From: Ignavibacterium sp.
Lineage (GTDB): Bacteria > Zixibacteria > MSB-5A5 > GN15 > PGXB01
NCBI GenBank assembly: GCA_020724775.1
Contig: DYGG01000034.1
Coordinates: 1-37,410 of the forward strand
Direction: 5' to 3'
DNA: 37,410 nucleotides
Shown here: one piece after another, positions 1 through 37,410 of the stretch
Numbering within the stretch: the stretch's first letter is position 1
Layout of the letters: each line of letters opens with the position of its first letter
The notes under the pieces: model-generated
What the model was told of the DNA's origin: nothing
Seen by the model: only the letters and a program-made list of their open reading frames with translations
Databases searched by the model: none
Position numbers and translations under genes: made by a program

Positions 1-80
1 ATCAAAATCAGGATATGCTTATTAATCAATTTACACAACCTTCTTGACAGAATCAGACGGCGTTGCCCCTTTCTCTCTCC

Positions 81-110
81 TTGACAGAGGCATATTTACC
101 TCGTTAATTA
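81..110 (+). promoter_or_regulatory. Possible promoter for tRNA-Thr
   Basis: A perfect -35 hexamer TTGACA (81-86) is followed after 17-18 bases by a weak AT-rich -10 region (TTAATT or TAATTA, 104-110). It lies about 43 bases upstream of the tRNA. The -10 match is poor, so this is tentative. Confidence 0.4.
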
Positions 111-152
111 TGCCCGGCTAAAGCCGAAAAAGATACTGAGTTGAATTATGCA

Positions 153-225
153 GCCACGGTAGCTCAGCTGGTAGAGCAGCTGATTCGTAATCAGCAGGTC
201 AGCGGTTCGATCCCGCTCCGTGGCT
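153..225 (+). tRNA. tRNA-Thr (anticodon CGT)
   Basis: A complete 73-base cloverleaf. The acceptor stem GCCACGG pairs with CCGTGGC, the anticodon stem GCTGA/TCAGC encloses loop TTCGTAA with anticodon CGT, and the T arm carries GGTTCGATC. CGT reads the threonine codon ACG. The 3' CCA is not encoded. Confidence 0.97.
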
Positions 226-242
226 CTTGTTTATCTTCAAAT

Positions 243-270
243 CAAAAAGGCTGGAGCCGCGCCCCAGCCT
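243..270 (-). terminator. Intrinsic terminator of the DUF4097 gene
   Basis: A 7-bp stem (AGGCTGG/CCAGCCT) with a GC-rich loop is followed, on the minus strand, by a run of five T. It lies 23 bases past the stop codon of the adjacent minus-strand gene. On the plus strand it has no T-tract. Confidence 0.75.
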
Positions 271-292
271 GACGTTCGGCATATCGTCAACT

Positions 293-1237
293 TCAAAGTT
301 TGTTAATGTTGATATTCCCCGCCGAGGTTCTCAAAAATATCTCCGGGCCTCCGCCATTGATCTCTCCCCGTAACTCGTGACTGACATATTTGCCTCGAAC
401 TTTCAGCGGAAAATCGCTTTTTATTTTCCCGGCGCTTGTTTCCGCATCGATATTTGCCTTGATGGTCTCCGACAGGTAAACCGTCACACTCCCTCCTGAC
501 GTCGTCAGACGGCAAGGTGAACTTGGCTGCTCCAATATTTCCGCCGTGACACTTCCACCTGAGGTTGAGGCATCTATCGAACCGCGGACTTCCTCCACAT
601 TGATACTTCCGCCGCTGGTGCGGGCATAGACGTCTCCGGTTACTCTTTCCATATTGATGCTTCCCCCGGAGGTCTTTATATCTATCTCCCCGTCGCATTC
701 ACGAAGGCTTATACTCCCTCCCGAGGTTCTCCCCCTTATATCCCCCTTTGCTCCTGTGAAATTGAGGCTTCCCCCTGATGTCTCCACTTCTATTGTCCCC
801 TCAATATCGGAAACGGCAATTCCCCCGCCGCCGGTATGAATATCCAGGTCGAATTTTTCCGGGACTCTGATGTAATACTCTACCTGAAGCCGATTGCGGC
901 GATTCTGAAACAGTTTGAAATCGTCATCATCGTATTCACTGTTAATGGCAACCCTGTTTCCATCCTGATTGAAATCGACATGGAAGCGGTCCATTATCTC
1001 CCGCGCTTTGGCGCTGTTATCAGTTTCCGCCACCAGCATAATACTAACTTCCACTTTGTCGCCCGTACCGGCTCTTACCTGAACCGAACCTAACTCCGAC
1101 TCAACCACCAGAATTCCACCTGGCTTTACGGGGAAATCTCTCTTTATAGTATCTTCGATGTCGGCGCGTACACCCGTTGCCGTCAAAATAAGCCCTCCTC
1201 CCAGAACCAGAACAACCAATAATTGATTTAATTTCAC
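293..1237 (-). CDS. Secreted DUF4097-type (putative adhesin) protein with TSGGS ladder
   Basis: A 314-residue exported protein of unknown function. Residues 1-25 form a signal peptide with hydrophobic core LLVVLVLGGGLILTA ending in VRA. From about residue 135 to 250 the motif TSGGS(I/L/V) occurs six times at roughly 18-20-residue spacing, with degenerate TGGGG and TSAG copies at the edges. This fits the beta-solenoid fold predicted for DUF4097, each turn ending in a Gly/Ser corner. The start codon is GTG, supported by a GAGGA ribosome site about 8 bases upstream. The family is common in Gram-negative envelopes, often beside regulators, but has no agreed role. The product is likely periplasmic or surface-exposed. 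A hairpin terminator follows. The family call is firm; the function is unknown. Confidence 0.85.
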   Translation of the reverse strand: MKLNQLLVVLVLGGGLILTATGVRADIEDTIKRDFPVKPGGILVVESELGSVQVRAGTGDKVEVSIMLVAETDNSAKAREIMDRFHVDFNQDGNRVAINSEYDDDDFKLFQNRRNRLQVEYYIRVPEKFDLDIHTGGGGIAVSDIEGTIEVETSGGSLNFTGAKGDIRGRTSGGSISLRECDGEIDIKTSGGSINMERVTGDVYARTSGGSINVEEVRGSIDASTSGGSVTAEILEQPSSPCRLTTSGGSVTVYLSETIKANIDAETSAGKIKSDFPLKVRGKYVSHELRGEINGGGPEIFLRTSAGNININKL

Positions 1238-1362
1238 GGAATCTTCCTCATATTCATCTTTATTCTTTCTTTACGACATCCCCGTCAAAAAGTTGCCAGG
1301 CCCTTTCTTGTATCCGGCAAAAACTCTGCATTTTTGTTTTTCGCCGCTGCAGTTTTGAGGCT

Positions 1363-1391
1363 TGAAACTTTCGAGAAAATTGACCATAATA
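1363..1391 (+). promoter_or_regulatory. Sigma-70-type promoter for the GNAT gene
   Basis: -35 TTGAAA (1363-1368), a spacer of exactly 17 bases, then -10 CATAAT (1386-1391). It sits 36 bases upstream of the start codon. Each hexamer matches consensus at five of six positions. Confidence 0.6.
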
Positions 1392-1427
1392 GAATGCGAA
1401 GGACAACGTTTTTTCTTCGGAGGTTAG

Positions 1428-1904
1428 ATGATTGAGTATAGATTGGCAAGTTCTGATGATGATATAGCCCTTGCCCGAACCCTTTTCACAGAATACGGTC
1501 GTTCCCTCAATTTCAGCCTCTGTTTCCAGGATTTCGACCGCGAACTTGCTTCCCTTCCCGGCGAGTACTCCCCGCCTTACGGGAGACTGATACTGGTCTT
1601 TCACCTTCAGAATTCGGTGGGATGTGTCGCCCTCCGCAAAATCGACCCGCAAGTTTGTGAAATGAAACGGCTGTATGTTCGACCGGAATTTCGGGGGGAG
1701 GGTTTTGGTCGCGCTCTTGCCGAAACCGCGATGGAGGAAGCCAAGAAAATCGGCTACCGCTTTATGCGTCTGGACACCGTTCCCGAAATGAAAGAAGCCA
1801 TTTCACTTTACGAATCTATTGGATTCAAAAAAATTCCCCCCTATCGGGAGAATCCTGTCCCTGGCGCCATCTTTATGGAGATTGACCTGGCCGACTTCGA
1901 GTGA
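1428..1904 (+). CDS. GNAT family N-acetyltransferase
   Basis: A 158-residue protein with the single-domain GNAT fold, which transfers an acetyl group from acetyl-CoA to an amine. The diagnostic motif A is RPEFRGEGFGRAL around residues 85-97, where RGEGFG matches the R/Q-x-x-G-x-G/A pyrophosphate-binding loop. It is followed by the usual C-terminal segment LYESIGFKK and a closing strand. The ATG is preceded by CGGAGG, a strong ribosome site. It is a monocistronic plus-strand gene between two minus-strand genes, with its own promoter and a shared hairpin downstream. The substrate cannot be told from sequence; the C-terminal IPPYRENPVPGAIFMEIDL is typical of small GNATs of the PA4866/YjaB sort. 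Cytoplasmic. Confidence 0.9.
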   Translation: MIEYRLASSDDDIALARTLFTEYGRSLNFSLCFQDFDRELASLPGEYSPPYGRLILVFHLQNSVGCVALRKIDPQVCEMKRLYVRPEFRGEGFGRALAETAMEEAKKIGYRFMRLDTVPEMKEAISLYESIGFKKIPPYRENPVPGAIFMEIDLADFE

Positions 1905-1922
1905 GGCAGATTCAATCTCGGC

Positions 1923-1964
1923 AAAAATACACCCCCGGACCGTCTATGCCGGTCACGGGGGTTT
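1923..1964. terminator. Bidirectional hairpin terminator
   Basis: An interrupted stem, ACCCCCG (1931-1937) with CGGGGGT (1956-1962) and ACCG (1939-1942) with CGGT (1950-1953), closed by a 7-base loop. It has five A on its left side, giving a T-run for minus-strand transcripts, and TTT on its right. It lies between the converging GNAT gene and the TSP3/dockerin gene. Confidence 0.75.
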
Positions 1965-1996
1965 CAGTTTGGACGGAGCAACGCCGTGCTACCGAT

Positions 1997-4240
1997 TTAA
2001 CACGAAGGTTGAGCCCCTCCCTTGAAGAGAAAATTAATCAAGAAAGTTGCATCCAGAATGTTAATCGACCCATTATTGTTAGCATCGGCCGAAATCAACG
2101 GATCCGGAGCCAGTCCACTCTTGAACAGATAAGCAATTATGAATGTAGCATCTAATATGTTAATACTACCGTTGCCGTTGGCGTCCCCGCAGATATAATC
2201 GCAGACATCTCCTACGCCGTTGCTATTGCTGTCCTCTTGTAACGGGTTTGGCACATCGGGACAATTGTCGCAGAGATTCCCTACTCCGTCAGCGTCATTA
2301 TCGGCCTGGTCAACATTAGCAAGGGCCGGGCAATTGTCGCAGGCGTCACCATGGCCATCGCTGTCGGAATCGGTCTGAGAAACATTGCTCTGATTGACGC
2401 AGTTGTCGCAGGCGTCGCCGTGCCCGTCGGAATCGGCATCCTCCTGACCGGCATTTGCGACCGCCGGGCAGTTATCCGCAAAGTCAGGGACACCATCAGA
2501 ATCAGCATCCGGATAGGGATAAATCTCATAATCTATTATCCGCAGGGCATGATTGTTTGGTCCCTTCAAGCCCGGAGCATGATATTCGTAAATGATTTTG
2601 GCAAAATAGCCGTCAGATTCGGCAATATCGACCGAGCGATAATCACTAATAACGCTGTCGCCGATCAGGCTGACCTGCGTCGGCGTACTCCATGTTGACC
2701 CCGCGTCCTCCGTAATGGTCGCATAAAGAGCGCCATTCTTGACAAAGGTAACCAGGAATGTTTGCCCGGTGATACTCTGTATTCTCGGGAAGCGCTCCGG
2801 ATCGGTTGTGGCAACGACCACTTCGGTGGTAAGATTCGCCATATCGCCGTCAGTCGTCCGCCAGCAGATCAGGTCTTTATCATCCGGCGTCGTCTCCGTA
2901 TAATTTTCCGTGACCACCAGTACCGCGCCGTTATTTGCCGCAACCACCGGAAATTGTATGTCTGTCGAATCGTCTGTAATGAATACAAAACCGCCACCGA
3001 AGACTTCATCGGCCATATTGGCAAAATTGTCCTGACGGGCGAAAAGTTTCCAGATTCCATCGGAGGCGTCAAACCAGTCATAGACTGCGTAGGTCTTAGC
3101 CGCCGTTGGGTCGATATCGCAGGTTGTCGTACTGCAGCCGTCAAGCCCGCTGTACCAACTTATTGTCGCTTGCCCCACCGCGCTGGTCTGCCAGGTCAAA
3201 TGCGGCGCATCTACCATATCTGGCGTTGTATAAGTGGTGCTATGCACAAAGGACATTATCCCCCATCGCCAACTCTCCTGACTGTCATCACAGGCAATAT
3301 CCACACACTGCATATCATGCCAACCATACGAACTCCAATCCCAGTAACTCCCCTGGAAAGTATTCGGGTCGCCGCCGTTAACCATATTTATCAAGAAAGT
3401 CGGGGCGCCGTTGAAATACTCAACCGGAGGAACGACTGTTCCGTAAAATGATGTATCCATTCCGAAGTAATCAACGGAGGGATACTTGGCGGCCCCGCCA
3501 AAATTCCAAAACACGGCATCGCTCCAGGTGAAACCGTCATCCAGCGAACTCTGCCAGTAAACCCTCTGGGTTGTAATCATATTCTCATGTCCCAATACCA
3601 GCAGTCCCTTGTTATTATCCGCCAGCGCCGGGTGTGACATAACCGTGTCCAGGACTGGACGCAAAATAACCTGCAAATCATAATTTCCAGAAAGTCCGCC
3701 ATATCCGTCTATTACAATGTAATAGGTGTTCCCGGCATATACCGGAAGGTCATATATGGCGCCCCTGACAGTCGGAGAGCAGGAATCGGAAAACTGACTG
3801 CAGCCGACTGATGTTAGCGTGTCATTTTCAAAGACGAAAATCTTGGTATGATACGATGATGCGCAGGTAATCAGGTCGAGTCGCTGATTTGCCGGCGGTG
3901 CGTAAGAGTAGACCACATCCGGCGCCGTTGAGGCATTGAAACATCTTACGTCATAGTCATGATTATATCCGGCCGTCGTCCCGGTAGCGGAATACGGCAG
4001 ACTGCTAATTACCGTAGCGCTTGCGATATCCTCCCCGCCCTGCATAGCCTGGCTCATGGCCGGATTGGTCGGCTGTCCCTGGAAAACCCAGTCCTGCCCC
4101 GTCATCGTCAGGGTCTGTGGCGCTTGAAAAGACCTTTCAATCGACGCCGCTACTCCCTGCAACCTCTCCGCTGCCGCCCCTGTCGCCAGCGGCAATGCCA
4201 GAATCAATGCCGCCATCGATATCCATTTGCACTTTCTCAT
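1997..4240 (-). CDS. Secreted protein with PPC-like, beta-propeller-like, TSP3 and dockerin-like domains
   Basis: A 747-residue exported protein. A signal peptide (about 1-24, ending TGAAA) is followed by a PPC-like beta-sandwich (about 70-190; motifs YSYAPP and YAGNTYYIVIDGYGG). A large middle region with BNR/sialidase-like pieces such as DDGFTWSDAVFW and DAGSTWSTPT suggests a beta-propeller. Residues 578-684 hold five thrombospondin type-3 calcium repeats of 23 residues (D-x-D-x-DGxGDxCDNCP). Residues 685-747 form a dockerin-type pair of calcium loops (GDANGNGSINILD and ADANNNGSINILD). No catalytic domain was recognised, so a surface, adhesion or matrix role is inferred. TSP3 plus a C-terminal dockerin-like pair is frequent in secreted proteins of FCB-lineage bacteria. 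A hairpin terminator follows the stop. Confidence 0.85.
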   Translation of the reverse strand: MRKCKWISMAALILALPLATGAAAERLQGVAASIERSFQAPQTLTMTGQDWVFQGQPTNPAMSQAMQGGEDIASATVISSLPYSATGTTAGYNHDYDVRCFNASTAPDVVYSYAPPANQRLDLITCASSYHTKIFVFENDTLTSVGCSQFSDSCSPTVRGAIYDLPVYAGNTYYIVIDGYGGLSGNYDLQVILRPVLDTVMSHPALADNNKGLLVLGHENMITTQRVYWQSSLDDGFTWSDAVFWNFGGAAKYPSVDYFGMDTSFYGTVVPPVEYFNGAPTFLINMVNGGDPNTFQGSYWDWSSYGWHDMQCVDIACDDSQESWRWGIMSFVHSTTYTTPDMVDAPHLTWQTSAVGQATISWYSGLDGCSTTTCDIDPTAAKTYAVYDWFDASDGIWKLFARQDNFANMADEVFGGGFVFITDDSTDIQFPVVAANNGAVLVVTENYTETTPDDKDLICWRTTDGDMANLTTEVVVATTDPERFPRIQSITGQTFLVTFVKNGALYATITEDAGSTWSTPTQVSLIGDSVISDYRSVDIAESDGYFAKIIYEYHAPGLKGPNNHALRIIDYEIYPYPDADSDGVPDFADNCPAVANAGQEDADSDGHGDACDNCVNQSNVSQTDSDSDGHGDACDNCPALANVDQADNDADGVGNLCDNCPDVPNPLQEDSNSNGVGDVCDYICGDANGNGSINILDATFIIAYLFKSGLAPDPLISADANNNGSINILDATFLINFLFKGGAQPSC

Positions 4241-4688
4241 AATGCAACCTCCGCAAAAATGAGATTATAGGTTTATCTAAGAATCATTTATTTATCGCAC
4301 AGAGCAGTAGATTTCGGCTTGAATGGGGATGAGAACCGGCCGAATCTAAGGGATATACTTTCCTCTTTTTTCCAATGTTTCATCTACTTTAGTCGGCGCA
4401 AACATTGCTCAGAATCCACCCTGTTAATTCGCGCTTTGGCGCGCCTGTCGTCCTAATCAGAAACATGCGGACTCCTGCTTGATGTACCAATCCTTACACT
4501 TTCCTGTCATAATGAGAGAATAAGGAAAGTCACTCCGCAGAATCCAGGGCAAGAAATCTTAATGAAGCGTCAAGCGAGAAAGGGGCTTCATTATTTATAT
4601 CACAATAATAAAGTTAACGCCCTTTAAGATTATGTCAAGCATAATATTAGAGAAGACGACCTAGTTCGCAGAAATTGTCATTATCATC
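4241..4688. other. Intergenic region, no gene seen; possible long leader
   Basis: There is no convincing ORF between the secreted TSP3 protein gene and tRNA-Leu. It contains an 8-bp hairpin AATGAAGC/GCTTCATT (4561-4592, 16-base loop). It also holds a TTGACA on the minus strand (4633-4638) with a weak TAACTT 16 bases on, which could start a long leader for the TSP3/dockerin gene or merely be chance. A weak T-rich stretch after the hairpin might end the tRNA-Leu transcript. Confidence 0.4.
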
Positions 4689-4774
4689 TGCCGGAGGCCG
4701 GACTCGAACCGGCACGCACCTGACGATGCAAGGGATTTTAAGTCCCTGGCGTCTACCAATTCCGCCACTCCGGC
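4689..4774 (-). tRNA. tRNA-Leu (anticodon TAA)
   Basis: An 86-base class II tRNA with a long variable arm. The acceptor stem GCCGGAG pairs with CTCCGGC, the anticodon stem AGGGA/TCCCT encloses CTTAAAA with anticodon TAA, and the T arm has GGTTCGAGTCC. TAA reads the leucine codon UUA. The discriminator base is A, as expected for leucine; CCA is not encoded. Confidence 0.97.
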
Positions 4775-4785
4775 AATGATGGAGG

Positions 4786-4814
4786 AAATTAAGCGACTCT
4801 CACAACATAGTCAA
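4786..4814 (-). promoter_or_regulatory. Promoter for tRNA-Leu
   Basis: On the minus strand, TTGACT (4809-4814), a 17-base spacer, then TAATTT (4786-4791). The predicted start of transcription is a few bases before the tRNA 5' end at 4774. Confidence 0.65.
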
Positions 4815-4852
4815 GACTATATTCTGAATCTGAGGATGGCTCCCTGACCGAA

Positions 4853-4888
4853 ATAGAAAACCACTCGTGTCTCAGTTTACGAGTGGTT
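4853..4888 (-). terminator. Terminator of the rib-nusB operon
   Basis: A perfect 10-bp stem AACCACTCGT (4859-4868) / ACGAGTGGTT (4879-4888) with a 10-base loop. On the minus strand it is followed by TTTTCTATTT. It lies 37 bases after the last gene of the operon and just upstream of the tRNA-Leu promoter. Confidence 0.75.
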
Positions 4889-4924
4889 ACAAGGAAAATA
4901 GAAAATTATAGTAAGATTTTTTGC

Positions 4925-5353
4925 TTAAGGTCGATTCGCCTTTTCCCTTACGGAGCGATTCACCGCTCCGCAAGCCTGACACTCGAAACCGCTCTCCTTG
5001 CCATCAGCCTCAACCACATGGCGCATTAGTCGTCTGTCAGCCTGCCAGCATTTCTGGCAAATTGCCGTTCTGGTTTTGTCTCGCCGCAATGGGTCATGGG
5101 TTATCCAGAGAAGGCCGTCATGAAATTCCAGTTCCCCCGGCTGAAAACCATACAGTTCAAGCATTTCTTGAAGTTTCTGTCGTAAGACGCTATTGTCTTT
5201 CATCATATCCGCCGTCTTTTTCTTCAGTTCTGCCACCTCCGCTTGCAGCGTCTCATACTCATGTATCAGGCTGTATAGTTGCTCTGCCTGGGACGACTTT
5301 CCCCCTTCTCGTAATGCCTGCGAGGCACTTCTCAAAATATCGCTTACTGCCAT
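4925..5353 (-). CDS. Hypothetical coiled-coil protein with C-terminal zinc ribbon
   Basis: A 142-residue protein that I do not recognise. Residues about 20-67 are rich in heptad-like Leu/Glu/Lys and should form a coiled coil (Y-x-x-L-x-x-E-x-x-x-L-K-K-K). The C-terminal part has two cysteine pairs, CQKC (99-102) and CQAC (125-128), spaced like a zinc ribbon that binds nucleic acid or protein. It is the last gene of the riboflavin-nusB operon, 53 bases after nusB, and is followed by a terminator. A GGGGAG site precedes the ATG. Zinc-ribbon plus coiled-coil proteins of this size also occur in prophages, but nothing else phage-like is nearby. No link to riboflavin can be shown. Confidence 0.7.
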   Translation of the reverse strand: MAVSDILRSASQALREGGKSSQAEQLYSLIHEYETLQAEVAELKKKTADMMKDNSVLRQKLQEMLELYGFQPGELEFHDGLLWITHDPLRRDKTRTAICQKCWQADRRLMRHVVEADGKESGFECQACGAVNRSVREKANRP

Positions 5354-5406
5354 CTCCCCTCGCTCCTTTATTTAACCGCCAGTTATAACTCACCGGCGGT
5401 CTGCAA

Positions 5407-5814
5407 TTATGTCTGCTTTTCGTGTAGGACCCTGTCCAGAATCCCATTTACAAATGAAGCCGAATCGAGCGTGCTATATTTTTTTGCCAGTTCTATAGCC
5501 TCATTAATTGCCACCTTCAGCGGAATATCCGGCATATATTCCGCCTCGCAGATCGCCATTCGTAGAATATTTTTATCAACAATAGCGATGCGGTCGAGTG
5601 TCCAGTTTGTAGCCAAACGGATAATCTGATTGTCGGTCTTTTTCAGATTGTCGCATACCAGGTCATAGAGACGTTGACTGAACTCAATTCCATTTTCGTC
5701 GAGACCGCTCTTGTCGATAATAGACGCCCGTATCTCCTCCCTTGTCTGGCCTCCCTGCTCCAGAGCATACAATGCCTTTAATACATATTCTCGAGCCCGG
5801 TGGCGTGTGCTCAT
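5407..5814 (-). CDS. nusB: Transcription antitermination factor NusB
   Basis: A 135-residue all-helical protein matching NusB, which binds boxA RNA with NusE (ribosomal protein S10) during rRNA antitermination. The N-terminal basic helix [18 protein letters not shown] is the family signature. The central [20 protein letters not shown] and the C-terminal [28 protein letters not shown] are the conserved NusB blocks. Length is normal. The start overlaps the ribH stop by 4 bases (ATGA), so translation is probably coupled. ribH-nusB adjacency is widespread in bacteria. Confidence 0.96.
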
Positions 5815-6287
5815 TTCTTTCCCATCTCACGATACAGGTTGGCCATTTCGATGGCGGTTTGCGCCGCATCCCACCCTTTGTTGCCCGCTTTGGTGCCGGC
5901 CCGCTCTATCGCCTGCTCCAACGTATCGGCCGTGATTATCCCGTAAATCACCGGCTGACCAGAATCAAGCGCCAGACGGGCTATCCCTTTTGAGGTCTCG
6001 TTCGCGATATAATCAAAGTGCGGCGTATCTCCCTTTATCACCGCCCCGAGGCATATCACCGCGTCATACTTCTTCGACTGTACCATCTTAGATGCCGCAT
6101 ACGGAATCTCAAACGACCCCGGCACCCAGGCCACCGCTATCATCTTCTCATCCGCCTGATGACGTTTCAGGCAATCTATCGCTCCCTCTAACAGTTTGGT
6201 CGTCAACAGGGAATTGAATCGGCTCACCACAATGCCGAATTTCAATCCGGAGCCATTCAGATTCCCGGCAATTTCTCTATACGACAT
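5811..6287 (-). CDS. ribH: 6,7-dimethyl-8-ribityllumazine synthase
   Basis: A 158-residue enzyme that condenses the ribityl-pyrimidinedione with 3,4-dihydroxy-2-butanone 4-phosphate, the penultimate step of riboflavin synthesis. It shows [15 protein letters not shown] near the N-terminus, [11 protein letters not shown] (54-64), and [14 protein letters not shown] (81-94) with the catalytic histidine at 90. Length is typical of the icosahedral lumazine synthases. It starts 8 bases after the ribBA stop with an AGGAG site and overlaps nusB by 4 bases. Confidence 0.97.
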
Positions 6288-6295
6288 AGCAACTC

Positions 6296-7501
6296 CTATA
6301 TGATTGTTAACAAATGTCCCAGTTTATCGCGTTTTGTCTCCAGATATTTCAGATTATGCTTGGTCGGCGGCATCTGAATCGGCACCCGTCCGGTTATCGT
6401 CAATCCGTATCCTTCCAGACCGATTACTTTTCGGGGATTATTGGTTATTAGTCTTATTGATGTCAGTCCCAGGTCAACCAGAATCTGGGCGCCGATACCA
6501 TAATCCCGAAGATCGGCCGCAAACCCCAGTTCATTGTTCGCCTCCACCGTATCTTTTCCCTGGTCCTGCAACTTGTAAGCCAGAATTTTATTAGCAAGAC
6601 CAATTCCCCTTCCTTCTTGACGCATATACAGCAAGACTCCGGTCCCTTCCTGTTCAATCATTTCCAGAGCATGAGACAGTTGAGGACCGCAGTCGCAACG
6701 GGCCGAACCGAAGACGTCACCGGTCAAGCACTGTGAATGAACCCGCACCAGGACATCCTTTTTGCCGTCCACCTCTCCTTTTACCACGGCCAGATGATGA
6801 TGCTCATCTATCTGTGAGCGGTACAGATGCAGTTTGAAATGCCCGTAGCGCGTTGGAAAATCAACGACAGTAATTTTCTCAATAAGTTTCTCCGTTCGCC
6901 TGCGATACTCAATCAAATCCTTAACCGTTATCAGCCGCAGGTTGAACTTGCGGGCGATTTCGTAGAGTTTCGGCACTCGCGCCATATTTCCGTCATCGTC
7001 CATGATTTCGCATAGAACCCCGACCGGTTTTAACCCGGCCAGTCGCGCCAGGTCAACTGCCGATTCAGTATGTCCCGCTCGAGAAAGTACCCCGCCATTC
7101 AGCGCCTGGATGGGGAAGATATGTCCCGGTCGGCATAGATCCTCCGGACGCGAATCATCCGAAGCCAGCACCTGAATCGTTCGCGCCCGGTCCGCCGCCG
7201 ATATGCCGGTAGTCGTCCCTTTGCAGGCATCCACCGATACGGTGAATCTAGTACCATGCAGGGCGCTGTTGGTCTGCGACATTGGATGAAGTTTCAATTG
7301 GGCTATCCGCTGCTCTGTCAGCGGCGCACAGATTAGCCCCCGTCCATGCACCGCCAGGAAATTGACCGCCTCCGATGTCACTTTCTCGGCCGCCATGATA
7401 AAATCCCCTTCGTTCTCCCTGTCCTCATCATCAACCACAATAACCATCTTTCCCTGCCGAATATCTTCGATGGCATCCGGTATCGTATCAAACTTTATCA
7501 T
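6296..7501 (-). CDS. ribBA: Bifunctional DHBP synthase / GTP cyclohydrolase II
   Basis: A 401-residue two-domain enzyme that supplies both precursors of riboflavin. Residues 1-200 are 3,4-dihydroxy-2-butanone 4-phosphate synthase, with the acidic loop [10 protein letters not shown] (24-33) and [11 protein letters not shown] (141-151). Residues about 205-401 are GTP cyclohydrolase II, with zinc cysteines 258, 269 and 271 in [15 protein letters not shown] and the [10 protein letters not shown] loop (293-302). All key residues are present. An earlier in-frame GTG at 7525 overlaps the ribE stop, but the ATG at 7501 has a clear GGAG site and begins exactly where the family does, so it is preferred. 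Confidence 0.96.
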
Positions 7502-7521
7502 TATATCTCCACGGTTATGAA

Positions 7522-8163
7522 TCACGGAGTCCAGCCGCTCTTTACCAGCATTTCCATGGTAACACCGGCTGAATTCTGATTATTCAATCTCTGAAGTATA
7601 TATTTACCAATTAAATCAAATTCCAAATTAACCAATACCCCCTCTTCCCAACTGTCGGCCGTTGTCTCCCGGCGTGTGTGAGGTATTATATTGACATCAA
7701 GAAGATTTATTTTCACCCGGTTAATAGTCAGACTCACACCGTCAATCGCAATCGACCCTTTCTCGACAACCAGGTCCCTATACTTTTCCGGAAACCGCAC
7801 GGCGATTTCCCGCTCGTTCCCCTTCGATGTCACCTTAACTATCTCTCCGGCGCAGTCAATATGCCCGCTTACCAGATGGCCCCCAAACCGTCCCTCGGCA
7901 CTGACGGCCCGCTCAAGGTTAACCAGCCGGCCCGTCTTGTATCCACTGATGATGGTCGCCCTGACACTTTCCGGCGACACCTCCGCCCCAAACCCATCCC
8001 GCTCAAAGCGCGTGACTGTTAGGCAGCATCCATCAACCGCTATCGATTCCCCCAGAACGATTTTCTCCAGCGGTTTATTCGGCGCAATTGCCATAGTCAG
8101 GTATTCTTCTGTCCGACCGATGCGCCGTATCCGTCCCACCGTCTCGATTATTCCTGTGAACAT
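7522..8163 (-). CDS. ribE: Riboflavin synthase alpha chain
   Basis: A 213-residue enzyme that dismutates two molecules of 6,7-dimethyl-8-ribityllumazine into riboflavin and the pyrimidinedione. It opens with the family hallmark [10 protein letters not shown] and contains two homologous lumazine-binding barrels. The first has GCCLTV and the second [20 protein letters not shown] marks the junction between barrels. Length is normal. The ATG overlaps the ribD stop by one base (TAATG), pointing to coupled translation. In E. coli nomenclature this gene is ribC. Confidence 0.97.
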
Positions 8164-9248
8164 TATCTCCTCACCGGATAACCTGAAAAAAGCAAGTCGC
8201 CTCCGCAGATTGCGAAGTTTGGGCTTCGGTACTTTATACTTTCGCGCAGTTTTCGAACGCCTATATCACCGACACTGTCAATCCCGTGCCCGATGGTCAT
8301 AGGTGCAATGACTACAAAATGTTTATCCACCAATTGCTCTTTGAGAAATGAAGTGGCCAGACGCCCGCCTCCTTCCACCAGCAGAGATGATATCTGAAAA
8401 TCTCCGGCACGCTTCAATACTTCCTTTAGAACTACACCGGTTCGGCCACTTTTCATTCGCCAGACTATCAAGTCTTTGCTTCGCAGTCTCGCTAATCCTT
8501 CCTCTCCGGTCACAACAATCGTTTTCCCGTCCTGATTATTCGCAAATAGATGTAACGATGGCGAGTATCTTATGTTCCTTGCGATGATTATCCGATACGG
8601 ACTCCGACCAGCCACCATGCGCACGGTCAATTGTGGGTTATCGGCGCGAAGAGTCCCCGCCCCTATTGCCACGGCATCGACATCCGCCCTTAGTTGATGC
8701 GCAAACCGGCGCGCCGTCTCTCCGGAAATCCCGCGTGAATCTCCGGTAATTGTGGCGATTCTCCCGTCTAACGATTGTGCCGTTTTTAGTATGACAAAGG
8801 GAAGACCTGTACGGATGTATTTTAGATAGACTTCGTTCAGTTCATCTGCCTGCTCAGCCAATACCCCGGAACGAACCGTCACCCCTGCTTTCTTTAATAA
8901 TCTTGCTCCCTGTCCGTTGACACGCCGATTGGGGTCGGTAATGGCATAAACCACTTCTTTAAGTCCCGCCTCTAAGATAGCATCAGTACAAGGATTAGTG
9001 CGACCATAGTGACAGCACGGCTCCAGATTTACATAGAGCGTACCGCCCCGGGCGTTTTCTCTGGCAGAGCGCAGCGCTTCAATTTCGGCATGAGCCCCAC
9101 CGACTCTCTTATGATATCCTTGGCCGACAATCTTCCCTTTATTGACAATTACCGCCCCTACCAGCGGATTTGGTGAAGTCGCCCCCTGTCCCCGGCGCGC
9201 TAAATCCAGCGCCTTTCGCATGAATCTTTCATCGGCCCTTTCGGCCAT
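8163..9248 (-). CDS. ribD: Bifunctional riboflavin deaminase/reductase
   Basis: A 361-residue protein with two domains. The N-terminal deaminase (1-150) carries the zinc site His53-Ala-Glu55 with Cys78 and Cys87 in EPCCHYGRTNPC. The C-terminal reductase (about 150-361) carries SLDGRIAT and LLVEGGGRLATSFL. It deaminates and then reduces the product of GTP cyclohydrolase II. It is first in the operon, directly behind the FMN riboswitch. The ATG comes right after a T-run that belongs to a hairpin, and the GGGGA forming its right arm is the only visible ribosome site, so folding of that hairpin should block both transcription and initiation. Confidence 0.96.
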   Translation of the reverse strand: MAERADERFMRKALDLARRGQGATSPNPLVGAVIVNKGKIVGQGYHKRVGGAHAEIEALRSARENARGGTLYVNLEPCCHYGRTNPCTDAILEAGLKEVVYAITDPNRRVNGQGARLLKKAGVTVRSGVLAEQADELNEVYLKYIRTGLPFVILKTAQSLDGRIATITGDSRGISGETARRFAHQLRADVDAVAIGAGTLRADNPQLTVRMVAGRSPYRIIIARNIRYSPSLHLFANNQDGKTIVVTGEEGLARLRSKDLIVWRMKSGRTGVVLKEVLKRAGDFQISSLLVEGGGRLATSFLKEQLVDKHFVVIAPMTIGHGIDSVGDIGVRKLRESIKYRSPNFAICGGDLLFSGYPVRR

Positions 9249-9273
9249 AAAAAATCCCCAATTTATATCGGGG
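9249..9273 (-). terminator. Expression-platform hairpin of the FMN riboswitch
   Basis: Minus-strand stem CCCCGA/TTGGGG with loop TATAAA, followed by A and six T. The T-run touches the ribD start codon. The right arm holds the only Shine-Dalgarno-like sequence. It can act as intrinsic terminator, ribosome-site mask, or both. Confidence 0.7.
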
Positions 9274-9303
9274 CGTAGAGATAGGATGCAACTATAGCAT
9301 CGC

Positions 9304-9420
9304 GCTCTTCTTCCATCCGGACTTTACCGTCGGTACCGGAGTTTCATCGGTTCAGTCCCGCCTTAGCGGGAGTCGCGGACTCTCACCGCCGATCGAGGAA
9401 TTTCACCTCACCCCGAAGAA
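9304..9420 (-). promoter_or_regulatory. FMN riboswitch (RFN element)
   Basis: The minus strand shows the conserved RFN blocks in order: TCTTCGGGGTGAGGTGAAA, ATTCC, CGGCGGTGAGAGTCCGCGA, a variable GC hairpin (TCCCGCTAAGGCGGGA), CCGATGAAACTCCGG, CCGACGGTAAAGTCCGGATG and the closing GAAGA. The ends pair (TCTTC with GAAGA). It lies between a promoter and ribD. Binding of FMN is expected to switch off the riboflavin operon. Confidence 0.97.
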
Positions 9421-9426
9421 TTTCCA

Positions 9427-9456
9427 ATAATATATACTGCCGCTGTGGAAAAGCAA
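9427..9456 (-). promoter_or_regulatory. Promoter of the riboflavin operon
   Basis: Minus strand: TTGCTT (9451-9456), then TATATT (9429-9434) after 16 bases or TATTAT (9427-9432) after 18. It sits directly upstream of the riboswitch, so the riboswitch would be the first part of the transcript. Confidence 0.55.
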
Positions 9457-9519
9457 TAGTAAAAATCTCGTGATTAGCAAGCCCCGTCATGTATGGTCGC
9501 CAGACTTAGGATTATAGCG

Positions 9520-12093
9520 CTACAAAGCCCGGCTGCGCCCCAGAAGGTTATCCGTTGTTTCCACAATCGATTCCCGTGTAAACGGCGGCGTTATCAGGCT
9601 GTCCACCCCGCGCGACATCAGCTCCTGGATGCTGGCGCCGAAATCCCGCTTACTAACCAGAATCGCTTTAACCTTATGGTCAAAACTTTTAATTCGCGCC
9701 AGAAAATCGAGGTCAAATCCGCCGTTGCGGTCGTAGTCGATAATCAGCAAATCAAACTTCTGAGCGGCCGACATACGAATCGCTTCCTGGCTGTCGTCAA
9801 CTGAGGTCGCGTCATATAGAGATTGCGTCAGCGCCTCGGTCAGTTCTCCTCGGAATGGCGAGGAATCGCTGATTATCAGGATTCGTTTTTTTCGGGCGGT
9901 ACCGGCGTTTCCCTCGACGTTTTCGGCAATGATACCGGAAGATCTTTGAGGCTCGGCCAATGGAAGTCTTATCGTAAAGGTCGTTCCCTTTTGAGGAATA
10001 GACTCCACTTTGAGTTGCCCTCCATGTTCTTTGATTATCCGTTGCGTAATCGCAAGCCCCAAGCCGGTTCCCTTTTCTCCCTTGGTAGTGAAGAACGGCT
10101 CAAAAATCCTTTCCATCACTTCCCGCGGCATACCGATACCGGTATCGCTTATAGTCACGATAGCCTCTGTGTCTTTACTTCTTGAGCGAACCGCTATTTC
10201 TCCGCCTTCTGGAATGGCATCCAGCGCGTTAAGAAGAATATTGGTGAACACCTCGCGAAGTTCCGACTGGTCCGCCAGGACTTTCATTTCCGGCTCCAGT
10301 TCCTTGGTGAGGACAACTTTCTGCCCCTTCTCTTCGTTTATTCGACGCCAGCGCGGTTTAATCATCTCCAGGGTGTCCTCTATCAACGACTCCACGTCGG
10401 TCATTACCTTCTTCTGCTCCCGCTTCTGGCGGGAAAGTTGCCGCAGACGATTCAGAATCTCACCGGAATCGACCGCCGACTGCTCGATTATACGAAGGTC
10501 GTTTTCAATCTTCGCTTTTTTCTCGGGACTGAATTCTCCCTCCAGTCGATTTGCGATAATCTGGCTCCGTCCCAGAATGCCGCCAATAATGTTGTTCAAA
10601 TCATGGAAGACGCCGCCGGCAAGTTCCCCAATCGTCCGCAGGTTCTCCAGAATAGTCATCTGGACATGCATCTCTTCCAGTTGCCTTATATAGACATCCA
10701 TCGACCGTTTATTTTCAGCAATGACAAAAACCTTCCCCAGATAGTCTGCCAGAGTCTGGATAATATGCAGGTGACGCAGAAGATAATTATCGCTCATCGG
10801 GGAACCTGCCCCCAGAATTCCCAGGATATTGTCGCCATTCATAATCGGAACCAGAAGGGACGAGCGGACTCCTTCTTGGGACAACTGCTTTTCGATGCTG
10901 TTGGAAAAATTCACCGCCAGATTATCGCGAAAGTAATATCGCCCGGTCTCTATTACCTTTTCAAAGCCCGTCCCGGCAATTCGAAAATTGCTCAAACGGC
11001 CGTAACTTGAGGTGCCCGTTAGGATCGCCACACCTTCCATCTCCAGGCGATTCTCCAGTTGATAATATTTTCCGATTGACAGCCGGTTAACCGCCATAAA
11101 TTCATTAAGAGTCGGCAGCAGAAACTCCATCAGGTCCTGACGTGAACGACCAGCGCTGTTAATGTCATTGACTATCGAGAAAATTCTTCTCCAGTCCGGC
11201 GTCTGGGCGAAATGTAATGGGCTTAAGCCGTTCAAAATATGCCGCAGACGCGAGAAGAAAAGGGCGACAGAGTAAGAGGTTATATTCGGTATCAATCCAT
11301 TCAGGAGATATTCGGTATCACCGATTTTCCCTCCCAGCGCAAAGCGAACCCCCGGCGGCGCCGACAGTTCGGTGGCATACCCCGGAACCGAGCCGGAGGG
11401 GGCAAAGAGTCTGCCATCTTTGAGAGTCTGTCTAATCTCCTTAGCCGCATCCCCTTCGAGAACCGGAGGTGTTTCCTCGTAATGCCCAATCTGGCCCGCC
11501 ATTCTTCGCAGGATGAATTGTTCTCCCGAACTGTAATAGAACGACGCCATGCCACCGCCCAGGAATTCCACCATCCAGCCGGGCAGGGAGCGGAGAAACT
11601 GGTCCGGTGAGCGCTCGGTTGAAACCTGCTGTAAAACCTGTAACGCAATCGCCTCACCACCGGCAAGACGGTCATTTATATCAAAAATCAGATTGAAATA
11701 TTCCGATACCGAAAATTTGTCCAAAAACCTGTGCCACTCACCTTCAATCTGTTCGCGGCTTTCGCTAAGGACTCCCCCTACAACCACCCCCTCGACGCCA
11801 ATCGGGTAAAATTTTCTCCCGTCAACCGATATCGGATCACTATATAACTCAAACTGTTTATATACCAGGTCTTCAAATACCTCAGGATAAATGGGGCTTT
11901 CCAGCATCTCTGTCGGGATATAGAGAAATCTCTCATCGTGGCTGTTAAGAATTTTGTCTGTGACTGAGTAGAATAAGCCGGGGAGAATTGTCGTCAGATA
12001 CAGTTTTATCGATGAGTCAAAAGGGACGGTATCCCTCTTCAGTACCAGTTCTTCGTACTGGGCTTCACTGAGGATTTTTATTTTGTAACTCAT
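9520..12093 (-). CDS. GAF-domain hybrid histidine kinase with receiver domain
   Basis: An 857-residue soluble signalling protein without obvious membrane segments. Residues 1-300 form an unrecognised sensory region. A GAF-like domain spans about 305-460. The HisKA dimerisation helix has the phosphorylatable His497 in GGVFHDLNN, and the HATPase domain (about 600-720) has the N box LLNALDAI, DTGIGMP and KGTGLGLA loops. A receiver domain (about 737-857) has its likely phospho-acceptor at Asp786 (LLIIDYD). The catalytic kinase motifs look intact. The receiver has a reduced acidic pocket (ISDSS instead of the usual DD). It lies 34 bases downstream of a related GAF protein, so the two are probably co-transcribed. 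A phosphotransfer partner is not evident beside it. Confidence 0.88.
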   Translation of the reverse strand: MSYKIKILSEAQYEELVLKRDTVPFDSSIKLYLTTILPGLFYSVTDKILNSHDERFLYIPTEMLESPIYPEVFEDLVYKQFELYSDPISVDGRKFYPIGVEGVVVGGVLSESREQIEGEWHRFLDKFSVSEYFNLIFDINDRLAGGEAIALQVLQQVSTERSPDQFLRSLPGWMVEFLGGGMASFYYSSGEQFILRRMAGQIGHYEETPPVLEGDAAKEIRQTLKDGRLFAPSGSVPGYATELSAPPGVRFALGGKIGDTEYLLNGLIPNITSYSVALFFSRLRHILNGLSPLHFAQTPDWRRIFSIVNDINSAGRSRQDLMEFLLPTLNEFMAVNRLSIGKYYQLENRLEMEGVAILTGTSSYGRLSNFRIAGTGFEKVIETGRYYFRDNLAVNFSNSIEKQLSQEGVRSSLLVPIMNGDNILGILGAGSPMSDNYLLRHLHIIQTLADYLGKVFVIAENKRSMDVYIRQLEEMHVQMTILENLRTIGELAGGVFHDLNNIIGGILGRSQIIANRLEGEFSPEKKAKIENDLRIIEQSAVDSGEILNRLRQLSRQKREQKKVMTDVESLIEDTLEMIKPRWRRINEEKGQKVVLTKELEPEMKVLADQSELREVFTNILLNALDAIPEGGEIAVRSRSKDTEAIVTISDTGIGMPREVMERIFEPFFTTKGEKGTGLGLAITQRIIKEHGGQLKVESIPQKGTTFTIRLPLAEPQRSSGIIAENVEGNAGTARKKRILIISDSSPFRGELTEALTQSLYDATSVDDSQEAIRMSAAQKFDLLIIDYDRNGGFDLDFLARIKSFDHKVKAILVSKRDFGASIQELMSRGVDSLITPPFTRESIVETTDNLLGRSRAL

Positions 12094-12127
12094 ATGCTCT
12101 CGCCTTAAATCCGGTTGTCTGCTCGCT

Positions 12128-14134
12128 CTATCGTTCGTTAATCAGCGAAATGAGCCGATTGGTGGAGTATTCCATCGCCTCCAGAATCTTCTGCGAATCC
12201 TCAGTTTTCTCAAATCCCCGTAATTTCAATAAATCGATTGACCCTTGAATTCGGGTCAGCGGCGTTTTCAGTTCCTGAAAAAAATCCCTGGTCGTGCCTG
12301 TTATCGGAGTGCCGCTATCCTGTTCGTTCTCGGGAAGCAACAGCGCTCGGCTCAATTGTGTCGATTTTATTCCCTGCGCCATAACGGCGGCGGCCGCCCG
12401 CGCAAAGGTCAACGCGGTAGCATCCAGAGGCGAACGGTTCCAGTTACGCATCTCCGCCATGGTGATTATTCCGTAAACCAGTCCGTTCACGGCAATTGGC
12501 ATAATGATTGCCGACTGTACCTCTCCAAACGCCAAACCTTCCGCCTCAGCCGCATCCAACCGTGATTCGCCATCCTGCTGGTTTATCAGAAGTGGCCGGT
12601 TTTCTCTTATAACCAAGTAGTGCCACGGTATCAACTCCTGAGACAGGGCTACTTTGCTGTTTCTTATCCCCGGAAAGGGACGAGCCGTTTGAATCGCTTT
12701 TGTGATCAGGTGGTCTCGCTCTCTGTTTAGAATGCTAAGACGTATCATGGTCGTTCGCACATTTTCGAACAGAATCGGCGCCGCTTCCGCCAGGAATGAA
12801 TCAATATCGGTGGCCGACTCCTGCACCTGGCAGAGCGAGCCGATGCCATTGAGAAATCTATCCCGGTCAAAGGAAACCATCCGCAAAAATTCCTCTTCCA
12901 GCGCCGGCGCCATTGCCGCCGCCAGCATTTCGCTCCGGTCCATCTCTTTAAACCCAAATCGTCCCGGCTGAGGATGCCCCAGTGTTATAATCCCGGTCAG
13001 ACGTCCGTTACATACTATCGGAACGGCCATAATCGATTTTAGCCCGCAACTGGCTATCAAAATATCAACCTGCTCACTTGGCAATTTGGTTATATCGTTT
13101 ATCACCAGGCTTCTCCGCTGACGAATAAGCGGCTCCAGATAATCTCTGTCTCTGACCGTCGTGGTCACTCCATTCTGAAGTATATTGCCGTTTATTCCAG
13201 CGATATAGCGGCGCAGGTCCCAGGCGCTTTTGTCCGGGACCGAAAGGATGAAGAATTCCGCTCCCACGGCACGATTAAACAGGGTATAAAATCCTCTGAT
13301 AAGATTCTTCAGTTCAGTTCGATTCTTCACCAGCGCCCGCATTTGTCTGAGATATTCCAGCGATTCCTGGTCATACTGCGACTGCAGTCGCAGTCTTTTC
13401 AACTCTATGCCGGACACCAGGCGCTTTCCCAGAGCTTCCAGCAGCGCTTCTTCTCTCTCGTCACCTTTTCCCTTCTCCGCATCCCAGAGCATCAGAGCCC
13501 CTATGACCCCTTTGCCGGTTCTCAATTTTACGGCGCGAGCAGGATTTAATCTTTCAATCAAGGTTTGGGCATCAATTTCGGGGTTCTCTCCCAGAATTTC
13601 CTCGCATCTCAGTTTCAGATTTTCATCCATCCCCTCGCAACCAATAATCTGATTGCCTCGGCCATTCAATCGTACTATCGCCGCCGCCTTGAAACCGTCG
13701 TGCCCGCACAGCATTTGCGGGAGTTTGCGAATGAACTGCGTTATATCGGGATAACGTTCGGTCTCTTCGATGATTCTGCTGAGCCGTGCCATGCGACTCT
13801 TATCATTGGTTTCTTCCGTTCGCACTGTCTTCCGTGACGGCACCCAGATTGATATTCCGGCCAGCATCAAGGTGACTCCGGTCACCATTCCGATTACAAG
13901 AATCAATTCCAGGTAGACCGGTTCGGAAAGAAAAGGAATCGTTTCAAATAGATTCTGATTATGCGCCGATTGAATCAACGAGACCAGCGCCAGAGTCGCC
14001 AGACCTGACCGGGCATAATTGTAACTGGCTTTATTGTCGGAGAATATTTTTTCTCTCATTCTCACCAGCAAACCAAACAGCAACACGAATATGACTGTAA
14101 ATAGCGAATCAAGAATGAACTGTGACACAGCCAC
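12128..14134 (-). CDS. Membrane GAF protein with degenerate HisKA domain and no ATPase domain
   Basis: A 668-residue protein. Three N-terminal membrane helices (about 5-25, 43-60, 75-98) are followed by GAF-type domains (about 110-260, 265-430, 435-600), seen in repeated SIMAVPIV...GIITLG and AIIMPIAV...GIITMAE patterns. The C-terminal 49 residues resemble the HisKA helix, FFQELKTPLTRIQGSIDLL, but the position of the phosphorylatable His is Gln620, and there is no HATPase domain after it. It cannot be an ordinary histidine kinase. It may be a scaffold or a partner of the hybrid kinase encoded downstream in the same operon. The start is GTG with GGAG 8 bases upstream. Confidence 0.85.
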   Translation of the reverse strand: MAVSQFILDSLFTVIFVLLFGLLVRMREKIFSDNKASYNYARSGLATLALVSLIQSAHNQNLFETIPFLSEPVYLELILVIGMVTGVTLMLAGISIWVPSRKTVRTEETNDKSRMARLSRIIEETERYPDITQFIRKLPQMLCGHDGFKAAAIVRLNGRGNQIIGCEGMDENLKLRCEEILGENPEIDAQTLIERLNPARAVKLRTGKGVIGALMLWDAEKGKGDEREEALLEALGKRLVSGIELKRLRLQSQYDQESLEYLRQMRALVKNRTELKNLIRGFYTLFNRAVGAEFFILSVPDKSAWDLRRYIAGINGNILQNGVTTTVRDRDYLEPLIRQRRSLVINDITKLPSEQVDILIASCGLKSIMAVPIVCNGRLTGIITLGHPQPGRFGFKEMDRSEMLAAAMAPALEEEFLRMVSFDRDRFLNGIGSLCQVQESATDIDSFLAEAAPILFENVRTTMIRLSILNRERDHLITKAIQTARPFPGIRNSKVALSQELIPWHYLVIRENRPLLINQQDGESRLDAAEAEGLAFGEVQSAIIMPIAVNGLVYGIITMAEMRNWNRSPLDATALTFARAAAAVMAQGIKSTQLSRALLLPENEQDSGTPITGTTRDFFQELKTPLTRIQGSIDLLKLRGFEKTEDSQKILEAMEYSTNRLISLINER

Positions 14135-14352
14135 GCTCCAGGCTCCAATTGTTTATTAGACAAAAAGTTATATTTACTCTATTTTTCGGCAATTTTGACA
14201 GTTTCATTAACATCTATTGCCCCTTCCCAACATGGTTGCCCTCCTCTTATCAGGGGATTCTCCCTACAATATTTCCTTCTCGCTCAAACCCGGAATGAAC
14301 CGCCCTTGAGTTAATATCCACAAAGACAACAAGTTGTCGTCCCCCCAGGACA
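14135..14352. other. Intergenic region between divergent genes
   Basis: No ORF is supported. The part nearest 14134 is AT-rich and should hold the promoter of the minus-strand signalling operon, but I found no convincing -35/-10 pair with a normal spacer. The right edge runs into the sigma-54-like site. Confidence 0.4.
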
Positions 14353-14369
14353 CCGGCACACTGCTTGCT
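14353..14369 (+). promoter_or_regulatory. Sigma-54-like (-24/-12) promoter
   Basis: CCGGCACACTGCTTGCT matches the sigma-54 core GGCAC-N5-TTGC exactly, with GG (14355-14356) and GC (14367-14368) separated by 10 bases as required. It lies about 90 bases before the lipoprotein start. A sigma-54 activator gene occurs elsewhere in the window (28599-29945). Confidence 0.6.
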
Positions 14370-14456
14370 GAATTCTCCCGGAAATCTTCAGGTTGCGGCC
14401 TATCGCCGAACCTTTATCACCAGACCTAAACTCGCTTTGTGCGAGGGGGAGGATTA

Positions 14457-15227
14457 ATGCTCAGGTTTCAAATTAATCTGCGTTTTTCTTTGATTCTTAT
14501 CGCCCTTACTGCCTTATATGCAGGCTGCTCTGAGAATGACACTCTCTATTCAGGAAGAGGTTCCACTGACGCCGATATCTCCCGCTATTTTCCCTTGCAG
14601 ACCGGAAAGGCTGTCGATTTTGTAATCAAAGACCAGTCAAATCAGAACCAGTTGAGGGAACGATTCCTGATTGGGAGTCCGGTGATTCTTATTGGACAAC
14701 AAGGGTATCGCTGGCTCTCCTATGACTTAAGATACCCCACATACATCGATACTGGATTTATGCAAATTCGCAATAATGCCCTTTATTATTACGATACTCC
14801 TGTTTCTCTCCCGGAAAAACTGCTTGAGGCGCCGGTAGAAGTCGGTAAATCATGGCTTCGTTTCGACCCGACCGAACTTTCCCTTGGCGATACCAATAAT
14901 TATATCGATGACCTGGGGGACGGCCAGAAAGACGAAGATTCGACCACTTTTCCCGGCGGCAACAATCACTCCGGCTCATTCGTCGGCAAGAACTATCCTA
15001 CATTCGGCTCCAATTACTTTATCATCGCTGCCATTGAAGATATTCAACTGGAGGATGGCAATATCTATCGCAACTGCGTCTGTGTTGAAAACCGCTCCGG
15101 CAGTATGGTGAATCGCTACTGGTATGCCCCCGGCGCCGGGCTGGTCAGATATTCTATCGATGCTACTTCAACCACCTATCCGGGTGGACAGATAATCGGC
15201 GAAATCGCCGCCCCCGCAAACTTTTAA
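14457..15227 (+). CDS. Lipoprotein of unknown function
   Basis: A 256-residue predicted lipoprotein. The signal peptide RFQINLRFSLILIALTALYA ends in a lipobox, and Cys24 is the lipidated residue. The mature part begins with a Ser/Asp-rich linker and contains the block RYFPLQTGKAVDF, which recurs in many secreted hypothetical proteins, and a late RYWYAPGAGLVRYSID segment of the same type. It probably forms a beta-rich periplasmic domain. A GTG 18 bases upstream is in frame, but the ATG at 14457 has GGGGGAGGA just before it, so it is chosen. It stands alone on the plus strand behind a sigma-54-like promoter. The function is not known. Confidence 0.82.
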   Translation: MLRFQINLRFSLILIALTALYAGCSENDTLYSGRGSTDADISRYFPLQTGKAVDFVIKDQSNQNQLRERFLIGSPVILIGQQGYRWLSYDLRYPTYIDTGFMQIRNNALYYYDTPVSLPEKLLEAPVEVGKSWLRFDPTELSLGDTNNYIDDLGDGQKDEDSTTFPGGNNHSGSFVGKNYPTFGSNYFIIAAIEDIQLEDGNIYRNCVCVENRSGSMVNRYWYAPGAGLVRYSIDATSTTYPGGQIIGEIAAPANF

Positions 15228-15239
15228 TTGTAACAGCCA

Positions 15240-15278
15240 ACTAAAATACAAACCGGGGAGCGGATAACCGCTTCCCGG
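15240..15278. terminator. Hairpin terminator between converging genes
   Basis: An 11-bp stem CCGGGGAGCGG (15253-15263) / CCGCTTCCCGG (15268-15278) with one G-T pair and loop ATAA. On the minus strand it is followed by TTTGTATTTTAG, so it best serves the minus-strand operon ending at 15302. It may also stop the plus-strand lipoprotein transcript. Confidence 0.7.
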
Positions 15279-15301
15279 CAGTCTTCTGCTTATGGCTTAT
15301 C

Positions 15302-15946
15302 TTAATGGCTCGCCAATTTACTGAAATTGCGAAAGTGTACCTTGGCAACCTTTTCCAATGCCTTTTTTCCGTACTGTGCCACGAATACCACCGCCGCTTC
15401 ATCGACCGGGGCTCCGGCGCCTTTTGGAATAGTCATTTTGTATTCCGATGACAACCGCTGCAGATATCTTACAAACTGCGCCCGCGCCAGAATCGATGCT
15501 GCCGCCACCTGCGGCAAAGCCTCGGCCCGGACCTGCTGCCGCACCGGAATCTGCTTCCCCTTCTCCATCAGCGCCTTCTCAATATATTCGGTTTTGCCGA
15601 ATTTGTCAGAGACCACTTGCACAATCACTTCTTTTTCCGCCAGATTCTCAATCACCCGGCAGTGCCCCCAGGCTAACAGACGATTCAGGTTTCGGATTTT
15701 GGCATATAACTCGTTATATTTTTCAGGTCCTATAGTCACTATCGCGTTTGGAAAGTTGCCCTTTATCCAATCGGCAAGTTCCATTATCCGGCTGTCGGCT
15801 ATCAGTTTGGAGTCTCTGACCCCCCGCCCCAATAGCAACTTTTCTCCTTCTTCGTCCGCAACCACCCCGGCGATGACTAACGGACCAAAAAAATCCCCCT
15901 TGCCCGATTCATCGACACCCAGAAGGCCCGCCATCGACTTTATCAA
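15302..15946 (-). CDS. rnhC: Ribonuclease HIII, short form
   Basis: A 214-residue RNase H type 2 enzyme that cuts the RNA strand of RNA-DNA hybrids. The signature VDESGKGDFFGPLVIAGV (11-28) with Asp12, Glu13 and Asp18 is the HIII form; HII enzymes have DEAGRGPLAGP. VRDSKL and the C-terminal HFRNFSKL are also HIII-like. Typical RNase HIII has about 300 residues with an N-terminal TBP-like substrate-binding domain, and that domain is absent here. The start overlaps the efp stop by 4 bases. An alternative start, MAGLLG, lies 12 bases further in and would be equally functional. Confidence 0.88.
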   Translation of the reverse strand: MIKSMAGLLGVDESGKGDFFGPLVIAGVVADEEGEKLLLGRGVRDSKLIADSRIMELADWIKGNFPNAIVTIGPEKYNELYAKIRNLNRLLAWGHCRVIENLAEKEVIVQVVSDKFGKTEYIEKALMEKGKQIPVRQQVRAEALPQVAAASILARAQFVRYLQRLSSEYKMTIPKGAGAPVDEAAVVFVAQYGKKALEKVAKVHFRNFSKLASH

Positions 15947-16503
15947 TTATCCCGTTCCAGATATTCACTGGTTCTGGTATCGACTCTGACCATATCCCCC
16001 TCCTTGACAAACAGGGGGACTTTTATCTGAAGTCCCGTCTCCAGCGTTGCCGGTTTCATTATGTTCGAAACTGAGTCCCCTTTCACCGCCGGTTCCGACT
16101 GCGTCACCTTCAGAACTACCGAGGCCGGAAGTTCCAGCGATATCGGCTTGCCTTCAAAGAACAGAATATTGTATTCGTGATTCTCCATCAGGAACCATCG
16201 TCCCTCACCCAGATGCTCCGCATCAATCGTCACCTGGTCAAAACTGGATGAATCCATGAAAGTATATTCTTCACTCTGAACATACAGATATTGCATAGTT
16301 CGCATCTCTAAATCGGGAGGGTCAAAACTCTCGGTTGTCAGGAAAGATTTCTCAATCACCTGACCGGTTATCAGGTGCTTCATCTTGGCTTTCACATGCG
16401 GTCTTCCCCGGCCCATTTTCACATGCTGAAAATCGACTATGTAATAGGGGGACCCTTCGAACATCAGTTTCAGTCCCTTTCGAAAATCATTGGGAGAAAT
16501 CAT
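15943..16503 (-). CDS. efp: Elongation factor P
   Basis: A 186-residue EF-P, which relieves ribosome stalling at polyproline. The three-domain layout is clear: MISPNDFRKGL at the start, FQHVKMGRGRPHVKAKMKHL as the domain I loop, and a C-terminal PATLETGLQIKVPLFVKEGDMVRVDTRT. The loop residue that is lysine in the E. coli type (KPGKG) is Arg32 here. Arg32 is the rhamnosylated position in EarP-type EF-P. Neither earP nor epmA/epmB is in the window. Two tandem ATGs follow AGGAGG; the second (16503) has better spacing and gives the normal N-terminus. Upstream in-frame codons are not conserved. Confidence 0.95.
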   Translation of the reverse strand: MISPNDFRKGLKLMFEGSPYYIVDFQHVKMGRGRPHVKAKMKHLITGQVIEKSFLTTESFDPPDLEMRTMQYLYVQSEEYTFMDSSSFDQVTIDAEHLGEGRWFLMENHEYNILFFEGKPISLELPASVVLKVTQSEPAVKGDSVSNIMKPATLETGLQIKVPLFVKEGDMVRVDTRTSEYLERDN

Positions 16504-16565
16504 CATACCTCCTAAAATTGCAGCCGGCAATATAGGAAATTCCGCCCGGAGTGGCAATAATTTTG

Positions 16566-18407
16566 TCAGACGGGAGTAGTCGCTCTTTCCAGTGTCTGAG
16601 CCGGCTTGCCGGCCGTGCTCTTGGGAAGTCTTACATGGAATTCGGTGCCCCGATGGTGATGGGATTCGAATGAAATCCGTCCTCCATGGATGGAGACTAT
16701 TTTCATTGCCAGCGGAAGCCCCAGACCGGTGCCGGAAGGAGTTCCTGAAATGAAGGGGGTGAAAATCTTATCCCTTATATTCTCCGGTACTCCCGGACCG
16801 TTATCGCGGACGATGAGAAGAACTTCACCTGCGTCGTCAGCCATTTCTATCTCTACGTTGCCATCTGTGGCGGTCGCCGCTTTGCAGCCGTTGTCCGCTA
16901 AATTCAGAAGCGCCTGTTTTAGAAGAAGTTCATCCCCTCTGATGATTGGCTCTCCGACTGTCTTTGACCTCGCTTCCACCAAAACATTAGGGTACTTATC
17001 ACGCAGACCCCTTACAATATCGTAGACGATTGTTCTGATATCAAATTCTTTAATGAGCAACTCCATTGGTCGCGAGAAATCGAGAAAACGGCTGACCAGT
17101 TCGGCAGTTTCCATAGCCTCCTTAAGTAACAGTTGACTGTTCTCTTTAAGCGGTTCGTCGCTTCCCCCCTTTCTTGCTATCAAGCGAGCCAGACCGACCA
17201 TCGCCGCCGCCGAGTTTTTCAATTGATGCGCCAATCCGCCTGACATTTCGCCCAAGAGTGCCATCCGGCGGTTTATTTCCAATTCGTCCCGAATCTTCAG
17301 ATATTCCGTCTGGTCGTTGAATATCACGGCCATCCCGATATCATCGTCAGCGGTATCCTTCAGTCGGGTTATAGAAATTTGCACCGTGCGGTTGATTCCA
17401 TCCGAAGTTTCAATATCTGCCGTTACCTGACGGATTTTTTCTCCGTTCCGAAACCTGTCCAGCGCTGCAACCAGTCCTTCCGCAAAGGATAGTCCCTCGC
17501 GATAGTCAGTCCCCAGCAGTTCCCCTTCAAGAACATTCAGAAGCAGGAATGCCGAGCGGTTGACCGTTATTATCCTGCCTTTGTTGTCGAGAGTGATTAT
17601 CCCCGAGGGTATCGAATGCAGAATATGATTATTATAAATCTCCAGGTCGGCGGCACGCTTTTGAATGATATTATTCAGACGCACCAACTCCTGTTCGTTG
17701 GCTTTCATCTCGCTTATGATTCTTTCATAAGACCGCACCAGGCCGGCCACTTCATCTCCTTCGAGATCTTCCAGACGTCCGCTCTTGGCGGCCTCTTCTC
17801 GCAATCGGTCAAATGGTTTTATAATCAGGTGAACGAACTTAACCGATATGAAAAGTATTGCCGCAACCGCCAGAATGCCGTAGAGAACCAGCACTTTTCC
17901 CGCGCTTTCCAGAGATGCCAGAAGGGTATCCTCCCGGCTGATGACAATAATATATTTCGACCCCATATTCTCAGCCGGAAACAAGAAGAGCGTCTCGGGA
18001 TTGCCGCTCCGGCGAAGTGTAACCGGATGATTCTTGAGCACCGGCTGCATCTGAGCGGCGTCAATCTCTCGCCCGAGTCTCGAAAAGTTAGTGTCGGTCA
18101 ATTGTCCCCGCTGTATTTCCAGAACCGTCTCATATCGGAGAGGCAAGACCTGCACTGATTTCAGGTCGTAATCATCAATCACTTCCGCCTCATTTTCGGG
18201 AGAAAGGGGAGCGCCGCCGGATTCCTCCAGAAGATTCGCCACCTGGATTGCCGCTTCCGATAAGATATCGAGATTGCGGTCAGCTAGCGATTCCCTGGCA
18301 CGGTAAAGCGCATAATGAGAGGCGATATTCAATACCACCAGCACCAGAATTATCAGCGCCAGCCCCAGTTGTATTTCGTGACGAAATCCGTTCGATTTGA
18401 GTTTCAT
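16566..18407 (-). CDS. Membrane PAS sensor histidine kinase
   Basis: A 613-residue sensor kinase. Two membrane helices (about 13-33 and 170-195) flank an extracytoplasmic sensing domain. A HAMP-like linker (about 195-245), a PAS domain (about 255-375), the HisKA helix with His394 in GGLAHQLKN, and an HATPase domain (NLADNGCKAA, RDNGPGVP, GTPSGTGLGLPLA) follow. This layout is of the NtrB/AtoS/ZraS type, whose partners are usually sigma-54 activators. No regulator gene is adjacent; the NtrC-like protein encoded at 28599-29945 is a candidate partner, but that is inference. It lies between the prepilin peptidase gene and efp in the same direction. Confidence 0.92.
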   Translation of the reverse strand: MKLKSNGFRHEIQLGLALIILVLVVLNIASHYALYRARESLADRNLDILSEAAIQVANLLEESGGAPLSPENEAEVIDDYDLKSVQVLPLRYETVLEIQRGQLTDTNFSRLGREIDAAQMQPVLKNHPVTLRRSGNPETLFLFPAENMGSKYIIVISREDTLLASLESAGKVLVLYGILAVAAILFISVKFVHLIIKPFDRLREEAAKSGRLEDLEGDEVAGLVRSYERIISEMKANEQELVRLNNIIQKRAADLEIYNNHILHSIPSGIITLDNKGRIITVNRSAFLLLNVLEGELLGTDYREGLSFAEGLVAALDRFRNGEKIRQVTADIETSDGINRTVQISITRLKDTADDDIGMAVIFNDQTEYLKIRDELEINRRMALLGEMSGGLAHQLKNSAAAMVGLARLIARKGGSDEPLKENSQLLLKEAMETAELVSRFLDFSRPMELLIKEFDIRTIVYDIVRGLRDKYPNVLVEARSKTVGEPIIRGDELLLKQALLNLADNGCKAATATDGNVEIEMADDAGEVLLIVRDNGPGVPENIRDKIFTPFISGTPSGTGLGLPLAMKIVSIHGGRISFESHHHRGTEFHVRLPKSTAGKPAQTLERATTPV

Positions 18408-18462
18408 TTGTGGTACTGCCTACCGTCGCAAATTTATCGCCATTGATAAGACCCGGTTACGG

Positions 18463-19245
18463 TTACATCTGCAAAAAGTGGCTGATGTAGAACGAAATAA
18501 GGCGGTCGCCAAAAAGAATTGCCCCCACTGCCGCTATCGCCAGAAACGGACCAAACGGAATCATTCGACTGCTTCGTACCCGGCGCGATATCATCATCCA
18601 GACAACCGCCATGACCAGCCCGATTACTGCCGCCCCGATAAAGACCAGTATCACTTTCTGCCAACCCAAAAATGCTCCCAGCATCGCCGCCATTTTTATA
18701 TCGCCGCCACCCATGCTTTCCTTCTTAAATAACCAGTCTCCCAGAAGCGCCACCATGTACAACGCCACCCCACCTACTATCAGCCCGATTACAGAGCCGA
18801 ACGCCCCGATTCCACCGGGCAGGAATGACGCCCCTAATCCCAGTACCATTCCCGGAAGTGTCAACCAGTCCGGGATAATCTGAAACTCCAGGTCGATGAA
18901 AAATATGGCAATCAATACGGAGGACAACGCCGCATAAACCGCTGCCATCGCTGTCAGACCAAAATATGTAAGGAAGAACAGATAAGCGGCGCCATTGAGT
19001 AATTCCACCAGCGGATATCGGAGAGAAATCCGGGCTTTACAGGAGCGGCATTTACCCATCAAAATCAGATAACTGAGCAAGGGAATATTATCATAAAATC
19101 TAATCCGGCTCTTGCAGGCGGGGCAAAACGACCTGCCGGCAATGAACGGAAGATTCCGCGGAAGGCGGTAAATCAGGACATTCAGGAATGACCCGACCGC
19201 CCCCCCCAGAACGAGAACCAGAATATAAAAAGGTAAATCTGCCAT
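18463..19245 (-). CDS. pilD: Type IV prepilin peptidase / N-methyltransferase
   Basis: A 260-residue polytopic membrane enzyme that cleaves prepilin leader peptides and methylates the new N-terminus. It has the N-terminal methyltransferase domain with zinc cysteines CPAC (41-44) and CRSC (66-69). The aspartic protease part has FIDLEFQIIPD (Asp118 and Asp126) and GGGDIK (Asp182), and about eight hydrophobic helices. All catalytic residues are present. It serves type IV pili or type II secretion; no pilin gene is in the window. It follows rsmE by 27 bases. Confidence 0.95.
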   Translation of the reverse strand: MADLPFYILVLVLGGAVGSFLNVLIYRLPRNLPFIAGRSFCPACKSRIRFYDNIPLLSYLILMGKCRSCKARISLRYPLVELLNGAAYLFFLTYFGLTAMAAVYAALSSVLIAIFFIDLEFQIIPDWLTLPGMVLGLGASFLPGGIGAFGSVIGLIVGGVALYMVALLGDWLFKKESMGGGDIKMAAMLGAFLGWQKVILVFIGAAVIGLVMAVVWMMISRRVRSSRMIPFGPFLAIAAVGAILFGDRLISFYISHFLQM

Positions 19246-19272
19246 AATACTGATTATCGGCAGTACCCCGCT

Positions 19273-20025
19273 CTATTTGAACTCCCCCAGAAGATACATA
19301 ACCACTGCCGCCGCAATTGGTGCGGCATTTTCGGTTCGCAGTATCCTCTTCCCCAGAGATATTACGGTCGCCCCCCTTTCTTTTGCCAGTTCTAATTCCT
19401 CTCGACCGAAGCCCGATTCCGGTCCGGTTATGAGCGTAAAGTTGTTGAACCGCTTCCCTTCCTCCGCAAAATCTACTCGGTCCAGCGTTATTGCGTCTTC
19501 GGTGGGAGCAAAGATAAATGTTCGTCCGGGGCTCTTGCCTCTGTCGAAGACTTGCTCAAAACCTATCACGTTTTCGATGGTCGGAATTAAGGAGCGCTCG
19601 CACTGTTTGGCTGCCGCCAGCGCCACTTTGCGCCAACGGGCAATCTTCTTTTGAGCCGCCTCTTCTTCGTCCAATTTTATTTTTGACCGGGCGGTAATAA
19701 CCGGGATAAACCGGGAGACTCCAATTTCAGTCCCTCTTTGCACCACTTCATCAAATTTGTATCCGGTCGATAATCCCGCCGCCAGGGTTAGATGAAAATG
19801 CGGCTCCCCGTAATTGCGCAGTTGCGAAAACCAGCGGCAGAAAACTTTATCCCCGTCGAAATGGTCCACCTCTCCCTTGAATGCCGCGCCGGTCCCATCA
19901 ATGACTATAACGGCATCGCTCTTTCCCAGTCGCATCACCCGGCGCAGGTGATGACCTTCGTCCGGCGGAAGTTCAATAATCTCTTCTCTGAAATTCTCCG
20001 GCGGCGCGTAAAAAATTGGAATCAT
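19273..20025 (-). CDS. rsmE: 16S rRNA m3U1498 methyltransferase
   Basis: A 250-residue SPOUT-class methyltransferase that methylates U1498 of 16S rRNA. The N-terminal PUA-like part carries DEGHHLRRVMRLG. The SPOUT domain has KFDEVVQRGTEIGV, RWRKVALAAAKQCERS, the SAM-binding loop LITGPESGFGREEL and the knot end ISLGKRILRTENAA. Length is normal. It overlaps prmA by 4 bases, so it is translationally coupled to it. prmA-rsmE pairing downstream of dnaJ is common in bacteria. Confidence 0.95.
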   Translation of the reverse strand: MIPIFYAPPENFREEIIELPPDEGHHLRRVMRLGKSDAVIVIDGTGAAFKGEVDHFDGDKVFCRWFSQLRNYGEPHFHLTLAAGLSTGYKFDEVVQRGTEIGVSRFIPVITARSKIKLDEEEAAQKKIARWRKVALAAAKQCERSLIPTIENVIGFEQVFDRGKSPGRTFIFAPTEDAITLDRVDFAEEGKRFNNFTLITGPESGFGREELELAKERGATVISLGKRILRTENAAPIAAAVVMYLLGEFK

Positions 20026-20909
20026 CTTTTAAATACGGTATAGGCTAACCACTGCCCATCCTGATGCACTTCGAATGCCCTGTCTCCCTTTGTCCGGAGC
20101 ATTAATTCGATATCTTCCTTATCCTGAAGCAGCAGACCCGACAGGACTATTATCCCGCCAGAAACGACCGCTTCCCGGATACTATCATACATTTCTAAAA
20201 TCGAACTCTTTATTAGATTTGCTACGAGGAAATCACATTGTCCGTCTTCGCGGGCTTTCTCCACCGACCCAAACTCAATCTCAATCTCTTTCTCAACGCC
20301 GTTTATAACAATATTTTCTCTGGCATTAGCCACTGCGGTAACATCAATATCTACCCCTTTTACTTTTCGCGCCCCTTTCTTCGCCGCCAGGATAGATAGA
20401 ATTCCGGAGCCGCACCCAAGGTCAAACAGACTCTGCCCGGCTCGGAAGTGCTTGTTTATCTCCGCCAGACATAGACGGGTCGTCTCATGACTTCCCGTTC
20501 CAAACGCCATTTTCGGCTCAATAACGATTTCAATTAAGCCTTCCAGCGAAGCAGATTTCCAGGGAGGTCGGATATATATATCCCCCACGGTCACCGCCTG
20601 AATCGATTCTTTGTACGCTTGGACCCATTCAATATCGGCTATTAAACGGCTTTTTATTGCTTCGGGCGCCGCGGTACCGGATGCCGATTCTCCGGCAATA
20701 AAAACAGCCAGGTCCTTCTTAAAATTAACTCCCCGTTCTTCCGGGATATAGAATTTGAGCCCCACTTCGGTTTCATCTTCAACGTCCTCAATCACTACCC
20801 CCCCGGCAAGTTTTTCGATAATATAATCGCAGACCTGCTCCTGCCGCTCCCGTGATACCTTGAGAGAGACTTCATAATATCTCTTCTCTGCCTTACCTCG
20901 GACGTCCAT
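20022..20909 (-). CDS. prmA: Ribosomal protein L11 methyltransferase
   Basis: A 295-residue SAM-dependent enzyme that trimethylates ribosomal protein L11. The N-terminal substrate domain is followed by IEIVIEPKMAFGTGSHETT (126-144), the SAM loop DLGCGSGILSILAAKKGA (163-180), VDIDVTAVANARENI, and LVANLI in place of the usual NILA-type motif IV. Length is normal. It starts two bases after the dnaJ stop and overlaps rsmE. Confidence 0.95.
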   Translation of the reverse strand: MDVRGKAEKRYYEVSLKVSRERQEQVCDYIIEKLAGGVVIEDVEDETEVGLKFYIPEERGVNFKKDLAVFIAGESASGTAAPEAIKSRLIADIEWVQAYKESIQAVTVGDIYIRPPWKSASLEGLIEIVIEPKMAFGTGSHETTRLCLAEINKHFRAGQSLFDLGCGSGILSILAAKKGARKVKGVDIDVTAVANARENIVINGVEKEIEIEFGSVEKAREDGQCDFLVANLIKSSILEMYDSIREAVVSGGIIVLSGLLLQDKEDIELMLRTKGDRAFEVHQDGQWLAYTVFKR

Positions 20910-20910
20910 A

Positions 20911-22056
20911 TCAAATCCCCAGAGATTCCCTCAATTTTTGAAAGAAAGAACGATCGCTGCGTGGCGGCTTGAAATTGGGCGACCGGTTCAGCGCCTCCAG
21001 ATGTTTTTTGTCTTCAGTTGACAACTCTGTCGGTGTCCAGACGGCGACCTGCACCAACTCATCTCCGACTCCCCCGCCGTTCAACCGCGGAATCCCTTTC
21101 CCTTTTAAACGGAAGACCCTCCCGCTCTGCGTTCCTGACGGAATTTTCAATTGATAATCTCCATTCAAAGTCGGAGTCGAAACCTCGCCCCCCAGGGCCG
21201 CTATCGTAAATGAAATCGGAATCTGGCATATGATATTATTCCCCTGCCGGGTGAAGATATCATGCTCTTTCTCATCGAAAATTATAAGCAGATTGCCGGC
21301 TCTTCCTCGACCTCGCGCGGCATTGCCCTGCCCTTCCAGGGTCATATAATTTCCGGCCGAAACTCCGGCGGGTATTTTTACTTTGACGGTGGATACTTGC
21401 CGCACCCGCCCCTCCCCGTCGCATGCCGGGCAAGGGTTCGATATGATTTTTCCCTCTCCTCCGCATCTTCCGCAAGTGCGCACCTGTTGGATCGTACCGA
21501 GGAATGTCCTATGCATGCTCCTTATCTGCCCACTCCCGGCACACTCCGGACAACTCTTTTCGGATGCTCCCGGGGCCAGTCCGGAACCGCTGCACTCTTC
21601 GCATCTTTCGAACCGTCGCACCTTTATCGTCTTCTCCACGCCGGTGGCGATCTCTTCCAGGGTCAAGGAAATCCGTGCCCGAAGGTCTTCTCCCCGATTC
21701 ACCCGCTCGTGGCGTGCCGTCCCCCCGAAAAATTCCTCAAAACCGAATCCGCCGAAATCCCGCATGAATGCCCGCAGCGCGTCACTGATATCAAAACCGC
21801 CGAAATCGTACGCCCCGTAACCGCCGCCGCTTCCCAGTCCGGCATGCCCGAACTGGTCGTACCGCTCCCGTTTTTCGCGGTCTTTCAGCACTTCATACGC
21901 TTCGGTCGCTTCTTTGAACTTCTCTTCCGCGTCTTTACTGCCCGGATTGCGGTCGGGATGGTATTTCAAAGCCATTTTGCGGTAGGCAGACTTAATCTCC
22001 TCTTCGTCCGCCGTCCGCGAAAGACCTAAAACGTCGTAGTAGTCTCGTTTTGCCAT
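20911..22056 (-). CDS. dnaJ: Chaperone DnaJ
   Basis: A 381-residue co-chaperone that delivers clients to DnaK and stimulates its ATPase. The J domain carries HPD at 33-35, followed by a Gly/Phe-rich stretch (about 70-112, [12 protein letters not shown]). Four zinc motifs follow: CEECSGSG (152), CPECAGSG (169), CGRCGGEG (195) and CPACDGEG (209). A C-terminal client-binding domain ends the protein. Full length and intact. It lies 44 bases after dnaK in the HrcA-regulated operon. Confidence 0.98.
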
Positions 22057-22100
22057 TATTTGATTGTCTTTGTAAAATACGAGTCCAGTTCGAGGCGGGC

Positions 22101-24026
22101 TTACTTATCCTTGTCGTCAACCACCTCGAAGTCGGCATCGACCGCGCCCTCTTTTCCGTCCGGGGAACTCCCTTCCTGTCCCGGCTCCGCTGCCGTGGTT
22201 CCGGCGCCCGGTGACGATTTCGCCGACGAAGCCTGCTTATAAATCTCTTCGGCTATTTTGTGGGAGGCATTGAGCAATTCCTCCTTCGCCTGGTTTATAC
22301 TCTCCGCTGAATCGGAGGAAAGAGACGCTTGAAGTTTCTCCAGTTTTTCCTTTATGACTTTCTTTTCTTCCTCCGAGACCTTATCGCCGTAATCCTTGAG
22401 CGTCTTTTCCGTGCTGTATATCAATTGGTCGGCTTCATTGCGCGCCCGCACCAAAGACTCTTTTTTCTTGTCTTCTTCCGCATGCGCCTCGGCATCTTTC
22501 ACCATTTTTTCAATCTCTTGCTCCGATAACCCTGATGACGCCTGAATCCTTATCGATTGCTCTTTTCCCGTGCCCAAATCTTTTGCCGATACATGCACAA
22601 TTCCGTTAGCGTCGATGTCGAAGGAAACCTCTATCTGTGGCATTCCGCGCTGCGCCGGCGGAATACCGATTAAATCAAATCGTCCCAAAGTGCGGTTATC
22701 CAGCGCCATCTGTCTCTCTCCCTGCAGGACATGTATGCTAACCGCTGTTTGATTATCAGTTGCCGTTGAGAAAATCTGGCTTTTGCGCGTAGGAATGGTC
22801 GTATTGCGTTCAATTAAACGGGTCATCACTCCCCCCAGCGTCTCAATCCCCAGTGACAATGGTGTTACATCCAGCAGCACAATATCCTTCATATCACCCG
22901 AGAGCACTCCACCCTGTATTGCTGCGCCAATCGCCACCACCTCGTCCGGATTAACTCCCTTATGCGGCTCTTTGCCGAATAAATCTCTAACCAGTTGTTG
23001 CACTTTTGGCATCCGGGTCTGTCCCCCAACCAGAATCACCTCATCAATCTGATTTGCCGCCAATCCTGAATCCTCCAGCGCGCGACGGCATGGCGCAACC
23101 GTCCGCTGCAACAGGTCATCGACCAACTGTTCCAATTTGGCGCGCGATAAAGTCAAATCGAGATGTTTTGGGCCACTCTGATCGGCAGTAATAAACGGCA
23201 GGTTTATATTGGTCTGCATGGTTGTCGAGAGTTCGCATTTTGCCTTCTCCGCAGCCTCTTTCAGCCGCTGCAATGCCATCCGGTCCAGGCGCAAATCTAT
23301 CCCGTGCGACCGCTTGAACTCATCTGCCATCCAGTCGATTATCCGCTGGTCAAAATCATCCCCACCCAGATGCGTATCTCCGTTGGTGGAACGAACCTCA
23401 AAAACCCCGTCGCCTAACTCGAGTATCGAAATATCGAAGGTTCCGCCTCCGAGGTCATAGACTGCTATCTTCTCATTTTTCTTCTTATGAAGTCCATATG
23501 CCAGGGACGCCGCGGTCGGCTCATTGATTATCCGCAGGACTTCCAACCCGGCAATCTTGCCTGCGTCTTTGGTCGCCTGGCGCTGCGAGTCATTGAAATA
23601 TGCCGGTACCGTTATTACCGCCTGCGTTATTTCCATCCCCAGATAATCTTCGGCCGTCTTCTTTAGCGCCTGAAGAATCATCGCTGAAATCTGCGGCGGC
23701 GCATAGCGGTCTCCGCCGGCAATTACCACGACTTCTCCCTTGCCGTCGGATGCCACTTTGTACGGCACCAACTTTTCCTCCGAATGCACTTCGTCATGAC
23801 GACGTCCCATAAACCGCTTGATGGAGAAAATGGTATTCTCCGGATTGGTGACCGCCTGCCTCTTGGCGGCGGCTCCTACCAATCTCTCCCCCGTCTTGCT
23901 GAAGGCTACTATCGACGGGGTCGTCCTGCCCCCTTCCTGATTCGGTATTACTACCGGTTCATTTCCTTCCAGCACAGCGACACATGAATTTGTTGTACCC
24001 AGGTCGATCCCGATTATCTTGCCCAT
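22101..24026 (-). CDS. dnaK: Chaperone DnaK (Hsp70)
   Basis: A 641-residue Hsp70. The ATPase domain opens with [17 protein letters not shown] and carries [31 protein letters not shown] and [14 protein letters not shown]. The linker [19 protein letters not shown] leads into the substrate domain. The acidic C-terminus ends [10 protein letters not shown], close to the usual EEVxxxKK tail. Length is standard. It lies third in hrcA-grpE-dnaK-dnaJ. Confidence 0.99.
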
Positions 24027-24067
24027 TTTTTATCTCCTTAAGTCAGAATGCACTTTACCCGACGCCT

Positions 24068-24697
24068 TTATTCCGGGACGTCAGAATCGCTCGAGACCCC
24101 TTTTCCGCTGCTGACAATTACTTTTGAATGCCGAAGCACTTTACCGTGCCGTTTATAGCCGATTGTGATTTCCTGAATTACAGTTCCCTCGTCATACTCT
24201 TCCGACGGCATCTGCATTACCGCTTCGTGCCAGTTCGGGTCGAATTTCTCCCCGACCGCCGCAATCGTCTCCACTCCGAACCTTTTCAGAAGTTCGCTCA
24301 TTTGCTGATAAATCAGTTCCGTTCCTTTGCGCAGCGATTCGACTTCCGTCGTCTTCTCCGCCGCATTTAATCCGCGCCTGAAATTGTCAGCAAGTTCCAG
24401 CAACTGAAGCAGCACCTCTTCGTTTGCCGCCCGCACCATCTCTTCGTACTGGCGAGCCATCCGCTTCTTGTAGTTGTCAAACTCCGCCGCCAGACGAAGG
24501 TAGCGGTCTTCCATCTGTCTTAGTTTTTCCTGATGTTCTCTCTCCGCTGATTCCGCTGAAATTGTCTCCGCGGCGGTATCCGCTCCAGTGGTATCATCCG
24601 TTCTTGATGACTTCTGTTCCGCCGAAGTCTCTGCTTCTGACGTCTCTAAATCACTCTTTTCGATATCTTTCTCTTTATCCATTGTCTTTCTTCTCAT
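24068..24697 (-). CDS. grpE: Nucleotide exchange factor GrpE
   Basis: A 209-residue DnaK nucleotide exchange factor. A disordered acidic N-terminus rich in Ser/Thr/Glu (about 1-55) leads into the long coiled coil (LAAEFDNYKKRMARQYEEM) and the C-terminal beta domain (GEKFDPNWHEAVMQMP, GYKRHGKVLRHSKVIV). The last 23 bases of hrcA overlap its start. An internal ATG at 24682 is an alternative start with a purine-rich AGAAGAAAG before it; the outer ATG has GAGG at 9 bases. Confidence 0.96.
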   Translation of the reverse strand: MRRKTMDKEKDIEKSDLETSEAETSAEQKSSRTDDTTGADTAAETISAESAEREHQEKLRQMEDRYLRLAAEFDNYKKRMARQYEEMVRAANEEVLLQLLELADNFRRGLNAAEKTTEVESLRKGTELIYQQMSELLKRFGVETIAAVGEKFDPNWHEAVMQMPSEEYDEGTVIQEITIGYKRHGKVLRHSKVIVSSGKGVSSDSDVPE

Positions 24698-25721
24698 CTG
24701 AAAGCGCCTCGGTCAACGACCGGGCGGTATATTCCACAATAGATACCAGTTTGGAATATGGCATCCGGGTCGGCCCGATTATGCCTATGGTCCCTGTTAC
24801 TTTTCCGGCTTGATATTTTGACGCCACTATTGAACAACTCTGCATCTCTGTCATCTGGTTTTCGCGCCCTATGGTTATCACAATCCCCTCCCCGATAGAC
24901 TTCGTCTTGATTGTTTCAATCAATCCACTCTGCTCTTCTAAAACACGCACCAGTTCCGCCAGCCGCGAACGCTCCGCAAACTCCGGCTGACTGAAGAGTT
25001 TGTCAACGCCGGTGAAGTGAAGTTTTTCCTCCCCCTGGTCGTTCCAGATTTCCGAATCAGTATCCAGAAATAGTTTCAACAGTCGCGGTGAGCAGGAGGT
25101 ATCAGCCAGCCGCTCATTGACCGTCTTACGAATATGCCCCAGCGAAAGACCTGTCAGCCGCTCGTTGAGCAGCGATTCCATCTGACGTAACTCATCAACA
25201 TCAATATCCGATTCCACTTCCATCAGAATAGTTTGCGCCAATCCTGATTTGACCGCCACAATAACCAGTAAACGCCCTTCCGAGACCGGTATCAGATCGA
25301 TGCGAGTCAAGACACCTTCCTCGAAACGGGGCGAAATCGATATCCCCAACTGGCTGGAAATCTCTCCCAGTATCTTGCTTGTCTGCGTTAGTAAGGCATC
25401 CAGCCCTCTATTAGTGCCTGCTATCAGGCTCTTAATTTTCTTCTGCTCCGCTTCCGTCAGTGGCTCCGGCCTTAACAACAAGTCCACAAATACTCGATAC
25501 CCGCTGTCGGTCGGAATGCGCCCCGCCGAAGTATGCGGCTGTCTCACCAGTCCCAGTTCTTCCAAGTCCTGCATAGTGTTTCGAATAGTTGCCGGCGACA
25601 GCCCCATCCGATACCTGTTTGCAATTACCCGCGAACCGACCGGGTCGGCTGTCTGGATATAATGCATTACCAGGTTCTGAAGAACCCTCAATTCCCTCGG
25701 ACCTAAATTATCAAATGCCAT
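24675..25721 (-). CDS. hrcA: Heat-inducible transcription repressor HrcA
   Basis: A 348-residue repressor that binds CIRCE operators and is kept active by GroEL in studied bacteria. The N-terminal winged helix has the HrcA pattern LVMHYIQTADPVGSRVIANRY and LSPATIRNTMQDLEELGLVRQPHTSAGRIPTDSGYR. The C-terminal regulatory domain ends with GTIGIIGPTRMPYSKLVSIVEYTARSLTEAL, also diagnostic. It is the first gene of its operon and is preceded by a promoter and a CIRCE, so it should repress itself and the DnaK system. Confidence 0.97.
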   Translation of the reverse strand: MAFDNLGPRELRVLQNLVMHYIQTADPVGSRVIANRYRMGLSPATIRNTMQDLEELGLVRQPHTSAGRIPTDSGYRVFVDLLLRPEPLTEAEQKKIKSLIAGTNRGLDALLTQTSKILGEISSQLGISISPRFEEGVLTRIDLIPVSEGRLLVIVAVKSGLAQTILMEVESDIDVDELRQMESLLNERLTGLSLGHIRKTVNERLADTSCSPRLLKLFLDTDSEIWNDQGEEKLHFTGVDKLFSQPEFAERSRLAELVRVLEEQSGLIETIKTKSIGEGIVITIGRENQMTEMQSCSIVASKYQAGKVTGTIGIIGPTRMPYSKLVSIVEYTARSLTEALSDEKKDNG

Positions 25722-25755
25722 ACTTCAATAATATTCAATAACTTAATACCAAAAA

Positions 25756-25782
25756 TTGGCAATCTCTCCGCCAGAGTGCTAA
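25756..25782 (-). promoter_or_regulatory. CIRCE operator (imperfect)
   Basis: TTGGCAATC, 9 bases, GAGTGCTAA. The right half is the perfect CIRCE half-site. The left differs from TTAGCACTC at two positions. It lies between the promoter and hrcA, so binding of HrcA would block transcription. Confidence 0.85.
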
Positions 25783-25784
25783 AT

Positions 25785-25812
25785 AATTTATACGCTGTAA
25801 TACAATAGTCAA
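25785..25812 (-). promoter_or_regulatory. Promoter of the hrcA-grpE-dnaK-dnaJ operon
   Basis: Minus strand: TTGACT (25807-25812), 16-base spacer, TAAATT (25785-25790), immediately upstream of CIRCE. A TATAAA overlaps the -10 region. This arrangement is typical of HrcA-controlled genes. Confidence 0.65.
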
Positions 25813-25866
25813 GCCAGATTTTCTGCCCCTGAAATTGATAATTGAAATGGATTGGCGAAAAGTTTG

Positions 25867-26193
25867 TTACTTCTTCTCGCCCTTCTTCTTGACTATGTTT
25901 GATTCCGGGCTCTTTTTTTCGGTGGGATTCTTTGGCTTTCGCACTTCGGCGCGGTCATCAATGCCGTTGTTGTTCTTATCAACAAAATCGTCGTATCCTG
26001 ACTGCGGCTTGCTCTTGCGCTTCGGTTCTTCCGGTTTTTTTTGTTCCGTTTTCGTCGTTTCATTTTTCGGCTTAGACTCCTCCACCTGCGCCGGCTTAGC
26101 CTTATCTGCCTCATTGCGCTCAATCGCCCCCAGCGGCGCAGCCGACATCGTCAAGATGCCGGCCAATATCAATATGCTAATCAGAGTTTTCAT
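25867..26193 (-). CDS. Small exported Lys/Glu-rich protein with one calcium-loop motif
   Basis: A 108-residue protein. A signal peptide MKTLISILILAGILTMSAA is followed by a highly charged, disordered Lys/Glu/Pro region (EESKPKNETTKTEQKKPEE). The only structured-looking motif is DKNNNGIDDRAE, a dockerin/EF-hand-like calcium loop. A longer ORF starts 18 bases upstream, but the ATG at 26193 is preceded by AGGTG at the right distance and begins the signal peptide. It follows the DUF4384 gene by 55 bases and is likely in the same operon. I do not recognise a family and propose no function. Confidence 0.7.
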   Translation of the reverse strand: MKTLISILILAGILTMSAAPLGAIERNEADKAKPAQVEESKPKNETTKTEQKKPEEPKRKSKPQSGYDDFVDKNNNGIDDRAEVRKPKNPTEKKSPESNIVKKKGEKK

Positions 26194-26248
26194 TGTTTCA
26201 CCTGCTGGCAACTTCTAACAAATTCACTCCTGCAAGTCTACAATTAAT

Positions 26249-27577
26249 TTATCTCTTCTTCTTGGAGCCGCCATCGCCGCTCTTGCTCCCGTCGGAACTT
26301 GACTTGGATGGCGCGGACTTCGCCGGGGCGCTTACTTTGCCGCTTGAACCCTGTTTGGAGGAGCCGCTCTTCTTGCTTTCATATTGACGGGCGTCGCTGG
26401 AACGTTTGGAGGCTCCGTCGCTGCGACTCTTACTCCCCTCATATATCCGCGTCTCTCCCTGTTTGCGAGAACTGTTGCCATCGGCGCTGCGATAACTTCC
26501 CGGCGACTGTTTTGTAACTGTCCGGTGACTGTCATAGCTGCCGCTTCTTTTCTTTGAAACGCTGCTATTATCATCACCACCGCGGGTCCGGCTGTCGTAC
26601 CCTCGCGCCGGCTTGGTCACCGGCTCCCGGAAGCCTGTTTTTGAAACCGGTTTATAACTCTCCTTGACCTTCACTTCTCTGTGAAATTCAGGGTAGCCAT
26701 GTTTCACCGGGTCACGATAACCGCTTCTCTCGACATCGCGATACCGTGACTTTATTCCAGGACGAGTCCGTACTATCGTCTCATCTATCACCACCGATTT
26801 GTACCTCACCACATGAATCCGGTCTTCCCAGCAATATCCCCAGCGGTCATATATCGTGATATAATGATATCCCCAGTATATCCGGGGGATGAACAACGGC
26901 GCCACCCCCCAATAAATGCCGTCAATGTAAATGGTCGCGCCGAAGGGATAATCAATATAGACCGAACCGCACAGACTCCAATCGGGATAGCGATGGACAT
27001 AGACTGGCCGGAAATAGTAATTATGCCATTCCCTAATGGTAAAAGATGTCAAATCGGTCGCCCGCGGACAGCCATAATCGCATCCGAAGAATTCGGAGTT
27101 GATGTAATCTATAAAATCATACGGGTCGTCCTCGCAAATCAAGCCGGAACCGTCATACCAGGCCGGTATCGGGAGCGGTTCTCGCGATGCCACCGCCTGA
27201 AGATATTCTGTCCCCGCGGGACCCTGCACTGTCAGGCTGTAAGAATCATATGTTCCAGGCAGACGGTAAGTCCGTCCTCCCTGCACCCAGCCATTCTCAG
27301 CCGGGCTGGCAGGAAATATAAGATTGACTCTTCCGCGGCTGTCGATGTTATATATGGCGACATAACTATCGCGGTTTGTACTAAATGATATGGTTATCTC
27401 ATCCCCCTGGTAGTACTGGCTGTTGTCGGTCCAGATTTCCACTTCGAGATACCTGTCCGGGGTAATAAATCTCCCCGCCACCACCCGGTCATCCCCTACA
27501 ATCTCTGCCCGGGCGGGAATGATACTGGCAAGAAAACTTGTCATCAGTATCGCTATCAGTAAGTTCATCCTTTTCAT
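26249..27577 (-). CDS. Exported DUF4384/PEGA-like protein with basic low-complexity tail
   Basis: A 442-residue exported protein. After a signal peptide (about 1-24, PARA), residues about 43-125 match the DUF4384 pattern (EIWTDNSQYYQGDEITISFSTNRDSYVAIYNID), seen in bacterial surface proteins. Residues about 205-247 resemble a PEGA repeat (GSVYIDYPFGATIYIDG). The region between is rich in Tyr, Trp and Cys. From about residue 275 the chain is low-complexity and strongly basic, full of Ser, Lys, Arg and Gly, ending SGDGGSKKKR. Such a tail could bind polyanionic polymer or nucleic acid; that is inference. The start at 27577 has GAGGTG six bases upstream. It lies 32 bases after the FN3 lipoprotein gene. 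Confidence 0.8.
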   Translation of the reverse strand: MKRMNLLIAILMTSFLASIIPARAEIVGDDRVVAGRFITPDRYLEVEIWTDNSQYYQGDEITISFSTNRDSYVAIYNIDSRGRVNLIFPASPAENGWVQGGRTYRLPGTYDSYSLTVQGPAGTEYLQAVASREPLPIPAWYDGSGLICEDDPYDFIDYINSEFFGCDYGCPRATDLTSFTIREWHNYYFRPVYVHRYPDWSLCGSVYIDYPFGATIYIDGIYWGVAPLFIPRIYWGYHYITIYDRWGYCWEDRIHVVRYKSVVIDETIVRTRPGIKSRYRDVERSGYRDPVKHGYPEFHREVKVKESYKPVSKTGFREPVTKPARGYDSRTRGGDDNSSVSKKRSGSYDSHRTVTKQSPGSYRSADGNSSRKQGETRIYEGSKSRSDGASKRSSDARQYESKKSGSSKQGSSGKVSAPAKSAPSKSSSDGSKSGDGGSKKKR

Positions 27578-27609
27578 CGCAATCACCTCATATTTCCGGG
27601 ATATGATCC

Positions 27610-28434
27610 CTACTTGATTATTCCAAGATTTATGGTTCGTTTGAGAAATCCTTCTTCATGTTGCGGCCTCGCCAGTTCCGGGTTCCCGGTATCGGTCTGA
27701 TATGCCCAGTCAAAGCGGACGCTGTACGGGGCGTTTACTGCCGTCACTCGCAACTTGGCATAGTTGTTGTCTTTCGTCCAGATTATATAAGTATGGCCCA
27801 GAATCACCTCCGACCAGCCTACCACTGACCAACCATCCAGAGGCGAATATCCGATTTCATCGAAGTTACTGGTGTACCCCATATCCTGAATATCTGTCAG
27901 GGTATTGGTTACATTGATATAGAAAACTTCATCGTACTGATTATACTCAATATAGATATCGGCATTGACATGGTCGTAAGGCAATACAGTGTAAGTCGAA
28001 AAATCGTATCCGGAGATTCCGGGGTAGAGATTGAAATCGGCGAGATTCAGTCCGAATCCTTCCGGTCGCGGCGTGTCAAAAACTGTCTCATAAGAAAGGT
28101 CCGATTCATTTCCTTCGTCATCTACCGCCGTCACCGCATAGTAATAGGTGTTGCCGTTTATGACATTCCGATCCACATAATCTGTGCCAGCCGCAGAGCC
28201 GATATAGAAATATTCATCGTCATTAACACTGCGATAGACCCGATATCCGGCAAGGTCAGACTCCCGCACCGGCAACCAGAACAGATAGACCGCTTCATCA
28301 CCGGTAATGGAATAAACCCCCTGCGGAACAGCGGGAACATAATCGATATAAACATATTCAGTCGTATTTTCTTCACAGCCGAGAAGGGTCAGTCCCGCTA
28401 CCAATGCGGCCATCGTCAACAGTACCTTTTTCAT
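27610..28434 (-). CDS. Fibronectin type III lipoprotein
   Basis: A 274-residue lipoprotein. The signal peptide ends with lipobox LLGC, with lipidated Cys20. Residues about 30-120 form a fibronectin type III domain (VYLFWLPVRESDLAGYRVYRS and GNTYYYAVTAVDDEGNES are classic FN3 strands). The rest is a beta-rich domain with many Tyr and Asp that I do not recognise. The ATG at 28434 has AGGAG eight bases upstream; an upstream in-frame ATG would delay the signal peptide by 11 residues. It is the first gene of a three-gene envelope operon, with a sigma-54-like site upstream. Confidence 0.85.
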   Translation of the reverse strand: MKKVLLTMAALVAGLTLLGCEENTTEYVYIDYVPAVPQGVYSITGDEAVYLFWLPVRESDLAGYRVYRSVNDDEYFYIGSAAGTDYVDRNVINGNTYYYAVTAVDDEGNESDLSYETVFDTPRPEGFGLNLADFNLYPGISGYDFSTYTVLPYDHVNADIYIEYNQYDEVFYINVTNTLTDIQDMGYTSNFDEIGYSPLDGWSVVGWSEVILGHTYIIWTKDNNYAKLRVTAVNAPYSVRFDWAYQTDTGNPELARPQHEEGFLKRTINLGIIK

Positions 28435-28477
28435 ATCAATTACTCCTTGTCCATTTCCTTTTTTCACGTCCTACTAA

Positions 28478-28494
28478 TACAAGCGCCGTGCCGA
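28478..28494 (-). promoter_or_regulatory. Sigma-54-like (-24/-12) promoter
   Basis: Minus strand TCGGCACGGCGCTTGTA compared with consensus YTGGCACGRNNNTTGCW gives two mismatches, one of them in the -12 GC (GT here). Spacing is exact. It lies 44 bases before the FN3 lipoprotein and about 105 bases after the stop of a sigma-54 activator gene. Confidence 0.5.
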
Positions 28495-28598
28495 AAGTTG
28501 TAACATTCTGTCCGACAATATAATAGAAAACGATGAAGGAATGCGTGATGGTTAGTCCGCACAAAAAATGTTCAGCAGCCCCTGACAATGCACTAATT

Positions 28599-29945
28599 TT
28601 AATTCTCTGATGACAGCCCGTATTCTTTGATTTTGAGCCTGAGGGTATTCCGATGAATCCCCAATATCTCCGCCGATTTGCCTATATTCCACTCCATCCG
28701 GTCGAGGACTTTTTTGATTTGCGACTTTTCCAGGTCAGCAAGTTTTTCCGAAACAGTCATTTGAGCATCCAGGTCGCCGGTTAAGCCCGGTAACTCTTTC
28801 AGGGTAATCAAATCCCCTCTCAAAAGCACGACTGCCCTCTCGATTACATTCTGCAGTTCTCTGACATTCCCGGGCCAATCATATTTTATCAAAGCGGCCG
28901 CTGCATTCGGTTCAAGCCCCTTTACTTTCTTCCCCAGTTTTGTCGAGAAGTCGGCGATAAATTTTTCCGCCAGCCTCAGGATGTCGCCGCTTCGCTCGCT
29001 CAAACTCGGCATATTAATTGTGATTACATTTAACCTGTAATAAAGGTCTTCTCGGAATTTTCCTTCTTTCACCAGTTGTGAAACGTTTTTATTTGTCGCC
29101 GCGATTATTCTCACCTCCAGAGGAATCTCTTCTTCACCTCCCAGCCTTTCAATCGCCTTATTTTCCAGTACCCGGAGAAGTTTTGCCTGCATCCCCAACG
29201 GCATATCGCCGATCTCATCCAGAAAAATCGTCCCGCCATCAGCAAGTTCAAATTTTCCCATTTTCCGTTTGTCGGCGCCGGTAAATGCCCCACGTTCATA
29301 ACCAAACAGTTCCGATTCCAGCAAATTTTCCGGTATTGCGGCGCAGTTTACAGCCACAAAACGGTTGTTCTTCCTCGGCGACAGCGAATGTATGGCTCGC
29401 GCCGCCAGTTCCTTTCCGGTCCCGGATGCCCCTGTTATCAGCACCGTGGTAACTCCCGGCGCCGCCAGACTCAGCAGTTCCAGGACTTTTTTGATGGCGG
29501 TTGACTCTCCGATTATCTCCCCGCTGCCAAACCGCTCTTTCACTGTTTCATTGAGAAGATTATGCTCCAGAATCAATCGATGCTGCTCCTCGGCTTTATT
29601 TAGATTCAGCAGCAATTCCTCCAGCTCCACCGGCTTGGTCTGGTAGTGAAAGGCCCCCGCCTTCATTGCTTCCACAGCGGTTTCCACCGAGCCAAACGCC
29701 GTTAAGACTATTATCTGCAGGAACGGGTTCAGTTCCCGCAGTCTCCCAATCAATTCGATTCCGCTCATCCCCGGCATTTTCATATCGACAACGGCCAGCG
29801 GCGGGAAAAATGAACTGTATATCTTTAGCGCCTCTTCTCCGGATGCCGCCTGCTTCACCTTAAAACCATTTTTCTCCAAATACCCTGCCAGCATCTCTCT
29901 CTGCGCTGTCTCATCATCAACCAGTAGAATCTTGCTTCTCTGCAT
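28599..29945 (-). CDS. NtrC-family sigma-54-dependent response regulator
   Basis: A 448-residue three-domain activator. The receiver has DD at 10-11 and phospho-acceptor Asp54. The AAA+ domain has Walker A GASGTGKE, the sigma-54 contact loop GAFTGA, Walker B GGTIFLDEIGDMP and the arginine-finger region FREDLYYRLNV. The C-terminal Fis-type helix-turn-helix is NIGKSAEILGIHRNTLRLKIKEYGL. All functional motifs are intact. The frame stays open to 30002, but that part runs into the terminator of the preceding gene. The ATG at 29945 gives the usual receiver start; 29954 is an alternative. The cognate kinase is not adjacent; the PAS kinase of 16566-18407 is a possible partner. The FN3 lipoprotein operon just downstream, with its -24/-12 site, is a plausible target. 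Confidence 0.95.
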   Translation of the reverse strand: MQRSKILLVDDETAQREMLAGYLEKNGFKVKQAASGEEALKIYSSFFPPLAVVDMKMPGMSGIELIGRLRELNPFLQIIVLTAFGSVETAVEAMKAGAFHYQTKPVELEELLLNLNKAEEQHRLILEHNLLNETVKERFGSGEIIGESTAIKKVLELLSLAAPGVTTVLITGASGTGKELAARAIHSLSPRKNNRFVAVNCAAIPENLLESELFGYERGAFTGADKRKMGKFELADGGTIFLDEIGDMPLGMQAKLLRVLENKAIERLGGEEEIPLEVRIIAATNKNVSQLVKEGKFREDLYYRLNVITINMPSLSERSGDILRLAEKFIADFSTKLGKKVKGLEPNAAAALIKYDWPGNVRELQNVIERAVVLLRGDLITLKELPGLTGDLDAQMTVSEKLADLEKSQIKKVLDRMEWNIGKSAEILGIHRNTLRLKIKEYGLSSEN

Positions 29946-29983
29946 GGAGTCCATTATATCGCAATCTGGCCTCGTAATCCAGC

Positions 29984-30013
29984 AAAAAAAAACCTGCGGC
30001 ATTGAACCGCAGG
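29984..30013 (-). terminator. Strong intrinsic terminator
   Basis: A perfect 7-bp stem CCTGCGG/CCGCAGG with a 7-base loop, followed on the minus strand by nine T. It lies 26 bases after the stop codon of the beta-barrel gene. Confidence 0.92.
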
Positions 30014-30038
30014 GTATGAAATTATATTTTCCTGGTGG

Positions 30039-30680
30039 CTATTCTTCGGGGCCGAAGAACACTAATATCCCCGCCTTGATATCGAGGTAATTGGCATTGT
30101 CTTCGAAGAAATACTTTTCTGAATGATAAACAGCCTCTTTGTCCTTGACCGATGCATAATTGTACCCCGCCTCAATATAAATGCCGCCATAATCCGAGGT
30201 ATAATAAAGCAGGCCGGCAGAGAGACTGCCCTTAAAGCCCGGGTCATATGACAACTCTCTCAGGCGGGTCCGAATTGGTCCCACCCAGGTGGCGAATTTG
30301 GGGAATAAGGCACCTGCCGAAACCTTGAGATAGGGTTCAAAGTTAGATTCCCCGGTGAAGGCATATTTCAGATAGGCGCCGGCGTCATACAACCGATGGT
30401 TCCGCTCATATATCTCCATCCCTAACTGGCTGTACTGAAAATAGACGCCGAGACAAAGATTGTCGCTGAAATAGTATCCCCCGGCACCGCCGAACGAAAT
30501 CCCGGTCTTTGCCCCCATCGAGTCGCTCCAGTCTTTAATCGCGCCGGTCGGAATTGAGAACGCTCCAAATCCGGTAATCTCAAAATTGCGCCATTTCTCT
30601 TCTTCTTCCTCATGGGAAAACGCTGAAACAGCTAAACTGAGGAATAACAGGGTGAATAATATCAGCTTTGACTTCTTCAT
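30039..30680 (-). CDS. Outer-membrane beta-barrel protein
   Basis: A 213-residue protein with a signal peptide (MKKSKLILFTLLFLSLAVSAFS) followed by alternating beta strands with aromatic girdles, such as FGGAGGYYFSDNLCLGVYFQYSQLGM and GGIYIEAGYNYASV. The protein ends in ...LDIKAGILVFFGPEE, a barrel-type last strand. The size and pattern fit an eight-stranded OmpW/OmpX-like or OMP_b-brl barrel. The start at 30680 has GAGGG upstream; a longer ORF adds 13 residues before the signal peptide and is unlikely. A strong terminator follows, so it is transcribed separately from the regulator gene downstream. Substrate or role unknown. Confidence 0.85.
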   Translation of the reverse strand: MKKSKLILFTLLFLSLAVSAFSHEEEEEKWRNFEITGFGAFSIPTGAIKDWSDSMGAKTGISFGGAGGYYFSDNLCLGVYFQYSQLGMEIYERNHRLYDAGAYLKYAFTGESNFEPYLKVSAGALFPKFATWVGPIRTRLRELSYDPGFKGSLSAGLLYYTSDYGGIYIEAGYNYASVKDKEAVYHSEKYFFEDNANYLDIKAGILVFFGPEE

Positions 30681-31088
30681 TTTATTCCCTCGAAAGTATG
30701 ATAAATCTTTTCTTACCAACCTCTTTCCACTACCTGCGACTTCTTCTATCAGCGGGGACTCCTTACCTTTTCCCTCGCTAAATTCATCCGGTTATCCTCC
30801 CGGACGACAAAGTGAATTGGCAAATAATTATCCAAATGACGATTTGTCAATAGATTTGTCAAATTTAATCTGCCGCAAGCGGTTCAGTCAATGACGGTTT
30901 CACCGTCCTTTGCATAGCCAGTGATTCCTGCTTTATCAAGGATCTCCTCGCTCGCGGTAAGCGAAGTAACTTCTCTCTTACCTGATATTCCTGTCTCAGA
31001 CTCTATTGTCGACCGACCCGGGAATGATTATTTTGAATTTGTCTGTCCGCTTAAGGGGAGTGCAGGATACGGATGGGCGAAGAAGAAT
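30681..31088. other. Intergenic region left of the RHS island
   Basis: No gene is supported. The minus strand has two TTGACA hexamers near 30840-30870 with poor -10 partners, which may include the promoter of the beta-barrel gene. The short plus-strand ORF from 30921 runs through the 54-bp element and is probably not a gene. Confidence 0.4.
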
Positions 31089-31142
31089 GTCAAGACCGCT
31101 CGACCCTACCGTGAAGATGACCACACAGTCGAGGGTCTTGAC
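31089..31142 (+). repeat. 54-bp palindromic element, copy B
   Basis: Arms GTCAAGACCGCTCGAC (31089-31104) and GTCGAGGGTCTTGAC (31128-31142) are near-perfect inverted repeats of each other around a 23-base centre. The same two arms, base for base, and a centre of the same length occur at 34184-34237 in the opposite orientation. The centre differs between copies. It lies at the left edge of the RHS island. I take it to be a dispersed repeat or recombination site. Confidence 0.85.
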
Positions 31143-31389
31143 CTACGTGGCTTGACCTGCCAACCCATATTTCAGTCCTCGGCAAATCGTTGAGCCCGGC
31201 CCTACGCCTCAAATAGTGGTTCCATTTCGTCAGCTGCCGGGACAATCGGAGCGGTGGCTTTGTCGGATTCTCTGAGATTCCGCCTCCCTGCCCCAGAAGC
31301 AATAAAAATGCAAATTGCATTGACAACAACTATGGCAGGACCATTTTAAGAAGTGCAACAATAACCGAGTATAGGATTGGCGAAAGAGT

Positions 31390-31695
31390 CTACTGCTGCA
31401 ATGTCGAGCCAAGATGGTCTTTTAGGAAGTAATATAAGGTGGCATCGCTGTTATTCAAATAGACCACGATTGGCCCGCCGGGGCCATTGATATAGGAATG
31501 GGTGATGGTGCCGTTTTTGTCATAGATAGCCAGGAGCGCGCCGCCGTCATAGAGATAATGTTGCGCCGTGGTTTGCCAGTGGACACAGGTGTCGCCCGGC
31601 TCGCCGTCAAGAAACTCGCTTCTGCTCGACAAACTATCTTTAATATTCCTCTGTCGTTCTCGATATTTAATCAGGATAGACTCTGAGGTAGTCAC
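31390..31695 (-). pseudogene. RHS core fragment, truncated
   Basis: A 101-codon piece of an RHS repeat protein. YLYDGGALLAIYDKNGTITH is the YD-repeat type sequence that precedes the RHS core, and LYYFLKDHLGST is the start of the core itself. It then ends with LQQ and a stop exactly after the motif. A full RHS protein is over a thousand residues, so both ends are missing. The same motif, as LYYLLKDHLGST, is where the large RHS ORF at 34245 begins its homology. The fragment starts six bases after the lipoprotein stop at 31702. No ribosome site is evident. Broken remnant. Confidence 0.75.
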
Positions 31696-31701
31696 CTATT
31701 C

Positions 31702-32241
31702 TCATTCATATTCAATGCGGGCCTTAATAGGCTCAATAGTCAAGAAACTTCCATTAATCTTTATAAATCTGGAGAAGTCGATTGACAACTCCTCATTTGC
31801 CTTTACCAATTCAACTGCTTCTTGTTCAGAAAGATTGCATTTGTACCGTGGCTGTAAATAATACAGACCAGGACTCAATGAATAATAGTTAAGACTGTCA
31901 CATTTAGGACATTCCCACTGAAGTCGAGTTTCTCCCCAAGAAACAGCTATATTCTCTGGGGCAAATTCGATTGTTCCCAGGTTACTAGGGAAGGCCGCAT
32001 CTATCTTGAGCCTCAATCTTAGACAATTCTTCTCTGAAATTTGTGTCGCTCCAATCAACTTCAGCGTAATACTCTTATCCAACATCTTCTTTACCCATAC
32101 TTCTATCTCCTTTGACCCTTCAACGAATCGAATCCGATGTCTGGTCTGCGGACACCCGATTAGAAGAATACAGAGAGCCCATGTTAGCAGAACTCTCAGA
32201 AGGTATAACCCATTATTAATGACACTGTTTGTGCTGCGCAT
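31702..32241 (-). CDS. Lipoprotein, candidate immunity protein 2
   Basis: A 179-residue predicted lipoprotein with hydrophobic LLRVLLTWALCILLIGC and lipidated Cys30. The mature part has no family I recognise. Its start overlaps the end of a toxin-tip remnant by 46 bases, the same geometry as the other pair in this locus. Its C-terminal half shares spaced features with the exported protein encoded at 32441-32992: a Y-x-CNL block, an xxFI...I(D/E) block, and an earlier P-x-x-(V/I)-x-V pattern. This suggests the two are distant homologues. A periplasmic immunity role is inferred from position; nothing biochemical is shown. By eye its base composition is more AT-rich than the housekeeping genes, fitting transfer. 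Confidence 0.65.
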   Translation of the reverse strand: MRSTNSVINNGLYLLRVLLTWALCILLIGCPQTRHRIRFVEGSKEIEVWVKKMLDKSITLKLIGATQISEKNCLRLRLKIDAAFPSNLGTIEFAPENIAVSWGETRLQWECPKCDSLNYYSLSPGLYYLQPRYKCNLSEQEAVELVKANEELSIDFSRFIKINGSFLTIEPIKARIEYE

Positions 32242-32439
32242 TCATATGTTCCAATCGTTTGATAGGCAGCCTCGCCAAGTTTGATGTGTTCCAGCAGGGC
32301 TGACCATGTAAAATCCGCCCAGCCTACCTGTTGTTGCTGCCAATAGTGAACGGTTTCATGTGCGAACATGTGGTTGTTTTGAGCTGGTAGCACGGCTCAC
32401 CATGGGCATCATCTTCACATCAATGGGCAACTCATACAT
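32196..32439 (-). pseudogene. Frameshifted RHS toxin-tip remnant (HETVHYWQ)
   Basis: The tail of a toxin tip homologous to the end of the RHS ORF. The main frame (32196-32393) contains HETVHYWQQQQVGWADF, a HExxH zinc-metalloprotease motif, and then a stretch aligned with the RHS tip (GWA, LL, Y and a late glutamate). An ATG at 32439, one base after the upstream exported-protein gene ends, opens another frame (MYELPIDVKMM) that runs into a stop near 32356. Joining the two needs a single frame change near 32380. Most of the RHS core and linker are missing. It resembles the pre-HExxH part of DUF4157-like domains, but that is a resemblance only. Its end overlaps the following lipoprotein. Confidence 0.6.
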
Positions 32440-32440
32440 C

Positions 32441-32992
32441 TCAGTTGCCGGATGCCTCTTTAGTGAGCTTTCGATCAGTGGCATAAACTGTGTCAATATG
32501 CACGTATGCAGTATCGTACCAAATGAACTTGTCCAGCACTATTGATATCAGATAGGGAGTCTTGGTGTGAGTCGTATCAAAGATTTTCGCGAATTCGTAC
32601 AGATTACAGCTATACTCCAATAGATGCTCTGTCTTATCGGCGGAACTTTGAAACGACAGGTCTGAATGAAGATTCTGTTTACCCATTCCGATTCCGCCAT
32701 AGAGCACTTGCACACTGTCTGGGTATAAGCTTATTGCTCCCTTAGCCAGCATGTGCTTTGTCTTGATTATGACTGAGAGATCATATCTTAATTCAGCTCC
32801 AGTATGGCGTACAGAACTATAGCCCGAGATCCACAGCTCCATTTGTGAGTCCAACAGCCTGCGATGTAAGGTCCTCACCCACTTAGAATTGTTATGAAAG
32901 TCGATCTGATACGGATAATCACATCTATGACCCATAAGGGTCACGCCCATTAATATGACAAATAGTAATCTGTAAAACGTGACGCCTCCCAC
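32441..32992 (-). CDS. Exported protein, candidate immunity protein 1
   Basis: A 183-residue protein with an N-terminal hydrophobic segment (FYRLLFVILMGVTLMG) that should be a signal peptide or anchor; HRC follows but is not a canonical lipobox. The rest is unrecognised. It starts (GTG) 43 bases inside the end of the RHS ORF, and a second in-frame ATG forms TAATG with the RHS stop but would cut the signal peptide short. Tight overlap with an RHS tip is the usual place of an immunity gene. It appears distantly related to the lipoprotein of 31702-32241. The immunity role is inferred from context. Confidence 0.65.
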   Translation of the reverse strand: MGGVTFYRLLFVILMGVTLMGHRCDYPYQIDFHNNSKWVRTLHRRLLDSQMELWISGYSSVRHTGAELRYDLSVIIKTKHMLAKGAISLYPDSVQVLYGGIGMGKQNLHSDLSFQSSADKTEHLLEYSCNLYEFAKIFDTTHTKTPYLISIVLDKFIWYDTAYVHIDTVYATDRKLTKEASGN

Positions 32993-34245
32993 TCTCTTGT
33001 GAAGATTTGGTTATATACATCAGTCTGACCATATCTCAGCAATTCAACAAAAGTCTGAGCTAGATTCTGGGCCCAGCCATTCCTCATTCCCTGCCAATAA
33101 TGAATGGTTTCCTCAACCCAGACATTCGGATTATTCTTATCATAAATAAGAAGGTCTCTACCGAATCCCGCGTATCCGCTTGCAAACAAGCCGTGGAATA
33201 CTCCCCATAGACCTCCACTACGATATAACGGTGAATAACGCATTTGCACGTCGTTGTTGAGGTTTGTCAGTCCTCTACTTGCTTTCTGACCTCCCTCCGT
33301 ATTTCCCGACACGGCGATAGGGGTCCCGAGAATGATGTCCTTTGCGACTGCGGAGCTCAATCCCCCCAGCGCTCCATATCTCAGATTTTCGCTGAACCCC
33401 AAAAACATATTCCGCCCGCTCAACAAATTGTTTACCATACCTCCGGCAACACTGGAGTAAGCCGAAGAGAGTGAAGTGTGAGCAATCTCGCTGAAGGCAT
33501 TTCCCAAACGACCTGTGGTTGCATCATAATTGTAATTGCCCATCATCTTGTAAGAAATCAAACCACCCGCTGTCATACCTATCAAGCCATTTAGCGAAAT
33601 ATCCTGACCCATAATCGCCGAGGTCGTCGCATTTGAAACAGCATTAGATAGCAGTTTATAACTCAGGTTATTTGCCAATTGTCCACCCATTTGACTGAAG
33701 ACTCCGCCTATTCCTCCTCCCAACGCGCCGCCGAGGGCGGCTTTGCCCAGATTCTTTCCATAGTTCTCCCAATCACCTGTAATTGCCGTGCTCACAGTAT
33801 AGCTGGCCACTGAGAAAGCAGATCCATATAGGGCGCCGACCAGGAAAGGAATGAAGAATAGATTTCCGTCTCTATCAACCCCGATTATCGGATTATTCCC
33901 GCCATACAGATACCCTCCGGCAAATTGCCCGGCCTTGTCCACGCTCGCAAACTGGCCGATGCGGTAATCGTAGTAGCGGGAGCCGAAATAGTAGAAATCA
34001 AAGGTCGAGTGCTGGTCTCTCTGTTTGCCGGTGAAAGTCAACGGCTCGCTGTATGACGCCCAGGATTCCAAAACCTCTCCAAACGGGTCGTAGTTGATAT
34101 ATTCCTTGACCCGCCCGAGATTGTCCACCATCACCCTCGTTGAGCCAAGGTGGTCCTTAAGCAAGTAATATAAAGCAAAGTAGGTCAAGACCCTCGACTC
34201 CCGTGGATTCTTCTCCTGTAAGTCGAGCGGTCTTGACACTCTCAT
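32950..34245 (-). CDS. RHS core C-terminal portion with linker and toxin-like tip (N-terminally truncated)
   Basis: A 431-residue ORF. Residues 25-125 are the end of an RHS-associated core: LYYLLKDHLGSTRVMVDN, YDPFGEVLE, FYYFGSRYYDYRIGQFASVD, and the closing NPIIGVDRDGN. Residues about 130-315 form a Gly/Ala/Ser-rich hydrophobic linker (GKAALGGALGGGIGG). The tip (about 330-431) has VEETIHYWQGMRNGWAQ (377-393) and ends near Glu420. It aligns with the HETVHYWQ remnant downstream, but the first HExxH histidine is Glu378 here. Full RHS proteins have a large N-terminal shell, which is missing. The start codon lies beside a 54-bp palindrome that encodes residues 3-21, and no ribosome site is seen. 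It may be an unexpressed tip reservoir or a remnant. Confidence 0.8.
   Translation of the reverse strand: MRVSRPLDLQEKNPRESRVLTYFALYYLLKDHLGSTRVMVDNLGRVKEYINYDPFGEVLESWASYSEPLTFTGKQRDQHSTFDFYYFGSRYYDYRIGQFASVDKAGQFAGGYLYGGNNPIIGVDRDGNLFFIPFLVGALYGSAFSVASYTVSTAITGDWENYGKNLGKAALGGALGGGIGGVFSQMGGQLANNLSYKLLSNAVSNATTSAIMGQDISLNGLIGMTAGGLISYKMMGNYNYDATTGRLGNAFSEIAHTSLSSAYSSVAGGMVNNLLSGRNMFLGFSENLRYGALGGLSSAVAKDIILGTPIAVSGNTEGGQKASRGLTNLNNDVQMRYSPLYRSGGLWGVFHGLFASGYAGFGRDLLIYDKNNPNVWVEETIHYWQGMRNGWAQNLAQTFVELLRYGQTDVYNQIFTREWEASRFTDYYLSY
34184..34237 (-). repeat. 54-bp palindromic element, copy A
   Basis: Read on the minus strand, arms GTCAAGACCGCTCGAC and GTCGAGGGTCTTGAC are identical to those of copy B (31089-31142), with a 23-base centre of different sequence. 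It is in inverted orientation to copy B and marks the other edge of the RHS/immunity island. Sequence similarity continues for about ten bases beyond the inner arm (CCTAC, GCTT). Confidence 0.85.
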
Positions 34246-34380
34246 TCTGCATATCTGTTAAAAAATCCGGTCCCAGGACTTCCTCCCCAATCAAGAAAAC
34301 AATGTCCGTTTTCAATATAATCGCCGGTGGAGATATGGCAACTGGAAAGAATGTCGGAACCACGAGGGGTTCCGACCTAT
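34246..34380. other. Intergenic, upstream of the RHS ORF
   Basis: No gene is supported and no clear promoter for the RHS ORF was found. It leads directly into a tandem repeat. Confidence 0.35.
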
Positions 34381-34581
34381 AATTCTGGATTCTCCTCCTT
34401 CAGCGGGCAGGCCAGTCAGGTCGGGAATGACAGTGCCCGTCGGGAAAGGGTTCCCGACAGCGCAAATTAAACCGAAAGGGTTTCGGGTGAAATTCTGGAT
34501 TCCCCTCCTTCGGCGGGCAGGCCGGTCGGGGTCGGGAACGACAGTGCCCGTCGGGAAAGGATTCCCGACGGCGCAGATTAA
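34381..34581. repeat. Tandem direct repeat of about 90 bp, two copies
   Basis: Copy 1 (34381-34470) and copy 2 (34491-34581) differ at 8 positions plus one inserted base. Each contains a dyad GTCGGGAA-4-TTCCCGAC and the segment GGCGGGCAGGCC or near. The 20-base link between copies holds a second perfect dyad, CCGAAAGGGTTTCGG (34472-34486). No protein is supported; the reading frames across it are repeat-driven. It has the look of a dispersed, structured genomic repeat. Confidence 0.85.
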
Positions 34582-34769
34582 CGACCTAACGCAGCGGTTG
34601 AATAAGGCCCTAAAGAGGAATGGCAATAATCAATTTGCCGATTTGCCAAGGAGGTATCCCTTGTGTGAATTAATGGAAATTGTCAAGATTGCCCGACCCG
34701 GCTATACCGGGCATAATCATAACGCTACAATTCCGGTCAGGTCGGGGAGGATGACAAGCGGGGGCTGAA

Positions 34770-34796
34770 ATAAGAAACCCCCGAAGGTCGGGGGTT
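34770..34796 (-). terminator. Terminator of the EF-G-like gene
   Basis: A perfect 9-bp stem AACCCCCGA (34776-34784) / TCGGGGGTT (34788-34796) with a 3-base loop, followed on the minus strand by TTTCTTATTT. It lies about 25 bases after the stop codon. Confidence 0.85.
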
Positions 34797-34820
34797 GGAG
34801 TCTTGGCGGATCGCAAGCAA

Positions 34821-36899
34821 CTATTCTTCCTTCGAGCGCTTTATCTCCTCAATCACTTTCTCGGTGATTTCACGCGGCACCTCTTCATAGTGGGAAAATG
34901 AGCGCGTATAAACCCCCTGCCCGGAAGTCATCGAGCGGAGGTCAACCGAGTAATTGTACAACTCCGCCTGAGGCACAGTCGCCTTAATTCGCTGGTAGCG
35001 CCCTTCCGGGTCCATCCCCATTATTCGTCCCCGGCGCCCCGAAAGATTCCCCATGACGTCGCCGGTGAAATCATCCGGCACCAGGACTTCGACTATATCA
35101 ATCGGCTCGAGAAGCACCGGATTGCATTTGAGGAACCCCTCCTTAAAAGCCATCGATGCCGCAATCTTGAACGCCATATCGGAGGAATCAACCTCGTGGT
35201 AGGACCCGTAGAAGACGGCTACTTTGATATCGACCACCGGCGACCCGGAGAGTCCCCCCTCCAGCATCGCTTCCACCACCCCTTTTTCCACCGAGGGGAT
35301 ATATTTGCCGGGAATCACTCCGCCAGATATTTCATCCAGAAACTCAAATCCGGTTCCGCGCTTGTTCGGTTCCAGACGCAGATGAACATCACCATACTGT
35401 CCTCGCCCGCCTGACTGCTTTTTATATTTGTGCTGAATTTCCACCTTGGTTTTAATCGTCTCGCGGTACGGTATTCGCGGCTTGAATAAATCGACTTCCA
35501 CGCCGAACTTCCGTTTCAGTTTTTCAATCAGAATCTCGGTGTGCGTCGAACCCTGGGTAAACATTACCGTCTGACGAAGGGCCGGGTCTATGACCAGGCG
35601 GAAGGTCGGGTCTTCATCGCGAAGTTTCGACAGCCCGGTTCCCAGTTTCTCTTCATCCCCTTTGGAGCGCGGTTTGACTCCGATATCCATCACCGGTTCG
35701 GGGAATTCCACTTTGGGCATTACGAAGCGAAGTTCTTTGTCGCCGAGGGTGTCGCCCATTTTGCTTGATTTCAGTTTTACAAAGGCGCCGATATCGCCGG
35801 CAACAACCGCCTCAATCTCGGAGCGCTCTTTGCCGCTGACACTGTAAATCTGGCCAATTCTTTCCGAGGAATTCTGGGTATGATTATGAAGGTCCAGCCC
35901 CTGGCTGATTTTGCCCGCTATGACTTTGAAGAGCGAAATCTCTCCGATATGCGCCTCTGCCAGAGATTTGAAAATATATGCCAGCGGCTTACCCGACGCT
36001 TCCACGTTGACAGCGCCTACTTCATCTTTTCCCGCCAGCATCATATTAACGGGCGACAGGTCTTTCGGAGAGGGAGCGAACTCCGTGACAAAGTCCATCA
36101 GAAGTTGCGTTCCGGCATTCTTGTCGGCTGAGCCAAGAAGGACGGGATAGAGCGAACGTTTCTTGACCGCTTTTTTTAGCCCATCCAAAAACTCCGCTGC
36201 CGTCAGTTCCCCCTTGTCAAAGAATTTTTCCAGTAAAGCATCATCGGCCTCCGCTACCGCCTCAACCAGTTTCTGGCGGGCGGCTGTCGCCGCCTCTTTC
36301 ATTGCGGCCGGAATCTCCATTTCGCTTGGAGTCCCTTTGGGGTCGAACGAATACCCTTTCATCTTGACCAGGTCAACGATTCCCTTGAACTCCAACCCAT
36401 CCCCTATTGTCATCTGCAACGGTATGGCATGAATCCCATACCGCTCCTGGATCTGCTTAACGATTTCGAGGGTCTTGACATGTTCCTTTTCAACCTTGTT
36501 GATATAGAAAACCCGCGGCAACTTATACTTTTCGACATATCGATATTGAATTTCCGTCCCTACTTCGATACCGGCAGTGGCGTTTATTACTACCACGGCC
36601 AATTCCGCGACATTCAAGCCGACAATCATTTCACCGATGAAATCAGGATGCCCGGGCAGGTCCAGAACATTGATTTTGCTGTTCTTCCAGGGGCAAGCCA
36701 GAATCGACAGCCCGATTGAGGTTTTCCGGTTGATTTCCGCATCGGTGAAGTCGGACAGGGAGGTGCCTTCATCGACTTTCCCCTGCCGATTGGTAATCCC
36801 GGCCGAGAAGGCGATGGCGTCGGCAAGGCTGGTTTTGCCGCATCCCCGCTGACCTGAGAGGGCAATATTTCTAATCTGTTCAGTATCGAAAACCTTCAC
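34821..36899 (-). CDS. EF-G-like translational GTPase (divergent paralogue)
   Basis: A 692-residue protein with the five-domain EF-G layout. The GTPase domain has P-loop GQRGCGKT (16-23), DLPGHPDF (80-87) and NKVEKEH (134-140). Canonical EF-G has AHIDAGKTT, DTPGHVDF and NKMD, so G1 and G4 are altered (NKxE instead of NKxD). The conserved switch-region Thr (NRKTSIG) and the GHPDF histidine are kept. Domain IV (GGRGQYGDVHLRLEP, YHEVDSSDMAFKIAA) and domain V are complete. This matches the EF-G-like/EF-G2 group, present as a second copy in many bacteria. Its role is not settled. The start is GTG with GGAGGA eight bases upstream. It has its own consensus promoter and terminator, so it is a single-gene unit. 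Confidence 0.92.
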   Translation of the reverse strand: MKVFDTEQIRNIALSGQRGCGKTSLADAIAFSAGITNRQGKVDEGTSLSDFTDAEINRKTSIGLSILACPWKNSKINVLDLPGHPDFIGEMIVGLNVAELAVVVINATAGIEVGTEIQYRYVEKYKLPRVFYINKVEKEHVKTLEIVKQIQERYGIHAIPLQMTIGDGLEFKGIVDLVKMKGYSFDPKGTPSEMEIPAAMKEAATAARQKLVEAVAEADDALLEKFFDKGELTAAEFLDGLKKAVKKRSLYPVLLGSADKNAGTQLLMDFVTEFAPSPKDLSPVNMMLAGKDEVGAVNVEASGKPLAYIFKSLAEAHIGEISLFKVIAGKISQGLDLHNHTQNSSERIGQIYSVSGKERSEIEAVVAGDIGAFVKLKSSKMGDTLGDKELRFVMPKVEFPEPVMDIGVKPRSKGDEEKLGTGLSKLRDEDPTFRLVIDPALRQTVMFTQGSTHTEILIEKLKRKFGVEVDLFKPRIPYRETIKTKVEIQHKYKKQSGGRGQYGDVHLRLEPNKRGTGFEFLDEISGGVIPGKYIPSVEKGVVEAMLEGGLSGSPVVDIKVAVFYGSYHEVDSSDMAFKIAASMAFKEGFLKCNPVLLEPIDIVEVLVPDDFTGDVMGNLSGRRGRIMGMDPEGRYQRIKATVPQAELYNYSVDLRSMTSGQGVYTRSFSHYEEVPREITEKVIEEIKRSKEE

Positions 36900-36947
36900 C
36901 GGAAACTCCTCCTTTAATAAGACAACGAACTCAATTACAGAACTGCG

Positions 36948-36976
36948 ATTATAACCAAAGATTCATCCCTTGTCAA
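36948..36976 (-). promoter_or_regulatory. Consensus sigma-70 promoter of the EF-G-like gene
   Basis: Minus strand TTGACA (36971-36976), a 17-base spacer, and TATAAT (36948-36953): both hexamers are perfect. It is 49 bases upstream of the GTG. Confidence 0.9.
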
Positions 36977-37410
36977 ATTTTTTGTGGTTTTTCCCGGGTA
37001 GTCGCGCCGCCTGCAACTTTGATGAATGAGTATTTTTTGACTCCTATCGAATGAAGCGCATTTGCGCCTTTTTTCACAATCATGGGTTGTTCGAGGTGTT
37101 GGGGTGGTTGTGCCAGGCGGTTGATTTTGTGACACAATTCACAATCTTCGGATTTTTGCCCGCTACTGATGGAGCGGCAGGATGAGGTGTCGAGAGGCCC
37201 TTTTGCTGACGGCAGCAGGCGGATTGGCAGGCGCGGATTCTCTTGCGTTAATCCCCGGCGCGTTTTCTTCGTTGCGTATCGGGGCTGCTGTTCGACTGAT
37301 GATGCGGCGTAGACTTCTCCGGGAGGGAGAGAGCATAGCAGTTGGTGTCGTAGGATTTTGTTACTATCTATCATAGTATTTTGGTTATTTTGTTAGATTT
37401 TTCTTGACAA
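36977..37410. other. Right-end region, no gene seen
   Basis: Two ORFs, a minus-strand one of 133 codons (36973-37374) and a plus-strand one of 64 codons (37182-37376), overlap each other, look compositionally random and match no family I know. A small hairpin GCGCATTTGCGC followed by CTTTTTT (37056-37074) could end a plus-strand transcript. A TTGACA at 37404-37409 may be a -35 for a gene beyond the window. Confidence 0.4.

Follow-up and report, generated by a model that had tools for sequence, protein, structure and literature searches.

The sequence CGGCACACTGCTTGCT, located upstream of a lone lipoprotein gene (P0001) in the window (the whole stretch of 37,410 nucleotides that was analysed), is, as judged from its conservation, a real sigma-54 promoter. 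Our results make it very probable that this is the working promoter of a single-gene lipoprotein unit and that an NtrC-family enhancer-binding protein (EBP), bound to a palindrome upstream, probably co-activates flagellin and other surface parts. The features of the window are listed in Table 1.

Table 1. Location of the genes and of the proposed regulatory elements in the window.
Feature	Position	Strand	Sequence or remark
tRNA genes	153-225; 4689-4774	+; -	
FMN riboswitch	9301-9424	-	before riboflavin genes
Divergent sensor-kinase gene (GAF, HisKA)	12128-14134	-	faces away from the sigma-54 unit
FliA (sigma-28)-like promoter	14183-14209	-	TAATGAAA-N11-GCCGAAAA; before the divergent sensor-kinase gene
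Palindromic upstream activator site (likely enhancer)	14248-14271	.	TATCAGGGGATTCTCCCTACAATA; 106 bp before the -24 element
CAANNNNTTR core	14327-14336	+	CAACAAGTTG; between palindrome and promoter
Sigma-54 -24/-12 promoter (predicted)	14354-14369	+	CGGCACACTGCTTGCT; GGCAC-N5-TTGC core exact
Shine-Dalgarno sequence	14446-14453	+	GGGGAGGA; precedes ATG 14457
Lone 256-aa lipoprotein gene (P0001)	14457-15227	+	signal peptide, Cys24; between minus-strand genes
FN3 lipoprotein gene	27610-28434	-	match at E<=1e-5 in 55/60 genomes, own included
Second sigma-54 site	28478-28493	-	CGGCACGGCGCTTGTA; starts 59 bp before the FN3 lipoprotein ATG
Palindrome of TGCACAAWWWTTGTGC type	28558-28575	.	before the FN3 lipoprotein; differs from the P0001 palindrome
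NtrC-type EBP gene (response regulator, sigma-54 AAA+, HTH_8)	28599-30002	-	immediately upstream of the FN3 gene

The sequence-only reading had described an exact GGCAC-N5-TTGC core with a 10-base GG-GC spacing, in an intergenic region and on the coding strand of the lipoprotein gene. Both observations held when the site was read again: the GG is at 14355-14356 and the GC at 14367-14368, 10 bases apart, and the site is located between the start of a minus-strand gene (14134) and the plus-strand lipoprotein gene. Compared with the full sigma-54 consensus, TGGCACG-N4-TTGCW, the T before the GG and the G after the CAC are absent. The last base of CGGCACACTGCTTGCT lies 88 bases from the ATG at 14457, which is a likelier start for the lipoprotein than the listed GTG at 14439 because the Shine-Dalgarno sequence GGGGAGGA precedes it. 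A short possible hairpin (here CTCGC-N5-GCGAG, 14431-14445) is located directly 5' of this Shine-Dalgarno sequence, and most of the lipoprotein mRNAs of the window's own family have such a possible hairpin (11 sequences).

A search of the window for TGGCAC-N5-TTGC with at most two mismatches gave 38 matches when 27 were expected, a number equalled by 4 of 100 shuffles, so that the motif by itself is weak evidence. In the 3.07-Mb draft genome, the exact GGCAC-N5-TTGC core was found 27 times versus 6 times for the reversed pattern; 9 of these 27 cores were intergenic, as counted with a home-made gene caller based on codon log-odds, on which all intergenic counts depend. Flagellar genes are located downstream of two of the nine, one encoding flagellin (L017) and the other a rod protein (L022). 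The GGCAT-N5-TTGCW pattern gave 22 further sites versus 5 for its reversed form. Fifteen of these 22 were intergenic and a sixteenth (L083) fell within an ORF that was itself very weakly predicted; eleven were found 4-52 bp 5' of a start, one of these eleven in a motB - rod-protein cluster (L090). Identifications of L021 as FliL-like and of L090 as FlgB-like, made by eye, were dropped, the former not being borne out by Pfam and the latter giving no Pfam match.

A window count barely above expectation, together with the location of 18 of the 27 exact genomic cores within genes, is what would be seen if the site were a chance look-alike in an intergenic region and the gene were transcribed by another sigma factor. 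This explanation is extremely improbable and is already contradicted by the conservation of the site. The exact GGCAY-N5-TTGC sequence was present at positions -140 to -60 in 37 of 43 lipoprotein orthologs and in 1 of 8600 mononucleotide-shuffled upstream sequences (the 43 include that of the genome itself and one broken gene, L040, whose start was estimated). The nearly fixed distance between the -24 element and an upstream palindrome, described below, also argues against chance. We judge the promoter to be real because conservation in the orthologs, and not the motif count, decides the question. The genome also contains rpoN, on whose presence the sequence-only reading had made the sigma-54 assignment depend; of 60 genomes, counting this one, 55 carry the gene, as do all 41 of those of good quality. 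Orthologs of the lipoprotein were found in 43 of the same 60 genomes (own included) and not in the other 17, while a profile search detected the family in 56 of 132 genomes of the phylum, all 56 belonging to this order. In a relative (G004), the lipoprotein gene (L040, L072) is broken by stops and a sigma-54-type site is still located upstream.

The 160 bp preceding the -24 element of the 37 ortholog promoters were searched for a motif under a palindrome constraint and without the use of position. This search gave the consensus AA.TATGGG-N6-CCCATA.TT, with a log-likelihood of 200 versus 34-43 in three shuffles; an earlier run, made on a longer upstream window and without the palindrome constraint, had picked up the FliA-like element and coding sequence of EBP genes instead. 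The palindrome is located 105-109 bp 5' of the -24 element in 31 of the 37 promoters. Two of the 37 palindromes are weak (7.2 and 6.0 bits), and the copy in the window, TATCAGGGGATTCTCCCTACAATA, is imperfect (12.9 bits), which counts against our preferred explanation; scores of the 37 promoters are circular as these formed the training set, while the flagellin, FN3 and f3 promoters were outside it.

Family f3, which consists of four orthologs left out of the motif training, was considered as having lost the promoter. This was rejected when the palindrome and a variant site were found further upstream: the exact site is absent from these orthologs, but TGGCGC, CGGCGC or CGGCAC followed by TTTGTT is located 106-108 bp beyond the palindrome, which scores 11.8-16.1 bits in all four. 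Neither the exact site nor the palindrome was found in two of the 43 orthologs (L068 and L070).

The palindrome before the lipoprotein gene is likely an enhancer to which an activator binds. It is predicted from its sequence, and at 75-140 bp it was not found for two basal-body genes of the genome that have sigma-54 sites (L022, and L090, which precedes a rod-protein cluster). Both points would fit a repressor or a nucleoid protein, rather than a sigma-54 activator, binding the palindrome that the lipoprotein shares with flagellin. We consider this unlikely, since the near-fixed spacing to the -24 element is that expected of an activator site and since in family f3 the palindrome and the promoter are both farther from the start codon and yet are kept together.

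Between the palindrome and the promoter, a CAANNNNTTR core was found 18-45 bp before the -24 element in 16 of the 37 promoters versus 4.1% of shuffles. The core of the window, CAACAAGTTG, is possibly a DNA-bending (IHF/HU-type) site, a name given on the basis of the IHF-type consensus. According to the part of PMC7962754 used here, RpoN promoters often have IHF bound in the stretch that separates them from the enhancer.

In the mechanism that we propose, sigma-54 RNA polymerase would bind the -24/-12 element and an NtrC-family EBP would bind the palindrome 106 bp upstream, contacting the polymerase by looping, perhaps aided by a bend at the CAANNNNTTR core. Transcription is predicted, from the -12 spacing only, to start near 14380. 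Of the 25 Sigma54_activat matches in the genome, 19 are strong (E no higher than 2e-51), and one of these 19 EBPs would presumably act here. A scan of the fetched EBP loci for the palindrome gave none that was convincing, the best being L169 (12.2) and L152 (11.5). The flagellar cluster of the genome contains, beside motA, a gene for a histidine kinase paired with one for an EBP (L145, G000:C62), a candidate flagellar activator.

The same palindrome precedes the gene for the short flagellin. In some genomes it also precedes genes for a membrane protein of 486 aa, for a secreted protein weakly similar to DUF4402 and for pilin-like proteins. A single activator would therefore probably turn on the lipoprotein at the same time as flagellin and further surface components. 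Among 49 exact sites scanned in the genome itself, the palindrome was found 93 bp before the site of the flagellin promoter (19.1 bits) and 117 bp before that of a 206-aa protein (14.4 bits); a short ORF of this genome also has a palindrome of 19.2 bits located 140 bp before its sigma-54 site. We then scored the promoters of 40 short-flagellin genes of relatives, taken from about 48 listed. In this independent test, the matrix trained solely on the lipoprotein promoters scored at least 11 in 31 of the 40, with the palindrome at 90-110 bp in 29 of these, versus 39 of 3000 random stretches and none of 30 FN3-lipoprotein promoters; the random stretches were drawn from loci that include the ortholog promoters, which makes this control conservative. 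The remaining 9 of the 40 scored below 11, which counts against our explanation. A sigma-54-like site (at least 16.4 of 21.9, within 350 bp) was found in all 40 flagellin promoters, at positions -85 to -40 in 38 of them, and the exact GGCAY-N5-TTGC sequence in only 6. Comparison of the presence of the two genes showed that the lipoprotein is not tied to the possession of flagellin, since flagellin was found in 58 of 60 genomes, whereas no lipoprotein ortholog was found in 17 of the 60.

Eight genomes were searched with a model built from the sequence of the entire lipoprotein promoter region; from the numerous matches, the best 30 were taken as loci, and 22 of these were read. Among these loci, the palindrome and a sigma-54 site preceded a gene of the 486-aa protein family in six of the eight genomes and a gene for a 177-aa secreted protein in four of the eight (both including the genome itself), the palindrome of the latter being of 9.5 bits in one genome. 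Members of the first family (L247, L248, L250, L252, L254 and L261) are of about 486 aa, and the one that was scanned gave no Pfam match; the secreted protein gave a DUF4402 match below the cut-off (E 0.0026). Pilin-like genes were preceded by both elements in two of the eight genomes (G044 and G041), the targets being a PilV-like gene, followed by one for a PilX_N protein, and a gene for a DUF7305 protein whose N-terminus looks pilin-like by eye. None of the loci read in the genome itself was a pilin-like target, and the palindrome was missing from 5 of the 22 loci.

From these sequence comparisons, the regulon of which the lipoprotein is most likely a member is one of motility and surface structures rather than one of lipoproteins, and the protein is probably made together with the swimming parts of the cell. 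We put forward only tentatively, as a possibility well short of likely, that a single sigma-54 surface-motility regulon exists in this Zixiibacteriota order, in which a single EBP and a single palindrome would directly connect the genes for flagellin, the order-specific lipoprotein, the 486-aa membrane protein and the secreted DUF4402-like protein, with pilin-like genes added in some members; the lipoprotein would then be an unrecognised part of, or accessory to, a flagellum or pilus at the cell envelope. Our confidence, both in this shared regulon and in our preferred explanation, is slightly tempered by the few exact sites among the flagellin promoters and by the finding of pilin-like targets in two of eight genomes.

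The sequence-only reading had also noted a second -24/-12 site, before the FN3 lipoprotein gene, and had suggested from the two sites that sigma-54 controls envelope lipoproteins. The second site, CGGCACGGCGCTTGTA, proved to be real: a site scoring at least 16.4 of 21.9 was kept at positions -76 to -28 in 29 of 30 fetched FN3 orthologs versus 84 of 6000 shuffles, most of these sites having an unusual TTGT or TTGA instead of TTGC at -12. Two genomes (G005 and G059) gave only short FN3-type matches to this lipoprotein. A palindrome of the TGCACAAWWWTTGTGC type (log-likelihood of 167 versus about 31 in three shuffles) is located 82-83 bp before the -24 element in 22 of the 29 promoters and 102-106 bp before it in six. 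With a looser pattern, 22 of 30 genomes showed the same type of EBP end (HRNTLR.KIKEY) immediately before the FN3 gene; a strict pattern gave 14 of 30 and missed even the EBP of the window. The FN3 lipoprotein is thus a separate local sigma-54 module made of an EBP gene, a palindrome and a promoter, conserved in most genomes examined, and the EBP encoded immediately upstream is likely its activator. Since the FN3 gene forms such a module, the two lipoproteins are probably under different activators. The FN3 matrix scored at least 11 in 2 of the 37 P0001-type lipoprotein promoters.

We also determined whether lipoproteins are enriched among the 17 genes of the genome located just downstream of intergenic sites. 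They were not over-represented: the script found 1 lipoprotein, or 2 counting P0001, which its lipobox expression misses because of a Tyr at -3, versus 9 of 212 background genes (p 0.55 as scripted, with low power); the FN3 lipoprotein is among the background genes, as is another copy of one of the targets. Hydrophobic N-termini were found in 7 of the 17 targets versus 68 of 212 background genes, a small and crude comparison. A general envelope-lipoprotein regulon to which the sigma-54 promoter would belong is suggested by the conserved sites before two lipoproteins of one window and by a third lipoprotein-like gene (L092) downstream of a site, but the different palindromes of the two lipoproteins and the lack of enrichment of either lipoproteins or hydrophobic N-termini among the 17 targets make it very unlikely. 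Sigma-54 control is well supported for each of the two lipoproteins by rpoN, by the conserved sites and by the upstream palindromes; it is their membership of a common regulon that the evidence does not uphold.

P0001 has a signal peptide and a lipobox cysteine, Cys24, which is invariant in 42 sequences of the family. The Tyr at position -3 of its lipobox is unusual; in the aligned rows inspected by eye, the residue there is L, I, V, W or F in most other members. Searches of Pfam, NCBIfam and PDB sequences with the lipoprotein gave no family over the cut-off, the only matches being weak ones, to DUF3108_like for 12 of the 42 members (E 0.017 at best) and to DUF3108 for one (E 0.0022). The AlphaFold model, made from 21 sequences, has a mean pLDDT of 77.6. 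Comparison of this model with known structures showed that the nearest fold is 3fzx (Z 13.5, rmsd 4.2, 172 aligned) and the next 4fvs (Z 12.2, rmsd 4.5, 169 aligned), which are a putative exported protein with a YmcC-like fold and a putative lipoprotein, respectively, from Bacteroides and Parabacteroides. The fold of P0001 is therefore predicted from the model to be like that of the YmcC-like/LolA-superfamily lipoproteins, but with 11-14% identity and Foldseek TM-scores of only 0.37-0.44; it gives no function.

In the passages of Francke et al. 2011 (PMC3162934) used here, sigma-54, with its EBPs, is proposed to control the exterior of the bacterial cell, including flagella and lipoproteins. 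Our results likewise link sigma-54 to flagella and lipoproteins; compared with those passages, the lipoprotein family and the palindrome common to lipoprotein and flagellin, in Zixiibacteriota, are new. In Pseudomonas aeruginosa, the two-component system PilS-PilR affects type IV pili and swimming (PMC6058289, in part), and its flagellar effect there passes via fleSR, whereas here one palindrome directly precedes the genes for flagellin and the lipoprotein, as it does pilin-like genes in two of eight genomes. The RpoN regulon of Geobacter sulfurreducens includes promoters for flagellar genes and pilA, with EBP genes often beside the target promoters (PMC2725144, in part), as for the FN3 lipoprotein here; the word lipoprotein is absent from the main text of that paper and its passages used here contain no shared palindrome. 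No study of sigma-54 or RpoN in Zixibacteria or Zixiibacteriota was found in the full-text open-licence part of PubMed Central. Starting from a guess about one site, our analysis arrives at a regulon that can be tested, in a phylum where that search found no sigma-54 study. It offers motility and surface structures as the first context for a lipoprotein family with no Pfam model over the cut-off, and provides the palindrome as a handle for seeking the activator of the lipoprotein.

The intergenic region also contains a FliA-like promoter, TAATGAAA-N11-GCCGAAAA, recognised by the FliA consensus. With at most one mismatch, 34 of 43 orthologs have GCCGATAA on the opposite strand, ahead of the divergent gene, versus 174 of 2150 shuffles, CTAA being conserved at the FliA spacing from it, and the genome encodes a FliA over the NCBIfam cut-off. 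This promoter of the divergent kinase again points to the motility programme. The kinase itself ends inside its HisKA domain and has no ATPase domain, and the next gene encodes a complete hybrid kinase (both in the region 9520-14134, minus strand); from its sequence, the divergent gene appears to encode a split or truncated kinase.
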